Assembly (NCBI RefSeq): GCF_024628725.1
Contig: NZ_CP102409.1
Coordinates: 2,513,001 to 2,577,000 of the forward strand
From: Ruegeria sp. YS9
Lineage (GTDB): Bacteria; Pseudomonadota; Alphaproteobacteria; Rhodobacterales; Rhodobacteraceae
Direction: 5' to 3'
DNA length: 64,000 nucleotides
Under the pieces are notes generated by a model, which had not been told where the DNA came from, made no database searches, and saw only the letters and a program-made list of their open reading frames with translations. The position numbers were made by a program, and so were the translations under genes. Shown piece after piece: positions 1-64,000 of this stretch (position 1 is its first letter; each line of letters begins with the position of its first letter).

Positions 1-899
1 CCATGATGATCCTCTTGGTGTTTTAGAAATGCAGCATCAGGCGTGCGGCGCTGTGACCGCGCCTCGCCGAATGTTCGCTTGGCGTGGCTGAGACAGCGAC
101 GCGCGTGTTCTTCGAACCCCAATTCGGCCACGCGGCTTTGGTTGGGCAGTTCGATGGAATAGTCGACGGGTGGCATCCGTTCGATGATGCCGGTGAAATC
201 GATCCAACCTTCGCCAGGATAGAGCCGCGCATCGCGAGCCAGCTGGGTCATACCTTCGCGCGTGTCGGCGATGCCGGGCAAGCAATCGGAGATATGCAGG
301 AAGTGAAACAGGTCCGAGGGGACGTGCAACAGTTCGCCCAGATCCACACGGCTGAGGTGCAGATATAGCGTGTCGACCAGAATACCGCCATTCGGCTGAT
401 CGGAGGCGCGGACAATATCCAGCGCCTCATCCAGAGTGCGCAGGCGGGAGAAGCTCGGGAACTCCAGATCCACCGTCAGCCCGTAGGGCGCTGCCAGTTC
501 GCAGGTTTCAGAATAGACGTCGATCAGAAAATCACGATCATCGCGGGTATTGGTCCACGCGCTCATGATCATGCGTTTGGCGCCGAGTTCCCCTCCGATC
601 TCCAACGAGGGTTCAAAGCTGCGCGGATCGACATCTTCGGTGATGCGCGCAAGTTCGACATCAAGGACCTTCAAACCGGTAGTAGACAGAGCCGTTTTGG
701 TCGCCTGAACCTGGGTCCTGTCGATCGGGGATTGGGTGAATTCACCGGGCACATGCATCGGGATGAACCGGGGACTGACGGCATCGTAACCGGCCCGCGC
801 GGCGATATAGACCAGCTCGGGCGGCGTACAGCCAATCAGCGTCAGATGCGCCAAGGAATAGAGAGAGGGGCTTGTGCCAGCCTCTTCGGGTTTCACCAT
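1..899 (-). CDS. Sugar phosphate isomerase/epimerase family TIM-barrel protein (C-terminus outside window)
   Basis: The reading frame starts at ATG 899 and runs off the left edge without a stop, so about 299 residues are visible. It reads as an AP-endonuclease-2-like TIM barrel of the sugar phosphate isomerase/epimerase type, a fold that includes xylose-isomerase-like enzymes, inosose dehydratases and 3-dehydroshikimate dehydratases. The usual metal-site residues are visible: E146 (VDLEF), D176 (LVDT), H202 (LHISD) and E250 (YSIEL). It follows a Gfo/Idh gene on the same strand, but a strong hairpin and a palindromic operator lie between them, so it probably has its own promoter. Because the barrel of the fused protein at 5764-7650 looks inactive, this intact barrel may supply the isomerase or dehydratase step of the island. 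The substrate is not known. Confidence 0.85.
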   Translation of the reverse strand, partial: MVKPEEAGTSPSLYSLAHLTLIGCTPPELVYIAARAGYDAVSPRFIPMHVPGEFTQSPIDRTQVQATKTALSTTGLKVLDVELARITEDVDPRSFEPSLEIGGELGAKRMIMSAWTNTRDDRDFLIDVYSETCELAAPYGLTVDLEFPSFSRLRTLDEALDIVRASDQPNGGILVDTLYLHLSRVDLGELLHVPSDLFHFLHISDCLPGIADTREGMTQLARDARLYPGEGWIDFTGIIERMPPVDYSIELPNQSRVAELGFEEHARRCLSHAKRTFGEARSQRRTPDAAFLKHQEDHH

Positions 900-950
900 A
901 AACGACAGCTCCACGTGTCTGCGAATCTTAAATTCATCACATGTAGTAAA

Positions 951-965
951 AAATATCTGATATTT
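951..965. promoter_or_regulatory. Palindromic operator, copy 1 (AAATATCTGATATTT)
   Basis: Perfect inverted repeat with 7-bp arms around one central base, 52 bp upstream of the TIM-barrel gene start at 899. The same palindrome, differing only at the central base, occurs at 10645-10659 upstream of the TRAP operon. Inferred to bind the GntR/FCD regulator encoded at 11940. Confidence 0.6.
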
Positions 966-1005
966 CTTAAAATATCAACTTTTAATGCCGAGCAGAAAAT
1001 GAAAG

Positions 1006-1027
1006 CGCCCGGGCAACTGCCCGGGCG
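1006..1027 (-). terminator. Rho-independent-like hairpin after the nine-gene catabolic operon
   Basis: A 9-bp GC-rich stem (CGCCCGGGC with GCCCGGGCG) and a 4-base loop lie about 27 bases past the stop of the Gfo/Idh gene ending at 1054. The minus-strand continuation is pyrimidine-rich (CTTTCATTTTC), not a clean T run. Confidence 0.65.
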
Positions 1028-1053
1028 TGTTTTACATACGTGTTGGCAGAGCC

Positions 1054-2244
1054 TTAGAGAGTGACCCAGCCCCCTCCGGACTGGTGAGAGCGCACGGAGG
1101 CATCAATGAATCGGACACCGTCTGCGCCTTGATTGACACTGGGAAAAGCAAGCCAATCGGCCGGAATGGTAACGCCATCCCGACGCGCGGCTACGGCCAT
1201 GGCAAATTCCGTATAGAGGTTGGCCCAGGCTTCGATAATCCCTTCGGGGAAGCCGCGCGCGGTACGGATCAGACGTTCTGCGCCGGGGCCGATGCCATGC
1301 CCGTGACCTCGGCTTATGATATTATCCGGCTCACCAAACCGATTGAACTTCAGCTGCTCCGAGTTCTCCAAATCCCACTCGAGACCTCCTTCGCTCCCGA
1401 ATATGCGCAACCGCAACCCACCCCGATTTCCCGGTGCAAGGCGTGTCGCCAAAAGGGTTCCCGGAACCTCGTTTTGATAGCGGGTGAACATGAATGCTGT
1501 GTCTTCCAAAGGCTTTGGCGCGCCGCAGACATGAAACTCGGCCCGTAGGTCGGTCAAGGGCAGGCCCGAGACAAAACTGGCCAGATGCGCGGCATGGGTG
1601 CCGATATCGCCGACACAACTGGTCGGGCCAGAAATCTTTGGGTCCAGCCGCCACTTTACATGAGGCGCATCGGCCACATTTTCGGGCGTCATCCAGTCTT
1701 GCATAAACTCAACATGTATTTGGTTGATTTTACCGATGCCGCCTTCCGCCACGATTTGTTTGGCCTGACGGATTACTGGAAAACATGACATCGCATAGCC
1801 GACAGCAAAGATGTGTCCCGTGCGCGCGGTAATCTCCTCAAGCCCCTCGGCCTCGGCGACTTCGTTGGTCAGGGGCTTGTCGCACAGCACGTCAATACCC
1901 GCCTCCAGAAACGCCTTGGCCGCATCGAAATGAACGTGGTTCGGGGTGGTGATCATGACGGCATCTACGCCATCCGGGCGCGCTGCCTCGGCCTGAGCCA
2001 TCTCGTCGAAGGACGCATAACACCTGTCTGCCGGCAGGAACCACTCGGCCGCGCGCGCCTTGCTGCGAGCGGCATCTGAACTGAGCGCGCCTGCGGTGAC
2101 CTCCCACCGGTCGCTCATCCTCGCTGCCATCGCTTGCGTGACAGAGATACGTCCACCGCCGACGACGCCCAGCCTCAAACGGCGAGACAACCGGGGGAAA
2201 TGGCCGTCAAAGTTCAGGTCTTCGGGTAAAATTCTCTCAGCCAT
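1054..2244 (-). CDS. Gfo/Idh/MocA family NAD(P)-dependent oxidoreductase (1)
   Basis: 396 residues, full length for the family, which oxidises or reduces sugars and cyclitols with bound NAD(P). The N-terminal Rossmann motif is GVVGGGRIS (near residue 26), the EKP-type catalytic lysine is in CDKPL (near 140), and a D-x-x-x-H motif (GDIGTH) sits in the C-terminal domain. The ATG overlaps the stop of the cupin-like gene by 8 bp (AATGGCTGA), so the two are translationally coupled. It is the last gene of the operon that begins with the TRAP genes and is followed by a hairpin. The substrate cannot be read from sequence. A cyclitol, inosose or quinate-like compound fits the neighbours. Confidence 0.9.
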   Translation of the reverse strand: MAERILPEDLNFDGHFPRLSRRLRLGVVGGGRISVTQAMAARMSDRWEVTAGALSSDAARSKARAAEWFLPADRCYASFDEMAQAEAARPDGVDAVMITTPNHVHFDAAKAFLEAGIDVLCDKPLTNEVAEAEGLEEITARTGHIFAVGYAMSCFPVIRQAKQIVAEGGIGKINQIHVEFMQDWMTPENVADAPHVKWRLDPKISGPTSCVGDIGTHAAHLASFVSGLPLTDLRAEFHVCGAPKPLEDTAFMFTRYQNEVPGTLLATRLAPGNRGGLRLRIFGSEGGLEWDLENSEQLKFNRFGEPDNIISRGHGHGIGPGAERLIRTARGFPEGIIEAWANLYTEFAMAVAARRDGVTIPADWLAFPSVNQGADGVRFIDASVRSHQSGGGWVTL

Positions 2245-2911
2245 TCTGAACCTCCATGTCCGGGACCCGTGCGCCTTCCGGCAGCATTTCTACCGCCATG
2301 AAGATGCTGGGGGTAATCGTCTCGTATTGATGCCAGGGATAGTTGCCTTCAGCGTCATACATCGGCTTGTGCGTCGTGCCGGGGGCCATGAATTCTTCGA
2401 GGTAAAGGGTTGCAACGTCCCGTTCGCGGCATTGCTGCATTTTGCCAAAGCCTACGATTTGCGTATGCACTTCGCGAAACCCCGGTACCGGGCAGAACGG
2501 ATGATCCTTATGCAACCCGACATTCAATGGGACCGAACCGGAATGGTACATGGTCAGTCCAACGTTACCCACGAAGACCTTTGGCGACATGTAGTGGCTG
2601 ACACCGCGCAAACGCTCCTCTCGGCGAACATCAAAAGCAGATGGCCATGTATCTTTCACCCATGCGAACAACTCGTTGTCATCGGCATGGGCGTCGAAAC
2701 CGTGGACAATGACGGCACGTTCCACGCCGCTAAGCGTGCTGTCTTGCACGATCACAGAGGAAAGCGGCGCAATGGTCTGATCCTCGACAGAGAGATTTCG
2801 CCCCCCAAGGTTAAGGACGATGGCGCGACCCTCGATAGAAATTCTGCGCTCGTCAGTTATGTGCTGGACGCGAAAGAATGGCTGAGCAAAGTCGAGTGTC
2901 TCAATCGGCAT
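2237..2911 (-). CDS. Conserved hypothetical, cupin-like protein
   Basis: 224 residues from the ATG at 2911, which overlaps the upstream Gfo/Idh stop (CATGCCGATTGA) and is preferred over the ATG at 2935. I do not recognise a named family. The composition is beta-rich with many His and Glu residues (for example HKDHPF and MYHSG), as in a cupin-like or small-molecule-binding barrel, and there is no signal peptide or membrane segment. Its place between two Gfo/Idh dehydrogenases in a tightly overlapped operon implies a role in the same catabolic route, possibly as an isomerase, lactonase or hydrolase. That role is inference from position only. Confidence 0.75.
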   Translation of the reverse strand: MPIETLDFAQPFFRVQHITDERRISIEGRAIVLNLGGRNLSVEDQTIAPLSSVIVQDSTLSGVERAVIVHGFDAHADDNELFAWVKDTWPSAFDVRREERLRGVSHYMSPKVFVGNVGLTMYHSGSVPLNVGLHKDHPFCPVPGFREVHTQIVGFGKMQQCRERDVATLYLEEFMAPGTTHKPMYDAEGNYPWHQYETITPSIFMAVEMLPEGARVPDMEVQNG

Positions 2912-4091
2912 GAACCAATTCCTTCCTCTCATCATTAAGGAAATCGACCGGTAAAAGCTCCGGAGCCGCGCAACGGCTTTCTATCGTCTGATAGGCACCA
3001 AATTTCGGCGCCCGTTCAATCGCGTCCATGACCTCGAACACATGGTAGGCAACCGCTCCACTCGCGCGGGGTTGGCGTCCTTCTTGTGCCGCCAGAGCCA
3101 GGTCCAATAGGCCGAGGCCACGGCTGTCTTCGTTAAACCCATGTTTGTTTTCGACCACCTGCCAGTCTTCGCGACCGGTTGGACGAGGTTGATGAGCCCA
3201 GCGCGAGGTCTCCCGTGTCTTCAACCAGACATCTCCTTGAAAGATATTGGCCCCATGAACCGGGTCAGGATCAGGGATGCTGATGGTGCCGTTTTCACCA
3301 TAGATCTCGAACCGCGGCGTTTCGCTGTCCCAAACGTCGAAACTCATAGTCATTGACCCGATGGCACCGGACGAGAACTGCAGCAGGCTCAGGGAGTGCG
3401 TGTCGACCTCGACATTCATCCACTCTCCGTTGCGCGGACCGTTTTCGATCATCCGCTGGTCAAATGTCCGCCGCGCCATTCCGGCGACACGGTCAATTGG
3501 TCCAAGACAGCAGATCATCGCGGTCAGGTAGTATGGTCCAAGGTCCAGCAAAGGCCCACCACCCGCCTGATAGTAGAAGTCCGGGTTAGGATGGTGGCGC
3601 TCCGTCCCGTGGGTACCGACATGGGCAAAAACCCCTGTTGGTTTGCCAATGGTACCCTCGTCGATCAAGCGCCGAACGGTCTGCCAGCGACCGCCCAGAA
3701 ATGTGTCGGGTGCGCAACCGACCAGCAACCCCTTTTCAGAGGCCATGTGCAGGATCGCCTTGCCATCCGTTCGGTTCATGACCAGTGGCTTTTCGGAATA
3801 GACGTGTTTCCCCGCCTCCAGCGCGCGCAGGCTGATTTCGGCATGCGCCGCCGGTATTGTCAGATTCAGAACGCAGTCAATCGTCGGATCGTCAAACACT
3901 TCATCTGGCGTGCAGGCCTGGGCGACACCGTATTGATCCGCTTTGGCGCGGCTTTCCGAAGGATCAAGACTTGCACAAGCCACGACTTCGACGCTCGAAA
4001 ATTTGGATAGTGTCTTTAGGTAAATATCACTGATACGACCACAGCCAATAAGGCCGACCCGGAAGGATTTCGATGTCTCACGTGTCATCAT
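2901..4091 (-). CDS. Gfo/Idh/MocA family oxidoreductase (2)
   Basis: 396 residues from ATG 4091; a second ATG follows at 4088. The 4091 codon overlaps the end of the citryl-CoA-lyase-like gene (AATGATGACACGTGA), so the longer frame to 4148 is rejected. Rossmann motif GLIGCGRIS, catalytic-lysine motif YSEKPL, and a C-terminal substrate domain with LLDLGPYYL. It is clearly a different paralogue from the enzymes at 1054 and 10650. Cytoplasmic and NAD(P)-dependent. Two such dehydrogenases in one operon would allow successive oxidations of a polyol ring or an oxidation/reduction pair. Confidence 0.9.
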   Translation of the reverse strand: MMTRETSKSFRVGLIGCGRISDIYLKTLSKFSSVEVVACASLDPSESRAKADQYGVAQACTPDEVFDDPTIDCVLNLTIPAAHAEISLRALEAGKHVYSEKPLVMNRTDGKAILHMASEKGLLVGCAPDTFLGGRWQTVRRLIDEGTIGKPTGVFAHVGTHGTERHHPNPDFYYQAGGGPLLDLGPYYLTAMICCLGPIDRVAGMARRTFDQRMIENGPRNGEWMNVEVDTHSLSLLQFSSGAIGSMTMSFDVWDSETPRFEIYGENGTISIPDPDPVHGANIFQGDVWLKTRETSRWAHQPRPTGREDWQVVENKHGFNEDSRGLGLLDLALAAQEGRQPRASGAVAYHVFEVMDAIERAPKFGAYQTIESRCAAPELLPVDFLNDERKELVHAD

Positions 4092-4893
4092 TCCTGTCTT
4101 CGTAGAGGGGTAAGTAATTCGGGGGCATCGGCCCTTTGTTGCGGCCACCCTGGTTCATCTGTTCCCAAGCGTGGGCGAGTATTCCGACCGAGCGGGACAG
4201 GCAGAACAGCCCTCGTGACAAGGGCGCAGGAAAGCCAAGTTCGCAGAAGATCACAGCTGTCGCGCCGTCAATATTCATGGCAATTGGCCGACCGCCTCGT
4301 TGACGACCGAGTTCGGCTTGAACCTCTTCTCCGATATCGGCAAACCGGCCAGAAACTGTGCCTTCTGCCGCCGCATCACGAACAAGTTGCATCAATCGAG
4401 GTGCGCGTGGGTCGACAGGCTTGTGAAACCTGTGACCAAAGCCCGATACGATCTTGCCGTAGGTCTCGCGCCAGCTGTCCAAGCCATCCCGAACAGCGTC
4501 ATTCAGCGAAGCTCCCGCATCCATGCGGACTGCGGTATCATTGTACAGCTCTGCACACTGCTCTCCTGCCCCGCCGTGCACGTCGCCCAGCATGTTCACC
4601 GCAGTCGCCATCGCATTATTGAGACCTACCCCGCAGGTGGCAGCCATACGCGCAGCCGCGATTGAGGGAGCCTGTGGGCCGTGATCCACGCCTGCGACCA
4701 ATGCAGCTTCGAAAAGGCGCGCTTGCGCGTCGATGGGCAAGTCGCCCCGCACCATCAGCCAGATCATCTGCGGGAAAGATACGTTCCCGATCAGGTCCTC
4801 TATGGCGTTGCCGCGAAACGCGATCTGGCCGGGCTTCATGTCGATGATAGATGTGCGCCACCATTGGCGGATAGCTTGCTCGTCGTTTGTCAT
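4078..4893 (-). CDS. Citryl-CoA lyase / citrate synthase-like protein
   Basis: 271 residues, much shorter than housekeeping citrate synthase (about 430) and matching the short citryl-CoA lyase-like branch. The three catalytic positions can be read: H106 (DVHGGAGE), H154 in the family signature GFGHRFHKPVDPRA, and D209 (NIDGATA). The family makes or cleaves citryl-CoA-like thioesters. The gene overlaps aroE-like by 4 bp (ATGA) upstream and the next Gfo/Idh gene downstream. Such an enzyme is unexpected beside shikimate-type genes. It may act on a C-C cleavage product late in the pathway, or on a side chain of the substrate. The function is inferred. Confidence 0.85.
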   Translation of the reverse strand: MTNDEQAIRQWWRTSIIDMKPGQIAFRGNAIEDLIGNVSFPQMIWLMVRGDLPIDAQARLFEAALVAGVDHGPQAPSIAAARMAATCGVGLNNAMATAVNMLGDVHGGAGEQCAELYNDTAVRMDAGASLNDAVRDGLDSWRETYGKIVSGFGHRFHKPVDPRAPRLMQLVRDAAAEGTVSGRFADIGEEVQAELGRQRGGRPIAMNIDGATAVIFCELGFPAPLSRGLFCLSRSVGILAHAWEQMNQGGRNKGPMPPNYLPLYEDRNDDT

Positions 4894-5762
4894 ACCGTTG
4901 CACCTCTAAACTCGCGCATGCGCTGCTGACGAAGTGAATCGAAAACGTTTTGAAGACGACTGATTGAGGCGGTGCAGCCGGTGAAGATTTCAAAAGACGC
5001 TGCAGCCTGATGAACTGCCATTCCAGCACCATTCATCACTTTTAACCCAGTTGTGCTGGCGCTGCTCAGAAGGTGTGTCTCGAGCGGGAAATATACTATA
5101 TCTGCCACCCAAGCATCCGGCCGCAACAATGATGGATCAATTACCGACCCGGGGTACTTATCCATCCCGAGCGGTGTTGCATTGACCACTCCGTCCACAA
5201 ATTTGACCCGTTCCAACGAAATCGAGGGGGAACCCTGAAGCTTCGCACAAGGGCGCAAGACCTTTAGTCGACTGACCAGCGCCTGCGCTCGGTGGAAGTC
5301 AGGATCGATGATCTCCAGATCTCGAACACCTGAATCAAGCAAAGCCAAAGAGACTGCACTGCCCGCGCCACCAGCACCAAACATGAGAACCGTTTCAGTC
5401 TTCGATGATCCCAAAAAATCTCCGAAGGCACTGTGGAAACCTATGTAATCGGTGTTGTGGCCAACCATTCGGTCGTCACAAAAAACCACCGCGTTGACAG
5501 CTTGAAGCTCCTCAGCAGTCTTGGAAAGCTCATCGAGATGATCAATGACCGACGCTTTGTAGGGGTGTGTCACGTTGACCGCCGCACAGCCTAATTCAAC
5601 GGAATAATGCAGTAAATCAGCGACCGACATTCCACGAAATGGCTCTTTTGCAGTGTCGATCCTACCGTAGCTCAGATCGATGCCCTGCGCCCGGCTCTCC
5701 GCCTCGTGCATCTCAGGGGTCATGGAGCCAGAAATCCCTTGTCCGATTAGTGCGGCCTTCAT
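4890..5762 (-). CDS. Shikimate/quinate dehydrogenase (AroE family, probably NAD-dependent and catabolic)
   Basis: 290 residues with the AroE layout: substrate-binding GISGSMTPEMH (9-19), catalytic K69 in NVTHPYK, N90, D105 in GHNTDYIGF, dinucleotide loop GAGGAGSA (129-136) and the C-terminal GMAVHQAA. After the second Rossmann strand the sequence is IID (151-153) instead of the NRT-type motif that holds the NADP phosphate in biosynthetic AroE. This favours NAD and a catabolic direction. The start lies 1 bp after the fused dioxygenase-like gene. It would oxidise shikimate or quinate to the 3-dehydro compound. A duplicate biosynthetic AroE is less likely given the operon. Confidence 0.88.
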   Translation of the reverse strand: MKAALIGQGISGSMTPEMHEAESRAQGIDLSYGRIDTAKEPFRGMSVADLLHYSVELGCAAVNVTHPYKASVIDHLDELSKTAEELQAVNAVVFCDDRMVGHNTDYIGFHSAFGDFLGSSKTETVLMFGAGGAGSAVSLALLDSGVRDLEIIDPDFHRAQALVSRLKVLRPCAKLQGSPSISLERVKFVDGVVNATPLGMDKYPGSVIDPSLLRPDAWVADIVYFPLETHLLSSASTTGLKVMNGAGMAVHQAAASFEIFTGCTASISRLQNVFDSLRQQRMREFRGATV

Positions 5763-5763
5763 A

Positions 5764-7650
5764 TTAGGTTGTTCCTTCCGCCACGTGGTGTCGCGTTTGC
5801 GCCGCTAATCGAAACGCAGCGTTACGCGCGCCATAGCCGGCGTAAGCAGTTCGGCGCTCAACAATTTCAAAGAAAAAGCCGTTAAAAATGGGACGACTGT
5901 AGATCTGAAAGTACTCGGCACCCGCCGCCTGATCGTAGAGTATGTTATCCCTGCGCATTTGGGCGATCAGGTCTTCACTTAACCCGAATGTCGCTTGCAG
6001 ATCAGCGTAGTAGTTTTCTGGGATGGACAGGCTGGGAAAACCGGACTTCCGCAATTGGGCTGAGGTTTCAAATATGTCGTCCGACTGGAAGGCGATGTGC
6101 TGAACACCGGCACCAAAACCGTCTTCAAGGAATGAAGCCGCCAGTGTTCGACGCCCAACTGCACCATTCAGGTTTAAACGCACTTCGCCTTCGGGGCTTT
6201 CGATGGCTTGGCTTTGCACAACACCCAACGGGTCGGCAACGTTTACGATCGGGGATTTCGCCATCTCAAAAGTCGAGATGTAATAAAGCAGCCAGCTTTG
6301 CATCTCATCGTGACGCATTGTCTGCGCCAGATGGTCGATACGACGCAGACCGGCGGGCTGGGTCGCTTTGGTTTTCGCCACTGGCTCAAACTCGATGTCC
6401 CATACCCGATGCAGATCGGATTTCTCATCGATGAAATGGACGACATTGCCACCAACGCCCCGAATGGCCGGGATATCCAGTTCCCCTGTTCCCACCGGCT
6501 GTGAGAAATTCGGCGCGCCCAGCGCGGTCGCGCGCTGAACCGTCTGATCCGCATCTTTGACACGCAACCCCATGTCACAAACGGAGGGGCCGTGACCCAG
6601 GAACGCCGAATGGGCAAAACCTTCCTTTTCGGTATTCACAACAATGTTTATCGCGCCCTGCCGCCACAGCTCGACGGACTTGGTGACGTGTTTTCGCTCC
6701 ATTCGAAAACACATTGCAGACAGCATGTCTGCCAGCTGCGCGCCGCTTGTTTCGTCGGCTGTGAACTCGACAAACTCAAAGCCTGACGCATAGACGCGTT
6801 CCGGCAGATCCGGGATGCCGAAATCGGTTCCCGGCTCGGTCCTTGATACCTCATCCAGGAGGTTTACCAGCGACCTGTAGCTGTCCCGGGCCAGTGTTCG
6901 GCCACCGGGCTGTGGTGCCGCTTCGTTGACGCGCGCAATCGACCAAGGCCCCTTGTACCCGGCGCGGGACAACACCCGCACGAAGCCCGCAAGGTTCAGC
7001 GACCCAAGCCCTGGCAGAAGTCCAAAATGCCGTTTGAGCCGACGTATATCCATCTCAAGCCGGGGTGCATCGGACAGTTGCACATGAAACAGCCGTTCTC
7101 CGGGAATGTCCCGAAGGCGGGCGGGTTTGGAACCGTCGGCAAGCGAGAAGAATGAGTTCAAAGCCAACCCCAAATGAGGGCTGTCGATTGCTTCAACGAT
7201 GCCTAGCGCCCGCTCATCCGAGTGAATAAGGTTCGACCATGGCAAACCCATATAGGCCAGACGCAACCCCATCTCTTTCGCGATCTCGGTCGCTTCACCA
7301 AGATCTGCGATTACCTGTTCTTCGGTCGCGGCGACATCGACCTCAAAGGCAGACCCAATTAGCAGCAGATCCGTACCCAACTCGCTCATCAGATCGAGTT
7401 TGCGCTTCAGTCGATCAAAGGCGCGCTCACGTCCGGCATCGGGCTGGCCTTCAAGGTTATGGAAGGGTTGTAGCAGGCAAATCTTCAGGCCGAGATCCGA
7501 TGCAATCTCGCGGACTTGCGATGGCGGCCCGTCAAAAGCGGTCAGATCCGGTTCGTGCAATTCGACACCTTCGAACCCTGCGTCAGCGATAGCACTTAGT
7601 TTTTCGGCCAGATCACCGGGGATCGACGTTGTCGAAACCGAGAGGCACAT
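5764..7650 (-). CDS. QuiC1-like fusion: dehydroshikimate dehydratase-type TIM barrel + hydroxyphenylpyruvate dioxygenase-like domain
   Basis: 628 residues from ATG 7650, which overlaps the dctM stop (TAATG). The longer frame to 7749 lies inside dctM and is rejected. Residues 1-270 form a sugar-phosphate-isomerase-like barrel and about 285-610 form two vicinal-oxygen-chelate modules like 4-hydroxyphenylpyruvate dioxygenase, the architecture of QuiC1 from Pseudomonas. Aligned by eye with QuiC1 as I recall it, the barrel's active-site positions E134, D165, H168 and E239 are M134, N165, F168 and A239, and only Q191 is kept. The C-terminal half keeps the iron triad H440, H518 and E595. The canonical dehydratase step to protocatechuate is therefore doubtful, and the dioxygenase-like half may be the working part. 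Confidence 0.9.
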   Translation of the reverse strand: MCLSVSTTSIPGDLAEKLSAIADAGFEGVELHEPDLTAFDGPPSQVREIASDLGLKICLLQPFHNLEGQPDAGRERAFDRLKRKLDLMSELGTDLLLIGSAFEVDVAATEEQVIADLGEATEIAKEMGLRLAYMGLPWSNLIHSDERALGIVEAIDSPHLGLALNSFFSLADGSKPARLRDIPGERLFHVQLSDAPRLEMDIRRLKRHFGLLPGLGSLNLAGFVRVLSRAGYKGPWSIARVNEAAPQPGGRTLARDSYRSLVNLLDEVSRTEPGTDFGIPDLPERVYASGFEFVEFTADETSGAQLADMLSAMCFRMERKHVTKSVELWRQGAINIVVNTEKEGFAHSAFLGHGPSVCDMGLRVKDADQTVQRATALGAPNFSQPVGTGELDIPAIRGVGGNVVHFIDEKSDLHRVWDIEFEPVAKTKATQPAGLRRIDHLAQTMRHDEMQSWLLYYISTFEMAKSPIVNVADPLGVVQSQAIESPEGEVRLNLNGAVGRRTLAASFLEDGFGAGVQHIAFQSDDIFETSAQLRKSGFPSLSIPENYYADLQATFGLSEDLIAQMRRDNILYDQAAGAEYFQIYSRPIFNGFFFEIVERRTAYAGYGARNAAFRLAAQTRHHVAEGTT

Positions 7651-8945
7651 TATCCCTGATATCCAAACATACGCGGCAACCACAGGACCAGATCCGGCAT
7701 CAGCATCATTATCACCAGAGCGAAGATGAGAACCGCGAGGAAGGCCCAAATTTCCGAGATGATTTCGCGCAGCGGAATGTCCGTCACGGCGTTGATCACA
7801 AAGAGTAGAATGCCATAAGGCGGCGTGATCAGACCGATCATCGAGTTCACGACGACCAGCACCCCGAAATGCACCAGATCAATCCCAAGCGCTTCGCAGG
7901 TTGGAATGAACAGGGGCACGATCACCAGAATGATCGTTGTTGCGTCCAACACACAACCCAGCGCAAGGATCAGCAGGTTAACCAGGATCAGGAACACAAT
8001 CGGACTGACATCCGAACCCTCCAGCAAGGCCGAGATCGACTGTGGAATCTGTTCCTGAATGACGATGAAGTTCAGAATGAACGCGCCACCAATGACCACC
8101 CCGACGGCGGCGGAAGAGCGCGCGCTGTCGACGAACACTTGATAAAGGCCACGGAAGGTCAGTGCGCGGTAGAACAACGCTGCCAGTAGCAGGGCGTAGA
8201 ATGCAGCAACTGCGGCGGCCTCGGTCGGCGTAGTGACGCCTCCATATATACCGTACAGCAGGATCGCCGGCATCAGCAGCGCCGGGAACGCGTTGGCGGT
8301 TTTAGCCGGTAACTCGCGCAGCGGAACAGGTTCTTCCAATGCAAAGTTCCGCTTTCCGGCCAGATAATAGTTCATCGCCATCAAGACGATACCCATGATC
8401 AGGCCCGGCAGAATGCCAGCAAGGAACAGCGACCCGATAGACGCCTTTGAGACGAGCGCATACAGAACCATTGGGATCGAGGGCGGAATGATCGGGCCGA
8501 TCGTCGCCGACGCCGCAGTGATTGCGGCAGCATAACCTCGGCTGTAGCGGCCATCCTTGGTCATCATTTCAATGATGATCTTGCCGATCCCCGCAGCGTC
8601 AGCGACGGCAGAACCGGACATGCCGGAAAAGATCAGCGATGCCACCACGTTGACGTGCCCGAGGCCGCCTTTGAAACGACCGACAGCAGCGACACAGAAG
8701 TTCAGCAGTCGGTCGGTGATCGACCCCGCATTCATGATATTGGCGGCGACGATGAACAACGGTACGGCAAGCAGGATCGTGCTTTTGTAGAAGCCTTGCA
8801 GGATTTTTTCACCCGCCAGCGCGACGTCCAGGCCAGCGACACCCAGATACATCAGTGACGCTAAAAGGATGGAGTAGCCGATAGGTGTCCCGATGCCTGC
8901 CAGAACAAAGAGAGTCAGCAGGCAGGAAAGAAGTTCGAAACTCAT
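7650..8945 (-). CDS. dctM: TRAP transporter large permease (DctM type)
   Basis: 431 residues, about 12 hydrophobic segments, typical DctM length and motifs (GMSGSAVADAAGIG, ASATIGPIIPPS). It is the transporting subunit of a tripartite ATP-independent periplasmic system that uses the sodium or proton gradient. The start overlaps the small permease stop (ATGA, 4 bp). The stop overlaps the start of the QuiC1-like gene, directly coupling import to catabolism. Likely substrates are carboxylated rings or sugar acids such as quinate or shikimate, inferred from neighbours. Confidence 0.95.
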   Translation of the reverse strand: MSFELLSCLLTLFVLAGIGTPIGYSILLASLMYLGVAGLDVALAGEKILQGFYKSTILLAVPLFIVAANIMNAGSITDRLLNFCVAAVGRFKGGLGHVNVVASLIFSGMSGSAVADAAGIGKIIIEMMTKDGRYSRGYAAAITAASATIGPIIPPSIPMVLYALVSKASIGSLFLAGILPGLIMGIVLMAMNYYLAGKRNFALEEPVPLRELPAKTANAFPALLMPAILLYGIYGGVTTPTEAAAVAAFYALLLAALFYRALTFRGLYQVFVDSARSSAAVGVVIGGAFILNFIVIQEQIPQSISALLEGSDVSPIVFLILVNLLILALGCVLDATTIILVIVPLFIPTCEALGIDLVHFGVLVVVNSMIGLITPPYGILLFVINAVTDIPLREIISEIWAFLAVLIFALVIMMLMPDLVLWLPRMFGYQG

Positions 8946-9517
8946 TTGCTTGCGTCCTCGTCGTCTTCCACATCGACCCGGGGATGATCGTCGACCACGT
9001 TGAATCCCACGACCATTTCAAGTTCGGTTTTTGGAGGGCCGTTGCGCAGGATGTCGAAGAACAGCCAGCCATAGCGCGCAGCCACCACCAGCATGAACAC
9101 CGCGTAGATCGAAAACACGGTGCGCAGCGGTATCTTCTCGCCCGAGAACGGATTGCGGACCGTCGCGGTCTTGCGGATTTTCATCCAGTCGATGTAATCC
9201 CACGTCGGCAGGAAGCTGTAGAGCATGCCCACCACGATTGCCGCGGCCGCGAGCATTGCAAAAACCTGACGGACGCGACGGGGCACAGACAGGTAGATGA
9301 TGTCGAATTTCACGTGATCCCGTTCGCGCACGATGAAGGCGCAGCTGAAAAAGATCACCCAGACCCAAAGAATGCCGATCAATTCAAGCGTCCAACCTGC
9401 GGGGGTAAAGAAATACCGCAAGAGAATTTGCAGAAGGAAGATCAGGAAGATTGCCGCCAGCATCCCGCCGGCAATCGCTTCGGTCAGTCGGAAGAACCCC
9501 TTGATAAAGGCTTTCAT
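8942..9517 (-). CDS. dctQ: TRAP transporter small permease (DctQ type)
   Basis: 191 residues with four predicted membrane segments and the DctQ-type motif LQILLRYFFTPAGWTLEL near the N-terminus. It pairs with DctM in the inner membrane. The charged tail (VDDHPRVDVEDDEDASK) is longer than in minimal DctQ proteins. It lies 30 bp downstream of the binding-protein gene and overlaps dctM by 4 bp. Confidence 0.93.
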   Translation of the reverse strand: MKAFIKGFFRLTEAIAGGMLAAIFLIFLLQILLRYFFTPAGWTLELIGILWVWVIFFSCAFIVRERDHVKFDIIYLSVPRRVRQVFAMLAAAAIVVGMLYSFLPTWDYIDWMKIRKTATVRNPFSGEKIPLRTVFSIYAVFMLVVAARYGWLFFDILRNGPPKTELEMVVGFNVVDDHPRVDVEDDEDASK

Positions 9518-9547
9518 TGTGGTTCTCCCTCCCTTGAATTACAGGGC

Positions 9548-10558
9548 TCAGTTGCCCAGAGCGTTGATCTGATCCAGAACACCATCCGGCCAGGAACCCG
9601 CGAATTCGCTGTCCAGATACATAGACTGTACCTGATCGCGGAACGCTGCGAGATCGGGCTCGTAGATCTCCATCCCCTGCTCTTTCAGGAAGCTGACGAG
9701 ATCCTCTTCCTTCTGCAACTGTTTCTGACGGCCGGACTCGGCAGCTGCGTCAGCTGCTTCCTGAACCTTGGCCTGCTGTTCAGGGGTCAGGCTGTCCCAA
9801 ACCTCTTTGCCAATAGCGATGTAGTTCAGGTCGACTAGGTGCGATGTCAGAACGATCTGGTTGGTCACTTCATAGAACTTCGCGTCAACCACGGTCGGCA
9901 GCGGGTTGTCCTGACCGTCAACAGCGCCGGTCGACAGCGCGGTATAAACCTCTGAAAACGCCATTGGTGTCGGAGCAGCACCCAGAGCTTTACCCAGGAA
10001 CTGCCACGCATCTGTGCCCGGCATCCGCAGGTTCACACCCTCCAGATCAGCCGGAGTGCTGACGGTCAATTCATCCTTGGGTTGGCGCAGGTTCACCTGA
10101 CGACGGCCCAGATACATGACCGACAGCAGTTTGACGCCCAGTTCTTCTTCGGCCTTTTGCTTGAAGGCATCCATCAAGGGATCGTTGAAGACAGCCACCT
10201 GATGCGCGGCGTCCTGGTGGACATAGCCTGCTGTAAAGATCGAAAACTCGGGGAAGAACTGTGCCAGTTCCTGCGCCGAGGTGATCGACATTTCCAGGTT
10301 GCCCCGGCTGATGGCGTCCAACTCCGTACCTTGGGCGAAGATTGTCCCGTTATAGCTGGGCTCATACGCCGCAAATTCAGCGACCATGGGTGCGAAAACC
10401 TCGGCCATTGCGACCGAGCGCTGATCGGTCTCCGATCCTGATGTTGCGAGGCGAAGTTGAACTTTGTCTTCCGCCAGCGCACCACTTGTTGCGCTAAACA
10501 GAACACCGGTTGCGACCAGGGCTGATACAGCAGCCCGGCGGGTAAGTTTGGTAATCAC
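9548..10558 (-). CDS. dctP: TRAP transporter substrate-binding protein (DctP type)
   Basis: 336 residues with an N-terminal signal peptide (ITKLTRRAAVSALVATGVLF, cleavage near GALAED). The mature protein has the TRAP-P pattern, including LEGVNLRMPGTDAWQFLGKALGAAPTPMAFSEVYTAL split over residues about 170-205. The conserved Arg in NLRMPG normally binds a substrate carboxylate, so a carboxylated ligand is expected. It is the first gene of the operon running down to 1054. The palindromic operator at 10645-10659 sits 87 bp upstream of its ATG. Confidence 0.95.
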   Translation of the reverse strand: MITKLTRRAAVSALVATGVLFSATSGALAEDKVQLRLATSGSETDQRSVAMAEVFAPMVAEFAAYEPSYNGTIFAQGTELDAISRGNLEMSITSAQELAQFFPEFSIFTAGYVHQDAAHQVAVFNDPLMDAFKQKAEEELGVKLLSVMYLGRRQVNLRQPKDELTVSTPADLEGVNLRMPGTDAWQFLGKALGAAPTPMAFSEVYTALSTGAVDGQDNPLPTVVDAKFYEVTNQIVLTSHLVDLNYIAIGKEVWDSLTPEQQAKVQEAADAAAESGRQKQLQKEEDLVSFLKEQGMEIYEPDLAAFRDQVQSMYLDSEFAGSWPDGVLDQINALGN

Positions 10559-10644
10559 TTTGCTCCTCCCTGAGACATCATGATGCTTCTTTTTTGCGAT
10601 TCAGAGTTTTGACCTATTTTGGACATTTTGCAAGATGTTTTACA

Positions 10645-10659
10645 AAATATCAGATATTT
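10645..10659. promoter_or_regulatory. Palindromic operator, copy 2 (AAATATCAGATATTT)
   Basis: Perfect 7-bp-arm palindrome matching the site at 951-965 except for the central base. It overlaps the stop codon of the Gfo/Idh gene at 10650 and lies 87 bp upstream of dctP, so it is placed to control the TRAP/catabolic operon. Probable GntR/FCD regulator target by inference. Confidence 0.65.
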
Positions 10660-11741
10660 TTCATTACCTGCAATCTCTGTTGCTGCGTTTCCTGAAGGTT
10701 TCTTATCCTAACAGTCTCGCCAGTTCTGCAAGAATTCTGTATAGCTTCAATAACTTGAAGCGTTCTGAACCCTTCCCACCCAGACACAATCGGCACTGCT
10801 TCGTGCCGAGCTACTTCAACAAAGTGCCTGAGCTGATTGACCAGAGGGTCAGACGCACCCTTCTTCAGCGCGGTCGATGAAATAGGTGTCCACCAGTCCC
10901 TTTGCTCACTCTGGTAACTCCACAATCGAAGATCGGGAACGGACAACGAACCATGAGAGCCACCTATCATGTAGCTACTCTCAGTGGTCGACGGATAGAT
11001 TGGATATTCCTGAGACGTCATCTCCCAGCTCCATGGAGCAACGATGCTATCGGACACACTTATGGTCCCGATCGCCCCACTTTCAAACGTCAACAGCGCG
11101 CCGGCGACATCTTCGTTGTCGTAACCCCGCTGCGATGAAGCCGACTGAGCCTGAACGGTCATGACTTCTCCGGCCAGGTACCGCAGCAAATCCACATCGT
11201 GGACAAGATTGACCGAGATAGGCCCTGCACCGGGTTTCTTTCTCCAGGGCGCAGCATCAAAATACTCGTCTGGCTTATAGAACCAGCAATTCGCATGGAC
11301 AGCGCGCACATCTCCAATCTTCCCATCGACAACGGCTTCCTTAGCCGACCGGATCAGAGGATTGTGCCGACGATGATGTCCGACCATCAGTGGCACATTG
11401 GCCTTCTCCGCTGCTTGAACAAGCTCAAGTGCAGCGGTGGCTTCCACGGCGATCGGCTTTTCGACGAGAACGGGACAACCATGTCGAATACACGTGAGGC
11501 CTTGTTCAACATGAAGCGTGGTCGGGGTCGCAAGAACAGCTCCGTTCGGCGTCTGATTTGCAAACATTTCCTCAAGGGTCTCGTAACATGCGACCCCGTG
11601 CTCAACGGCGTAAGCACGACCTTCATCGCTGGGGTCGACCACCGCGACAAGATCAACATGGCGCAACGCTCGGATAGCGTCTGCGTGGCGGCGTCCAACA
11701 AGGCCAATGCCGACAATGGCAATGCGAAAGTTTCGAGACAC
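10650..11741 (-). CDS. Gfo/Idh/MocA family oxidoreductase (3)
   Basis: 363 residues from a GTG at 11741 preceded by GGAAGGAAG at good spacing. The ATG at 11774 has no such site and adds residues before the Rossmann motif, so GTG is preferred. Motifs: GIGLVGRRH, VEKPI with the catalytic Lys, and LVHDVDLLRYL with the catalytic His/Asp of the inositol-dehydrogenase-like branch. First minus-strand gene after the divergent GntR regulator. Its stop codon lies inside the operator of the TRAP operon, so it may be a separate transcription unit or the promoter-proximal gene of the same one. Confidence 0.9.
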   Translation of the reverse strand: MSRNFRIAIVGIGLVGRRHADAIRALRHVDLVAVVDPSDEGRAYAVEHGVACYETLEEMFANQTPNGAVLATPTTLHVEQGLTCIRHGCPVLVEKPIAVEATAALELVQAAEKANVPLMVGHHRRHNPLIRSAKEAVVDGKIGDVRAVHANCWFYKPDEYFDAAPWRKKPGAGPISVNLVHDVDLLRYLAGEVMTVQAQSASSQRGYDNEDVAGALLTFESGAIGTISVSDSIVAPWSWEMTSQEYPIYPSTTESSYMIGGSHGSLSVPDLRLWSYQSEQRDWWTPISSTALKKGASDPLVNQLRHFVEVARHEAVPIVSGWEGFRTLQVIEAIQNSCRTGETVRIRNLQETQQQRLQVMKNI

Positions 11742-11939
11742 TTTGCTTCCTTCCGGAGGGTCTGGAAGTCCCAAACCCTATGTTTGCGAACGGGCTGCAT
11801 TGCCCAACTTGGCCACGACCGTATTGGGGTTTTCGCGATTCCGCAATAATGTATGATATTTTTATTTTTACCATACACCTGATTGGATTGCTGATACCTC
11901 CGAAAAATGCTAATTGAACGAAGAAACTGATAATATCGG

Positions 11940-12602
11940 GTGAAACGCATGGCGAAACAGCCGTCTACGATAGGTGCAAGCACTTATCAGCGCATCAAGA
12001 GGGACATCATCTTCGGGGAATTGCAGCCCGGCTCCAAACTGAAGCTGGACGCCTTGAAGGAACGCTACTCGGCAAGCCTTTCGACACTTCGTGAAACGTT
12101 GAACAGGCTCGCCAGCGACGGATTTGTCGAAGCTCCCGAGCAACGGGGTTTCCTGGTCACGCCGGTTTCACGAGAAGACCTGACCGAGATATCAGAGCTG
12201 CGCGTCCTGTTGGAATGCCACGCATTGGAGTTGTCCATTGCGAATGGCGACACGGACTGGGAAGGCAACCTCGTTGCCGCACACCACAAGCTGCACCTGA
12301 TGGAACAGCAGCTTCTGAAGGGCGACGAATCCGAGAAAGAAACCTGGAAACGATATGATTGGGAGTTTCACCAAGCGATGATCGCGGCCTGCAACTCCAA
12401 TAACCTTCTGTCTCTGCACTCGATCATCTACGACAAGTACCTGCGGTACCAGATGCTCGTACTAACGTATCGCGGCGAAGAGGCCGTCAAGGAGCACAAG
12501 GGCATGTTCGATGCAGCACTGGCCAGAGACGCCGACACGGCCAAGAAACTGTTGGAAGATCACATCCGAAACGGTCTCGCACATACGCTGGAAGCTATGT
12601 AG
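11940..12602 (+). CDS. GntR family transcriptional regulator, FCD (FadR-type) subfamily
   Basis: 220 residues. N-terminal winged helix (about 10-75: TYQRIKRDIIFGELQPGSKL, then STLRETLNRLASDGFV) and a C-terminal all-helical FCD ligand domain with metal-site residues D and H (DWEFHQAMI, HKGMFDAALARD, DHI). The start could be the second ATG four codons in. It is transcribed away from the third Gfo/Idh gene and is the only regulator beside the catabolic island, so it probably senses an intermediate and binds the 15-bp palindromes at 951 and 10645. FCD ligands are usually carboxylates. Confidence 0.92.
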   Translation: MKRMAKQPSTIGASTYQRIKRDIIFGELQPGSKLKLDALKERYSASLSTLRETLNRLASDGFVEAPEQRGFLVTPVSREDLTEISELRVLLECHALELSIANGDTDWEGNLVAAHHKLHLMEQQLLKGDESEKETWKRYDWEFHQAMIAACNSNNLLSLHSIIYDKYLRYQMLVLTYRGEEAVKEHKGMFDAALARDADTAKKLLEDHIRNGLAHTLEAM

Positions 12603-12684
12603 CTCGCCGTGGTTACCGCCTGTCTCTATCACCTGGATCAGCGACGCGGGACCTGAAAGGTAAGTTAAATTACTGTGCTTACTA

Positions 12685-13516
12685 GGGTCAGGACGCATTG
12701 ATTTCCCGCGCATGACGTGATTCACGGCCCCAAAAACGGAGCGGTGATATGAGCGACCTTTACTGGCTGAGCGATGAGCAGATGGCCAAGCTTACCCCTT
12801 TTTTCCCGAAGTCGCACGGCAAGCCACGTGTCGATGACAAGCGCGTCCTGAGTGGGATTATCTTCATCAATCGCAATGGTTTGCGCTGGCGTGACGCTCC
12901 TGCCGCCTATGGTCCGCACAAGACGCTCTACAGCCGCTGGAAGCGCTGGAGCGAGAAAGGCATCTTTGCGCGGATGATGGCGGGTCTGGCCGCCGAACAC
13001 GGCGAACAGAAGACCGTGATGATCGACGCGACCTACCTCAAGGCCCATCGAACAGCGACCAGTCTGGCCGCGAAAAAGGGGGGCGTGGGCGCCTGATCGG
13101 TCGAACCAAAGGCGGCATGAACACCAAACTGCACGCCATCTGCGATAGCCAAGGCCGCCCACTCAACCTGTTCGTCACCGCCGGTCAGGTCAGCGACTAC
13201 ATCGGTGCGCGGGCGTTGCTCAGCAGCCTGCCAAAGGTCGACTGGCTGCTCGGGGATCGCGGTTACGATGCCGATTGGTTCCGGGAAGCGTTGCAAGACA
13301 AAGGGATACGCGCCTGCATCCCTGGACGAAAGCAGCGCAAGAAAGCCGTCAGATACGATAAGCGTCGATACAAACGCCGAAACCGGATCGAGATCATGTT
13401 CGGCAGGCTGAAGGATTGGCGGCGCGTGGCAACCCGCTACGACCGTTGCCCAAAGGTCTTCCTCTCTGCCATCGCTCTGGCCGCGCTCGTCATCTACTGG
13501 TTATGAATCCTGACCC
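12685..13516 (+). mobile_element. IS5-family insertion sequence, copy 1 (832 bp)
   Basis: Bounded by inverted ends GGGTCAGGA and TCCTGACCC and flanked by TA on both sides (CTAG on both sides if the outer G/C is counted as target). The transposase is split over two frames. Copies with the same 832-bp length and the same inferred proteins are at 42551-43382 and 51496-52327. It sits between the GntR gene and the Na/Pi transporter and appears to interrupt no gene. Confidence 0.93.
12749..13506 (+). CDS. IS5-family transposase, copy 1, made by -1 frameshift
   Basis: ORF A (12749-13096, 115 residues) and the -1 frame that continues to 13506 join to about 252 residues. The join lies at the heptamer A-AAG-GGG at 13075-13081, a canonical -1 slippery site. 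The DDE triad is split: the first D is in TVMIDATYLKAH (ORF A), the second in GDRGYDADWF and the E in RNRIEIMFGRLK (frame B). N-terminal helix-turn-helix region with WLSDEQMAKLTPFFP. All three copies share the same two reading frames, so the element is probably still intact. Confidence 0.9.
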
Positions 13517-13549
13517 TAGGACTGTATCTTCATCACTCTATGAAACCGT

Positions 13550-15214
13550 CTATTCATTTGCCAATCGGCTTTCCAACAACTGTCCACTTTCTTTCAAAAG
13601 CGGATAGGCGATCATCGCGAATGCCGTGTTTAACATTTTCAGGGCGCGCAAGAGATCAAGGTGAATCGCACTGGTTTCGATGGTTTCGGACGCCCCAGCA
13701 CGCAGCCGGGTAAGATGCGCGCGCTCCAGCTTTCTCTCGATCTCGCGGATCATTTCCTTTTGCTGCACCAGCTCCCGTGCTGCCCCGGCATCCTCGGTCA
13801 TCAGTACCGCGATTCCGTGCTGAACGTTGCGCAACACACGGTCAAAGAAATCGGTCAGTTCCTGCCAACCCTCTTCCGAAAAGTTCACGTTTTCCGCACT
13901 CTTGCGCTTGGCCAATTCGACCATTTTCCGTGCAATCGTATCCGCCCCGGCCTCAAGGTTCACTGCCACGCCGGACAGATCAAATGCCCGCGTACCGGTG
14001 TCCTCTTTCGGATTGTCGCTTTTGACTCCTGACAAATAAACCCGCAGGTCAAGCGACATTCGGACAATTTCGACTTTTTCCCTCTTCAGTTGTTGAGCAA
14101 TGGCATCATCGTAATTGTCAAAGAGTGACATTGAGTCCCGCACCATGATCTCGATCCTATTGCCCATTTCGACCAACTCACGATGCGCACAGGCAAAGGC
14201 GCGCGCCGGCTGGTTCTGAACCGAAGGATCCAGGGCCGTACGTCCGTTGGCCTTGGTGCTGTTTTTATTGTCATCAGCGAAAACACTCTCCGCCAAACGC
14301 ATTATCGGGCCAAGAAACGGAATACAGACAACAAGAAGCGCAAGGTTGAACAGGAGATGCAGGTTCAAAACCTGCTGAACGGGGCTGGCCCCGGGAATAA
14401 GGTCAACACCGTCAAGCCGGTAGAGCAAAAACAGCACCAGCCCCGCCCCACCGCCACGCAGGAACAAATTGCTAGACACGACCCGCCGCACCGAGACATC
14501 GGCCTGCAAGGTCAGAACAAACGCAATAAAGGCACCGCCCAGATTGGCCCCAAGGACCATGGCAAACGCCGCCGACAGCGGCATAACGCCCTGAGCCGCA
14601 AGGGTTGCAAACAACAATATCGCCGCAACGCTGGAATGCACCAGCCAGGCAAAAACCGCCGCCAGCAAAAAGGCCGTCAGTGGATCAGCAGACAGGTAAA
14701 TCAAGGCCCCCGAAGCGGCCTCGCTGTTTGCCAGCGGCGCGCTGGCATCGCGAATAAGGTCAAGCGACAGAAAAATCAGGGCCAACCCAATAAGGATCCG
14801 ACCAACTTGGCGCACGCTGCGTCGGGAACTGCGCAGGAAAATCAGCACCCCGATCAAAAGTAGCAAGGGCGTCAGCAAAGCAATCCGGGAATTCATGATC
14901 TGGGCTACGATGGCAGAGCCAAGGTCCGCCCCCAGAATAATGGCCAACCCGGCGGTGCCGCCAACCGAACCCGCGGCCATGAATCCGGCAAGCAGCATTG
15001 CGACGGCAGTGGAACTTTGCAGCAGGATCGCAGTCAGCGTGCCGGTTCCCGTCGCGGCCAACCGGTTTCCCGTCGACCGACGCAACCAAAGCCGCAACTG
15101 GCTTCCAAAGGCTCTCTCAAAACCGGTGCGCACGAGGCGAACAGCCCAGATCAGAAGTGCCGCAGCAGCAGCCAAATTCAAAACAATAATTATGGGTGAG
15201 CTATCCATCATCAC
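13550..15214 (-). CDS. Na/Pi cotransporter family protein with C-terminal PhoU-like domain
   Basis: 554 residues. Eight to nine hydrophobic segments in residues 1-310 with two inverted QSST-type repeats (LLQSSTAVAMLL and LVHSSVAAILL) characteristic of the NptA/YjbB sodium-phosphate family. It is followed by a helical PhoU-like cytosolic domain (about 340-550). It starts 33 bp after the metallophosphodiesterase gene on the same strand, so it is probably the last gene of that operon. In E. coli the related YjbB exports phosphate. Here it may release phosphate freed by the phosphodiesterase and HAD hydrolase, or take it up. The direction cannot be read from sequence. Confidence 0.9.
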   Translation of the reverse strand: MMMDSSPIIIVLNLAAAAALLIWAVRLVRTGFERAFGSQLRLWLRRSTGNRLAATGTGTLTAILLQSSTAVAMLLAGFMAAGSVGGTAGLAIILGADLGSAIVAQIMNSRIALLTPLLLLIGVLIFLRSSRRSVRQVGRILIGLALIFLSLDLIRDASAPLANSEAASGALIYLSADPLTAFLLAAVFAWLVHSSVAAILLFATLAAQGVMPLSAAFAMVLGANLGGAFIAFVLTLQADVSVRRVVSSNLFLRGGGAGLVLFLLYRLDGVDLIPGASPVQQVLNLHLLFNLALLVVCIPFLGPIMRLAESVFADDNKNSTKANGRTALDPSVQNQPARAFACAHRELVEMGNRIEIMVRDSMSLFDNYDDAIAQQLKREKVEIVRMSLDLRVYLSGVKSDNPKEDTGTRAFDLSGVAVNLEAGADTIARKMVELAKRKSAENVNFSEEGWQELTDFFDRVLRNVQHGIAVLMTEDAGAARELVQQKEMIREIERKLERAHLTRLRAGASETIETSAIHLDLLRALKMLNTAFAMIAYPLLKESGQLLESRLANE

Positions 15215-15247
15215 CGGGTCTTTGGTTTCCGGGCCAATCCGGCCACT

Positions 15248-16042
15248 TCAGAATGAATACGGTCCCTCGGCAGCGTCTAGCGAAACAACGCTCCATATAC
15301 CGCTCTTTCCGGTTTCGAGAACTGCACAGCCCGTAGGACCAGAAAAAAAACCAGCAGGAGCCACCGCGCGCCGGTCCAGTGCAAAACCGCTGCAAAGGCC
15401 CGGCGCTGTCATGGCAACGTGACCGCCAACGCGACCAATGTGAACGCCGTGGACATGCCCAGCCAGCACCGTGATATCCCCTGAGTGCATTGAAAGAATT
15501 TCTGCCAGATCGGAACGGTTCTCCAATCCGATAACATCCATGAAATCAATCCCGATGCTAAATGGCGGATGGTGCAACATAACGACAACCGGCCCGTCAA
15601 ACCCAGAGAGTTCCCGCTCCAAAAGATCAAGACTTTCCCGGCGCAGCCTGCCACCGCCCTGTCCTTCGACCAGCGTATCAAGCCCGATAACACGCGTATC
15701 GCCCACTGTCTCCGCCCAGTCGACAAGCCCGTCCGGCGGCATGATGCCAAGGCCTGAAAAGGCCTCTTGCATTGGCTTGCGCGCATCATGATTTCCAGGA
15801 ACAACGTAAATCGGCAGGGCAAACCGCTCCAGTTGAGTGCGTGCGAAATCGTAGCTGTCCGGGCTACCATCTTCGCTGACGTCACCAGTGACCAAAACCG
15901 CGTCGAGCGGGCCAACAGCTTCGCCTTTATCGATCAATCGGTCGATGGCCCCGATCAGGATCGCGCGGGTATCAAGCACGCCTGAACACAGATCGCCATG
16001 CCCTACCGCGTGCAAGTCACTTAGATGCAGAAATGTCGCCAT
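15248..16042 (-). CDS. Metallophosphoesterase, GpdQ/CpdA-type phosphodiesterase
   Basis: 264 residues from ATG 16042, just after the permease stop; the longer frame to 16327 is antisense-free permease sequence and is rejected. All five metallophosphoesterase blocks are present: DLH (9-11), GDVSEDG (53-59), GNHD (83-86), LHHPP (156-160) and GHVH (195-198). The block IDFMDVIGLENR after HHPP resembles the dimer/substrate loop of class III cyclic-nucleotide and glycerophosphodiester phosphodiesterases. No signal peptide, so cytoplasmic. Its place behind a Ugp-like importer suggests it cleaves an imported phosphodiester such as a glycerophosphodiester (inference). Confidence 0.92.
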   Translation of the reverse strand: MATFLHLSDLHAVGHGDLCSGVLDTRAILIGAIDRLIDKGEAVGPLDAVLVTGDVSEDGSPDSYDFARTQLERFALPIYVVPGNHDARKPMQEAFSGLGIMPPDGLVDWAETVGDTRVIGLDTLVEGQGGGRLRRESLDLLERELSGFDGPVVVMLHHPPFSIGIDFMDVIGLENRSDLAEILSMHSGDITVLAGHVHGVHIGRVGGHVAMTAPGLCSGFALDRRAVAPAGFFSGPTGCAVLETGKSGIWSVVSLDAAEGPYSF

Positions 16043-16044
16043 GA

Positions 16045-16854
16045 CTATTTGATCCCCGCGCGCAGGAAGGCCTGAACGAATTGACGCTGGAACACGAGGA
16101 ACGCGATCAACAAGGGCGCAACCGACATCATCGTGGCCGCCGAAATGACGCTTATATCCACACCATTTTCCGGTGCGCCAAAGATCGACAGGCCAACCGT
16201 CAGCGGTCGTGTGTCGGGCGAGTTGGTCACGATGAGCGGCCAGAGGAAGTTGTTCCAGTGGGTCGATACCGACACCAACGCATAAGCAAGATATGTCGGG
16301 CGCGCCAAGGGCACATAGACTCGCCAAAGAATTCCGAACCAGCCGCAGCCTTCGACGCGCGCTGCCTCATGCAGTTCTATAGGAACACCCTTAAACGCCT
16401 GCCGCATTAGGAAAATGCCAAAGGCAGAGGCCATATAGGGCATTCCGACGCCAAGAATCGTGTCAAACAACCCGAGGCGTGACACCATTGCATAGTTTTC
16501 CACGATCAACACTTCAGGCAGGATGAAAAGTTGCATCAGCACGAGGATGAACACGAAATCCCGACCCGGAAACTGGACCTGGGCAAAGGCAAATCCTGCC
16601 AGCGTCGTGACAAAGAACTGACCAATAAGGATCACCGTCACTAAAAGGAAGGTGTTGAGGAAATAGCGTAGCCACGGCGCCCCCTCCCAAGCTGTGCGGA
16701 AATTGTCGAGCGTCCATGGCGACGTGATGTTAAAGTTGACCGCGTCAGAGGTGCTGTGGAACGCCGCCCAAAAGGCAAAGACCAGCGGGGAAATCCAGAT
16801 CACGGCCAACAATAGTGCGCCAAAGGATTCGATATGCCTGGAAAATCCGCTCAT
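16045..16854 (-). CDS. ABC transporter permease (MalG/UgpE type)
   Basis: 269 residues with six membrane segments and the EAA loop ELHEAARVEGCGWFGILWRVYVP split near residues 160-185, typical of carbohydrate-uptake family 1 inner-membrane subunits. It overlaps the upstream permease gene by 4 bp and ends 2 bp before the phosphodiesterase start codon. It forms a heterodimeric channel with the 16851-17744 product. Confidence 0.94.
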   Translation of the reverse strand: MSGFSRHIESFGALLLAVIWISPLVFAFWAAFHSTSDAVNFNITSPWTLDNFRTAWEGAPWLRYFLNTFLLVTVILIGQFFVTTLAGFAFAQVQFPGRDFVFILVLMQLFILPEVLIVENYAMVSRLGLFDTILGVGMPYMASAFGIFLMRQAFKGVPIELHEAARVEGCGWFGILWRVYVPLARPTYLAYALVSVSTHWNNFLWPLIVTNSPDTRPLTVGLSIFGAPENGVDISVISAATMMSVAPLLIAFLVFQRQFVQAFLRAGIK

Positions 16855-17744
16855 TGGTAATGGGTCCGCTTGTCGAGAATGGTGAACTTGACGCCCGCAA
16901 CCACGCCAAGCACGACAAGCACCAGGATGGTCATTGCCGCTGCGTGGGGCGCATCAAAGAAGGCAAAGGCCATTTCCCAGATGTAATAAAGGATAAGCTT
17001 GGAGGCGTCGTTGGGCCCGCCCTTGGTCAGGATGAACAAATGATCGATCAATTTCACAGAGTTGATCAACGCATTGACCATGATAAATAGCGTCGTCGGC
17101 ATCAACAACGGCAACACGATCCGGCGCGTGTAGGTCCAGCGGCTGGCGCCTTCAATGTCGGCAGCTTCCTTGAGGTCCTCAGGGATCGTCTGCAAGGCCG
17201 CCAGATAGAAGATCATGAAAAACCCAGCCTCTTTCCAGATCGTCACGATGATTACAGCCCACAGCGCAGTTTCAGGCTGTCCCAACCAGTTGATTGAGGG
17301 AAGGCCAAACAGACCGCCGATCTGGTCGAGCACACCCAATCCGGGAGTATAAAAAAACAGCCAAAGGTTTGCCGCTGCGATCATTGGCAGGACCGTGGGC
17401 GTGAAATAGGCGGTGCGTACAAACCCGCGAGCCGGGATCTTTGAGTTCGCCCAAAGCGCCATCGAAAGCGCAATTGCAATAGAAATAGGGATGGTCGCGC
17501 CCGCATAGATCAAGTTGTTCACAACAACTTTCCAAAAGGTTGGATCGGCAAACAGGTCGGCATAGTTCTCGCCGCCGACAAATTCGCTGGGGCGTCTTCT
17601 GGTTTCTCGGCTGAACAAGCTCGACCACAAGGTCGCAAGCGAAGGATAAAATGCAAACGTCGTCAGCAGAATTGCCGCTGGTGACAACAGGATCCAACCG
17701 TAGATGGCCTGTCGACGACGCTCGATGTTCACATGCTCTGCCAT
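16851..17744 (-). CDS. ABC transporter permease (MalF/UgpA type)
   Basis: 297 residues from ATG 17744 (MAEHVNIERRR); the frame extends to 17777, but that adds 11 residues without family support. Six membrane segments and EAA loop DLKEAADIEGASRWTYTRRIVLP. Partner of the MalG-type permease. The last residues of its frame overlap the next start (ATGA). Part of the deoR-led operon. Confidence 0.93.
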   Translation of the reverse strand: MAEHVNIERRRQAIYGWILLSPAAILLTTFAFYPSLATLWSSLFSRETRRRPSEFVGGENYADLFADPTFWKVVVNNLIYAGATIPISIAIALSMALWANSKIPARGFVRTAYFTPTVLPMIAAANLWLFFYTPGLGVLDQIGGLFGLPSINWLGQPETALWAVIIVTIWKEAGFFMIFYLAALQTIPEDLKEAADIEGASRWTYTRRIVLPLLMPTTLFIMVNALINSVKLIDHLFILTKGGPNDASKLILYYIWEMAFAFFDAPHAAAMTILVLVVLGVVAGVKFTILDKRTHYQ

Positions 17745-17803
17745 ATAGCGACCCTCAAGGTTGGGTGCGTCGGGCATCTCTGCCCGACGCCAGGGAGTTG
17801 AGG

Positions 17804-19060
17804 TTACTGGTAATCACGCAGCAGGCGCACAGCCGATGTCTGGGCTTCCCCAAGCGCGTCTTCAGCCGATTTTGTGCCGGTCAAAGCCGCCTGAATTGCG
17901 TTGTTCAAACCCTCACGCACGCGTGCGGTTTCAAAGGTCGAGAACTCAGCAACCGCGTTTTCCAGCTGGTTTCGGGCAACGAGAGCGGGTGGGAACTCTT
18001 CTGTATAGGATTTAAGCGCCTCGGTTTCATACGCCGCCGGAGACACGCCCATATAGCCGGTCGCGATGGACCACGCTGCCGCTTGCTCGGGCGAGGTCAT
18101 GAATTCGATCAGCTTCATGGCCGCCGCGCGCTCTTCGTCCGATGTCTCCTTGAAAACATAGAAGTTGCCGCCGCCGGTAGGCGAACCCAGCCGCACATTG
18201 GCCGGAAGCTCGGCGACGCCAAAGTCAAAACTGGCATTGTTCTTCACAGCCGTAAGGTTGCCGGTCGAATGCCACATCATCGAGGTCTGACCTTCAAGGA
18301 ACGCCTGCCGCAGGGTACCCCATTCAACGGTGCCAGTGGGCATGATGCCATGCTCCTGCGACAGCGACTGCCAGAATTCCAACGTATCGACAACGGTTTC
18401 GTCATCGAAATAGGTGGTCAGGCCGTCATCGGACATCACCTCCTTGCCGTTCTGGATCGCCAACGCCTGGAACATCCAATAGGGATAGCCTGTCGATGGG
18501 ATCATCAGGCCATAGGTGTCGTCGTTGGTCAGTGCCTTGCCCATGCTAATCAGCTCGTCCCAGGTCTTGGGCGGTGCCTCAGGGTCAAGACCTGCCGCAC
18601 GAAACTGGTCCTTGTTGTAATAGGCAACGATAGTTGAACGCTGGAACGGAATGCCCCAAGTTTTACCCTCGATCCGGCCATTGGCCATCAATGCAGGATA
18701 AAAGCTCTCTAGCCAGTCCGGGTTAACCCCGTCGATATCTTCGTAGGCCACGATCAGATCCTGCTCGATCAGATCATAGGCATCGATTGAGAACATCACC
18801 GCCAGCTGAGCCGGTTCACCCGATGCAAGTGCGGACAAAGCACGAACACGCGTGTCGTCATAGTTGCCTGAATAGATCGCGTTGACCTTGATGTCAGGGT
18901 TGGCGGCTTCAAAATCGGCAACGATGCCATCCACTACCTCGGTCAGCGCGCCGCCAACCGCGATAGGATAATACATTGTTAGTTCCGTCTCAGCCGCCGC
19001 CGCCGACGTCAGCGCGGTGGCCGAGACGGCAGCCAAACTTATCTTCTTAATAACGTTCAT
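17804..19060 (-). CDS. ABC transporter substrate-binding protein (UgpB-like)
   Basis: 418 residues. Signal peptide MNVIKKISLAAVSATALTSA with cleavage near AAAAET. The start is supported by GGGAGG six bases before ATG. The mature protein looks like the sn-glycerol-3-phosphate binding protein UgpB (ELTMYYPIAVGGALTEVVDGIVADFEAANP split early, later PTGGGNFYVFKETSDEERAAA and a tail with YPDTF-like residues lacking). Periplasmic. Specificity for glycerophospho-compounds is inferred from the UgpB-like start of the mature chain and the phosphoesterase neighbours; other phosphorylated polyols are possible. Confidence 0.9.
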   Translation of the reverse strand: MNVIKKISLAAVSATALTSAAAAETELTMYYPIAVGGALTEVVDGIVADFEAANPDIKVNAIYSGNYDDTRVRALSALASGEPAQLAVMFSIDAYDLIEQDLIVAYEDIDGVNPDWLESFYPALMANGRIEGKTWGIPFQRSTIVAYYNKDQFRAAGLDPEAPPKTWDELISMGKALTNDDTYGLMIPSTGYPYWMFQALAIQNGKEVMSDDGLTTYFDDETVVDTLEFWQSLSQEHGIMPTGTVEWGTLRQAFLEGQTSMMWHSTGNLTAVKNNASFDFGVAELPANVRLGSPTGGGNFYVFKETSDEERAAAMKLIEFMTSPEQAAAWSIATGYMGVSPAAYETEALKSYTEEFPPALVARNQLENAVAEFSTFETARVREGLNNAIQAALTGTKSAEDALGEAQTSAVRLLRDYQ

Positions 19061-19116
19061 TTTTTCCTCCCAGTGATGACAGTTATTCTTGTCTTTCCAA
19101 AGTTCAGTTGCTCGAC

Positions 19117-20133
19117 CTACCCGGCCAGTCGCTTGCCCATGTCGTCAAAGAAATGCAGGTCTTCATCGGCAAAGCTGATCTCCAGATCTTCTCCTGCCGG
19201 AATATGTTTCAGTCCGGGCATGGATACGGTCAGACCATTGGCAGCAGGATGTGACAGGCCAATGAATGTTTCGGAACCCAGGAATTCGCATTCCGATACT
19301 TTACAAGTCAGCCTGCCCTTGCCCGATTCCACCACCTTCACCGCTTCGGCGCGAAGGCCAATTGTCGTTGCGCGCTCAAATCCCGGCACGCCTTCTGACT
19401 TGATCAGCGCCATTGGCGGGGCACCGACAAACTCGGCGACAAAAGTGTTAGCAGGCTTGTAGTAAAGCTCTTCCGGGGACCCTGTCTGCTGGATATGGCC
19501 GTCTTTCATCAGCACGACCATGTCGGCCATGCTCATCGCTTCGGTTTGGTCATGCGTGACGTAAACTACGGTGATGCCCAAATCGACCTGAAGTTTTTTG
19601 ATGTCCTTGCGCACAGAGGCGCGCAGCTTGGCATCAAGGTTCGAAAGCGGCTCATCCATCAGGCACAGCGGCTGGTTTGCCACGATCGCACGTGCAAGCG
19701 CCACACGCTGGCGCTGACCACCCGACAATTCCCCCGGCTTACGCTGCTCATAGCCCAGCAAGCCAGTGATCTCGAGCGCCCGGGTCAGTTTCTCGCGCCG
19801 TTCCGCCGCGACGACTTTTCGTACCTTGAGGCCAAAAACAACGTTTTCCGCGACACTCAGATGCGGGAACAATGCATAAGACTGGAACACCATCGACAGA
19901 TTGCGTTCTGCAGGGGCAGAAGTAGTGATGTCACGCCCGTCAATGACGATCCGCCCCTCATCCGGCAATTCTAGTCCCGACAGCAATCTCAACGTCGTTG
20001 ACTTGCCGCAGCCCGACGGGCCAAGCAGCGCTACGAACGAACCACGCGGGATCGAAAGATTAATATTCTCGACGCCAAGCTGCCCATTCCAGCGCTTAGC
20101 AATATTGTCGACGTGAACAAACGGTTCTGCCAT
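19117..20133 (-). CDS. ABC transporter ATP-binding protein (UgpC/MalK type)
   Basis: 338 residues. Walker A GPSGCGKST (about 38-46), signature LSGGQRQRVALARA, Walker B LCLMDEPLSNLD, switch His in VYVTHD, then a C-terminal OB-fold regulatory domain (from about 240). It powers the two permeases downstream. The gene begins 2 bp after the deoR stop, so regulator and transporter are co-transcribed. Confidence 0.95.
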   Translation of the reverse strand: MAEPFVHVDNIAKRWNGQLGVENINLSIPRGSFVALLGPSGCGKSTTLRLLSGLELPDEGRIVIDGRDITTSAPAERNLSMVFQSYALFPHLSVAENVVFGLKVRKVVAAERREKLTRALEITGLLGYEQRKPGELSGGQRQRVALARAIVANQPLCLMDEPLSNLDAKLRASVRKDIKKLQVDLGITVVYVTHDQTEAMSMADMVVLMKDGHIQQTGSPEELYYKPANTFVAEFVGAPPMALIKSEGVPGFERATTIGLRAEAVKVVESGKGRLTCKVSECEFLGSETFIGLSHPAANGLTVSMPGLKHIPAGEDLEISFADEDLHFFDDMGKRLAG

Positions 20134-20135
20134 AT

Positions 20136-20912
20136 TCAGCGCTCTCCTTGTGAGTAAGTAATGGCTTCGCCCAAACTGTCTGCGAGATCGGAAAAATCAG
20201 GGCCCGGAGGACGGTCGCACACGACAACGTCGACATCCGAGATGTTGCCGCCCAATGCTGGCGCAATGCGACCAAATTTACTGCTGTCTATTACAAGGAT
20301 CGATTTGGCTGCGTGCTGCTGCATTTTCATTCTCACCCGAACCTCAGCTGGATGAAATTCTAACAACCCACCATCATGCGCCACACCGGCAACGCCAAAT
20401 ATTGCGAACTCGGCACGAAACCTGTCAAAGAAATCGGTTGCTTCTTCGCCGATAAAATCACGATCGGGCAGGCGCAGCTCGCCTCCTGGCAAAAGGATAC
20501 GGTTTGAGATTTCATTACTCAGCGCCATCGCGGCACTCAGGTTGTTCGTGATGACCGTTAACTCCTGGTGGCCGGACAGTGCCTTAGCCACTTCGAGCGG
20601 AGTCGACCCAATTGAAAGGAACACGTTCGCCCCATTGGGGATCATGCTCGCAACAAGTTCGGAAACCGACCGTTTGCCACGTAAGTTCGTTCCGGCTCTC
20701 TGATCAAACGGGGTATTCAAACGGGTTTCAGCCAGCTCGATCCGCCCGTGCGCGCGTCGCAGGTTTTCACCGTCGCACAAAATGTCCAGATCACGGCGGA
20801 TGGTTTGCGTCGAGACCCCTAGCATTTCCGCTAAGGCCCCCACACTGACACCGCCACGCTCTTGCACGACCTGCTGGATTAAATCCCTCCGTCTGATCTT
20901 CTTTGACGCCAT
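20136..20912 (-). CDS. DeoR/GlpR family transcriptional regulator
   Basis: 258 residues. N-terminal helix-turn-helix of the DeoR type (RRDLIQQVVQERGGVSVGALAEMLGVSTQTIRRDL split, residues 6-42) and a C-terminal DeoRC sugar-phosphate sensor domain with FLSIGST and the usual DSSKFGR motif. First gene of the ABC/phosphodiesterase operon and divergent from the HAD gene at 21181. DeoR proteins respond to phosphorylated sugars or glycerol-3-phosphate. Two inverted 14-bp repeats in the 268-bp gap are likely operators. Confidence 0.94.
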   Translation of the reverse strand: MASKKIRRRDLIQQVVQERGGVSVGALAEMLGVSTQTIRRDLDILCDGENLRRAHGRIELAETRLNTPFDQRAGTNLRGKRSVSELVASMIPNGANVFLSIGSTPLEVAKALSGHQELTVITNNLSAAMALSNEISNRILLPGGELRLPDRDFIGEEATDFFDRFRAEFAIFGVAGVAHDGGLLEFHPAEVRVRMKMQQHAAKSILVIDSSKFGRIAPALGGNISDVDVVVCDRPPGPDFSDLADSLGEAITYSQGER

Positions 20913-20956
20913 TTATCCCCCTTCAAGTTGCCAGAACCATATCACCAAAAAACAAC

Positions 20957-20970
20957 AAAACAACATTTTT
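20957..20970. promoter_or_regulatory. Inverted 14-mer, left copy (AAAACAACATTTTT)
   Basis: Exact reverse complement of 21082-21095, with 45 bp between this copy and the deoR start at 20912. Likely autoregulatory operator of the DeoR protein, and possibly the end of a repression loop. Confidence 0.55.
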
Positions 20971-21081
20971 CAATCAAAGCCACATAGAACGTTGAAGGGT
21001 GACTTGATCGCAAGTGTCGAAAAATTATATTTTTCAAAGCTTTGCGCGCAAAGCTTCAGAACTCGCTAATGGCGACTTGCT

Positions 21082-21095
21082 AAAAATGTTGTTTT
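21082..21095. promoter_or_regulatory. Inverted 14-mer, right copy (AAAAATGTTGTTTT)
   Basis: Exact reverse complement of 20957-20970, 85 bp upstream of the HAD gene start. Centre-to-centre distance of the two copies is 125 bp, about twelve helical turns, which would suit looping by a tetrameric DeoR protein. Confidence 0.55.
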
Positions 21096-21180
21096 TTCTT
21101 CCATTTTGTTTTGTTGATGTTACATTCCGTATTGCGTCAAACCTGTCGGGGGCGCCCATCAAAAAAGGACATTTGGACAC

Positions 21181-22065
21181 ATGCTTGACGCCAACTCGAT
21201 ATTTTCGCGTTATCAGTCCATACGTCCCAGGCTCCCAAAAGCAACATTCAACGCGGCCACTCTGGATATTGAGTCACTTCTGGATATTGGCACCGAAGTA
21301 GACGCCTTTGTTTTTGATGCTTTTGGCGTTCTAAATGTTGGCGAAACTCCGATTCCCGGCGCGGCAGCTCGTTTGAAAGAGCTCAGGGAGGGCGGACACC
21401 AGATTCGCATTCTTTCCAATGCTGCCAGCTATAATCACCAGGGCGCGACTGCCAAGTTTCAAAAACTCGGAATGCAAGTTGACGCAGATGAGATTGTAAC
21501 CAGCCGCGACGCAGCCTTGGCAAACCTGAACGACGGTCTGTGGGGTTGCATCGCCTCTCCGTCTGACGACCTGACGGACATCTTATCCGAGACGATCAGG
21601 CTTGAGGCAGACAAGACAGACTTTGACAAGGCTGACGGCTTCTTGTTTCTCTCGACCGAAGTCTGGCAACAATCTCAACAATCCATGCTTTGCGACAGCT
21701 TGTTGGCCAACCCGCGCCCAGTGGTGATCGCAAATGCTGATCTGGCAGCGCCACGAGACTTCGGATTCTCACTGGAGCCCGGTCACTACGGGCATTTGCT
21801 GGCAGATGCGGGCCTTCAAGACATCAAGTTCTTTGGCAAGCCATTTCCGGAAGTATTTGAAATGGTCGAAGCCACGCTTCCAGGAATTCCGCCCGAACGC
21901 ATCGCGATGTGCGGTGACACTCTTCACACCGATATCCTCGGCGCAGCAGCACGGGGTTGGCGCACAGTCCTTGTCGCGCAAGATGGAGTGTTTTCGGGGC
22001 TGGATACTCGCACTTTTTGCGAGCAATCGAGCTTGACACCGAGCTGGCGCCTACTTCGCATATAG
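21181..22065 (+). CDS. HAD-superfamily class IIA hydrolase (TIGR01459-like)
   Basis: 294 residues; ATG preceded by AAAAGGAC. Motif I reads VFDAFGVLN, so the nucleophile Asp is present but the usual D+2 acid/base Asp is Phe. This substitution (W/F/Y at D+2) is seen in the TIGR01459 branch, as I recall it. Motif II LSNAA, motif III Lys in FFGKPFPEVF, motif IV MCGDTLHTDILGAA. NagD-like cap. Probably a phosphatase or related phosphotransfer enzyme for an imported polyol phosphate, because it is divergent from the deoR/ABC operon and shares the intergenic operators. Confidence 0.88.
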   Translation: MLDANSIFSRYQSIRPRLPKATFNAATLDIESLLDIGTEVDAFVFDAFGVLNVGETPIPGAAARLKELREGGHQIRILSNAASYNHQGATAKFQKLGMQVDADEIVTSRDAALANLNDGLWGCIASPSDDLTDILSETIRLEADKTDFDKADGFLFLSTEVWQQSQQSMLCDSLLANPRPVVIANADLAAPRDFGFSLEPGHYGHLLADAGLQDIKFFGKPFPEVFEMVEATLPGIPPERIAMCGDTLHTDILGAAARGWRTVLVAQDGVFSGLDTRTFCEQSSLTPSWRLLRI

Positions 22066-22886
22066 AAAACATCGTGATGCTCCCACTTTTGGCGAAGTAT
22101 CAGACCGAAAATTAGCCTTGGTTCGAACGGCGGCTATGTCCCAAACAGCGGTCGACTTCGAACCGCGTCTCGAATGGCAGTTTTCTGCAACCAATGCACG
22201 AATTGCAGCGTCATAACAAACCGGAAACATCACTGAACGGGTGTTATGTGAAGCGATCTCTGGTTGAGTGATCCATTTATCTGCGGGTCAATCGCACCAT
22301 CATTCCACTCCGGCTGATAGGCGTCATTGATCCTGCGTGCAGAGAAAGGTTGCGACGTTGCGCGTCACCGCCATTGCATACCGGGAAAGGCGTGTCCGGT
22401 TTGAGCTGCTCGCGGCCTTATGCGTGAGCACTCAACGGAATTGCTTTCGCCAGCCTGTAAGGTTCGACCATCGCCCTTTGCCGCGCCGCTCGAAAAGCAA
22501 AACCCGCCGCCAAAAGGCAACGGGTTTTCTCGCGACAATGAGGGAAAATGACCATAGCATCCGCGAACCTCAATGCCTATCGTGGCAAAACTACTTATGG
22601 GGAACAACAGGTGTCAACGCAGATATTCAAATTCAAGCTTGATGTCACAGGCACCTTGCGTGCCAAACTGATCTCTGATCGCTGCAGCTTTGTTTCAATG
22701 TGCTGTTGACAGTTCGAACGACGGCGCTGCGCAACATAAGTATGTTTGAGCTCGAATTCGACATTGGTACGCACCGCTCATGAACCGGACCAATCGGGTT
22801 GTGCTGGTCAGCATTAAGCTTCTCATTTCGGTGGCGAGGTTTGTTGGCGCCTGAGTGTTACAGCGGGTGCACTTCAAGGCAGCCCG
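22066..22886. other. 821-bp gene-free stretch
   Basis: No open frame here has a ribosome-binding site, family motif or coding look. It contains a terminator-like hairpin at 22499-22528. The segments near 22130 and 22709, both starting with ttcgaacg, look like short dispersed-repeat or decayed sequence, but I could not match them to anything with confidence. Confidence 0.5.
22499..22528. terminator. Terminator-like hairpin, possibly bidirectional
   Basis: Stem AAAACCCG with CGGGTTTT and an inner GCC-AAAA-GGC helix, giving U-rich tails on both strands. It lies 430 bp beyond the HAD gene and 360 bp beyond the stop of the 22887 gene, so it may be left over from a lost gene. Confidence 0.5.
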
Positions 22887-23240
22887 TCACCCGTCAGGAT
22901 GGCCCTCATTCGAGCCACCCAAATCAAATAGTCCCTGTTTCTTTAAACGGCGTATGAACGCAATGTAATTCACAACCCGATCGATCTGAGCCGCCTCTGC
23001 CGTGGCGTACGCGGCCGCAATCATCTTGAGTTGCGTTTCAAGGTCTTTTGCGAGTTCTGCATCACTGATGCCCAGACTGTTTCTGGCTTCCCACAATGCC
23101 GCAGACTCCGCATAGTCTTCTTCCCACATCTCATCGAGAAAGGTCTTCGCATCAAATTCAGGGTCAATTTCGCCCAGCTTTTCAACAGCCTCCCATATTG
23201 GTTTGAGCCGCTCAAAAAGACTTTTCTCACTATCAGCCAT
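22887..23240 (-). CDS. Small acidic hypothetical protein
   Basis: 117 residues, rich in Glu/Asp and Ala, helical by composition, with no signal or membrane segment. ATG 23240 has a GGAGG nine bases upstream. I recognise no family. The last 25 residues are Gly- and Asp-rich. It sits beside gene remnants of mobile origin (23341-23947), so it could be a cargo gene of a former element. Confidence 0.6.
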   Translation of the reverse strand: MADSEKSLFERLKPIWEAVEKLGEIDPEFDAKTFLDEMWEEDYAESAALWEARNSLGISDAELAKDLETQLKMIAAAYATAEAAQIDRVVNYIAFIRRLKKQGLFDLGGSNEGHPDG

Positions 23241-23340
23241 TACCTTGTGACCTCCATTTCAGCATTTTCGATTCTCGGCCGAACGAATGCTGATGCGTCT
23301 TCTATACGCAAACTCAGCGTCGCTGATTGTGCCAACCGTT

Positions 23341-23733
23341 TCATCCGCCTGTCTCGACCGATAAATCAGAAACCCCGGCGCCCTCATTGCATCTGTCCCG
23401 CTCATAGGCCTCAACGTCTTCAACGGGCACAAGCAATCCCGTCACTCGACTTCGGCTATGCTTCATTCGCTTCTGACGGAGGACGCCACTTTCGATCAAT
23501 CGATTGAGGTTTGGGCGGCCCATGGACCATCTTTGAACCAGCTCTTCTTTGGTGAACCCATTTCGAGGCAGCTTCGACCAAGCGTTAGAAATCTCAGCTT
23601 TGGAAACAAGCAAGTTTCTAAGTGCAAGATCTTGGCCAACGCGCCCTATCACCTTCACGTGACCTGACAATATCAGCTCAACGATATCCGCAACTCGGCA
23701 TTGGGTGCGCCGCGTCACTTCCGGCAGTGTGTA
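23341..23733 (-). pseudogene. TniQ-like C-terminal fragment with helix-turn-helix
   Basis: An open frame of about 130 codons without a proper start: an in-frame TGA lies just upstream (23740-23742) and the only early initiator is GTG 23718. Two helix-turn-helix-like blocks can be read: TLPEVTRRTQCRVADIVELI, and FTKEELVQRWSMGRPNLNRLIESG after an ILSGHVKVIGR segment. This order resembles the C-terminal half of TniQ/TnsD-type transposon proteins. It abuts a truncated DMT transporter, so the junction is a recombination scar. The family call is by eye and tentative. Confidence 0.4.
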
Positions 23734-23734
23734 C

Positions 23735-23947
23735 CCCGATCATCGAAGGCGCGACCGGTTCCGCTAGTAAGGCCGCTGCAAGGATCAAGCCGAAAAATGG
23801 CTGAAGCAGTTGTAGCTGCCCAACACCTGCTGTGCCCCCGCGAACCAGACCGCGATACCAAAACACAAATCCAACCAGCATCGAAAAAATGGAGACGTAT
23901 CCCAAACTGAGCCAGACAGGCATGCTCAAATCGGCAAATGTGTCAGG
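23735..23947 (-). pseudogene. C-terminal fragment of an EamA/DMT family transporter
   Basis: About 65 codons with two clear membrane segments and the EamA C-terminal pattern: SIFSMLVGFVFWYRGL, then GQLQLLQPFFGLILAAALLAEPV. The N-terminal three quarters of a 290-residue exporter is missing, replaced by the DUF1772 gene on one side, and the end runs into the TniQ-like fragment. It cannot make a working transporter. Confidence 0.65.
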
Positions 23948-24410
23948 CCAAGATCAGGCAAACCCCACTCACAATAGTCCTAAGCACGTTCCAGACCTGC
24001 CAGGAGGCTGAGTAATCTAGCCAAATTTCACGGGCTGATCCGATGTCAATTGGTACGGCAACCTCCGCCAGGGCTTCGTTCATGGGGACATTCACCGCTG
24101 CTGTGATGAGGAAGGCACCGACGATGTAAAAAATGGCGGCCAGACCAAATAACATGGCTGACCTCTTCCTGAGCTGCCAAGCGGCGATGTAGGCCGTTAC
24201 TCCCAGAATGATCGGGGTCAAAAAGAAAGCCGGGAAGAACACTCCGTTCCGGACCGAGGCGTTCATTGCCTGCATTGCGGCGATGGCTGTTCGCGGGTCT
24301 GTCGCGTCCAAGCCCCACACTGTCGAACAGACCCAGGCGTAGAAAAACCCGAAGATGGCACCGATGCTTAGGAGTGAAAGCATCGACATCGGCAAAAGCA
24401 ACCGAGCCAT
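23943..24410 (-). CDS. DUF1772 (anthrone oxygenase-like) membrane protein
   Basis: 155 residues with four hydrophobic segments and the DUF1772-like features FFYAWVCSTVWGLD, NASVRNGVFF and VNVPMNEAL. Family members are small membrane proteins of mostly unknown role; some fungal relatives act as anthrone oxygenases. Its ATG overlaps the stop of the gene above (TAATG), so the two form a pair controlled by the divergent TetR regulator. Confidence 0.8.
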   Translation of the reverse strand: MARLLLPMSMLSLLSIGAIFGFFYAWVCSTVWGLDATDPRTAIAAMQAMNASVRNGVFFPAFFLTPIILGVTAYIAAWQLRKRSAMLFGLAAIFYIVGAFLITAAVNVPMNEALAEVAVPIDIGSAREIWLDYSASWQVWNVLRTIVSGVCLILA

Positions 24411-24799
24411 TAAACCCGCTCCGCCCCGAGTTCCCGGTGTTGGCGCGCCGCTGACGCGACCAAGGCAAAGATGACCAGCGCAGCGAATTGACCGAGCAGT
24501 ACCGCCGGGTAGATCAGGCCAAATTGAGCATCGAAGTATTTCTGCGGCCCGAAGGAAACCAGGGCCATGAGCGCTGCGAGAACGCTCATGATGCGTCCTG
24601 CCCGACTTTCCAGCGGCTGCACGATGATAGCCCCCAAAGCGACAGACATCGCGGCCCCAAGAAACGGAGCAATGCCGAACAAAGGCGTGGCGATGGGCGG
24701 GTGGGGCCTGATCCCGGCATATAAGGCGGACAGCATGATTCCCTGCAGAAGGATGAGTGTCGCCAGCGCGGCGATGACATGACGATTAGATTGTTCCAT
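24410..24799 (-). CDS. Small integral membrane protein (four helices)
   Basis: 129 residues from ATG 24799 (MEQSNRHV). The frame extends to 25060, but only through the TetR gene on the other strand. Four hydrophobic helices, short loops, and a basic C-terminal end (ARQHRELGAERV). I do not recognise a named family. It resembles the small membrane proteins often found beside DUF1772 genes. First gene of the pair under the TetR operator at 24814-24857. Confidence 0.75.
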   Translation of the reverse strand: MEQSNRHVIAALATLILLQGIMLSALYAGIRPHPPIATPLFGIAPFLGAAMSVALGAIIVQPLESRAGRIMSVLAALMALVSFGPQKYFDAQFGLIYPAVLLGQFAALVIFALVASAARQHRELGAERV

Positions 24800-24813
24800 T
24801 TGCTTCTCCAAAG

Positions 24814-24857
24814 CGTAACGGTGATTACGGTTGCATATATCCGTAATTATCGTTACG
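24814..24857. promoter_or_regulatory. Large inverted repeat, probable TetR operator
   Basis: Left arm CGTAACGGTGATTACGG (24814-24830) and right arm CCGTAATTATCGTTACG (24841-24857) match as reverse complements at 15 of 17 positions, with a 10-bp AT-rich spacer. Each arm is itself partly palindromic (GTAAC/GTTAC, CGTAA/TTACG), as when two dimers bind. It fills the gap between the divergent membrane pair and the tetR gene. Confidence 0.75.
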
Positions 24858-24885
24858 GTTTCTGTCAACATGCTGGAGAATAATT

Positions 24886-25482
24886 TTGCGTGAAGAGAAG
24901 CGATCCCTGCGTCAGCAACAGATCGAGGCGGCTGCATACGAAGTGTTGGAGGCCAAAGGGTACGGAGGAACGTCCATGCAGGGCATTGCCAAGCATGCGC
25001 GCGCCTCGAATGAGACGTTGTACAACTGGTACGGGGACAAACAGGGGTTGTTCCGCGCACTTGTCACAAAGAACGCTGAAGAAGTTAAAGCGCATCTGGA
25101 ATCCGAACTGCAAACCGACAACGACGCACTTTCAATTCTGGGAACGTTGGGTCCGAAGCTTTTGGATTTGCTAACAGGTGATCGCGCTGTTGCCCTTAAT
25201 CGAGCCGCAGCAGCCGATAGTAGCGGTGAACTCGGCGCGACGCTTTCAAAGGCGGGGCGGGAGGCAGTGTTTCCACTGCTCGAACGGGTGTTGCTGCGTG
25301 CCCGGGACGAGGGCGTGCTCAACTTCGAAAATACCAGAGAGGCTGTGGCGCTCTATCTCGACCTGTTGATTGGCGATCAGCAGATCAGGCGCGTCATAGG
25401 TCGCCTTCCTCAGCCATCGGAGACCTTTTGCCAAGAGAGGTCCGCGAGGGCTGTAAAGCTCCTCCGCGACCTTCTCGGCTAG
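24886..25482 (+). CDS. TetR family transcriptional regulator
   Basis: 198 residues. Start is TTG 24886, preceded by GGAG at 8-base spacing; the ATG at 24864 leads to an immediate in-frame stop. Helix-turn-helix in residues 8-52 (AAYEVLEAKGYGGTSMQGIAKHA, then ETLYNWYGDKQGLF), followed by a helical ligand domain of the AefR type. Divergent from the DUF1772 pair, with a 17-bp inverted repeat between. It may also head the chorismate mutase unit downstream. Confidence 0.9.
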   Translation: MREEKRSLRQQQIEAAAYEVLEAKGYGGTSMQGIAKHARASNETLYNWYGDKQGLFRALVTKNAEEVKAHLESELQTDNDALSILGTLGPKLLDLLTGDRAVALNRAAAADSSGELGATLSKAGREAVFPLLERVLLRARDEGVLNFENTREAVALYLDLLIGDQQIRRVIGRLPQPSETFCQERSARAVKLLRDLLG

Positions 25483-25510
25483 ACCCAAAACTACCAAAGG
25501 AAATCAAAAC

Positions 25511-25813
25511 ATGACGACCCTTCTCGCGCCCAATGCCTGCCAGACCATGGCCGATCTCCGCGTCCAAATCGACGCGATCGATACGGACCTGATAGGCCTG
25601 CTGGTCAAGCGGAGCCACTATATCGACCGGGCAGTGGATCTGAAGAAGATTGAAGGATTGCCCGCACGCACAACGGATCGGGTTGCTGCGGTGCTGGACA
25701 AGGTCAGCACAACCGCGTCGGAACAGGGGCTGGACCCAGACCTCGCGCACAAGCTTTGGGCTGAGCTGATCGAATGGTCGATTCAGCGGGAAATCAAGGA
25801 GCTTGGGCAATAA
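25511..25813 (+). CDS. Chorismate mutase, AroQ class (monofunctional)
   Basis: 100 residues, the normal size for a stand-alone AroQ domain. Visible active-site pattern: R near 17 (DLRVQIDAIDTDLIGLLVKR), K near 37 (YIDRAVDLKK), and a later WAELIEW helix. Converts chorismate to prephenate. The short PchB-like isochorismate pyruvate lyases look similar and cannot be excluded. It lies 28 bp after tetR and 43 bp before the TPR-like gene. ATG with AAAGGAAATC upstream. Confidence 0.85.
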   Translation: MTTLLAPNACQTMADLRVQIDAIDTDLIGLLVKRSHYIDRAVDLKKIEGLPARTTDRVAAVLDKVSTTASEQGLDPDLAHKLWAELIEWSIQREIKELGQ

Positions 25814-25856
25814 TGCCTTTCGGAGACGCCAGCGGCGCAGATGATGGGGCGGACCT

Positions 25857-26285
25857 ATGAAACTCATCCGCGATATCAGGGCCGCTGGGATTTTTCATAA
25901 GGCAGTGAAGTCAATGCAAGCAGGTGACTATCAGGGCGTTCTTGACCGCCTGGACGGGTTCCAAGCGCAACCATATTTCTTGGCCAAGGCGGAACTTTTT
26001 CGTGCAATGGCGCGGCATCGGCAGGACAGGTTTGCGGAAGCGGTTCACCACTACGACAACTTCCTGACCAACCATCTCGCTGACATGCCGCCAAAGGACC
26101 GTGTCTATGTGGAAGAGTACGGGAAATTCTTCCGAAGCCGTGCTCAAGCAAGACTTGATCCGTCAACGCCGTTGTATTTATCACTTGAAGAATTGAGAAA
26201 ACTTGCAGAAAACGCGCCTTTTCTCACCCGCGCCGAGTTTACTTTTGGTAACTTGGCAGAAGCCGACCTTACCGGACAAATCTGA
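25857..26285 (+). CDS. Hypothetical TPR-like helical protein
   Basis: 142 residues, all helical by appearance, with at least two tetratricopeptide-like helices (AGDYQGVLDRLDGFQAQPYF, and DRFAEAVHHYDNFL). No signal peptide or membrane segment. It follows the chorismate mutase on the same strand, so it may be co-transcribed. I cannot assign a function. Confidence 0.65.
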   Translation: MKLIRDIRAAGIFHKAVKSMQAGDYQGVLDRLDGFQAQPYFLAKAELFRAMARHRQDRFAEAVHHYDNFLTNHLADMPPKDRVYVEEYGKFFRSRAQARLDPSTPLYLSLEELRKLAENAPFLTRAEFTFGNLAEADLTGQI

Positions 26286-26734
26286 CCTTCAACTTCTTGG
26301 CCAAATGGCGTCTCGGTCCGCATTGTGTGAGATCGACGAAGCCCTGAGTTCGTGCTTGCAGCGAATGTCCGGAATGCGGGCTGCGACCGCAGCATCTCGA
26401 CCAGTCGGAAAATGGCAGGAATGGGCCGTTCTCATCGGCACGATCCGAGTTTGGCTACAGGATGCTGCGGTAACTCGGAGGTCTGCAAGGAGCCTAACCC
26501 GTGAATTTGATTTTTTCGCTGCGAGCGCCCGCAGCACGGATTTTGCCGCGCAGGCATCATCTTTAGCGCGGCAATGCTGTGTTAACAGCCGCCATTCGTG
26601 TCGGGCGCAGCAAGATTTCGTCAGGCAAGGAACGAGTCGCGGGACAAAGGGTAAATTCGCCGCGTTTGCGCCAAGGTCTGCAATATCGAGTAACCGGCCG
26701 CATAATCGACGTGCGGCACTCACTAGAAACCATT
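26286..26734. other. 449-bp intergenic stretch between converging genes
   Basis: No supported gene. The 184-residue minus-strand frame across it has an unbalanced Arg/Ser/Cys-rich composition and overlaps the universal stress gene, so it is rejected. The stretch around 26340-26480 looks like a decayed repeat by its composition. I could not assign it. Confidence 0.5.
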
Positions 26735-27142
26735 TCAGCGGATCACGTGGACAGAACAATTTGCGTTGTGAACGACCCGGTTCGCAGTCGACCCAATAAA
26801 AATGTTTTCGATCCCCGGCTTGTGTGATGCTAGCACTATGCAATCGATGTCATTTTCATTTGCGAAGTCAACGATCGCGCGGCCAGCGCTCCCCGAGATA
26901 AGCCGCGGTTTCGCGCCCGTTAGCTCTCCAGCGTTCCGATGTAAGCCTTCCTGAAGCTCTTTTCGTGTGTTTGCCAGAACTTCCTCGGGTATCTGAGATG
27001 CCACATATGCAGGGATCGGTTCCTGCACATGAAGCACTGTGAATTCCGCATCGGCATTCGCCAGCAAACGAGCAGCTTCAAATGAGGCCTGTGTATCGTG
27101 ATCTTTGTCCAGTGCGACTGGTACCAGAATGTTTTTATACAT
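26735..27142 (-). CDS. Universal stress protein (UspA family)
   Basis: 135 residues. N-terminal strand NILVPVALD with DxDH, a VLHVQEPIPAYV segment typical of the UspA branch, and a C-terminal GSTANRVVHNANCSVHVIR nucleotide-loop region. Cytoplasmic. It lies 60 bp downstream of the phasin-like gene on the same strand, so it is probably governed by the FNR-type box at 27711. Expected to aid survival under low oxygen or energy stress. Confidence 0.92.
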   Translation of the reverse strand: MYKNILVPVALDKDHDTQASFEAARLLANADAEFTVLHVQEPIPAYVASQIPEEVLANTRKELQEGLHRNAGELTGAKPRLISGSAGRAIVDFANENDIDCIVLASHKPGIENIFIGSTANRVVHNANCSVHVIR

Positions 27143-27202
27143 ATGAGCTACCTTCCATTGCTCCAGCTGCGATCGTTCCGACCTCTGCGGTAATACGGCT
27201 CT

Positions 27203-27652
27203 CTATACCGGATCGGATTTCGGAGATTTACCCGCCTTCTTAGCTGTGCTTGCAACATCATCCATTGTCTTTTCGACAGCTTCGACTTCGGTTTCCGCTG
27301 CATATGCTGCACATCGGGCAACTGTTTCGAACCATTCCTGTGCGTCAGCCACAAGGCGTTCGGCTGAGTGCTTCTGCCACTCTGCTATGGATTGCAGCGC
27401 TTTCGCCGGATCAGTCGGGTCTGCAGCAGACGCCGAGCGCGCAGCTTTCAGCGCGGTTCGCACAGCCTCGTGACGCCTCTCAAACCAATGTTGAGCAAAG
27501 GCCTCTGCCTCTTTCAGTGACTTCTCCTGCGTGTCCCAAAATTGCTCAAGCTGAGCGCCCAGAAACGGATTGGCTGTAGTAGTCGGCTGCATCTGCTTGA
27601 AAATATCTACAAGTGCGTTGGAGTAACTTGATTTTGGCTTCTCTTCAGGCAT
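27203..27652 (-). CDS. Phasin-like protein
   Basis: 149 residues, helical and amphipathic, with the phasin-type layout: EQFWDTQEKSLKEAEAFAQHWFERRHEA split in the middle, a SAERLVADAQEWFETVARCA helix and a charged KSPKSDP tail. Phasins coat polyhydroxyalkanoate granules; no polymer synthase is in this window. ATG 27652 has GAGGAGGAATC upstream. An FNR-type box lies 59 bp before the start. Confidence 0.75.
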   Translation of the reverse strand: MPEEKPKSSYSNALVDIFKQMQPTTTANPFLGAQLEQFWDTQEKSLKEAEAFAQHWFERRHEAVRTALKAARSASAADPTDPAKALQSIAEWQKHSAERLVADAQEWFETVARCAAYAAETEVEAVEKTMDDVASTAKKAGKSPKSDPV

Positions 27653-27710
27653 CGGAGATTCCTCCTCATCTCTAAATGCTGAATATTAACTGAGATCGTG
27701 GAAACTTGCC

Positions 27711-27724
27711 TTAATGTAAATCAA
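27711..27724. promoter_or_regulatory. FNR/FnrL-type box (TTAATGTAAATCAA)
   Basis: One mismatch from TTGAT-N4-ATCAA. It ends 59 bp upstream of the phasin-like start (27652), right for activation from near -41.5. Confidence 0.6.
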
Positions 27725-27783
27725 CCACCGCCGGCAAACGTGGTAGTGGTGTCCTGCAATCCAAGGGTGGGCTTTGTGCCAAC

Positions 27784-28191
27784 CTATTCAGTCTGTATAG
27801 ACTCAAGATACGCAATCACATTCGCCAACGGCACACCTGCGAACATCGGTTGGCCGTCAGGCATCGTCAGCGCAACTTTTTGATCTGAATCCAAAGCTGG
27901 TCCAAAAATGGGCATTTCTCCACCATGCGCGAGCAATGGTGCGCGACCATCAATTTGACGCGCCACCGCCTCAATCGGAAAAACACCGTCGTTTTGGGCC
28001 GCGAGCCTCGTCAGATCAGGTGTCCTTATTGCCAGCATCTCCGCCATTGGACCATCTCCTGTGGCCTCGAAACCATGGCATTGCCAACAATAAGTTCTGT
28101 AGAGATCGTGCCCATTTTGAAGGTCAATATCCTGCGCCAGTGCAGCACTTGCAGCAAATATTGACAAAAGAAGTCCGCGACAAACTAGCAT
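27784..28191 (-). CDS. Periplasmic c-type cytochrome
   Basis: 135 residues from ATG 28191, which has GAGGAGGAAC upstream; the upstream ATG at 28254 is rejected because it would bury the signal peptide. Signal peptide LVCRGLLLSIFAASAALAQ, one haem site CWQCH (about residue 38) and a likely Met axial ligand in the MPDGQPMF region. A single-haem class I cytochrome of about 12 kDa. It sits in the FNR-box island and may carry electrons in microaerobic respiration. Confidence 0.9.
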   Translation of the reverse strand: MLVCRGLLLSIFAASAALAQDIDLQNGHDLYRTYCWQCHGFEATGDGPMAEMLAIRTPDLTRLAAQNDGVFPIEAVARQIDGRAPLLAHGGEMPIFGPALDSDQKVALTMPDGQPMFAGVPLANVIAYLESIQTE

Positions 28192-28517
28192 CTGTTCCTC
28201 CTCCGAGATCGGCATTTCGAGTTGAAAATACGCGATATCGAATGAATGCTTCATTGATCTCGCTCATATTCAACCTTTGAGTACCAGCTGGGAAAAACCA
28301 TCACGAAACGACGGTCGCAGCATTCGGATCCGCCTCTTTGATCAGTCTTAGAGCCTGATGATATAGATCAATGCCAAACAAAGAATTACATATCAAAGTA
28401 TGAATGTTTCAGAAGAAGCTCGGCATGAGCGGTGATGAGCCATTGGTTTATCATCGGGGTGCTTGTTTGCGGCACTGCTTCGGTAACCCGGCAATTGCCC
28501 ATCAAGGAGTGAGGTGA
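28192..28517. other. Divergent promoter region between cytochrome c and APC permease
   Basis: 326 bp without a gene. It holds one FNR-type box (28358-28371) and the ribosome-binding site AAGGAG of the permease gene. No other structure was noticed. Confidence 0.6.
28358..28371. promoter_or_regulatory. FNR/FnrL-type box (ATGATATAGATCAA)
   Basis: One mismatch from TTGAT-N4-ATCAA. It is 146 bp from the APC permease start and 166 bp from the cytochrome start, farther than the other boxes, so which gene it serves is unclear. Confidence 0.45.
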
Positions 28518-29738
28518 ATGCATACAGTTGATCCACCGTCCCCTAAACTCCGACGTTCTCTCACCACCCCGTTGCTTACATTATATGGGCTCGGTGTTAC
28601 CGTCGGTGCGGGAATTTATGTGCTTGTCGGCGCAACCGCCGAGGCCGCGGGCCCTTATGCTGCAGTTTCGTTTCTTGTTGCAGCGCTCGTCGTTTCGCTG
28701 ACGGCTTTGTCGTACGCCGAACTCGCGACACGCTATCCCGTAAGCGCGGGTGAAGCGGCATACGTTGAAGCGGGATTTCAAAGGGGCTGGATGGCGGTTC
28801 TAATCGGTCTTGCCGTTGCTGCGTCTGGGATTATTTCAGCCTCCGCTGTTGCGATTGGGGCGGCCTCATACCTTCACACCCTGACGGGGCTTGGCACCGC
28901 ATTGCTTACGATCGGCGTTGTGTCGGTCATGGGGCTGATTGCAATCTGGGGCATTACACAATCGGTATTTGTGGCAGCCGTGATCACGGTCATCGAGATC
29001 GCGGGGCTTCTTTTTGTGATTGGCTGGGGCATGTCTGTGCAGGAACCGCAAGGCCATGAAATTAGTGAGATGATTCCGGGACTCGAGCTCAGTACCTGGC
29101 GTGGTATTATGGCGGCATCTCTGCTGGCATTTTTTGCCTTTGTCGGCTTTGAAGACATGGCAAACGTCGCGGAAGAGGTAAAAGACCCAACCCACACAAT
29201 TCCAAAGGCTATCCTTTTGACGCTCGTTCTGGCGACGGGTTTGTATCTAGCGACCTCGATCACGGTCCTGCTCGTTGTTCCTATCGATACCTTGTCGACC
29301 TCGGCCGCCCCACTCACGCTGGTTTTCTTCGACGCACCCGAAGTAATCAAACAAGGGTTCGCCGCAGTCGCAGTCGTTGCAACAGTCAATGGCGTCTTGA
29401 TCCAGATGATTATGGCGTCGCGGGTGATCTATGGTCTTGCCGACCGGGATCATCTTCCGAAAATACTGGCGACTGTCCCGCAGGTTACCCAAACACCGGT
29501 CGTCGCAACCCTGTTGGTAGTTGCTATAATTCTTCTGCTGACGCAAACTTTGCCAATCGGCATACTAGCGGAACGCACATCCCAGATCGTTTTGGGAGTG
29601 TTTGTTTTGGTCAACATCTCGCTGATATTGCTGAAGTCCCGGCCGGGGTCAACTCGGGAACATTTCCGCGTACCTCTTGTTGTACCAATCCTTGGGGTGC
29701 TGACCAGCGCTCTGCTTTTTGGTGCCGGATTTCTCTGA
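28518..29738 (+). CDS. APC superfamily amino acid/polyamine permease
   Basis: 406 residues with about 11-12 membrane segments. The family's N-terminal motif is GLGVTVGAGIYVLVGATAEAAGP, followed by SYAELATRYPVSAGEAAYVE; later AFFAFVGFEDMANVAEEVKDP. Start supported by AAGGAG upstream. Slightly short at the C-terminus for the family, ending soon after the last helix. Inner-membrane importer; the substrate is unknown. Followed at 48 bp by the BT1-like transporter. Confidence 0.9.
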   Translation: MHTVDPPSPKLRRSLTTPLLTLYGLGVTVGAGIYVLVGATAEAAGPYAAVSFLVAALVVSLTALSYAELATRYPVSAGEAAYVEAGFQRGWMAVLIGLAVAASGIISASAVAIGAASYLHTLTGLGTALLTIGVVSVMGLIAIWGITQSVFVAAVITVIEIAGLLFVIGWGMSVQEPQGHEISEMIPGLELSTWRGIMAASLLAFFAFVGFEDMANVAEEVKDPTHTIPKAILLTLVLATGLYLATSITVLLVVPIDTLSTSAAPLTLVFFDAPEVIKQGFAAVAVVATVNGVLIQMIMASRVIYGLADRDHLPKILATVPQVTQTPVVATLLVVAIILLLTQTLPIGILAERTSQIVLGVFVLVNISLILLKSRPGSTREHFRVPLVVPILGVLTSALLFGAGFL

Positions 29739-29786
29739 GAGGAAAACCGACAGCACGGGGTCACCAGAACGGGGTCCGACTGACGC

Positions 29787-31403
29787 ATGAACACTGACCG
29801 ATCAACATTTGGAAGGCGGATTTCAGGCTGGTGGCACCGGACTTTCGTCGATCTGATCGCGCAATTGCAATGGTCTTACCTGCCACCATTGATGGTTTAC
29901 TTTGCGGCCGGGGTTTCGGGGCTAACATCCGTCGTCGGTGCGTTTTTTCTTAAGGACTATCTGAATCTATCCGCCGCTTTTGTTGCGGGATTGGCATTCT
30001 GGGCCGGGTTGCCATGGATTCTAAAAATGCCGCTGGGTCATCTGGTTGACCTGTTCTGGCGCTGGAAATCCCTGCTGATTGTTGTTGGCGCATCCTTTAT
30101 CACGGCGTCATTGCTCATCATGTACAGGCTTGTGGCTGCGCCTGACCAAATGGCCGGCATTATGCCACTTGAGGATTGGTACGTCGTTGCCTTGATGTTG
30201 GCTCCTTCAGGTTATGCCATTCAGGATGTCGTTGCTGACGCCATGACAGTCGAAGCAGTGCCGCAATCGGACCGAGACGGACGCGCGTTTATTCAGGACG
30301 AAGTTCGTGCCCGACACACCACCATGCAGACCCTCGGCAGGATTGCGATCATATCCGGGTTTGCAGGGGTCGCCGCGGTTAACATCTGGATTTTTTCGGG
30401 GGCGGAAAATCTGGAGAAAGCCGATCGTTTGGTTCTCTACGGTCGGGTCTATCTCATTGCCCTGGCTATCCCACTGTTGTCCGTCAGTGGAGTGGTTCTT
30501 CACGCTCTGATACAGCGTCGCCTCGTTCGTCGAGGACACCTTCTGCACAGACCAGATCAAACCACCGAAGTCAGGTGGCCGATACTGCTGGGCGGATTTG
30601 CGTTTGTTGTTCTCAGCATAGTGTTGGGAACCGCAAATTTTGCCTTCGCGCAAGAGACCGTTTTTGCGGTGTCGCTCACGGTTATTCTCTACCTCATGTC
30701 GCGTTTGCTGAGAGAGCTAGAGTCGAAACAGGCCAAAGTTCTGATCGGGACAGCAACTATCATTTTCGTTTTTCGAGCAGTTCCCTTGCCAGGACCGGGC
30801 CTGACCTGGTTCGAGATCGACGAGCTTGGGTTTGACGAACAGTTCCTGGCCATTCTAGCGCTTCTGACCTCACTACTTGCTCTGCTTGGCCTGATTATCC
30901 TCAGGCCGTTTATGGCAAGTCGTTCGATTGCGCAGGTTGTAGTGTTACTCACGATTGCCGCCGGAGTGTTGTCCCTGCCAAACCTTGCCTTGTACTACGG
31001 GGTGCATGAATGGACGGCCGCGCGCACAGGTGGGGTCGTGGATGCAAGGTTTATCGCCATTCTTGACACAGCCGTTGAGTCACCGCTGGGTCAGATCGCG
31101 ATGGTCCCAATGTTGGCTTGGATCGCGCGCAACGCCCCAACACATCTGAAGGCTACCTTTTTTGCGGTCATGGCTTCGTTCACCAACATGGCATTGTCAG
31201 CAAGCAGTCTCGGTACAAAATACCTGAATCAGATCTTTACCGTTACCCGCGCGGTTACCGATCCCAGAACGGGTACAGTTGCCTCCGTCGCTGACTATAG
31301 CCATTTGGGGAACTTGCTGATTACCGTGGGCTTGATCTCTGTCATCATCCCACTGGCTGTGGTTTTTCTGGTGCAAAACTCGCCTTATCAGACGCCCGAT
31401 TGA
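29787..31403 (+). CDS. Major facilitator-type transporter, folate-biopterin (BT1) family-like
   Basis: 538 residues with about 12-14 membrane segments. The N-terminal stretch PPLMVYFAAGVSGLTSVVGAFFLKDYL and the block KMPLGHLVDLFWRWKSLLIV resemble the BT1/FBT branch of the major facilitator superfamily; YAIQDVVADAMTVEAVP fits the branch motif. Proteins of this type in bacteria have unknown substrates. It lies 48 bp after the APC permease on the same strand and converges with the FHA-protease gene (9-bp gap). Confidence 0.75.
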   Translation: MNTDRSTFGRRISGWWHRTFVDLIAQLQWSYLPPLMVYFAAGVSGLTSVVGAFFLKDYLNLSAAFVAGLAFWAGLPWILKMPLGHLVDLFWRWKSLLIVVGASFITASLLIMYRLVAAPDQMAGIMPLEDWYVVALMLAPSGYAIQDVVADAMTVEAVPQSDRDGRAFIQDEVRARHTTMQTLGRIAIISGFAGVAAVNIWIFSGAENLEKADRLVLYGRVYLIALAIPLLSVSGVVLHALIQRRLVRRGHLLHRPDQTTEVRWPILLGGFAFVVLSIVLGTANFAFAQETVFAVSLTVILYLMSRLLRELESKQAKVLIGTATIIFVFRAVPLPGPGLTWFEIDELGFDEQFLAILALLTSLLALLGLIILRPFMASRSIAQVVVLLTIAAGVLSLPNLALYYGVHEWTAARTGGVVDARFIAILDTAVESPLGQIAMVPMLAWIARNAPTHLKATFFAVMASFTNMALSASSLGTKYLNQIFTVTRAVTDPRTGTVASVADYSHLGNLLITVGLISVIIPLAVVFLVQNSPYQTPD

Positions 31404-31412
31404 ATATGCGGA

Positions 31413-32987
31413 TCAATCGCTTTCATCGAGAAGTATCTTGAGGTGTGACACCGGAACGCCAATATTCGAGCCGCCAAATTCGGGTAAGATCGCGGCATTT
31501 ATAGCAACCACCTCGCCGTTTCGGTTAAGGGCAGGTCCGCCGCTTCCGCCGGTTGTGGTTTCAGCATCATAAACGACTGCACCGGGACTGGTCTGGGCGA
31601 CGATCCCCCGGCTGGCCAGAGGCCTGATCTTGTTCTGCTCTGAAAGGTGTTTTGCAATAGTCCAGAAATCGACAGCGCCGTCTCTCTCAAGCGTTTTCAG
31701 AAAATCCGGCCCAGCCTGCACAATCAAGGCCTTAAGGCCAGTCGGAAATCCAAGCAAGAAAACTTCTTCACCTGCTCGCGTCGGGTGAGGTGCCAGTGAA
31801 AGTCCAAGCCCTTGAACACGGTTCGCATCAACGGACAGAAGCGCCAGATCGGCCGTTTTGCTTGCCCTAAGCAATACCGCTTCCATTGGCTTGGATTGTT
31901 CTGGAAGATAAGCCAGCAGGCTAAGTATCTCTGCTTCAAGCCCTGCTGCCTTCAGGGCCTGCGCTCGATCCCCGGTCGTCCAGGGCAAGGCGACATGACG
32001 GTTGGTCACCAAAAGAGATGTGTCCTGCAATAGAAACCCGGTTCCGGTGAACTGAAATTCTGCCGGCGCGCCTTCCGCATCTGGCTCAATCCATGGTTTT
32101 CCGAATGGAGTTTTTAGTTTCTCCCCGTCCGGGCCAAGCACATGCCGCAGCAATTTGCCGCTTTCGGTCTGTCGCAATCCGTAAGCACCCTGGATAAAGG
32201 CAATAGATCGCGTCGAGGCTGTGATAACTCGCCTTGACGCACCAGCGCGTTCTTCCAAAGTGCCAAGGCGCTGCTCGGTGGAAATCACCTGGTTGTCAAA
32301 CGCTTCTCTGAGCGCGACCAGATCATCCGCCGTCAGTGCATCTTCTCGCGTCTGCGTAAGCATGACAGCAACCGCCTCGATCTTGAGAGACTCCTGTTTA
32401 AGGCTGTCCGCCAGCTTCCGATCGTTCTGAAAAAGCAAATAGCCAAAGGCAAAGATCAGAAGAAGCACACCGATAACGGTAACCCTGAACAAAACCGTGG
32501 TTTGTGATGTCAGCCGACGCCCGCCTTCGCGCAGCGCACCGGACATTTTTCTGGCGAAGGGTCGTCGGCTGGAGCGCGCATACACATAAGCGTCACTTAT
32601 TATGTCTTCGACCGTGTGATGTGCCGGGAATGAGTGGTCACACACCCTGTAGCGCGACATGGGCCCCTCTGCACCGAACTCAATCATGTCGCCATGCCCA
32701 AGAACTGCCGAAGCAGTTTTTTGACCATTGACCCAGATATCCCGGCCAGGCAAAGCGTTTAGCGCGTAACCGCCTTGCGACCACTGAATGGTTGCCACGT
32801 CTTCGTCATGCGGGGGCAAATCCTCTTTTCGCCTGAACTTCAGGATACGATCAGGACCCACCGAAGCAGCCAAAGCGTTGCCGACAAGCCAGGTAACGGT
32901 TCCGCGGGACGGCCCCGTCAAGCTCTCCAGAAATGCACGGACATCGCCCGTTTCACTTTCCACATCGCTTTTGTCCGGCGTCCGCAT
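31413..32987 (-). CDS. FHA domain, transmembrane and trypsin-like serine protease fusion
   Basis: 524 residues. Residues about 35-115 look like a forkhead-associated phosphothreonine-binding domain (GNALAASVG, NALPGRDIWVNGQ, LGHGDMIEFG). One membrane helix lies at about 166-186 and a coiled-coil-like stretch at 190-250. The chymotrypsin-fold protease domain (about 305-520) has the triad H331 (VTNRHVA), D380 (KTADLALL) and S482 (TGGSGGP). The layout predicts a cytosolic FHA domain and a periplasmic protease. There is no PDZ domain, unlike DegP. It converges with the BT1-like gene. A kinase-linked envelope stress role is inference. Confidence 0.85.
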   Translation of the reverse strand: MRTPDKSDVESETGDVRAFLESLTGPSRGTVTWLVGNALAASVGPDRILKFRRKEDLPPHDEDVATIQWSQGGYALNALPGRDIWVNGQKTASAVLGHGDMIEFGAEGPMSRYRVCDHSFPAHHTVEDIISDAYVYARSSRRPFARKMSGALREGGRRLTSQTTVLFRVTVIGVLLLIFAFGYLLFQNDRKLADSLKQESLKIEAVAVMLTQTREDALTADDLVALREAFDNQVISTEQRLGTLEERAGASRRVITASTRSIAFIQGAYGLRQTESGKLLRHVLGPDGEKLKTPFGKPWIEPDAEGAPAEFQFTGTGFLLQDTSLLVTNRHVALPWTTGDRAQALKAAGLEAEILSLLAYLPEQSKPMEAVLLRASKTADLALLSVDANRVQGLGLSLAPHPTRAGEEVFLLGFPTGLKALIVQAGPDFLKTLERDGAVDFWTIAKHLSEQNKIRPLASRGIVAQTSPGAVVYDAETTTGGSGGPALNRNGEVVAINAAILPEFGGSNIGVPVSHLKILLDESD

Positions 32988-33137
32988 TGTCCATCTCAGT
33001 TCTCTAGCCCTATTGGCACATTATCATGCGCAGCAGTGAAACCGCTATGGTGGGCAATAATGTGCTCGTTTTAAGAACACCAAGGGTCCGCGCATGCTGC
33101 CCGGACCATGATGGTTGCGCGTGCGCCTCTATTGCTC

Positions 33138-33641
33138 CTATTTCGATGAGACCTTAATCTTCCGGCTGGGATCCTGAGGTTCTGTTTTCGGCATCGTGAC
33201 GTGCAGGACGCCTTTGTCGAACGCAGCGGAAATCTCCTCGATATCGACTGCATCAGGCAGCGTCATTGTCCGAGTGAAACTGCCATAGCTTCTCTCGCTA
33301 ACGCGCAGATCGCCTGTGTCATCATGCGTAACATTCTTCTGGCCCCGCAGCGTCAATCTACGGTCTTTGATTTCGACTTCGACATCGTCTTCTTCGAGAC
33401 CCGGCAATTCCGCGGTGAGAATGATCGCTGTATCCGTTTCGTGGATGTCAATCGCCGGCGAAATCGCACCCGTCATGTCCAACGACGGGAAGCCCGTGCG
33501 TTGCGCGGCTGTTTCCAGCGGAAGGAATGGCGCTGCGCCCCCGAAAAAGCGCGACATCATGGATTCCATTTCGCGTCGAAAATTATCAGAGAGCGGATGT
33601 GTTCCGGCAAACAGTTGCGGGGTATTTTTATCTTCAAGCAT
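33138..33641 (-). CDS. Hsp20 family small heat shock protein
   Basis: 167 residues. Alpha-crystallin domain (about 58-160: PAIDIHETDTAIILTAELPG, then the GVLHVTMPK signature) with the C-terminal I-x-V motif KIKV used for oligomer binding. Cytoplasmic holdase. An FNR-type box lies 70 bp upstream. The start is MLEDKNTP, with GAGGAGGATC before it. Confidence 0.95.
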   Translation of the reverse strand: MLEDKNTPQLFAGTHPLSDNFRREMESMMSRFFGGAAPFLPLETAAQRTGFPSLDMTGAISPAIDIHETDTAIILTAELPGLEEDDVEVEIKDRRLTLRGQKNVTHDDTGDLRVSERSYGSFTRTMTLPDAVDIEEISAAFDKGVLHVTMPKTEPQDPSRKIKVSSK

Positions 33642-33710
33642 TTTCTGATCCTCCTCTTTTGGTGCGATTGGGGGGAGGCGGTATTATTGCAAAAAAAGCG
33701 TCTAATTACC

Positions 33711-33724
33711 TTGATCTTGCGCAA
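33711..33724. promoter_or_regulatory. FNR/FixK-type box (TTGATCTTGCGCAA)
   Basis: Left half-site is perfect (TTGAT); right half is CGCAA in place of ATCAA. It is 70 bp upstream of the Hsp20 start. Weaker than the other boxes but at consistent spacing. Confidence 0.45.
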
Positions 33725-33837
33725 CCAAGCGTCCTCGGTATCGCGCCAAAAGGACAACCCGGCCGTATCAGTATTCCGAATGAAACAAGGCGCATTTCCA
33801 ATCATACGTCCAAGCCAAGGGGCAAACTGATCTGGCT

Positions 33838-34956
33838 TTATTGCGCCAACGAGCGTCTGAAAAGTATCAGGCTTGACACCAGAAGGATTGCGCCCAGTAA
33901 CGCCATCCATAGGAACTCTGGCCATACCGTTTCAAACCCAGCACCCTTGAAGATGATGGATTGGCTGGCGGACATGTAATGGCGGGACGGAAGGATCGAT
34001 GTTCCGACCTGAAGCCAGTCGGGCTGCCCCTCGATCGGTGTCTCACCTCCCGACAGCATCAGCATCGGAAGGACAGTCAGCATTACCAATAGTGCGAACT
34101 GCGCCATTGAGCGTGCAATCGTTGCAAGAAATACCCCAAGTGCGGTTGCTGTGAAAAGAAACAGCGCGGTGCCAAAAAGAAACAACACCTTCGACCCCGC
34201 GATGTAGATCCCCAGGAAACCTTGCATAACAAAGGTCAGCGATAAGGCGGCCGCGACAAGAACCACCGCTGCGTTTGCCCAAATCTTGGCCATCGCAATG
34301 TCAAACGGGGTAAGCGGCATCGCAAGCAGATGTTCGATTGTGCCATGTTCACGCTCGCGGATCATCGCGGCACCGGTGAGGATCGTGGTCAGCCACATGA
34401 TCTGGCCGATGAGCGCCACGATGCCGGCAAAACGAACGGTATCACGGTTGGGATTGAACGCACTGCGCATGATGATATCGACGGGCAATGACTCAGCCAG
34501 GTCCGCACCAATGGCAAAGCGACGGATATCGGCGTTGAGGATATTGATGATATAGTTTGCACCAATCCCAGCCTGTTCCATCGCCGTCGCATCAATCAGA
34601 ACCTGAATTTCCGGCGTGCGCCCGGCGCGAACATCTTTCTCGAACCCTGGTGGCACCGCGACCACAAACAGGAAATGCCCGGCATCCATCTTTTCGGCTC
34701 CGGTACCCGGTGCGATCTGGACAACGGGTTGAAACTCCGGAGGGAAGAATGCCGTGGCAAGAGACCGTGAAAGGGGCGAGCCATCCTCATCGGCAAATGC
34801 AATGGAAGCATTGTTGACCGAGTTCGAAACCCCCGTCGCCTCCATCACGGGTGCCAGCGTGAATGACCAGACCAGCAGCGCCATCATCACCCAATCACGC
34901 CGAAGGCTCATCATTTCTTTCAAGCCAAGCCAGAAGATGCAGGACAACCGTTGCAT
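33838..34956 (-). CDS. ABC-2 type permease (YhhJ-like)
   Basis: 372 residues: one N-terminal helix (VMMALLVWSFTLAPV), a large periplasmic domain of about 150 residues, then five helices with the ABC-2 motif MIREREHGTIEHLLAMPLTPFDI. It starts right after the stop of the fused ATPase/permease (AAATGAATG). With the RbbA-like and HlyD-like products it makes a YhiI-YhiH-YhhJ type exporter, probably for drugs or lipophilic compounds. Confidence 0.92.
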   Translation of the reverse strand: MQRLSCIFWLGLKEMMSLRRDWVMMALLVWSFTLAPVMEATGVSNSVNNASIAFADEDGSPLSRSLATAFFPPEFQPVVQIAPGTGAEKMDAGHFLFVVAVPPGFEKDVRAGRTPEIQVLIDATAMEQAGIGANYIINILNADIRRFAIGADLAESLPVDIIMRSAFNPNRDTVRFAGIVALIGQIMWLTTILTGAAMIREREHGTIEHLLAMPLTPFDIAMAKIWANAAVVLVAAALSLTFVMQGFLGIYIAGSKVLFLFGTALFLFTATALGVFLATIARSMAQFALLVMLTVLPMLMLSGGETPIEGQPDWLQVGTSILPSRHYMSASQSIIFKGAGFETVWPEFLWMALLGAILLVSSLILFRRSLAQ

Positions 34957-37653
34957 TCATTTCTCCTGTGCTCGAAGTAAAAGGGCAGCGATCAACGTCA
35001 GCACCGGTCCGAAACAGGCCAGGGCCAGAAGATCAGGGGCAAGCGCATCCCAGCCCAGCCCTTTGGTGAAGGCGCCGACATTCAGATGCAGGAAATAGGA
35101 TGACGGCCAGAGCGACCCGATTGTCTGCGCGCCGCCTTCAAGCGTTGACACCGGTTGTAACAACCCGGAGAACTGAATCGTAGGTACGACCGAGGCGATC
35201 GCGGTGGCGAAGGTAGCGGCCACCTGGCTTGAAGTCATGGTCGCAATGAGTAACCCATAGGATGTTGTAGCCCAGACATACAGCAACGCGCCGATTGCCA
35301 GAGGAACCGGGTTGCCTTTGAGCGGTACATCAAAAACCAAGACCGTCATTCCAGCCAAGAGCAGGAAATTGGCGAACGCGATTGCGATATAAGGGATTTG
35401 CTTGCCAACCAGAAACTCAAGCCGCGTCGTTGGCGTTGCATAGAAATTAGTGATTGTTCCCAACTCTTTTTCACGTGCGACGCTGACCGCCATCAGAACT
35501 GCCGGTAACATTATCAAAAGGATCGCAGGCATGGCCGGGGCCATTGCGGCAATACTCTCGAAACTCTGATTGTACCTGAAGCGTGGCTCGATACGGGCGA
35601 TCTCGACCGGATGCACACCGTTTTGGCGGGCCATTGCCGCCAAAAAGGTATTGTGGAGCCCCGCCACATAGCCTTCTACAGTCTCGCCTTTGAACGGAAT
35701 TGCGCCGTCCACAATTGCAAGCACGTCCGTTGCTTCAACAGAGCGGATCTTGCGCCCGAAATCAGGTGGGAGTTCGACAACCAGCGAGGCATCTCCTCGG
35801 GCCAGCCGTTCATGGCCCTCATCGATACTCGTCAGTGGCTGCGTTGGGTTGAAGTAGCGCGATCCTGAAATCTCTGCAATGTAGGCGCGGCTTTCTGGCC
35901 CCTGTGACAAATCCAGTACCGCGAAATCCAGTTCTTCGATGTCCAGCGTAATCCCATAGCAAAAGACCAGCATCAGGATCACCGAGCCCAGGAACGCAAA
36001 CGCCAAACGCACGCGGTCGCGCAAAATCTCGATGGTTTCACGCCTCGTATATGCCAGTGTGCGCCTGATACCCCCGCCAGCGCTGTCATCAAGGGCATGA
36101 ACCGATGCCTCAGGAGCTTTCACCGGTGCCGGAGGGTCAGCTGCCTTCAATACCGTGACAAATGCTTCTTCCAGACTGTCTACCTGTGCTCCGGCGATCA
36201 ACTCATCCGGTGTTCCCTCAGCCAGAACACGGCCCGCGTGCATGAACGACACCCGATCACAGCGCTCTGCTTCGGCCATGAAGTGGGTCGAGACGAAAAT
36301 CGTCACTTCTTCATCTCTCGAAAGCTCGATCAGCAACGCCCAAAACGAGTCGCGCGCCTCAGGGTCCACCCCCGAAGTTGGTTCATCCAGGATCAGTACG
36401 CGAGGTCGGTGGATCACAGCGACCGCCAGGGAGAGACGTTGCTTGATGCCAAGTGGCAGCGCCGTGGCCAGCATGTCCATATGTGCAATCAGGCCAAAAC
36501 GTTCCGCCAGTTCATCGATACGTCTATCGCGGTCCGTGATCGCAAAGATGCGGGCATGTAGCTGGAGGTTCTGCCGAACGGTCAACTCGCCATAAAGCGA
36601 GAATGCCTGACTCATATAGCCAATCTCGCGACGCATCCTCAGGTCGCGTGCATCAACCGGCCTTCCGAACAACAGCGCCTCACCCTCACTTGCGGGCAGA
36701 AGACCTGTCAGCATTTTCATGGTAGTCGACTTGCCGCAGCCGTTCGACCCGAGGAAGCCGAAAATCTCACCACGGTTGATCGAGAATTCGACGTTATTGA
36801 CTGCCGTGAAATCGCCAAAGTGCCGCGTCAATCCGCGTGCCGTGATCACCGGGTCTGCCTCACGGTGACGTGTAGGCGCTTTCCTTGGTGCGATCAGGGG
36901 ATCTCCGTGCGCCTGCAACCGCCGGTAGGACGTTTCAAGATCGCTGGCTTCCCCCTTCAATTCTGCCGGAGAACCATGGAAAAGCATGCGCCCGGCATCC
37001 ATCGCGACGATAAAGTCGAATTGTTCGGCTTCTTCCATATAAGCTGTCGAAACCAGTATGGAGAGGTCGGGTGTAGTCTCTCGGACCGCGTCGATCAGCG
37101 CCCAGAACTGACGCCGCGACAGTGGGTCGATGCCGGTGGTCGGCTCATCCAGAACCAAAAGCTTAGGGTCATGGATCAGTGCACAACACAGCCCAAGCTT
37201 CTGTTTCATGCCGCCCGAGAGTTTTCCCATCAGCCGATCAGAGAATGGCGCAAGCCCGGTTGCCGACAGCAATGCTACGATCCGGATGTCACGCTCCTGC
37301 TGCCCTTGTCCGAAGAGACGCGAAAAGAACTCAAGGTTCTCGCGCACCGACAATTCTGCATAGAGGTTCCGGCCCAACCCCTGCGGCATAAATGCGATCG
37401 CTGGGCAGATTTTGTGACGATGGGCACGGTCGTCGATCGAACCTCCAAGAACCTTGATCGTGCCGGATTGAAGCTTCTTCGCGCCGGTGATCAAACCCAA
37501 AAGCGTTGATTTGCCAACCCCGTCAGGCCCGATCAGCCCAATAAGCTGACCTACCGGCAGGTTAAGCGACAGGTTATCGAGTGCTGTCCGCTGGCGGTAC
37601 TTATGCGTGACACCACTGACGCAGAAATCAGATGGGCCCGCCTGGGAATTCAT
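34957..37653 (-). CDS. RbbA/YhiH-type fusion: two ABC ATPase domains and an ABC-2 permease
   Basis: 898 residues from ATG 37653, which overlaps the HlyD stop (GAATGA); the frame to 37698 is rejected. The first ATPase domain has GPDGVGKST and LSGGMKQKLGL. The second has GSNGCGKST and the degenerate signature LPLGIKQRLSLA usual in this family, with Walker B VLILDEPTSGVDP. The C-terminal third (from about 530) is a second ABC-2 permease with REKELGTITNFYATP. Middle gene of a three-gene exporter operon led by the HlyD-like gene behind an FNR-type box. Confidence 0.93.
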   Translation of the reverse strand: MNSQAGPSDFCVSGVTHKYRQRTALDNLSLNLPVGQLIGLIGPDGVGKSTLLGLITGAKKLQSGTIKVLGGSIDDRAHRHKICPAIAFMPQGLGRNLYAELSVRENLEFFSRLFGQGQQERDIRIVALLSATGLAPFSDRLMGKLSGGMKQKLGLCCALIHDPKLLVLDEPTTGIDPLSRRQFWALIDAVRETTPDLSILVSTAYMEEAEQFDFIVAMDAGRMLFHGSPAELKGEASDLETSYRRLQAHGDPLIAPRKAPTRHREADPVITARGLTRHFGDFTAVNNVEFSINRGEIFGFLGSNGCGKSTTMKMLTGLLPASEGEALLFGRPVDARDLRMRREIGYMSQAFSLYGELTVRQNLQLHARIFAITDRDRRIDELAERFGLIAHMDMLATALPLGIKQRLSLAVAVIHRPRVLILDEPTSGVDPEARDSFWALLIELSRDEEVTIFVSTHFMAEAERCDRVSFMHAGRVLAEGTPDELIAGAQVDSLEEAFVTVLKAADPPAPVKAPEASVHALDDSAGGGIRRTLAYTRRETIEILRDRVRLAFAFLGSVILMLVFCYGITLDIEELDFAVLDLSQGPESRAYIAEISGSRYFNPTQPLTSIDEGHERLARGDASLVVELPPDFGRKIRSVEATDVLAIVDGAIPFKGETVEGYVAGLHNTFLAAMARQNGVHPVEIARIEPRFRYNQSFESIAAMAPAMPAILLIMLPAVLMAVSVAREKELGTITNFYATPTTRLEFLVGKQIPYIAIAFANFLLLAGMTVLVFDVPLKGNPVPLAIGALLYVWATTSYGLLIATMTSSQVAATFATAIASVVPTIQFSGLLQPVSTLEGGAQTIGSLWPSSYFLHLNVGAFTKGLGWDALAPDLLALACFGPVLTLIAALLLRAQEK

Positions 37654-38645
37654 TCGAACAGTTCGGGTGGAATCCGCCTTTCCAGATATTCCGGCCATAC
37701 ACTGTCAGAAGAAAGCCTGATCACAGCGATACCGCGAAGGCCAGTTTTCACATGTTCGATCCGTTCTGTGATCAGATCCTCAGGAATGCGAACCCGAACG
37801 CGAAAGACCAACTGTTCACGCTCGCTCAATGTCTCTACCTGCTTCGGAGTGAACTGGGCTTCGGGGGATACAAAAGTGACGGTTGCAGGAACGGCAAAAT
37901 CCGGCAAGGCATCAAGTACGATGCGCGCCTCAGCCCCGATGGGCAGCAACCCCGCTTCGCGTGCGGGCAGGTACACGTCCATATAGACGTTCTCTAAGCT
38001 GAGAAGCGTAAGGATCGACTCACCCGCGCCAACAACTTCACCGGGCTCAGCCAGTCTGTAAAGAATGCGCCCTGGCATAGGGGCAACAAGCGAAGCATCC
38101 TCGATCTGGGCGGCGATCCGGCGCACTTCGGCTTCGGCAGCCGCGATCTGGCTGTCCGAGGTTGCAACCCGGGCCTTGGCGGCACCCAGAACGGCGTCGG
38201 CAACCTGAAATGCGGTTTCGCGATCTTCAAAGACTGTCATCGAAATGTTTTGACCGGCCAACAGTGCCTTTGCCCGTTCCAGTTCCTGCGCCGCGCGACG
38301 CTGTTGGCTTTCTCGTTGGACAACAACAGCCTCGGCTTCGGCCTTGGCTTGACGCGCCAATGCTACTTCGGCTTTGGCGCGATCAAGCGCTGCAGACAGT
38401 TCATCGGTGTCCATCTTGACCAACAGTTCACCCACAACAACCAAGTTGCCTTCTGCCGCCAAAACCTGTGCAACCCGCCCTGCGAAGGTGGGGGCAATTT
38501 CCACTTGTTCGGCCTCTATCCGTCCATTGCCCTGTACAAATCCAACTGGCAATTCACTGCTGTCTTCTGAAACGAATATGTACAACGCCGCACCTGCGAG
38601 AAGGAGCATTACGACGATCAGTATTGCGCGCACATTCTTTTTCAT
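37650..38645 (-). CDS. HlyD family membrane-fusion/periplasmic adaptor (YhiI-like)
   Basis: 331 residues. N-terminal membrane anchor (ILIVVMLLLAGAALYIFV), lipoyl half-domains (FVQGNGRIEAEQVEIAP and LVAPMPGRILYRLAEPGEVV) and a long alpha-helical hairpin of Ala/Glu/Lys repeats (about 80-180). It links the two ABC-2 inner-membrane proteins to the outer membrane or periplasm. First gene of the exporter operon; an FNR-type box is 61 bp upstream. Confidence 0.93.
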   Translation of the reverse strand: MKKNVRAILIVVMLLLAGAALYIFVSEDSSELPVGFVQGNGRIEAEQVEIAPTFAGRVAQVLAAEGNLVVVGELLVKMDTDELSAALDRAKAEVALARQAKAEAEAVVVQRESQQRRAAQELERAKALLAGQNISMTVFEDRETAFQVADAVLGAAKARVATSDSQIAAAEAEVRRIAAQIEDASLVAPMPGRILYRLAEPGEVVGAGESILTLLSLENVYMDVYLPAREAGLLPIGAEARIVLDALPDFAVPATVTFVSPEAQFTPKQVETLSEREQLVFRVRVRIPEDLITERIEHVKTGLRGIAVIRLSSDSVWPEYLERRIPPELFE

Positions 38646-38992
38646 GATCTGGCGTACCGCGGTTAGAGCTACTAGGTGACGTTATCTCAAATCCCGCAAA
38701 ACGCTTTGTTTTGGATCAAACAGAGCCCTTTAGACGGTTGTTCAGGCCAAACTCGGGTAGAAATCCGGCGCAGCAGTCTGATTGTTAACCCGCATCAATG
38801 GCTCAATGCGGATTTCACGACGTGACTTTAGATTTCGGTTGCGCCGAACTGACGGAATTGTTGCGCATGGGCAAGCATCACGCGGTCGAAACAAATGCCC
38901 AATTGTCCATCCATCGTGTCAAAGCACTTAAAAGTCACGCTTCCAGCGTGCGGATGAAACCAACACTGCATCAGTATTGCGGGTTGCCCCTG
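38646..38992. other. 347-bp intergenic region with a promoter for the exporter operon
   Basis: Contains the FNR-type box at 38706-38719. The 82-codon plus-strand frame at 38798 lacks a ribosome-binding site and overlaps the end of the opposite gene, so I do not call it. Confidence 0.5.
38706..38719. promoter_or_regulatory. FNR/FnrL-type box (TTGTTTTGGATCAA)
   Basis: One mismatch from TTGAT-N4-ATCAA. It ends 61 bp upstream of the HlyD-like start (38645), matching the spacing of the other boxes in this region. Confidence 0.6.
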
Positions 38993-39370
38993 CTACTTCG
39001 GCAACATGAAAAACTCTTCCAGTACAATCTTTCCGTCTGCTACTGAATAAACTGCAATCTCACTCAAAGTGATACGTTGCCCAGTTTCCTTCTGCTTTAC
39101 GTCAGCCTTATATCGCACACTGAAGCGGTTTGGGGGATGAACATAGGGGCCATCGACGTCAAATTCGATAATTTCATGAGTTGCCAGCCAATCCTCTCTT
39201 TTCCCTTTGATAGCATCACGGCCTTTGGTGATGCGAAACTGTCGAACCGGAGGCACAACCGCTTCTATGGATTGAGCGTTCTCGGCATACATTTCATCAA
39301 CATTTGTAAGGCCCCTGCGATCACGCATCGCCTGAACAAATGTTCTTCCAATATCGACTAATTCTTCCAT
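38993..39370 (-). CDS. SnoaL-like / NTF2-fold small protein
   Basis: 125 residues from ATG 39370, which has GAGGG upstream; the frame extends to 39586, but that part holds an old transposase fragment and a regulatory box, so the short start is chosen. The sequence has the SnoaL/NTF2 pattern of alternating strands (EFDVDGPYVHPPNRFSVRY, EIAVYSVADGKIVLEEFF). Such folds act as isomerases, hydratases or binding proteins; no function can be assigned. Its own FNR-type box is 52 bp upstream. Confidence 0.75.
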   Translation of the reverse strand: MEELVDIGRTFVQAMRDRRGLTNVDEMYAENAQSIEAVVPPVRQFRITKGRDAIKGKREDWLATHEIIEFDVDGPYVHPPNRFSVRYKADVKQKETGQRITLSEIAVYSVADGKIVLEEFFMLPK

Positions 39371-39421
39371 GATAGCCCTCATTTTAGGCATCAATTGTAT
39401 CACATCTTGCCTTTTCCAATC

Positions 39422-39435
39422 TTGACGAGGATCAA
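39422..39435. promoter_or_regulatory. FNR/FnrL-type box (TTGACGAGGATCAA)
   Basis: One mismatch (TTGAC for TTGAT), perfect right half. It lies 52 bp upstream of the SnoaL-like start at 39370, which supports that start choice. Confidence 0.7.
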
Positions 39436-39464
39436 TGAATTTAGATGTTGGCGAAGAATCCAGT

Positions 39465-39546
39465 TCGGGAACGAGAGGGCAATTAGTGCAGTGGTAAAGA
39501 ACGGCCCAATTCCCGGCACCGTCATCAGCCAATGCGCCATCTCCTT
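39465..39546 (-). pseudogene. IS110-family transposase remnant (about 27 codons)
   Basis: The minus-strand reading gives LMTVPGIGPFFTTALIAL, the hallmark of the C-terminal helix-hairpin region of IS110/IS116/IS902 transposases (L-x-x-[IV]-P-G-[IV]-G-x(3)-A). It continues only to SFPN and lacks the rest of the protein on both sides. Confidence 0.45.
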
Positions 39547-39828
39547 GCCTCGTGGACGGTGAGTCACCTCCGCATCCAACTCTCATATCTGACTGATCAA
39601 CCGACTCGCATCCCGATCAGCGGACTTAGGCAAGCCTGTGCCGCTTCCCCTTGTGTTGCAACATCATGCGACAACCGATATCGACCACGAAGACAACTAT
39701 GCTCCTGGCATCTAGACTATTGAGTGCAGGAAAAACTTGTTCTGGGCTGCACAATTAGACAACGCCTTCAAAACCAACTGAAACCGATCGTTTTGTTCTG
39801 GCGGGCGCAGTGATCGAAGAAGTGGGTC

Positions 39829-40614
39829 TTACCCTTTAGTAGCGCCAAGGTAAGCAAACCAGTAGGCCAAGGCGACTCCTCCCGCCCCGCCGACAATGTT
39901 GCCCAGAGTAACCCACAATAGATTGGTCGCCACTGAGAAAACCGGCACAGTTGCCCCCGCCGCCCAACCCTGCGGAAAGAAAAACATGTTCGCAATCGAA
40001 TGCTCGAGTCCCAGCAACACAAAAGCAGTGACGGGCCACAAAACGGCGAGAACTTTGCCGGCAACGCTGCGGGCGGCAAAGGACAGCCATACAGCAAGGC
40101 ATACCAACCCGTTGCACAGTGCGCCACGGGCGAAGGCCTCCATCGGTTCCAACCCCGCTTTGGCATCGGCTATCACCACGGCGGTATTGCCCATCGGCCC
40201 CTCGAGCAAGCCGGTCAGAGAGAAGGCCAACGCAAGCCCGAGGGCGCCCACGAAGTTTCCGGCGTAGACGATACCCCAGCTTCGAAACAGCAGTCGCAGT
40301 GGTATCTTGCGGTCGACCGCTGCGATCACCATCAAAACATTGCCGGTGAATAATTCTGCACCACCTGCGATCACCAGGATAAGGCCCAGGGAAAACACCG
40401 CGCCACCCAGAACGCGGATCGGCCCCGCAGCGCTGTCTGCGCCAGTAACCGCCATCGTATAGGCCGCTGCGCCAAACCCTATGAATGCCCCGGCCAGCAT
40501 CGCAAGAACGAACACGGGTGCCAATGGCAACTTTGCCTTTGTGACCCCAGCAGTCTCAACTAATGTCGCAATTTCAGAGGGTTTATGAGCGTCGAACAGG
40601 CGCGGGGTGTTCAT
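39829..40614 (-). CDS. Formate/nitrite transporter family channel (FocA/NirC type)
   Basis: 261 residues from ATG 40614 (MNTPRLFD), with GGAG seven bases upstream; the ATG at 40635 is less likely. Six membrane segments. FNT features: ELFTGNVLMV after helix 2 and VWLSFAARSVAGKVLAVLWPV, with HSIANMFF (the conserved central His region) in the second half. Pentameric channel for formate, nitrite or hydrosulfide; the actual ion cannot be told here. Downstream of the universal stress gene at 40964, so possibly under the same FNR-type box. Confidence 0.92.
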   Translation of the reverse strand: MNTPRLFDAHKPSEIATLVETAGVTKAKLPLAPVFVLAMLAGAFIGFGAAAYTMAVTGADSAAGPIRVLGGAVFSLGLILVIAGGAELFTGNVLMVIAAVDRKIPLRLLFRSWGIVYAGNFVGALGLALAFSLTGLLEGPMGNTAVVIADAKAGLEPMEAFARGALCNGLVCLAVWLSFAARSVAGKVLAVLWPVTAFVLLGLEHSIANMFFFPQGWAAGATVPVFSVATNLLWVTLGNIVGGAGGVALAYWFAYLGATKG

Positions 40615-40662
40615 GTCGGGCTCCAAAGTTAGCACGGATTTACGTATCAGGGATTGTACAGT

Positions 40663-40908
40663 CTATCTTCTGACCTTGAACCAATGCACAAATAGGAAGG
40701 GGAAGTTCATCTGTTCCGCCACAGTTCGGGTAGTTTCGCCTAACACAGTTTGGTCGCCGGTCATCGCCACAGGCACCCATGACCTCTGTTTCAGCCTCCG
40801 TTTTCGTGCCACCGTCATGAAGCAGTGGATATCTGACTCCATTTTCACAGTCGGGAGTTCAGCGTCACGGGGTAGCCATCGAAACTTAATTCTGCCACGA
40901 GATTTCAA
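40663..40908 (-). CDS. Small hypothetical protein (uncertain)
   Basis: 81 residues from a TTG codon; an in-frame stop lies just upstream. The second half (TVLGETTRTVAEQMNFPFLFVHW) vaguely recalls the C-terminus of a universal stress protein, which would make this a decayed paralogue between two related-regulon genes. It has no convincing ribosome-binding site, so it may not be expressed. Confidence 0.25.
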   Translation of the reverse strand: MKSRGRIKFRWLPRDAELPTVKMESDIHCFMTVARKRRLKQRSWVPVAMTGDQTVLGETTRTVAEQMNFPFLFVHWFKVRR

Positions 40909-40963
40909 TGCAAAGCTTATTGATCGTCATCGTTTTTGTGCCGATTGGGACCAAGTTTGAAAT

Positions 40964-41410
40964 TTAGGCAACGGTCAAAACCGCACAAGTGGCATTCCGA
41001 CTGATGCCTTGAGAGGTGCTCCCTTGAATCAGGCTACCAATGCTTCCCAATCCGCGGCGGCCCGTCACAATCAGGTCAGCATCGCATTGCTCGGCGCGTG
41101 CTATGATCTCGTCGACCGGATCACCGCGTTGGGTATGCGTTTGCGAAACCGTCTGATTGTACTCTTTGGCAATCTCTTTGCCCGCGGAAATGATCTTGTC
41201 TGCTGCCTGCTGAACCTCTTCGTCTGAAGGCATTGTCGTGACGGCGTGATAGCCAGCAACAGCGCCCATTGCGAAAGCCACGGTTTGCGGCTGAGGTGTA
41301 TGGACAAGGTGAATTTGGGAGCCATATTTGCTTGAGATATCACAGGCAACGCGTAGAGCTGCTTCTGACGCCTCTGATCCATCCAAGCCAACCACAATTA
41401 TTTTGAACAT
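40964..41410 (-). CDS. Universal stress protein with ATP-binding loop
   Basis: 148 residues. N-terminal IIVVGLDGSEASEAAL and a C-terminal G-x2-G-x9-G-S loop (GRRGLGSIGSLIQGSTSQ), the motif of ATP-binding UspFG-type proteins. ATG 41410 has GGAGG-like AGGGAG upstream. The FNR-type box at 41466 is 55 bp before the start. Likely role: survival in oxygen-limited stationary phase. Confidence 0.93.
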   Translation of the reverse strand: MFKIIVVGLDGSEASEAALRVACDISSKYGSQIHLVHTPQPQTVAFAMGAVAGYHAVTTMPSDEEVQQAADKIISAGKEIAKEYNQTVSQTHTQRGDPVDEIIARAEQCDADLIVTGRRGLGSIGSLIQGSTSQGISRNATCAVLTVA

Positions 41411-41784
41411 GCCGCACTCCCTCCTTTGTGAGGGGTCAGTATGAGTGAACTTGCAGCAACTAGCATTGACTCAAATCAACACTTTTCGCTGCAAATTCGA
41501 GCGTAGCCGTCCGTCCATTTCCAGAAGATTCACGGTAACCGAACAAATTTAATGACCGTTGGAGCTGCAAACTAGTCGCGCCAAAGGGGCGACAGCGTAT
41601 TTTTACTGCAAAAAGCCTCCCGCAGGCACTGCTTTGTTCAAAGGGTGTTAATTTGGGTCCAATGATAAAGATCAAGAGTAATGGCGAGAAAATTGCTATT
41701 ATGGGCGTGCTTTTCAGTCCCTTTGGCGAGGTTGGCAGCTTTCATACGACACGAAATTCAATCTAATTCCTGAGGATAACGACT
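41411..41784. other. 374-bp divergent promoter region
   Basis: Holds the FNR-type box at 41466-41479, placed for the universal stress gene. I see no gene and no second box near the plus-strand gene at 41785. Confidence 0.5.
41466..41479. promoter_or_regulatory. FNR/FnrL-type box (TTGACTCAAATCAA)
   Basis: One mismatch from TTGAT-N4-ATCAA. It sits 55 bp upstream of the universal stress gene start at 41410. Confidence 0.7.
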
Positions 41785-42165
41785 ATGCAGCCCTCCCCGC
41801 CTTGGATTCGCCCAGCTGCAATAGCCGCGGCATTCTTCGGTCTCCTGACAATATTCTCCGGCGGAACGGCCCTGTTTGGGGGTGCCGCCGCTAAAGCAGC
41901 AGTTGGAGATGCAGTTCCACTCGTGCTTTGGTTCAATTTTCTGGCTGGATTTGTCTATTTGCTTGGTGCAATCGCGCTCTTTAAATCAACAACCTGGGCA
42001 ACTCGAATTGCCTGGGTGATAGGCTTATCAACACTACTTGTGTTCGCTGTTCTGATATTAGTGGCACTGTTTGGAACGCCGTTTGAATGGCGAACCGTCG
42101 GTGCAATGACCATACGCACTGGATTTTGGCTGGCGATAGCTGTCGCGCTTTCCAGAACCGCATGA
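41785..42165 (+). CDS. Small integral membrane protein
   Basis: 126 residues, four hydrophobic segments (about 10-30, 45-65, 75-95, 105-122), short loops, no signal cleavage site. ATG preceded by CTGAGGATAACGACT. I do not recognise a named family. It precedes the flavodoxin gene on the same strand, but that gene has its own FNR-type box 66 bp upstream. Confidence 0.75.
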   Translation: MQPSPPWIRPAAIAAAFFGLLTIFSGGTALFGGAAAKAAVGDAVPLVLWFNFLAGFVYLLGAIALFKSTTWATRIAWVIGLSTLLVFAVLILVALFGTPFEWRTVGAMTIRTGFWLAIAVALSRTA

Positions 42166-42219
42166 GCCGACCAAACGACGCCGCACCCGCGTCCAAAAAA
42201 CTTGGCAAGACAGTCACTT

Positions 42220-42233
42220 TTGATTGAGATCAA
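42220..42233. promoter_or_regulatory. FNR/FnrL box, perfect consensus (TTGATTGAGATCAA)
   Basis: Exact TTGAT-N4-ATCAA, 65 bp upstream of the flavodoxin-domain start at 42299. This is the best match of the seven boxes and anchors the regulon call. Confidence 0.85.
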
Positions 42234-42298
42234 GGGCTGAAGCGAACGGTTTCGGCATAGTTGGCGCGCTTTTCGGATCGATTTACGGGAGGATCGAA

Positions 42299-42550
42299 AT
42301 GACAGTGCTGATTGCCTACGGCACCGTTGAAGGTCAGACTGCCAAGATTGCTCGTTTTATCAACGATGTCACAAGAAAAGCCGGCTACGATACAATACTG
42401 ATCAACACCGGAGACCAGATACGACACGTGTCCCTGACAGGTGTGGACAGGGTCATTCTTGCGGCTCCTGTCCATGAACGCCGGCACCCCAAGCTATTCG
42501 AAGCGTTTGTTGAAACGCATAGAGACGCGCTTGCGTCCCGGAAGTCGCTA
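42299..42550 (+). pseudogene. Flavodoxin-domain protein interrupted by IS copy 2
   Basis: 84 codons from ATG 42299 to the IS edge. Flavodoxin fold start: VLIAYGTVEGQTAKIARFI with the FMN-phosphate loop (YGTVEGQT), and later VILAAPVHERRHPKLFEAFV, like the HemG-type branch. The frame is cut after SRKSL. If the IS and one copy of the target CTA are removed, the right flank continues in frame as LVSFSAHDTKQ to a stop at 43516, shorter than a full HemG-like protein (about 175 residues). The truncated product is unlikely to work. Confidence 0.8.
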
Positions 42551-43382
42551 GGGTCAGGACGCATTGATTTCCCGCGCATGACGTGATTCACGGCCCCAAA
42601 AACGGAGCGGTGATATGAGCGACCTTTACTGGCTGAGCGATGAGCAGATGGCCAAGCTTACCCCTTTTTTCCCGAAGTCGCACGGCAAGCCACGTGTCGA
42701 TGACAAGCGCGTCCTGAGTGGGATTATCTTCATCAATCGCAATGGTTTGCGCTGGCGTGACGCTCCTGCCGCCTATGGTCCGCACAAGACGCTCTACAGC
42801 CGCTGGAAGCGCTGGAGCGAGAAAGGCATCTTTGCGCGGATGATGGCGGGTCTGGCCGCCGAACACGGCGAACAGAAGACCGTGATGATCGACGCGACCT
42901 ACCTCAAGGCCCATCGAACAGCGACCAGTCTGGCCGCGAAAAAGGGGGGCGTGGGCGCCTGATCGGTCGAACCAAAGGCGGCATGAACACCAAACTGCAC
43001 GCCATCTGCGATAGCCAAGGCCGCCCACTCAACCTGTTCGTCACCGCCGGTCAGGTCAGCGACTACATCGGTGCGCGGGCGTTGCTCAGCAGCCTGCCAA
43101 AGGTCGACTGGCTGCTCGGGGATCGCGGTTACGATGCCGATTGGTTCCGGGAAGCGTTGCAAGACAAAGGGATACGCGCCTGCATCCCTGGACGAAAGCA
43201 GCGCAAGAAAGCCGTCAGATACGATAAGCGTCGATACAAACGCCGAAACCGGATCGAGATCATGTTCGGCAGGCTGAAGGATTGGCGGCGCGTGGCAACC
43301 CGCTACGACCGTTGCCCAAAGGTCTTCCTCTCTGCCATCGCTCTGGCCGCGCTCGTCATCTACTGGTTATGAATCCTGACCC
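42551..43382 (+). mobile_element. IS5-family insertion sequence, copy 2 (832 bp)
   Basis: Same ends and length as copies 1 and 3, with TA (CTAG) on both sides. It has the same orientation as copy 1, so the 29.9 kb between them is bracketed by direct repeats. It lies inside the flavodoxin gene. Confidence 0.93.
42615..43372 (+). CDS. IS5-family transposase, copy 2, made by -1 frameshift
   Basis: Same two-frame product of about 252 residues as copy 1: ORF A 42615-42962, then the -1 frame to 43372, joined at A-AAG-GGG (42941-42947). DDE residues as in copy 1. Confidence 0.9.
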
Positions 43383-43519
43383 TAGTCTCTTTCAGTGCGC
43401 ACGACACAAAGCAAAAAGTCGTGACAAACGAGTTTTCGAGCCGACCTTGGATTACCTCAGTTGATTTTCATTTTCTCTACCCCATTCCTTTTTTGACCAT
43501 GTTGTCATGTGCATAGCGT

Positions 43520-43744
43520 TCACGTTTTCTCTGAAGGATACCGTTCAGGGTAGAGCTCCTCGACCGGCACTCCAAGCTTACCGGCGATGGCGGCTTCGAT
43601 ACGTGCGGAACGTCGATAGCCCTGTGAAACAACAGTTACAGAGGAATGGGTGACCCCAATTTCTCGCGCGACTTCAGACATTGAAGACTTCGCTATCTTC
43701 AGCCTTGCTTTCGTTAATTCGTGCCGGGTCAGGTCAATAGCCAT
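43520..43744 (-). CDS. Ner/Nlp-like helix-turn-helix DNA-binding protein
   Basis: 74 residues from ATG 43744 (MAIDLTRHELTKARL); the frame allows ATG 43789, which adds 15 residues of no known family. The helix-turn-helix is SEVAREIGVTHSSVTVVSQG, followed by SARIEAAIAGKLGVPVEELYPERY, the arrangement of Mu Ner and Nlp/SfsB proteins. Divergent from the 202-residue gene at 43882, a layout like a phage or transposon switch. It may be a prophage remnant. Confidence 0.75.
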   Translation of the reverse strand: MAIDLTRHELTKARLKIAKSSMSEVAREIGVTHSSVTVVSQGYRRSARIEAAIAGKLGVPVEELYPERYPSEKT

Positions 43745-43881
43745 GGGTAGTCCAACTTTGTTACCTGGATAAAAGGTTCCAGGCACCAATCGGTCAACAG
43801 AAATTTAGCCTTAGAGGATTGAAAACAAAACAATATCGTGGCATACGTCTAAAATAGTGAGATGCTAATTAGTGAGATACC

Positions 43882-44490
43882 ATGTCATATTTTGCCGAGC
43901 TTTTTAGGGAAAGATACCTCGAAGAGTATCGGGCAGCTTCGGCAACGGATGACACGGCCAAGCCACCTCCTTTGCAAAAAATCGAGGTTTGCGATTGTCC
44001 TTCCTGTTTTCGAGAAGAATTGGCCAGCCAGGCATCACGGCGATTTAGCGAAAGAAACAAGATCCACCCAAAATTGAAAAAGTGGACTCGCTCGGGGTCA
44101 GCTGTTTCTCATGCTGAGGTTCGTGGCGCTTGGAAAGCTCACAACACCTTGCGCGAGTTTGCGAAGCACTTTGCCATTCGCACCCCATTCGCTGCCCGAG
44201 TCCTTGATACGTATGACCTTAGCTTCAGCGAGACTCTTGCCCAACGGTTTCGTTCAGGCGAGTTGCTGCCGAACATAGCGAATGAACAAGGAATATCGCA
44301 GAAGCTCCTTGTCAAAATAATCCAGGCAACAGGCACAAAGGTATCCAAGGGGCGCCGCCGCCCCGTGTACGACGAAGCGAAAATCGCACTGCGATACGCC
44401 GAAGTAAAATCCGTGCGCAGAATTCAGATTGAATTTGGCATGTCGTGGGCGACCGCGGATAAGATCGTACGAGAAATGGGCCTCAAATAG
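43882..44490 (+). CDS. Hypothetical DNA-binding-type protein
   Basis: 202 residues, basic, soluble. It has a possible metal knuckle (VCDCPSCF) and two helix-turn-helix-like stretches near the C-terminus (LPNIANEQGISQKLLVKIIQATG, and SVRRIQIEFGMSWATADKIVREMG). I recognise no family. It is transcribed away from the Ner-like gene, 137 bp apart, so the two may form a regulatory pair of mobile origin. Confidence 0.7.
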   Translation: MSYFAELFRERYLEEYRAASATDDTAKPPPLQKIEVCDCPSCFREELASQASRRFSERNKIHPKLKKWTRSGSAVSHAEVRGAWKAHNTLREFAKHFAIRTPFAARVLDTYDLSFSETLAQRFRSGELLPNIANEQGISQKLLVKIIQATGTKVSKGRRRPVYDEAKIALRYAEVKSVRRIQIEFGMSWATADKIVREMGLK

Positions 44491-44745
44491 ACGGATACAC
44501 TTTCATCAGCGCTCGCGCGAATTTCAGCAGTTAGGGGGGGGCGGGAAGCGGAAGTTCGCTGCGATTGCAACGATTATCTCATCGGGAGCCAAGAGCGGAC
44601 CTTTGTCCGTCCATCAAACGCCCATTCGGTATCGATGAACTTTGTTTTGATCTCGTATGGAGGTTCGTCCACTTCGCAACCAACGCACCTCCTCCTTGGA
44701 AGCGCAGGCCTCTAAACGAATTATTACAAACCCTATAGAATATCG

Positions 44746-46062
44746 TCAGGGCTTGACGGGCCCTGACCAACCGGCAGCTTTCATTGCACTGATCAGTTCT
44801 TGAACTGGCTGTGGGTCGACAAACACGCGAGTCTTCAGTTCTTCGAGGGGGAAGCTTGGCCAAGTGTCCGAAAATACTTGTGCAAGCCGCTGTGCCTCTG
44901 CTTGTTCCCCGTTCCGCAAGCGGGCCGCCATAAGATAAGCCGCGGAAATTGGCCCGAATGGCCCACCGCGAGATATCGATTCATCAAACGTCCGGATTGC
45001 GGCAGCATAGTCGCCCGTATGGAACTGAGCCGCACCCAGTGCGTTGTCAAAAACAAGTCCCCCTCCTCGTGGGGCAAGTGTTCTATATCGCGCTGATTGA
45101 GACAAAACTCGGTCAAAATCGGATGTATAAAGGGAAATCAAGGCGTCGAATTCAACAACGTGTGAATCATCGGGCGCCAAACCTACAGCCCGTTGGGATA
45201 GTCGAACTGCGCTATCGTAGTTGCCCACCCCAAATTCAAACCAGGCTCGCGCTGAAAGCGGCCAAGGTGCATTCGGAGCCATTTCCAAAGCGTAAGCACT
45301 ATTCTTGTCCGCTGCGTGCAAAAACTCGTCTGAACCGGGCTTGCCCGATTGCATAATGGCGAGCATTGTTTCGACCTGAGAAGCACCAGCATATCCCCCG
45401 TAATATAACGGGTCTCGTTCAATCGCTGTTTTAAAAATCAACAACGCGGGCTGAAGCCGGGCCAGATCCGTAACAGGGAAAATCAGATCCCGGCCTGCGT
45501 CGCTTAGGTTCATTGCCTCGACACGGGCAGGTGACACGTCGTAGATTGCAGTTTTGCCGGTTTTGGGTGCTACAGATTGCGAATTGCGGCCAATCAGGAC
45601 ACCAAAAAGAATGCTGACTATTAATAGTGAAAGCGAGATAACGACTGCGGTAGCCCGTCGCCTTCCGCGTAAGCTTCGTCTGCTTCGACTGGAGCCCGGC
45701 AAAAATTCGGGTGCGTAACCCCCGACGGGCAGTGAGATAACCAATTCGTCAGCAATCCCTTTACCGTCATAATAAGATTGCAGCTTTCGCCGAACACGCC
45801 CGGCATCCACACGCACGACGCCCTCGCGTTTCAATAACTCATCCGCGTCGTATCCATAAACATCCATCGCAATGGTCTTGGCACGTATTTCGTCGGAACG
45901 ACCCTCCAGCGTTTCCGTCACCACGTAAGATAGGAATGATCGCATGCGGGCGGATCCTTTGAATTCATCCGACCTCAGAACCTTGTCCAACGCGGCACGC
46001 AACTGCTCGCCCGAGAACGATTGAGTACCAGTCTGGCCCTGATTGCCCACGCTGACGTTCAA
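44746..46062 (-). CDS. Membrane-anchored winged-helix protein with TPR-like periplasmic domain
   Basis: 438 residues. An N-terminal OmpR/ToxR-like winged-helix block (SARMRSFLSYVVTETLEGRSDEIRAKTIAMDVYG, then VVRVDAGRVRRKLQSYYDGKG) is followed by one membrane helix (about 138-158: AVVISLSLLIVSILFGVLIG) and a helical TPR-like region to the end (alanine-rich NYDSAVRLSQRAVGLAPDD repeats). ToxR/CadC-like topology: DNA-binding in the cytosol, sensing in the periplasm. It is divergent from the sulfatase operon (122 bp gap), so it is a good candidate for its regulator. Confidence 0.8.
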   Translation of the reverse strand: MNVSVGNQGQTGTQSFSGEQLRAALDKVLRSDEFKGSARMRSFLSYVVTETLEGRSDEIRAKTIAMDVYGYDADELLKREGVVRVDAGRVRRKLQSYYDGKGIADELVISLPVGGYAPEFLPGSSRSRRSLRGRRRATAVVISLSLLIVSILFGVLIGRNSQSVAPKTGKTAIYDVSPARVEAMNLSDAGRDLIFPVTDLARLQPALLIFKTAIERDPLYYGGYAGASQVETMLAIMQSGKPGSDEFLHAADKNSAYALEMAPNAPWPLSARAWFEFGVGNYDSAVRLSQRAVGLAPDDSHVVEFDALISLYTSDFDRVLSQSARYRTLAPRGGGLVFDNALGAAQFHTGDYAAAIRTFDESISRGGPFGPISAAYLMAARLRNGEQAEAQRLAQVFSDTWPSFPLEELKTRVFVDPQPVQELISAMKAAGWSGPVKP

Positions 46063-46184
46063 AAACTATCCTTTCACAATAAGGGTTTGACGTCACGTTG
46101 CTACCGTAGCATGCGGCTTGAAACGTGCAATACATATTCTTTTGGATGCATGCTTAGAGGGAGAATGCCTAAAAAGCGCTGCCA

Positions 46185-46463
46185 ATGACGGATGATGAAT
46201 TCTTTGAATCTCAATTTCCCAAAGCGGGTCGTCTGCTACGGAACCTGCGGGAAAAAGACCAAGAGTTCGATCAAATTTGTCGCGACTACAAAGAGGTCTT
46301 CGCAGAAATGGCGATGCCGCCAAAGTCGCATTCAGTTCTACAGATGCGCTATCTCGCGGATCTGGCAGAAAGCCTCTCGGACCTGCGCAGCAGTATTGAC
46401 GGACACCTGCGGGCTCAGGGCGCGCGTGCGGAATCGGTACGGAACAAAGATTTGGAGGTTTGA
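46185..46463 (+). CDS. Small hypothetical helical protein
   Basis: 92 residues, acidic, fully helical by composition (LLRNLREKDQEFDQICRDYKEVFAEM; later DLAESLSDLRSSIDGHL), with no signal peptide. It resembles the DUF465-like/coiled-coil type, but I cannot name a family. It ends 1 bp before the sulfatase start codon (GGTTTGACATG), so the genes are co-transcribed. Confidence 0.7.
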   Translation: MTDDEFFESQFPKAGRLLRNLREKDQEFDQICRDYKEVFAEMAMPPKSHSVLQMRYLADLAESLSDLRSSIDGHLRAQGARAESVRNKDLEV

Positions 46464-46464
46464 C

Positions 46465-48102
46465 ATGAAACTTAGATATATCTTGCCTACGTTGTTGATT
46501 GGTGCTGGCTCCGTGCTTGCTCAGGAAACCCCAATTGTTCATGACGGCGAGTTTGAATTCCTCCGCGCGCAGTTTGGTGAGGCATGGGATGCACAAGACG
46601 TTGAAGTCGACGCCAAGCTGGCCGAAATTCGTGCGGCCAATGGCGATAAGCCCCCTAACCTCCTCTACATCCTGATTGATGACGTCAGCTTTGGTCAGAT
46701 GGGTGACCGCAAGATGAATTACGTCATGGGGATCGAGACACCCAGCATCAATCAATTGGCCACCGAAGGTTTGTCGCTGATGCGCATGTATACCGAACCT
46801 TCCTGCACTCCCACACGCACTGCCATGCTGACCGGGCGCCACCCAATTCGCGCCGGTGTGGAAGAGGTCAAAGTGGCTTTGGTCGGAGAGGGCCTTCCGG
46901 CCAGCGAAGTGACATTGCCGGAGATACTGAAACAGGTCGGCTACAATACGGCGCATGTCGGAAAATGGCACCAAGGCGACATTGAACAATCGTACCCACA
47001 TAACCAAGGGTTCGACTGGGCCGCATTTCCACTACACCAGCAAGTACAGCTGAGCCTCATGACCCCCGAGGCAATGCGGTCCAACACTATGCTCGGCTAT
47101 GTGCCCGAGGGGCAGAATAATCAGTTCCAACTGGATGAACGGTTCAAGCCATATGGTCTTGTCACAGGTGTCGAAGCCGAAGCCGGTGGTCCCGCCCTGG
47201 AAGTAGACATGTCGGCCGGTGAGGTGTGGACGCAGGCCAAATATGAAGAGATGAACGAGCGATATCAACGGCAGGCGCTCGAGCAACTTGAACGCGTAGC
47301 TTCCGAGGATGCACCGTTCTTCTTGCAATATTGGCCGCTTTATCCGCTGAACTTCGTTTACCCGGATCAGGCAATTTCACGAAATGGCGGATTTCACGCC
47401 GACAAGCTGCAACTGCTTGATGGTTGGATCGGAGATCTTCTGGCCAAGCTCGAAGAAACCGGCAAGGGAGACAACACGATTGTTGTTCTGATGGCGGATA
47501 ATGGTTTGATGTATCACTATGAAGGCACATCCGGCCTGAGCCAGCTGATCTATCGCGGAGGCAAAACCCAGCACCTTGAAGGTGGCGTACGAACCGACGC
47601 ATTCATTCGCTGGCCCGGTGTGATCGAACCCAACAGCGCCGCTGGAGACATCTTTCATGTATCGGATATCTTCACCACAATGGCGCGAATTGCCGGAGCA
47701 ACCGGCTTTATACCGCGGGACCGTATCATCGACGGTATTGACCAGACCGCCTTGCTGTTGAATGGCGAGGGGAATGGTCGGCGCGACTATGTCTATGTTT
47801 ACGAAGGGCCTGTTTTACGCTCGATCGTCAAACAGGAATTCAAGATGCATCTTCCTGCCCCTGGCCAGCCCGGCGCGGGTGCCCCGACTTATAATATCTA
47901 TCGGGACCCGCGCGAGGAACACCCGTTGGTGGGCTACTCGCTTTGGGCCGGCGCATCTTTTCAGGATATGATCAAGCGCCACCAGAAGATGATCGCCAAG
48001 TACCCGCATTCAGAGATTGGCAAAGGTATTCCTTATGAGGGCATCGAAAACCTGCGTCCGGAAACCGAACTGACCCGCAATACATTCATGAGCTGGCAGT
48101 GA
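46465..48102 (+). CDS. Exported arylsulfatase (1)
   Basis: 545 residues from ATG 46465, which has TTTGGAGG upstream; a longer frame from 46192 is shadow. Signal peptide KLRYILPTLLIGAGSVLAQ. Type I sulfatase: metal ligands DD (72-73), formylglycine site C114-T-P-T-R118, then GKWHQGD and NGLMYH. A shared 40-residue segment (HDGEFEFLRAQFGEAWDAQD) precedes the catalytic domain. Periplasmic; the Cys needs conversion by a formylglycine-generating enzyme, not seen here. Paralogue of the next gene. Confidence 0.93.
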   Translation: MKLRYILPTLLIGAGSVLAQETPIVHDGEFEFLRAQFGEAWDAQDVEVDAKLAEIRAANGDKPPNLLYILIDDVSFGQMGDRKMNYVMGIETPSINQLATEGLSLMRMYTEPSCTPTRTAMLTGRHPIRAGVEEVKVALVGEGLPASEVTLPEILKQVGYNTAHVGKWHQGDIEQSYPHNQGFDWAAFPLHQQVQLSLMTPEAMRSNTMLGYVPEGQNNQFQLDERFKPYGLVTGVEAEAGGPALEVDMSAGEVWTQAKYEEMNERYQRQALEQLERVASEDAPFFLQYWPLYPLNFVYPDQAISRNGGFHADKLQLLDGWIGDLLAKLEETGKGDNTIVVLMADNGLMYHYEGTSGLSQLIYRGGKTQHLEGGVRTDAFIRWPGVIEPNSAAGDIFHVSDIFTTMARIAGATGFIPRDRIIDGIDQTALLLNGEGNGRRDYVYVYEGPVLRSIVKQEFKMHLPAPGQPGAGAPTYNIYRDPREEHPLVGYSLWAGASFQDMIKRHQKMIAKYPHSEIGKGIPYEGIENLRPETELTRNTFMSWQ

Positions 48103-48201
48103 ATTCGAAAAAAACAATTATTTGAATATAATGATGTTACAAATTGCCAGCACATCAAAGTTCAAACACCGAAGCTCTGCTTCAACCAAGGGGGAGACGG
48201 A

Positions 48202-49869
48202 ATGAAACTACAATGGCTTCTGGTTTTGTGTTCAAGCGTCGCGGCACCACCTCTGCAGGCACAGGAAGGTCCGATTCAACACGATGCCGAGTTTTATGTT
48301 CTGCAAGCACAACGCGCGGAACAATGGGTGCAAGATGACACCGCTGTAGATGAGGCTCTGGCAGCCTTTCGTGACGGCAACAATGGACAGCCCCCAAACA
48401 TAGTCAGCGTACTGATCGACGATATGGGCTTTGGCGACATGGGTATACCCGAACTCAACGCAGTTCGTGGGTACGACACTCCGAACATCAACGACTTTTC
48501 GGACGAAGCGCTACGCATGGTACGGATGTATACCGAACCGTCCTGCACGCCAACACGTGTAGCACAAATGACCGGCCGGTTGCCCGTGCGTATGGGAATG
48601 GGTGACACGACGGTCGATATTGCGGGATTTGGATTGCCGGGTAGCGAAGTGACGCTAGCTGAAGTCTTGAAACAGGCAGGGTATGCAACCAGCCACGTCG
48701 GCAAATGGCACATGGGTGACATTGCCGAAAGCTGGGCAATGAATCAGGGATTCGATTACGCTCAGCACGCCGTTCACCAGCAGGGCCAGCTGACCATTTT
48801 CAACGATGATGCGATCAAGGAACAGGTCTCGGTCGCGATCCGGGATTATGACGACAAATACACTTTGGATGGCTGGTTCCGACCGGACGCGTCAGCGATG
48901 ATGACCGTCATCGAAGGTGAGGCCAGCGGGCCGATCCGCGAAATCCGCATGGACGCCGGTGAACGCTGGAACGCCGCCAAATACGATGAAATGAACCAGG
49001 CCTTTCAGGACAAAACGCTGAATGAGCTAGAGCGCCTTGCGGGCGGCGAAGCGCCGTTTTTCCTGCAATATTGGCCCATGATCCCGCTGGACAATACGCG
49101 GGCCGGACGCGACGGGCCGGAAAGTGCGAATGGGGGTCTCTATGTCGACAAAATGCAGCTTTTGGATCAATGGCTGGGAGACCTATTCGCACGAATGGAT
49201 GAGCTTGGCCTAAGCGAAAACACCATCGTAGTCGTCATGGGGGACAATGGGCATTTCACCAAATACGCGCCGCAATCCGGGTTTACGCCGATGATCTATG
49301 CCGGGGGCAAGGGTGACACCACCGAAGGCGGCGTGCGCGTCGATGCCTTTATCCGTTGGCCCGGTATGATCGAGGCGGACGGGTTGTTGAACAGCATCGT
49401 TCACGTCTCGGATCTTTACACAACCCTGTCCCGCTTTGCTGGGGCAGACGCGTTCATCCCAAGGGACCGCGTGGTCGACGGTGTCGATCAAGCAGCAGCC
49501 TTGCTGTTTTCGGACGAGTCGAAAGCCCGCCGCGATCACGTCATCATCTATTCGGTAGCGAAACCCGAGGCGATCGTGAAAGACCAGCTGAAACTGAAAC
49601 TGCCGGGACCTGGCGAGAATGCAATCGTCGCCAAATTCTTCGACCTCTACCGCGACACCCGCGAGGAATATTCGGTCTCTACCGAAGTTGGCGCCTGGGG
49701 TGGTCAGGAATTCGTGCGCATTCTGGGCCGTCACATGGCCCGAAAAGAGAAATACCCCGATACAACACCCGCCTACGGCATGCCCTATGAAGGGATTGAG
49801 AACATTCGTCCCGAGACTCAGCAAGCCGTTGAAGCCTTCATGATCAAGCGCGCATCGCCCCAGAAGTAA
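48202..49869 (+). CDS. Exported arylsulfatase (2)
   Basis: 555 residues. Signal peptide KLQWLLVLCSSVAAPPLQAQ. Same layout as the gene before it: HDAEFYVLQAQRAEQW, metal DD (73-74), formylglycine motif C115-T-P-T-R119, GKWHMGD, and NGHFTKYAP. ATG with AGGGGGAGACGGA upstream. The two probably act on related sulfated glycans or metabolites. A stable hairpin separates it from the DUF3179 gene. Confidence 0.93.
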   Translation: MKLQWLLVLCSSVAAPPLQAQEGPIQHDAEFYVLQAQRAEQWVQDDTAVDEALAAFRDGNNGQPPNIVSVLIDDMGFGDMGIPELNAVRGYDTPNINDFSDEALRMVRMYTEPSCTPTRVAQMTGRLPVRMGMGDTTVDIAGFGLPGSEVTLAEVLKQAGYATSHVGKWHMGDIAESWAMNQGFDYAQHAVHQQGQLTIFNDDAIKEQVSVAIRDYDDKYTLDGWFRPDASAMMTVIEGEASGPIREIRMDAGERWNAAKYDEMNQAFQDKTLNELERLAGGEAPFFLQYWPMIPLDNTRAGRDGPESANGGLYVDKMQLLDQWLGDLFARMDELGLSENTIVVVMGDNGHFTKYAPQSGFTPMIYAGGKGDTTEGGVRVDAFIRWPGMIEADGLLNSIVHVSDLYTTLSRFAGADAFIPRDRVVDGVDQAAALLFSDESKARRDHVIIYSVAKPEAIVKDQLKLKLPGPGENAIVAKFFDLYRDTREEYSVSTEVGAWGGQEFVRILGRHMARKEKYPDTTPAYGMPYEGIENIRPETQQAVEAFMIKRASPQK

Positions 49870-49875
49870 GACCGA

Positions 49876-49899
49876 TCCTTCGCGATGAACCGCGAAGGA
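49876..49899. other. Intercistronic hairpin
   Basis: Perfect 9-bp stem (TCCTTCGCG / CGCGAAGGA) with a 6-base loop, 7 bases past the sulfatase stop. There is no T run after it, so more likely an RNA-stability element or weak attenuator than a full terminator. Confidence 0.5.
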
Positions 49900-49928
49900 C
49901 TGTAGTCACCAAAATCGAGGATCACAGC

Positions 49929-51173
49929 ATGGTTGGCAGCATAATATTCACACTTGGATTGATTGTGTCTCTGGGCATCGGGTTTGTCTATTTCCGCGAT
50001 TTGGGCGACGTCTCGCAGATGCTGCTGAAGGTAAAGCGCGCGAACATGGTGCGCTTTATCCGCAACGAATATCGCCTGATCGGCGTCGGCCTGAGCGGGT
50101 TTGCAGCGGCAACCCTTGCGCATTTCCTTTTTGGCGGCGGCCCATTCTGGATTTGGCTCGTAGCAGCTATGCTGACCCTTTTTCTTTATGGGTTTCCCTA
50201 TGTTTGGGTGCATTTGGGTCTAAGGAACCAGCTGAATGACGCTCAGTATTTTCCTATTGAGGAAGCCCGGAAATATGTCGGGCCAACTGCGCCGGTCATC
50301 GTCATCGAATATAACGGTCATGCGCGCGCGCATCCGGATGCGCAGATCATGCGCCCTCATTTGGCCGGGAATGTAGATGGTCTGGGTGGCGAAGATGTGG
50401 TCATGACCTATTGCGCGATGGCCAATCTGGGTCAGGGGTACTCTCCACGAATAGAAGGGCGACGGCTGAACCTCGAGGTATTGGCCCAGCACGGTAACAA
50501 CCTGATCCTGCGTGACAACGACACGGGTGAGCCGATTCAGCATATCTATGGTTTCCGTGAGGCTGACCGCGACCCCAACTCCGACGGTCCCGCTTGCCCA
50601 CTTCGGCCCGAAGCGCAAATGAAGCCTTGGCCCACCTTTCGAATGACGTTCCGCGGGTTTCAGAAAGCATATCCCGAAGGCGAGGTATTTCTGAACAAAC
50701 CGTCCTCGAACCCCTTGTTGCGGCTGCTGGATATGATGACCGAGATCACTTTTGGCTGGGGCATCGGGCGCCAACATCAGGAAGACGCGCCCGTGATGGA
50801 CAACATGGATCGTTCAGACGATCGGCTGCCGAACAAGACCTACGTCTGGGGAGTGACAATCGGTAACGATGCGGCCTGCTGGACCGATGATTTCATCGTC
50901 GAGAATGATTGGATTGTGAATGCCAAGGTGGGAGGGCAGGATGTCGTGGTCAGTCTGGATCCGAAATACGAAAGCTTGGGCGTTTGGTATAACGACTTCG
51001 GTAAACCCGTAACCCACTGCGATTTCTGGGGCCACTCAGATCAGGGTCAGCTAAAACGCATCGAAACCTTGCGCGCTGGCGTGTTTTGGCACGTCTGGTC
51101 CGAGTTCTTCCCGAACACAGATATTAATCGTGTCGGCAGCGGTTCGACGGCAACTGAGAGAGCTGCAGAATGA
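49929..51173 (+). CDS. DUF3179 domain-containing membrane protein
   Basis: 414 residues. Three hydrophobic segments at the N-terminus (about 1-20, 54-70, 75-95), then a large soluble DUF3179 domain with the typical YGFREADRDPNSDGPACPL stretch and a GVTIGNDAACWTDDFI motif. DUF3179 proteins have unknown function and often lie beside sulfatases or secreted hydrolases. In the sulfatase operon orientation. Confidence 0.85.
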   Translation: MVGSIIFTLGLIVSLGIGFVYFRDLGDVSQMLLKVKRANMVRFIRNEYRLIGVGLSGFAAATLAHFLFGGGPFWIWLVAAMLTLFLYGFPYVWVHLGLRNQLNDAQYFPIEEARKYVGPTAPVIVIEYNGHARAHPDAQIMRPHLAGNVDGLGGEDVVMTYCAMANLGQGYSPRIEGRRLNLEVLAQHGNNLILRDNDTGEPIQHIYGFREADRDPNSDGPACPLRPEAQMKPWPTFRMTFRGFQKAYPEGEVFLNKPSSNPLLRLLDMMTEITFGWGIGRQHQEDAPVMDNMDRSDDRLPNKTYVWGVTIGNDAACWTDDFIVENDWIVNAKVGGQDVVVSLDPKYESLGVWYNDFGKPVTHCDFWGHSDQGQLKRIETLRAGVFWHVWSEFFPNTDINRVGSGSTATERAAE

Positions 51174-51243
51174 AGCTCATGGCCAAACAACCACAAACAT
51201 ATCACCAATGGTTCAAATTTGTATGTTCGACTGGAGGTACAGA

Positions 51244-51495
51244 ATGATTTCATCAATATGGGTGACGAGCTGTGCGTGCGGAGCAGCCTTATCTGCATCT
51301 ATGGCTACGGCGGCTTCGGCACAGCAATCCGATTGGTCCTATGAGGCCACAATCTACCTGTTCATGCCTGAAACGGAAACATCATTGGGCACACCAATGG
51401 GCACTCTGGACGGTACACTCAGCTTTTCGGATGCGTTGGAAAACCTCGATTTCGCCTTTATGGGCGCGTTTTCTGCAACAAACGGACGTTGGCTA
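51244..51495 (+). pseudogene. N-terminal part of a porin-like outer-membrane protein, cut by IS copy 3
   Basis: 84 codons: signal peptide (WVTSCACGAALSASMATAASAQ) and the first strands of a beta-barrel-like protein (SYEATIYLFMPETETSLG; later TLDGTLSFSDALENLDFAFMG). The frame ends at the IS. The rest of the gene is not on the other side, where only about 25 bp precede the tuf terminator, so part of the gene was deleted. Confidence 0.75.
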
Positions 51496-52327
51496 GGGTC
51501 AGGATTCATAACCAGTAGATGACGAGCGCGGCCAGAGCGATGGCAGAGAGGAAGACCTTTGGGCAACGGTCGTAGCGGGTTGCCACGCGCCGCCAATCCT
51601 TCAGCCTGCCGAACATGATCTCGATCCGGTTTCGGCGTTTGTATCGACGCTTATCGTATCTGACGGCTTTCTTGCGCTGCTTTCGTCCAGGGATGCAGGC
51701 GCGTATCCCTTTGTCTTGCAACGCTTCCCGGAACCAATCGGCATCGTAACCGCGATCCCCGAGCAGCCAGTCGACCTTTGGCAGGCTGCTGAGCAACGCC
51801 CGCGCACCGATGTAGTCGCTGACCTGACCGGCGGTGACGAACAGGTTGAGTGGGCGGCCTTGGCTATCGCAGATGGCGTGCAGTTTGGTGTTCATGCCGC
51901 CTTTGGTTCGACCGATCAGGCGCCCACGCCCCCCTTTTTCGCGGCCAGACTGGTCGCTGTTCGATGGGCCTTGAGGTAGGTCGCGTCGATCATCACGGTC
52001 TTCTGTTCGCCGTGTTCGGCGGCCAGACCCGCCATCATCCGCGCAAAGATGCCTTTCTCGCTCCAGCGCTTCCAGCGGCTGTAGAGCGTCTTGTGCGGAC
52101 CATAGGCGGCAGGAGCGTCACGCCAGCGCAAACCATTGCGATTGATGAAGATAATCCCACTCAGGACGCGCTTGTCATCGACACGTGGCTTGCCGTGCGA
52201 CTTCGGGAAAAAAGGGGTAAGCTTGGCCATCTGCTCATCGCTCAGCCAGTAAAGGTCGCTCATATCACCGCTCCGTTTTTGGGGCCGTGAATCACGTCAT
52301 GCGCGGGAAATCAATGCGTCCTGACCC
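51496..52327 (-). mobile_element. IS5-family insertion sequence, copy 3 (832 bp, inverted)
   Basis: Same inverted ends and length as copies 1 and 2, opposite orientation, TA on both sides; the right flank is CTAA, not CTAG, so the two-base TA is the safest target repeat. It separates the truncated porin gene from the tuf terminator. Confidence 0.93.
51506..52263 (-). CDS. IS5-family transposase, copy 3, made by -1 frameshift
   Basis: Same product as copy 1 on the minus strand: ORF A 52263-51916, then the -1 frame to 51506. The slippery heptamer is at 51937-51931. DDE residues as in copy 1. Confidence 0.9.
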
Positions 52328-52351
52328 TAAGTTCTTTCATTTCCATGGAAA

Positions 52352-52386
52352 CCAAAAAGGCCGTCCCTGTGTGGGACGGCCTTCTT
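52352..52386 (-). terminator. Rho-independent terminator of the str operon
   Basis: 9-bp stem GGCCGTCCC / GGGACGGCC with TGTGT loop; on the minus strand it is followed by TTTTTGG. It lies 64 bp past the tuf stop, so the tuf transcript probably ends here and does not run into an S10 operon. Confidence 0.9.
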
Positions 52387-52449
52387 TAGTTCAACCGTGT
52401 GGGCTCTCATTGCTCTTTCAGAGCAACTGCCGCCCACCGCTTTCCAAAA

Positions 52450-53625
52450 TTATTCGATAATTTTGGAAACAACGCCGGCGCCGACGGTGCGGCCGCCTTC
52501 GCGGATGGCGAAGCGCAGGCCGTCTTCCATCGCGATGGGTGCGATCAGCTCGACGGTGAAGCCGACGTTGTCGCCGGGCATAACCATCTCGGTACCAGCT
52601 GCCAGGGTCACGGTGCCGGTCACGTCAGTGGTCCGGAAGTAGAACTGCGGACGATAATTGGCAAAGAACGGCGTGTGACGACCACCTTCTTCCTTGGTCA
52701 GGATATAGGCTTCGGCTTCGAACTTGGTGTGCGGTGTAACCGAACCCGGCTTACACAGAACCTGACCACGCTCAACGCCGTCACGGTCGATACCGCGCAG
52801 CAGGGCGCCGATGTTGTCGCCCGCTTCACCGCGATCCAGCAGCTTGCGGAACATTTCAACACCGGTACAGGTGGTTTTCTGAGTGTCGCGGATGCCGACG
52901 ATTTCGATCTCGTCGCCAACATTGATCACGCCACGTTCAACACGACCCGTAACAACAGTACCACGGCCCGAGATCGAGAACACGTCTTCGACCGGCATCA
53001 GGAACGGCTTGTCAACTTCACGCTCAGGGGTGTCGATGTAGTCATCAACAGCCGCCATCAGTTCCTTGATCTTCTCTTCGCCGATTTCAGGGTTGTTGCC
53101 TTCCATCGCGGCCAGAGCCGACCCTGCGATGATCGGAATGTCGTCGCCAGGATATTCATAGCTGGACAGCAGTTCGCGAACTTCCATCTCAACCAGTTCC
53201 AGCAGCTCTTCGTCGTCAACCTGGTCAACTTTGTTCATGAACACGACCATCTTCGGGATGCCAACCTGGCGGCCCAGCAGGATGTGCTCGCGGGTCTGCG
53301 GCATCGGGCCGTCAGCTGCGTTCACAACCAGGATCGCGCCGTCCATCTGCGCCGCACCGGTGATCATGTTCTTGACGTAGTCAGCGTGGCCGGGGCAGTC
53401 GACATGCGCATAGTGGCGGTTGTCGGTCTCGTATTCCACGTGGGCGGTCGAGATGGTGATGCCGCGCGCTTTCTCTTCCGGCGCACCGTCAATCTGGTCA
53501 TACGCTTTGAAGTCACCGAAATACTTGGTGATTGCTGCGGTCAGCGTGGTCTTGCCGTGGTCAACGTGGCCAATCGTGCCGATGTTGACGTGCGGTTTTG
53601 TACGCTCAAACTTTTCCTTTGCCAT
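52450..53625 (-). CDS. tuf: Translation elongation factor Tu
   Basis: 391 residues from ATG 53625 ([13 protein letters not shown]); the in-frame ATG at 53667 is outside the family. G motifs [13 protein letters not shown] and NKVD are intact, and the C-terminal domain ends with the usual VVSKIIE. Delivers aminoacyl-tRNA to the ribosome. Last gene of rpsL-rpsG-fusA-tuf. A 9-bp hairpin lies in the gap to fusA. Confidence 0.99.
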
Positions 53626-53650
53626 GATGGCCTCCTTTTTCGGTAATGAA

Positions 53651-53673
53651 GGGAGCGTGATACCCACGCTCCC
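53651..53673. other. Hairpin between fusA and tuf
   Basis: Perfect 9-bp stem (GGGAGCGTG / CACGCTCCC) with a 5-base loop, lying between the fusA stop and the tuf start. No T tract on the minus strand, so probably a processing or stability signal. Confidence 0.55.
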
Positions 53674-53685
53674 CCAAATCTTCGC

Positions 53686-55803
53686 TTATGCGTATTTCGC
53701 CTGGATCTCGTCCGAGATGTTCTGCGGAACCGGATCGTAGTGGTCGAACTGCATGGTGAACTGGGCTCGGCCCGACGACATCGAACGCAGGGTGTTGATG
53801 TAACCGAACATGTTCGCCAGCGGAACGAATGCGTCGATCGCGATTGCGTTGCCGCGCGGCTCCTGACCAGACACCTGGCCACGACGCGAGGTCAGGTCGC
53901 CGATGATACCGCCGGTGTATTCTTCCGGGGTGATCACTTCGACCTTCATGATCGGTTCCAGCAGTTTCGCGCCGGCTTTGCGCATGCCTTCACGCATGCA
54001 CATACGGGCAGCGATTTCGAACGCCAGAACGCTCGAGTCGACGTCGTGGAACTTACCATCCAGCAGGGCAACCTTGAAGTCGATCACGGGGAAGCCGGCC
54101 AGAGGGCCGCTGTCCATGACAGACTGGATGCCTTTTTCGACGCCCGGGATGTATTCCTTCGGAACAGCACCACCAACGATGCGGCTTTCGAACGAATAAC
54201 CTTCGCCGGGCTCGGTCGGAGTGATCTCAAGCTTGACCTCGGCGAACTGACCCGAACCACCCGACTGTTTCTTGTGGGTGTAGGTATGTTCGACCGGCAT
54301 CGAGATGGTTTCACGATAGGCCACCTGCGGCGCACCGATGTTGGCCTCGACCTTGAACTCGCGCTTCAGGCGGTCAACCAGGATGTCCAGGTGAAGTTCG
54401 CCCATGCCCTTCATGATGGTCTGACCCGATTCCAGATCGGTTTCCACGCGGAAGGACGGGTCTTCGGCGGCCAGACGCGCCAGACCCTGAGACATCTTTT
54501 CCTGGTCGCCCTTGGTTTTGGGCTCGACCGCGATCTCGATCACCGGATCGGGGAAGGTCATGGTTTCCAGAACCACCGGATCCTTGGCGTCACACAGGGT
54601 GTCACCCGTGGTGGTGTCTTTCAGACCCGCCAACGCGATGATGTCGCCTGCAAACGCTTCTTCGATCTCTTCCCGGTTGTTCGAGTGCATCATCATCATA
54701 CGACCGATGCGCTCTTTCTTGCCTTTGGTCGAGTTCAGGATCGAGTCACCCTTGTTCAGCACACCCGAGTAAATCCGGGTGAAGGTCAGCGAGCCAACGA
54801 AGGGGTCGTTCATGATTTTGAACGCCAGGCCCGAGAAGGCCATGTCATCGTCAGCGCGACGCGCGATGTTACGGACTTCTTCTTCGTCACCGGGTTTGAA
54901 GCCCATGTAGTCGACAACGTCCAACGGGCTGGGCAGGTAGTCGATCACAGCGTTGAGCAGCGGCTGAACGCCTTTGTTTTTGAACGCGGAACCACCCAGT
55001 ACCGGAACGAACGCGATGTCCAGCGTACCCTTGCGCAGCAGTTTGCGCAGGGTCGGAACGTCGGGCTCATTGCCTTCCAGGTATTCCATCATCGCGTCGT
55101 CGTCCATTTCGACGGCCGCTTCGATCATCTTGCCGCGCCATTCTTCAGCCATGTCTTTCAGGCTGTCGCGGATCGGTGCTTTGATCCAGCTTGCGCCCAG
55201 ATCTTCGCCCTGCCACAGCCATTCTTCCATGGTGACCAGGTCGATCAGACCTTCCAGCTCGGACTCGGCGCCGATCGGGATACCAACCGGAACAGCACGT
55301 GCGCCGGTGCGGTCTTCGATCATGCGAACGCAGTTGAAGAAATCTGCGCCGATCTTGTCCATCTTGTTGACGAAAACCATGCGCGGAACCTTGTAGCGGT
55401 CAGCCTGACGCCACACGGTTTCGGTCTGGGGCTCAACACCGGCGTTTGCGTCCAGAACGCAGACGGCACCGTCGAGAACCGCCAGCGAGCGTTCAACTTC
55501 GATGGTGAAGTCAACGTGGCCGGGGGTGTCGATGATGTTCAGGCGGTGCTTGGGGGTATCGGCGGTTTTACCGTCTTCGGTGCGTTCCCAGAAAGTGGTG
55601 GTCGCAGCCGAGGTGATGGTGATGCCGCGTTCCTGCTCCTGCTCCATCCAGTCCATGGTGGCGGCACCATCGTGCACCTCACCGATGTTGTGGGATTTAC
55701 CAGTATAATACAGGATGCGTTCCGAGCAGGTCGTCTTGCCTGCATCGATGTGCGCCATGATACCGAAGTTACGGTATAGTTCGAGCGGATATTCGCGTGC
55801 CAT
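53686..55803 (-). CDS. fusA: Translation elongation factor G
   Basis: 705 residues. GTPase motifs [14 protein letters not shown] and NKMDK; five-domain EF-G layout with the C-terminal [14 protein letters not shown]. Catalyses ribosomal translocation. 18 bp after rpsG. Confidence 0.99.
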
Positions 55804-55821
55804 TTGGATAAGCCTCTAGAA

Positions 55822-56307
<486 letters not shown>

Positions 56308-56679
56308 TTACTTGGGACGCTTCGCGCCGTATTTCGAACGACGTTGCTTACGGTCTTTGACGCCCTGAGTATCCAGAACACCGCGCAGGATGTGGTAACG
56401 CACACCGGGAAGGTCTTTCACACGGCCGCCACGGATCAGAACAACCGAGTGTTCCTGCAGGTTGTGGCTTTCACCGGGGATGTACGAGATGACCTCGAAT
56501 CCGTTGGTCAGGCGCACCTTGGCAACTTTACGCATCGCCGAGTTCGGCTTTTTAGGCGTAGTGGTATAGACACGTGTGCAGACACCGCGCTTTTGCGGGC
56601 ACTGCTCCAGGTGCATGGACTTCGAGCGTTTGACTTTGGGCTGCCGCGGCTTGCGGATCAGCTGTTGAATAGTTGGCAT
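56308..56679 (-). CDS. rpsL: Ribosomal protein S12
   Basis: 123 residues from ATG 56679 ([12 protein letters not shown]); the ATG at 56769 lies in the leader. The loop [12 protein letters not shown] and [12 protein letters not shown] carry Lys at both streptomycin-critical positions, so the protein looks wild-type. First gene of the str operon. Confidence 0.99.
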
Positions 56680-57069
56680 TCCGGTTCTTTCCCCGTTTTG
56701 CAACACACATGACATGCACGCGCGTTGCGTGCGGCTAAATTCGCTGCGCTTATGCGTCCACAAGCGCAAAACCCACGAGCGTTCCCATTCCGAGGTGAAC
56801 GTCGCGGTTGGTTCTCAGAGGGCGCGAACTGCAAAATTGTCCGGGCCTTGACCAGTTCATTACTGGAATCGGCTACGGGGCGGCCCCCGGTACCGAGATG
56901 ACGCGCGTATAGGGGGAGTCGTCCCAAGTGTCAACAGCACGATACCGGCCCCCTGGCGCACGCGTTGGATGCGGCCTGTTGGATTGTCATTCCTGCGCGA
57001 CGCCATCCCGGTTGCGGCCGAACCGCGGCAAGGGCATAGTCGGGTCGAATACCTGCTGATGGATTACAG
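56680..57069. other. 390-bp region upstream of rpsL (leader/promoter)
   Basis: No gene. It must hold the str operon promoter on the minus strand and the promoter of the glycosyltransferase pair on the plus strand; I did not find a convincing -35/-10 pair. Confidence 0.5.
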
Positions 57070-57876
57070 ATGCAAGTGATTGGCCTTTGCCGGTTTTCCT
57101 ATCCCGCAACGGGCGGTTTTCGGCTGAATCGGGATACGATCGACGAGCAGCGGCAATTCCTGTATGCCACCGACCGACTGGAAGAGCGCTTTCGCCTGTT
57201 TGAGACCGTCACCCTGCCCAGCTTTCGCACCCAGACAGATGAGGCTTTCGAGTTGTATGTTTTGACCGGGACGTGCCTGCCTCAGATCCATGCGGTCCGG
57301 CTGCGCGACCTGACCGCCGGGATCAAACAGATCCGTATCATTGCAAAAGAACCGGGGGATCATAAGCAGATTGTACGAGAGGTGCTGAACACCGCCCGCA
57401 AGGATCCGCATCAGCCCTGCGTGCAGTTCCGGCATGATGACGATGACGCCGTTTCCGTTGAATTCATAGAACGCCTCCGCGCGGCTGTTGTCGAAAACAC
57501 AGGGCTGATGCAGCAGAGCGAGTCCGTCGGAATAGATTTCAATCAAGGTTACATCGCCCGGCGCGAGGCCCGCGGAATTCGGGCCGCTCGGGTCTATCGA
57601 TCGCTGCTGGGCGTTGGCCTGGGCATGTATGTTCAAGCCGGCAGCACGCGGACGATATTTGACCGGTTGCACAACAGGCTCGCCCGGTTCATGCCCGTGG
57701 TCAGCTATCCGGACACGCCCATGTGGGTTAGGATGCTTCACGCATACAACGACTCGGACCACGCGCGCAAAGATACCAGCGAGCTATCGCCTTTCACGCC
57801 TGAACAGGCAGAAGACTTGCGGGTACGGTTCTCGATCGACCCTGATGCGTTCGAAGCCAGATATGCGGCGCGCTGA
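57070..57876 (+). CDS. Putative rhamnosyl transferase-like protein (PF11316-like) (1)
   Basis: 268 residues, cytosolic. Start MQVIGLCRFSYPATGGF. The acidic run FRHDDDDAVS (near 120) is the DXD-type motif of nucleotide-sugar binding, and the C-terminal MPVVSYPDTPMWVRMLHAYNDSDH matches the bacterial putative rhamnosyl transferase family. Followed by a paralogue of identical length. Probably modifies a surface glycan; the acceptor is unknown. Confidence 0.85.
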   Translation: MQVIGLCRFSYPATGGFRLNRDTIDEQRQFLYATDRLEERFRLFETVTLPSFRTQTDEAFELYVLTGTCLPQIHAVRLRDLTAGIKQIRIIAKEPGDHKQIVREVLNTARKDPHQPCVQFRHDDDDAVSVEFIERLRAAVVENTGLMQQSESVGIDFNQGYIARREARGIRAARVYRSLLGVGLGMYVQAGSTRTIFDRLHNRLARFMPVVSYPDTPMWVRMLHAYNDSDHARKDTSELSPFTPEQAEDLRVRFSIDPDAFEARYAAR

Positions 57877-57880
57877 AAAA

Positions 57881-58687
57881 ATGCAGGTCGTCGGTCTTTG
57901 CCGGTTTTCCTATCCCGCAATTGGCGGCTTTCAGACAACTCACGAGAGTGTCGAAGAAAGACGGCGGTTCCTGTACCAGCACGACAGGTTGGAAGAGCGG
58001 TTTCGCCTGTTCGAAACGGTCGCCCTGCCCGGTTTCAAAAAACAGTCCGACGAAGATTTCCAGTTGGTGATCGTGGTCGGCGATTGCCTGCCCAAACCGG
58101 CATTCGACCGCCTCAACGATCTGACCGGTGGGCTGAAACAGGTGCGCATAGTCGCGAAACCTCCGGGGCGGCACAGAAAAGTCATGCAGGAAATCCTGAA
58201 TTCGGCGCGGAACAATCCCGACCAACCCTGCCTTCAGTTTCGTCACGACGACGATGATGCAGTGGCCGTGGATTTTGTCGAGCGGTTCCGGGGGTGTGTC
58301 AGGGACTGCATCGGCTTGTTCGAAAAGCACGCGATGGTCGCCGTTGACTTCAACTGCGGTTATCTGGCTCGCGCCAATGCGGATGGGATTCAAGCCGTTC
58401 GCGTACACCGCCCGTTGATAACAGCCGGTCTTGGAATGTACGTGCGGGGCGGACAACAGAAATCGATCATGAATTTTGCCCATAACAGGATCAACCGCGC
58501 GATGCCCGTTGTGACCCGACCCGATAGTCCGATGTGGGTACGAGGATTGAACCGGTTCAATGACTCACCACGAACCAGAAACATGGATGTCGCGCTCAAC
58601 CCTCTTACCCGGCAGCAAGAGCTCGAGTTTCAAACCCGTTTCGCCATTGATCCGGACACGGTCAGACGGAGTCACGCCAAGCCCTGA
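57881..58687 (+). CDS. Putative rhamnosyl transferase-like protein (PF11316-like) (2)
   Basis: 268 residues from ATG 57881 (MQVVGLCRFSYPAIGGF), chosen because the paralogue starts with the same sequence; ATG 57863 is the alternative and overlaps the previous gene. Acidic motif FRHDDDDAVAVDF and C-terminal MPVVTRPDSPMWVRGL are kept. Tandem duplicate of the previous gene. Its stop overlaps the convergent DMT gene by 16 bp. Confidence 0.85.
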   Translation: MQVVGLCRFSYPAIGGFQTTHESVEERRRFLYQHDRLEERFRLFETVALPGFKKQSDEDFQLVIVVGDCLPKPAFDRLNDLTGGLKQVRIVAKPPGRHRKVMQEILNSARNNPDQPCLQFRHDDDDAVAVDFVERFRGCVRDCIGLFEKHAMVAVDFNCGYLARANADGIQAVRVHRPLITAGLGMYVRGGQQKSIMNFAHNRINRAMPVVTRPDSPMWVRGLNRFNDSPRTRNMDVALNPLTRQQELEFQTRFAIDPDTVRRSHAKP

Positions 58688-59541
58688 CGCGCACGTGCCC
58701 GGAACAACGTGAACAGGCCAGCACCCACGATCAGTGCAGCACCCAGCATCGTCAGGCTGTCGGGCCATTCGTCAAACACGACCCAACCCAACCCGAGCGC
58801 CCAGATCAGGCTGGAATACCTGAACGGTGCAACGAATCCGACATCTCCCTGACGCATGACCATGACGCTGAACAAATAGCCAAGCAGCACAAACACGGCC
58901 GCCGCCGCGACCAGGGAACCCGCTGTTGCCGAAACCGGAACCCATCCTTCGAAAACCGAGGCCATTGCCGCGGCCCCTGCAATGGAAACCGAAGTGGCCA
59001 GCGTAACCAGCATTGACGGCACGTCGGCTGACATGCGTCGCGTGATGAGGTCCCGAACTGTAATCGAGGCCACTGCAACCAGCGCATAGATGGAATACAC
59101 GCTGAACCCCTCTGGCCCGGGTCTTACGATCAGCAGCATTCCGGCGAAACCCACGGCGATTGCCAATGCACGTCGCCAACCAACCTGTTCGGAAAAAACC
59201 AACGCAGCACCCAGGGTTACCGTAAGAGGCAATGCCTGAAGAATGGCCGTAACATTGGCAAGCGGCATGTTCTTCAGCGCCGTCAGGAAAAAGAATGTCG
59301 CCGCCAGCTCTGCAAGGCAGCGCAGTGCAACCAGCCACTTGTCATGGCGCGAAAAATTCAGATGCAACGCGCCTAGTGACCGGGCAAGTACATAGATCAG
59401 AAATACCGCCAGAAACCCGCGCATGGCCACCAACTGAAACAATGGCAGGTCCTGCAAGGCAACCTTCACCAGCGTGTCGTTCAGGGTAAAGGCAGCCATG
59501 CTGCCCATCATCAGCAAAGCGCCTTTTGTGTTTGGAGTCAT
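58672..59541 (-). CDS. EamA/DMT family transporter
   Basis: 289 residues with ten membrane segments in two EamA repeats (MGSMAAFTLNDTLVKVAL and the second SSLIWALGLGWVVFDEWPD). Typical exporter of amino acids or metabolites; substrate unknown. It converges with the glycosyltransferase pair and follows the small membrane-protein gene by about 90 bp. Confidence 0.92.
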   Translation of the reverse strand: MTPNTKGALLMMGSMAAFTLNDTLVKVALQDLPLFQLVAMRGFLAVFLIYVLARSLGALHLNFSRHDKWLVALRCLAELAATFFFLTALKNMPLANVTAILQALPLTVTLGAALVFSEQVGWRRALAIAVGFAGMLLIVRPGPEGFSVYSIYALVAVASITVRDLITRRMSADVPSMLVTLATSVSIAGAAAMASVFEGWVPVSATAGSLVAAAAVFVLLGYLFSVMVMRQGDVGFVAPFRYSSLIWALGLGWVVFDEWPDSLTMLGAALIVGAGLFTLFRARARQGLA

Positions 59542-59630
59542 GCTGCTTCGGGCTCCGGTGCTATAGATCGCCCCGCATTGGCCGCCGAGTCGGGCTGGAT
59601 GTCAACAACGCACAAGGGGTGCAGAGATCA

Positions 59631-60113
59631 TCAACCGAACGGGAGGATGGTCCCGAACAGATTCAGGCTTGAAGGCTCTGTCGTGTCTTTTACAAACTCC
59701 ACCCAGTCTTCTCCGTATACAAGTTCAAAAAACACAGGATATTTCCACACGAAATTATGAAAGGAAAAGGTCGTCACCAACGCGCCAACCGTGAGCGCCC
59801 CGGCGAACTCTCGCAGTTTTCCTTTCAGAAACAGCATGACCATGATGCAGGCCCCGCCTGCGAGGCCGAGGCTGACGAAATCCTGCGTTCCTACCTTGCC
59901 GGGCACCGGAATGCCAACCGATTGATATTGAATCAGGCGGGACAGGAAGACCGCAAAAACACCCAGTAAAAAAGCCCCCAGAAACGCAGCGGGATAACCC
60001 AGGCGTTGCCAGATACTCTCGGTTCGAGGCAGAGGCGACTTGCGCGTGTTTTCTTCCGAGCGCTGTTTGATCCGCGCCACACGGTCCTCGAAAGAGTTGC
60101 TTTTGATGTCCAT
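59631..60113 (-). CDS. Small membrane protein of unknown function
   Basis: 160 residues. A charged N-terminal cytosolic part (EDRVARIKQRSEENTRKS), then three to four hydrophobic segments (about 40-60, 75-95, 100-125) and a conserved-looking FHNFVWKYPVFFELVYGEDWVEFV tail. No family recognised. Between rpoC and the DMT exporter on the same strand. Confidence 0.75.
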   Translation of the reverse strand: MDIKSNSFEDRVARIKQRSEENTRKSPLPRTESIWQRLGYPAAFLGAFLLGVFAVFLSRLIQYQSVGIPVPGKVGTQDFVSLGLAGGACIMVMLFLKGKLREFAGALTVGALVTTFSFHNFVWKYPVFFELVYGEDWVEFVKDTTEPSSLNLFGTILPFG

Positions 60114-60243
60114 GGGTCAGCTCGAAATAATCCGAAAACACAGTACAGCGCTAAACCACCGATTGCAGAACCACAAGCCTGATGCAATAGGGTCAAAGGC
60201 TGCGCACTGTCACGAAGGTTCACAATTGCGTACCTGAAGCGGC

Positions 60244-60281
60244 AACAAAAAAGGCCCCACGAAATCGCAGGGCCTTTTTTT
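60244..60281 (-). terminator. Rho-independent terminator of rpoC
   Basis: Stem GGCCC / GGGCC extended by A-T pairs with a 12-base loop; the minus strand continues with TTTTTTGTTG. It lies about 20 bp past the rpoC stop. Confidence 0.85.
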
Positions 60282-60299
60282 GGTTTTGAATGACGCGGT

Positions 60300-64000
<3,701 letters not shown>

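Follow-up and report, generated by a model that had tools for sequence, protein, structure and literature searches.

A family of QuiC1-like fusion proteins with a degenerate dehydratase barrel, a conserved HPPD-like half, and a distinct neighboring gene block

Fusions of the QuiC1/QsuB type, which join a TIM barrel to an HPPD-like half, are the closest known kind to the protein analyzed here. The active-site list printed in PMC7442255 comprises Arg64, Leu97, Glu134, Leu136, Asp165, His168, Gln191, Ser206, Arg210, and Glu239. In the same paper, the role of the HPPD-like half in QuiC1-type enzymes is called still unknown; in QsuB, this half showed no activity towards protocatechuate, and a role in oligomerization is proposed. 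We analyzed a window of 64,000 nucleotides from Ruegeria sp. YS9 (the whole stretch of DNA under study), in which a real open reading frame at 5764..7650 (minus strand) encodes a fusion of 628 aa (P0001). This protein has the two-domain layout of QuiC1/QsuB, fold included: residues 1-262 (6865..7650, minus strand) form a xylose-isomerase-like TIM barrel that scores above the Pfam cut-off for PF01261, and residues 288-612 (5815..6789, minus strand) form the HPPD-like half.

The initial annotation held that the barrel has lost four of its five key site residues and that the iron ligands of the C-terminal half are intact. Both statements are correct: positions 134, 165, 168, 191, and 239 read M, N, F, Q, and A, with only Q191 kept, and positions 440, 518, and 595 read H, H, and E. 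The site positions that it gave for QuiC1 (Glu134, Asp165, His168, Gln191, and Glu239) are all included in the list of PMC7442255. When P0001 is aligned with QuiC1 of P. putida (PDB 5hmq), no gaps fall near the site, and M, N, F, Q, and A of P0001 lie opposite E, D, H, Q, and E. At the listed positions 64, 206, and 210, P0001 has H, K, and G rather than R, S, and R. Compared with QuiC1/QsuB (PDB 5hmq; PMC7442255), P0001 is thus altered at E134, D165, H168, E239, R64, S206, and R210, a variant whose residues do not fit dehydratase activity. Its scores point the same way, at 531.1 bits for the QuiC1/QsuB family NF042435 (curated cut-off of 1200) and 206.8 bits for the HPPD family TIGR01263 (cut-off of 277). 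A search of its own genome gave no second QuiC1-type fusion, the only other match being a separate HPPD-like gene.

The residue pattern at the QuiC1 site is beyond chance and is a family trait. We compared a dead-barrel set of 121 proteins (the query and the best 120 of 1713 matches) with an intact set of 120 (P0122-P0241, the best 120 of 8000 matches around one intact relative). Among these matches listed, position 134 is L, I, M, or V in 121/121 dead-barrel proteins vs E in 120/120 intact ones, position 165 is N in 120/121 vs D in 120/120, position 168 is F, L, or Y in 121/121 vs H in 120/120, and position 239 is A, G, S, D, or P vs E in 119/120. Other losses are less strict, since, of the 121 dead-barrel proteins listed, 8 retain R64, 6 retain S206, and 3 retain R210. 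In a tree of 64 selected fusions, whose long rows (QuiC1, L022, and L130) are placed uncertainly, the 44 dead-barrel rows all fall to the same side of a branch supported at 100/100. Because the root of this tree is a midpoint used for drawing only, we take the direction of change from the intact state of the site in QuiC1 and other relatives. Isolated site residues do return, namely D165 in P0297 and H168 in L127 and L214 (all three shrunken barrels of uncertain alignment) and D239 in 4 of the 121 proteins listed, but the full set never does. Q191 in turn is replaced by A, S, or T in L023, L127, L209, L212, and L214.

Names given to listed members of the family by their sources include 3-dehydroshikimate dehydratase (P0013 and P0096) and 4-hydroxyphenylpyruvate dioxygenase. 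The former name would agree with P0001 being a normal QuiC1, with an alignment error behind the apparent loss of its site; however, that reading already fails at the sequence level, and we consider it highly improbable. By residues and curated cut-offs neither name fits, and members so named are likely misannotated.

The conservation of the two halves is opposite to that of QuiC1/QsuB: the barrel is the less conserved half in the dead-barrel set and the more conserved half in the intact set. Among the matches listed, mean pairwise identity is 0.580 for the barrel and 0.741 for the HPPD-like half over the 119 dead-barrel proteins with 600 aa or more, vs 0.841 and 0.681 over the 120 intact proteins. 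The barrel lies below the C half in 7008/7021 dead-barrel pairs and in 0/7140 intact pairs of these matches, counts that are descriptive only because pairs are not independent. Columns conserved at 95% or more, again among the matches listed, number 53/262 in the dead-barrel set vs 175/262 in the intact set for the barrel, and 153/325 vs 114/325 for the C half.

The barrel is nevertheless under purifying selection, less strictly than the C half, with dN/dS of 0.05-0.10 against nine relatives. Comparing the window gene with eight close relatives (L003-L009 and L011) gave barrel dN/dS values of 0.054-0.097 and C-half values of 0.019-0.049; against L010, where dS is saturating, the values are 0.095 and 0.048. 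In seven of the 16 relatives used dS is saturated, six of them giving no C-half ratio and four of these no ratio at all; the ratios that remain are two for the barrel, 0.092 (L012) and 0.211 (L016), and one for the C half, 0.077 (L021). Functionless decay of the barrel is rejected on the range of 0.05-0.10.

Purifying selection, together with conserved residues of the barrel's own such as H189 and N165, leaves room for a new activity. Of the suggestion in the initial annotation that the barrel is a pseudoenzyme or has a new activity, the family-wide loss of the dehydratase site is borne out. As to a new activity, N165, H189, Q191, W138, D194, and K206 could form a new, metal-free site of an isomerase or lyase, with both halves acting sequentially. 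The strict replacement at position 189, which is H in 121/121 dead-barrel proteins and F in 120/120 intact ones, argues for such neofunctionalization, as do the low barrel dN/dS and the conservation, beyond N165, of W138, Q191, and D194 (121/121 each) and K206 (107/121), all among the matches listed. Yet sub-clades have shed parts of the barrel and Q191 while still lying beside the same gene block, and a separate barrel with the residues E/D/H/E (TIM2, described below) accompanies that block in 37/39 loci. We therefore regard a new catalytic site in the barrel as possible but unlikely.

The shedding is seen in 12/44 dead-barrel tree rows, where the barrel is shortened to 215-247 residues from about 262. 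These rows form two groups, one consisting of P0290, P0293, P0297, L023, and L127, and the other of P0242, P0243, P0244, P0245, P0246, P0248, and P0249; for the second group, the Pfam listing of the database gives no barrel domain.

The HPPD-like half, by comparison with HPPD, keeps its ligands and much of its pocket. H440, S480, N495, Q517, Q582, and E595 are retained in 44/44 dead-barrel tree rows and H518 in 43/44; among the 121 matches listed, H440 is present in 121, H518 in 120, and E595 in 120. Iron-ligand retention is no speciality of this family, since the intact relatives listed likewise carry H, H, and E (each 120/120) as well as N495 and Q517, with Q582 in 118/120; S480 is kept in intact tree rows too. 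QuiC1 of P. putida has His at both 517 and 582. By alignment, S480, N495, Q517, and Q582 match what we take to be the pocket residues Ser267, Asn282, Gln307, and Gln379 of Arabidopsis HPPD. Position 611, which is A in 121/121 dead-barrel proteins listed and Ser in the second shrunken group, stands at what is presumably Phe424 of Arabidopsis HPPD, so that the Phe for the aromatic substrate is missing. P0001 differs from HPPD (PDB 1cjx) in this Ala611 and also in having no Gln at the place of Gln293 (presumed Arabidopsis numbering), near a gap. At position 518, the place of the second iron ligand, P0245 alone among the 44 dead-barrel tree rows carries Gln.

That both halves are non-catalytic and the protein serves its pathway in regulation or assembly would accommodate P0245, and also an operon that is complete except for the fusion gene (L131, below). 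However, 153 of 325 C-half columns are conserved at 95% or more, including the full HPPD ligand set, which would be needless for a pure scaffold, and we judge a wholly non-catalytic protein to be improbable. The initial annotation had suggested that the dioxygenase-like half could be the working enzyme of an undescribed ring-degradation route. This proposal gains from the C half now being the more constrained one and from a gene set with no recognizable protocatechuate step; on such grounds of sequence, an active oxygenase is a prediction.

The fusion gene sits in a 13-gene operon that extends beyond the window edge. All of its genes within the window lie on the minus strand, beginning with IdhC, a Gfo/Idh/MocA dehydrogenase (10650..11774), followed by the TRAP solute-binding protein DctP (9548..10558; 76% identity, 234/307, to PDB 4pf6), the putative TRAP small permease DctQ (8942..9517; named by position and size), and the TRAP large permease DctM (7650..8945; TIGR00786, 397.8 bits). 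Beyond the fusion gene lie an optional shikimate-dehydrogenase-like gene (AroE paralogue; 4890..5762; NF009201, 310.2 bits, cut-off 235), the citryl-CoA-lyase-like gene CitLy (4078..4893; NF004864, 434.5 bits, cut-off 261), a second Gfo/Idh/MocA dehydrogenase, IdhB (2901..4085), a predicted bicupin of 232 aa (2237..2935), a third such dehydrogenase, IdhA (1054..2244), and TIM2, a TIM barrel encoded on its own whose metal-site columns read E/D/H/E (1..914; cut by the window edge and whole in L102 at 16985-17914). A divergent GntR/FCD regulator occupies 11940..12602 on the plus strand, and just outside the operon, at 13117-13506, an open reading frame resembles, by reading, the end of a putative IS5-type transposase. 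The AroE-like gene is present in 17/37 dead-barrel loci; it is 97-99% identical in L003-L007 and was not found in other close relatives (L008, L009, L011, and L025). The 232 aa protein has no Pfam or NCBIfam match, and its nearest likeness is aldos-2-ulose dehydratase.

Residues 10-247 of CitLy match citryl-CoA lyase (PDB 6hxp; E 3.3e-42), and the stretches HGGA, GxGHR, and NxDGA are common to both. The setting differs, in that the block contains an acylating aldehyde dehydrogenase (ALDH) and that no citryl-CoA synthetase is among the families identified; cleavage of citryl-CoA is the putative reaction of CitLy. The ThDP gene of the block gives a full-length ThDP match, with cyclohexane-1,2-dione hydrolase (2pgn) at E 3.3e-50, although acetolactate synthases and BbmA are its best matches; the two orthologues scanned fall below the cut-off of every NCBIfam family shown.

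To compare dead-barrel and intact loci, gene content was scored in 77 stretches, namely 24 loci (L003-L026), 12 further loci, 40 genomes drawn from the 68 with a DctP match, and the window. The 24 loci were taken from 80, the other 56 having aligned with the HPPD half and with no more than part of the barrel; the distant TIM2 loci L132 and L133 were excluded, and the short loci L083-L101 and L134-L147 lay outside the scoring. The stretches divide into 37 dead-barrel loci (36 distinct, L026 and L205 being the same contig), 12 with intact E/D/H/Q/E, and 28 with neither. CitLy occurs in 36/37 dead-barrel loci, TIM2 in 36/37, the acylating ALDH in 32/37, and the ThDP gene in 31/37, each vs 0/12 intact loci, a block other than that of the intact fusions; Fisher tests on these contents treat loci as unrelated and ignore kinship. 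The misses fall at a contig of 3.9 kb (L010) and at the ends of a contig, stretch, or window (L018, L203, L206, L210, and the window), and the window's own block genes beyond its edge are present in L102. The GntR regulator (33/37 dead-barrel, 10/12 intact) and IdhC (35/37 and 9/12) are common to both classes. IdhB, the bicupin, and IdhA accompany dead-barrel genes more often than intact ones (25/37 vs 2/12), but this module is not tied to the dead-barrel block because it adjoins an intact QuiC1 gene in L199 and L211. TIM2 carries E/D/H/E in 37/39 loci, the exceptions being L210 (cut) and L131 (Q for H), and is predicted to be a metal-competent barrel. In an extra dead-barrel locus (L221 of genome G312), CitLy adjoins the fusion gene and transporter, and TIM2, ALDH, and ThDP lie on a separate contig (L128), next to an HpaI-like aldolase gene.

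Transporter phylogeny bears on the substrate. The DctM tree has 62 rows, 28 of them dead-barrel and 9 intact; near-identical or duplicate loci were omitted beforehand (L003, L005-L009, L011, L025, and L026), and six stretches gave no DctM above the limits used. The two classes are mixed, requiring 6 changes, at least 4 of them forced by supported branches, as where intact L103 is nested among dead-barrel rows (97/85) and intact L207 groups with dead-barrel L206 (100/96). The labels are still somewhat clustered, as shuffling gave a mean of 8.2 changes and 10/500 shuffles were as low. Thus, one transporter lineage has been coupled with either fusion type. This mixing is our main reason for assigning a shared substrate class to both fusion types, and it leads us to read the CitLy-TIM2-ALDH-ThDP block, together with the dead-barrel protein, as taking the place of the dehydratase step.

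A different substrate is suggested by the likeness of DctP to 4pf6, whose ligand we take to be KDO. The compound broken down could be KDO or another 3-deoxy-2-ulosonic acid, or a different kind of sugar acid, instead of a quinate/shikimate-type acid, and the resemblance of the predicted bicupin to aldos-2-ulose dehydratase and the three Gfo/Idh/MocA dehydrogenases would suit this. On the other hand, none of the 12 closest 4pf6 relatives examined (L179-L190, 83-88% identical) adjoins QUI, CitLy, or TIM2, and transporter lineages near that of the window are shared with intact QuiC1 genes. Because the nearest relatives of 4pf6 adjoin other genes, its ligand is not simply transferable to DctP, and KDO was rejected as an evident substrate; an ulosonic or other sugar acid seems to us a doubtful, though arguable, candidate. 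Ten of these 12 loci lie near a distant DapA-like match.

The explanation towards which we lean is that the protein combines a scaffold barrel with an oxygenase half that does the catalytic work, in a branch of quinate/shikimate-type catabolism that does not pass through protocatechuate. The TRAP transporter would import a quinate/shikimate-type acid, as the same kind of transporter elsewhere feeds intact QuiC1. The block of TIM2, ThDP enzyme, acylating ALDH, and CitLy, whose exchange at the gene level is observed, would replace the aromatizing step to protocatechuate. The former 3-dehydroshikimate dehydratase barrel has lost its site residues, is less conserved, and has shrunk in places, and it may now serve as a scaffold. 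Catalysis would fall to the HPPD-like half, probably as an Fe(II)-dependent oxygenase acting on a non-aromatic alpha-keto acid, as its alignment suggests: the iron ligands and the Ser, Asn, and Gln of the HPPD pocket are kept and the aromatic clamp Phe is not. The family, with a dead dehydratase half and a conserved HPPD-like half, offers a clean natural system for learning the role of the latter, and the neighboring block predicts a protocatechuate-bypassing route with named enzymes. Within the open-licence literature, we found no paper that describes a QuiC1-type protein lacking its site, or this operon, which is a weak negative.

Carbon bookkeeping and enzyme families point tentatively to one version of this route, unlikely as it may be to hold as drawn, in which quinate/dehydroshikimate-type acids are broken down non-aromatically to end in citryl-CoA. 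IdhC and AroE would oxidize ring hydroxyls, after which TIM2 would isomerize the product and the ThDP enzyme would open the ring as a 1,2-dione. With O2, the HPPD-like half would then take one carbon off the alpha-keto-acid arm, giving a citrate semialdehyde, which the acylating ALDH would convert to citryl-CoA for CitLy to cleave into acetyl-CoA and oxaloacetate. The route is consistent with the carbon skeleton, because quinate minus C4 equals citrate, and the QuiC1 barrel would be superfluous since the substrate is no longer aromatized.

The operon also occurs without the fusion gene. At L131 (G259:C1:281500-301000), in an alphaproteobacterial genome of 1.9 Mb, the GntR regulator, IdhC, TRAP genes, CitLy, IdhB, the 232 aa gene, IdhA, TIM2, ALDH, and ThDP are present, and the fusion gene has no match there or elsewhere in this genome, which is 94% complete. 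The fusion step is therefore not indispensable everywhere; it may be accessory, replaced, or bound to one substrate.

Genes for protocatechuate cleavage were surveyed through PF00775 in 6 intact and 30 dead-barrel genomes (the latter including that of YS9), with the site class confirmed for all. Adjacent PF00775 pairs, which we read as pcaGH, occur in 5/6 intact vs 10/30 dead-barrel genomes, and 7/30 dead-barrel genomes have no PF00775 match. Given the pairs in 10/30, missing protocatechuate ring cleavage was rejected as a hallmark of dead-barrel genomes and is a trend only. The YS9 genome contains no PF00775 dioxygenase in a search that matched four positive controls; it does contain one LigB-family gene, so that another protocatechuate cleavage route is possible.
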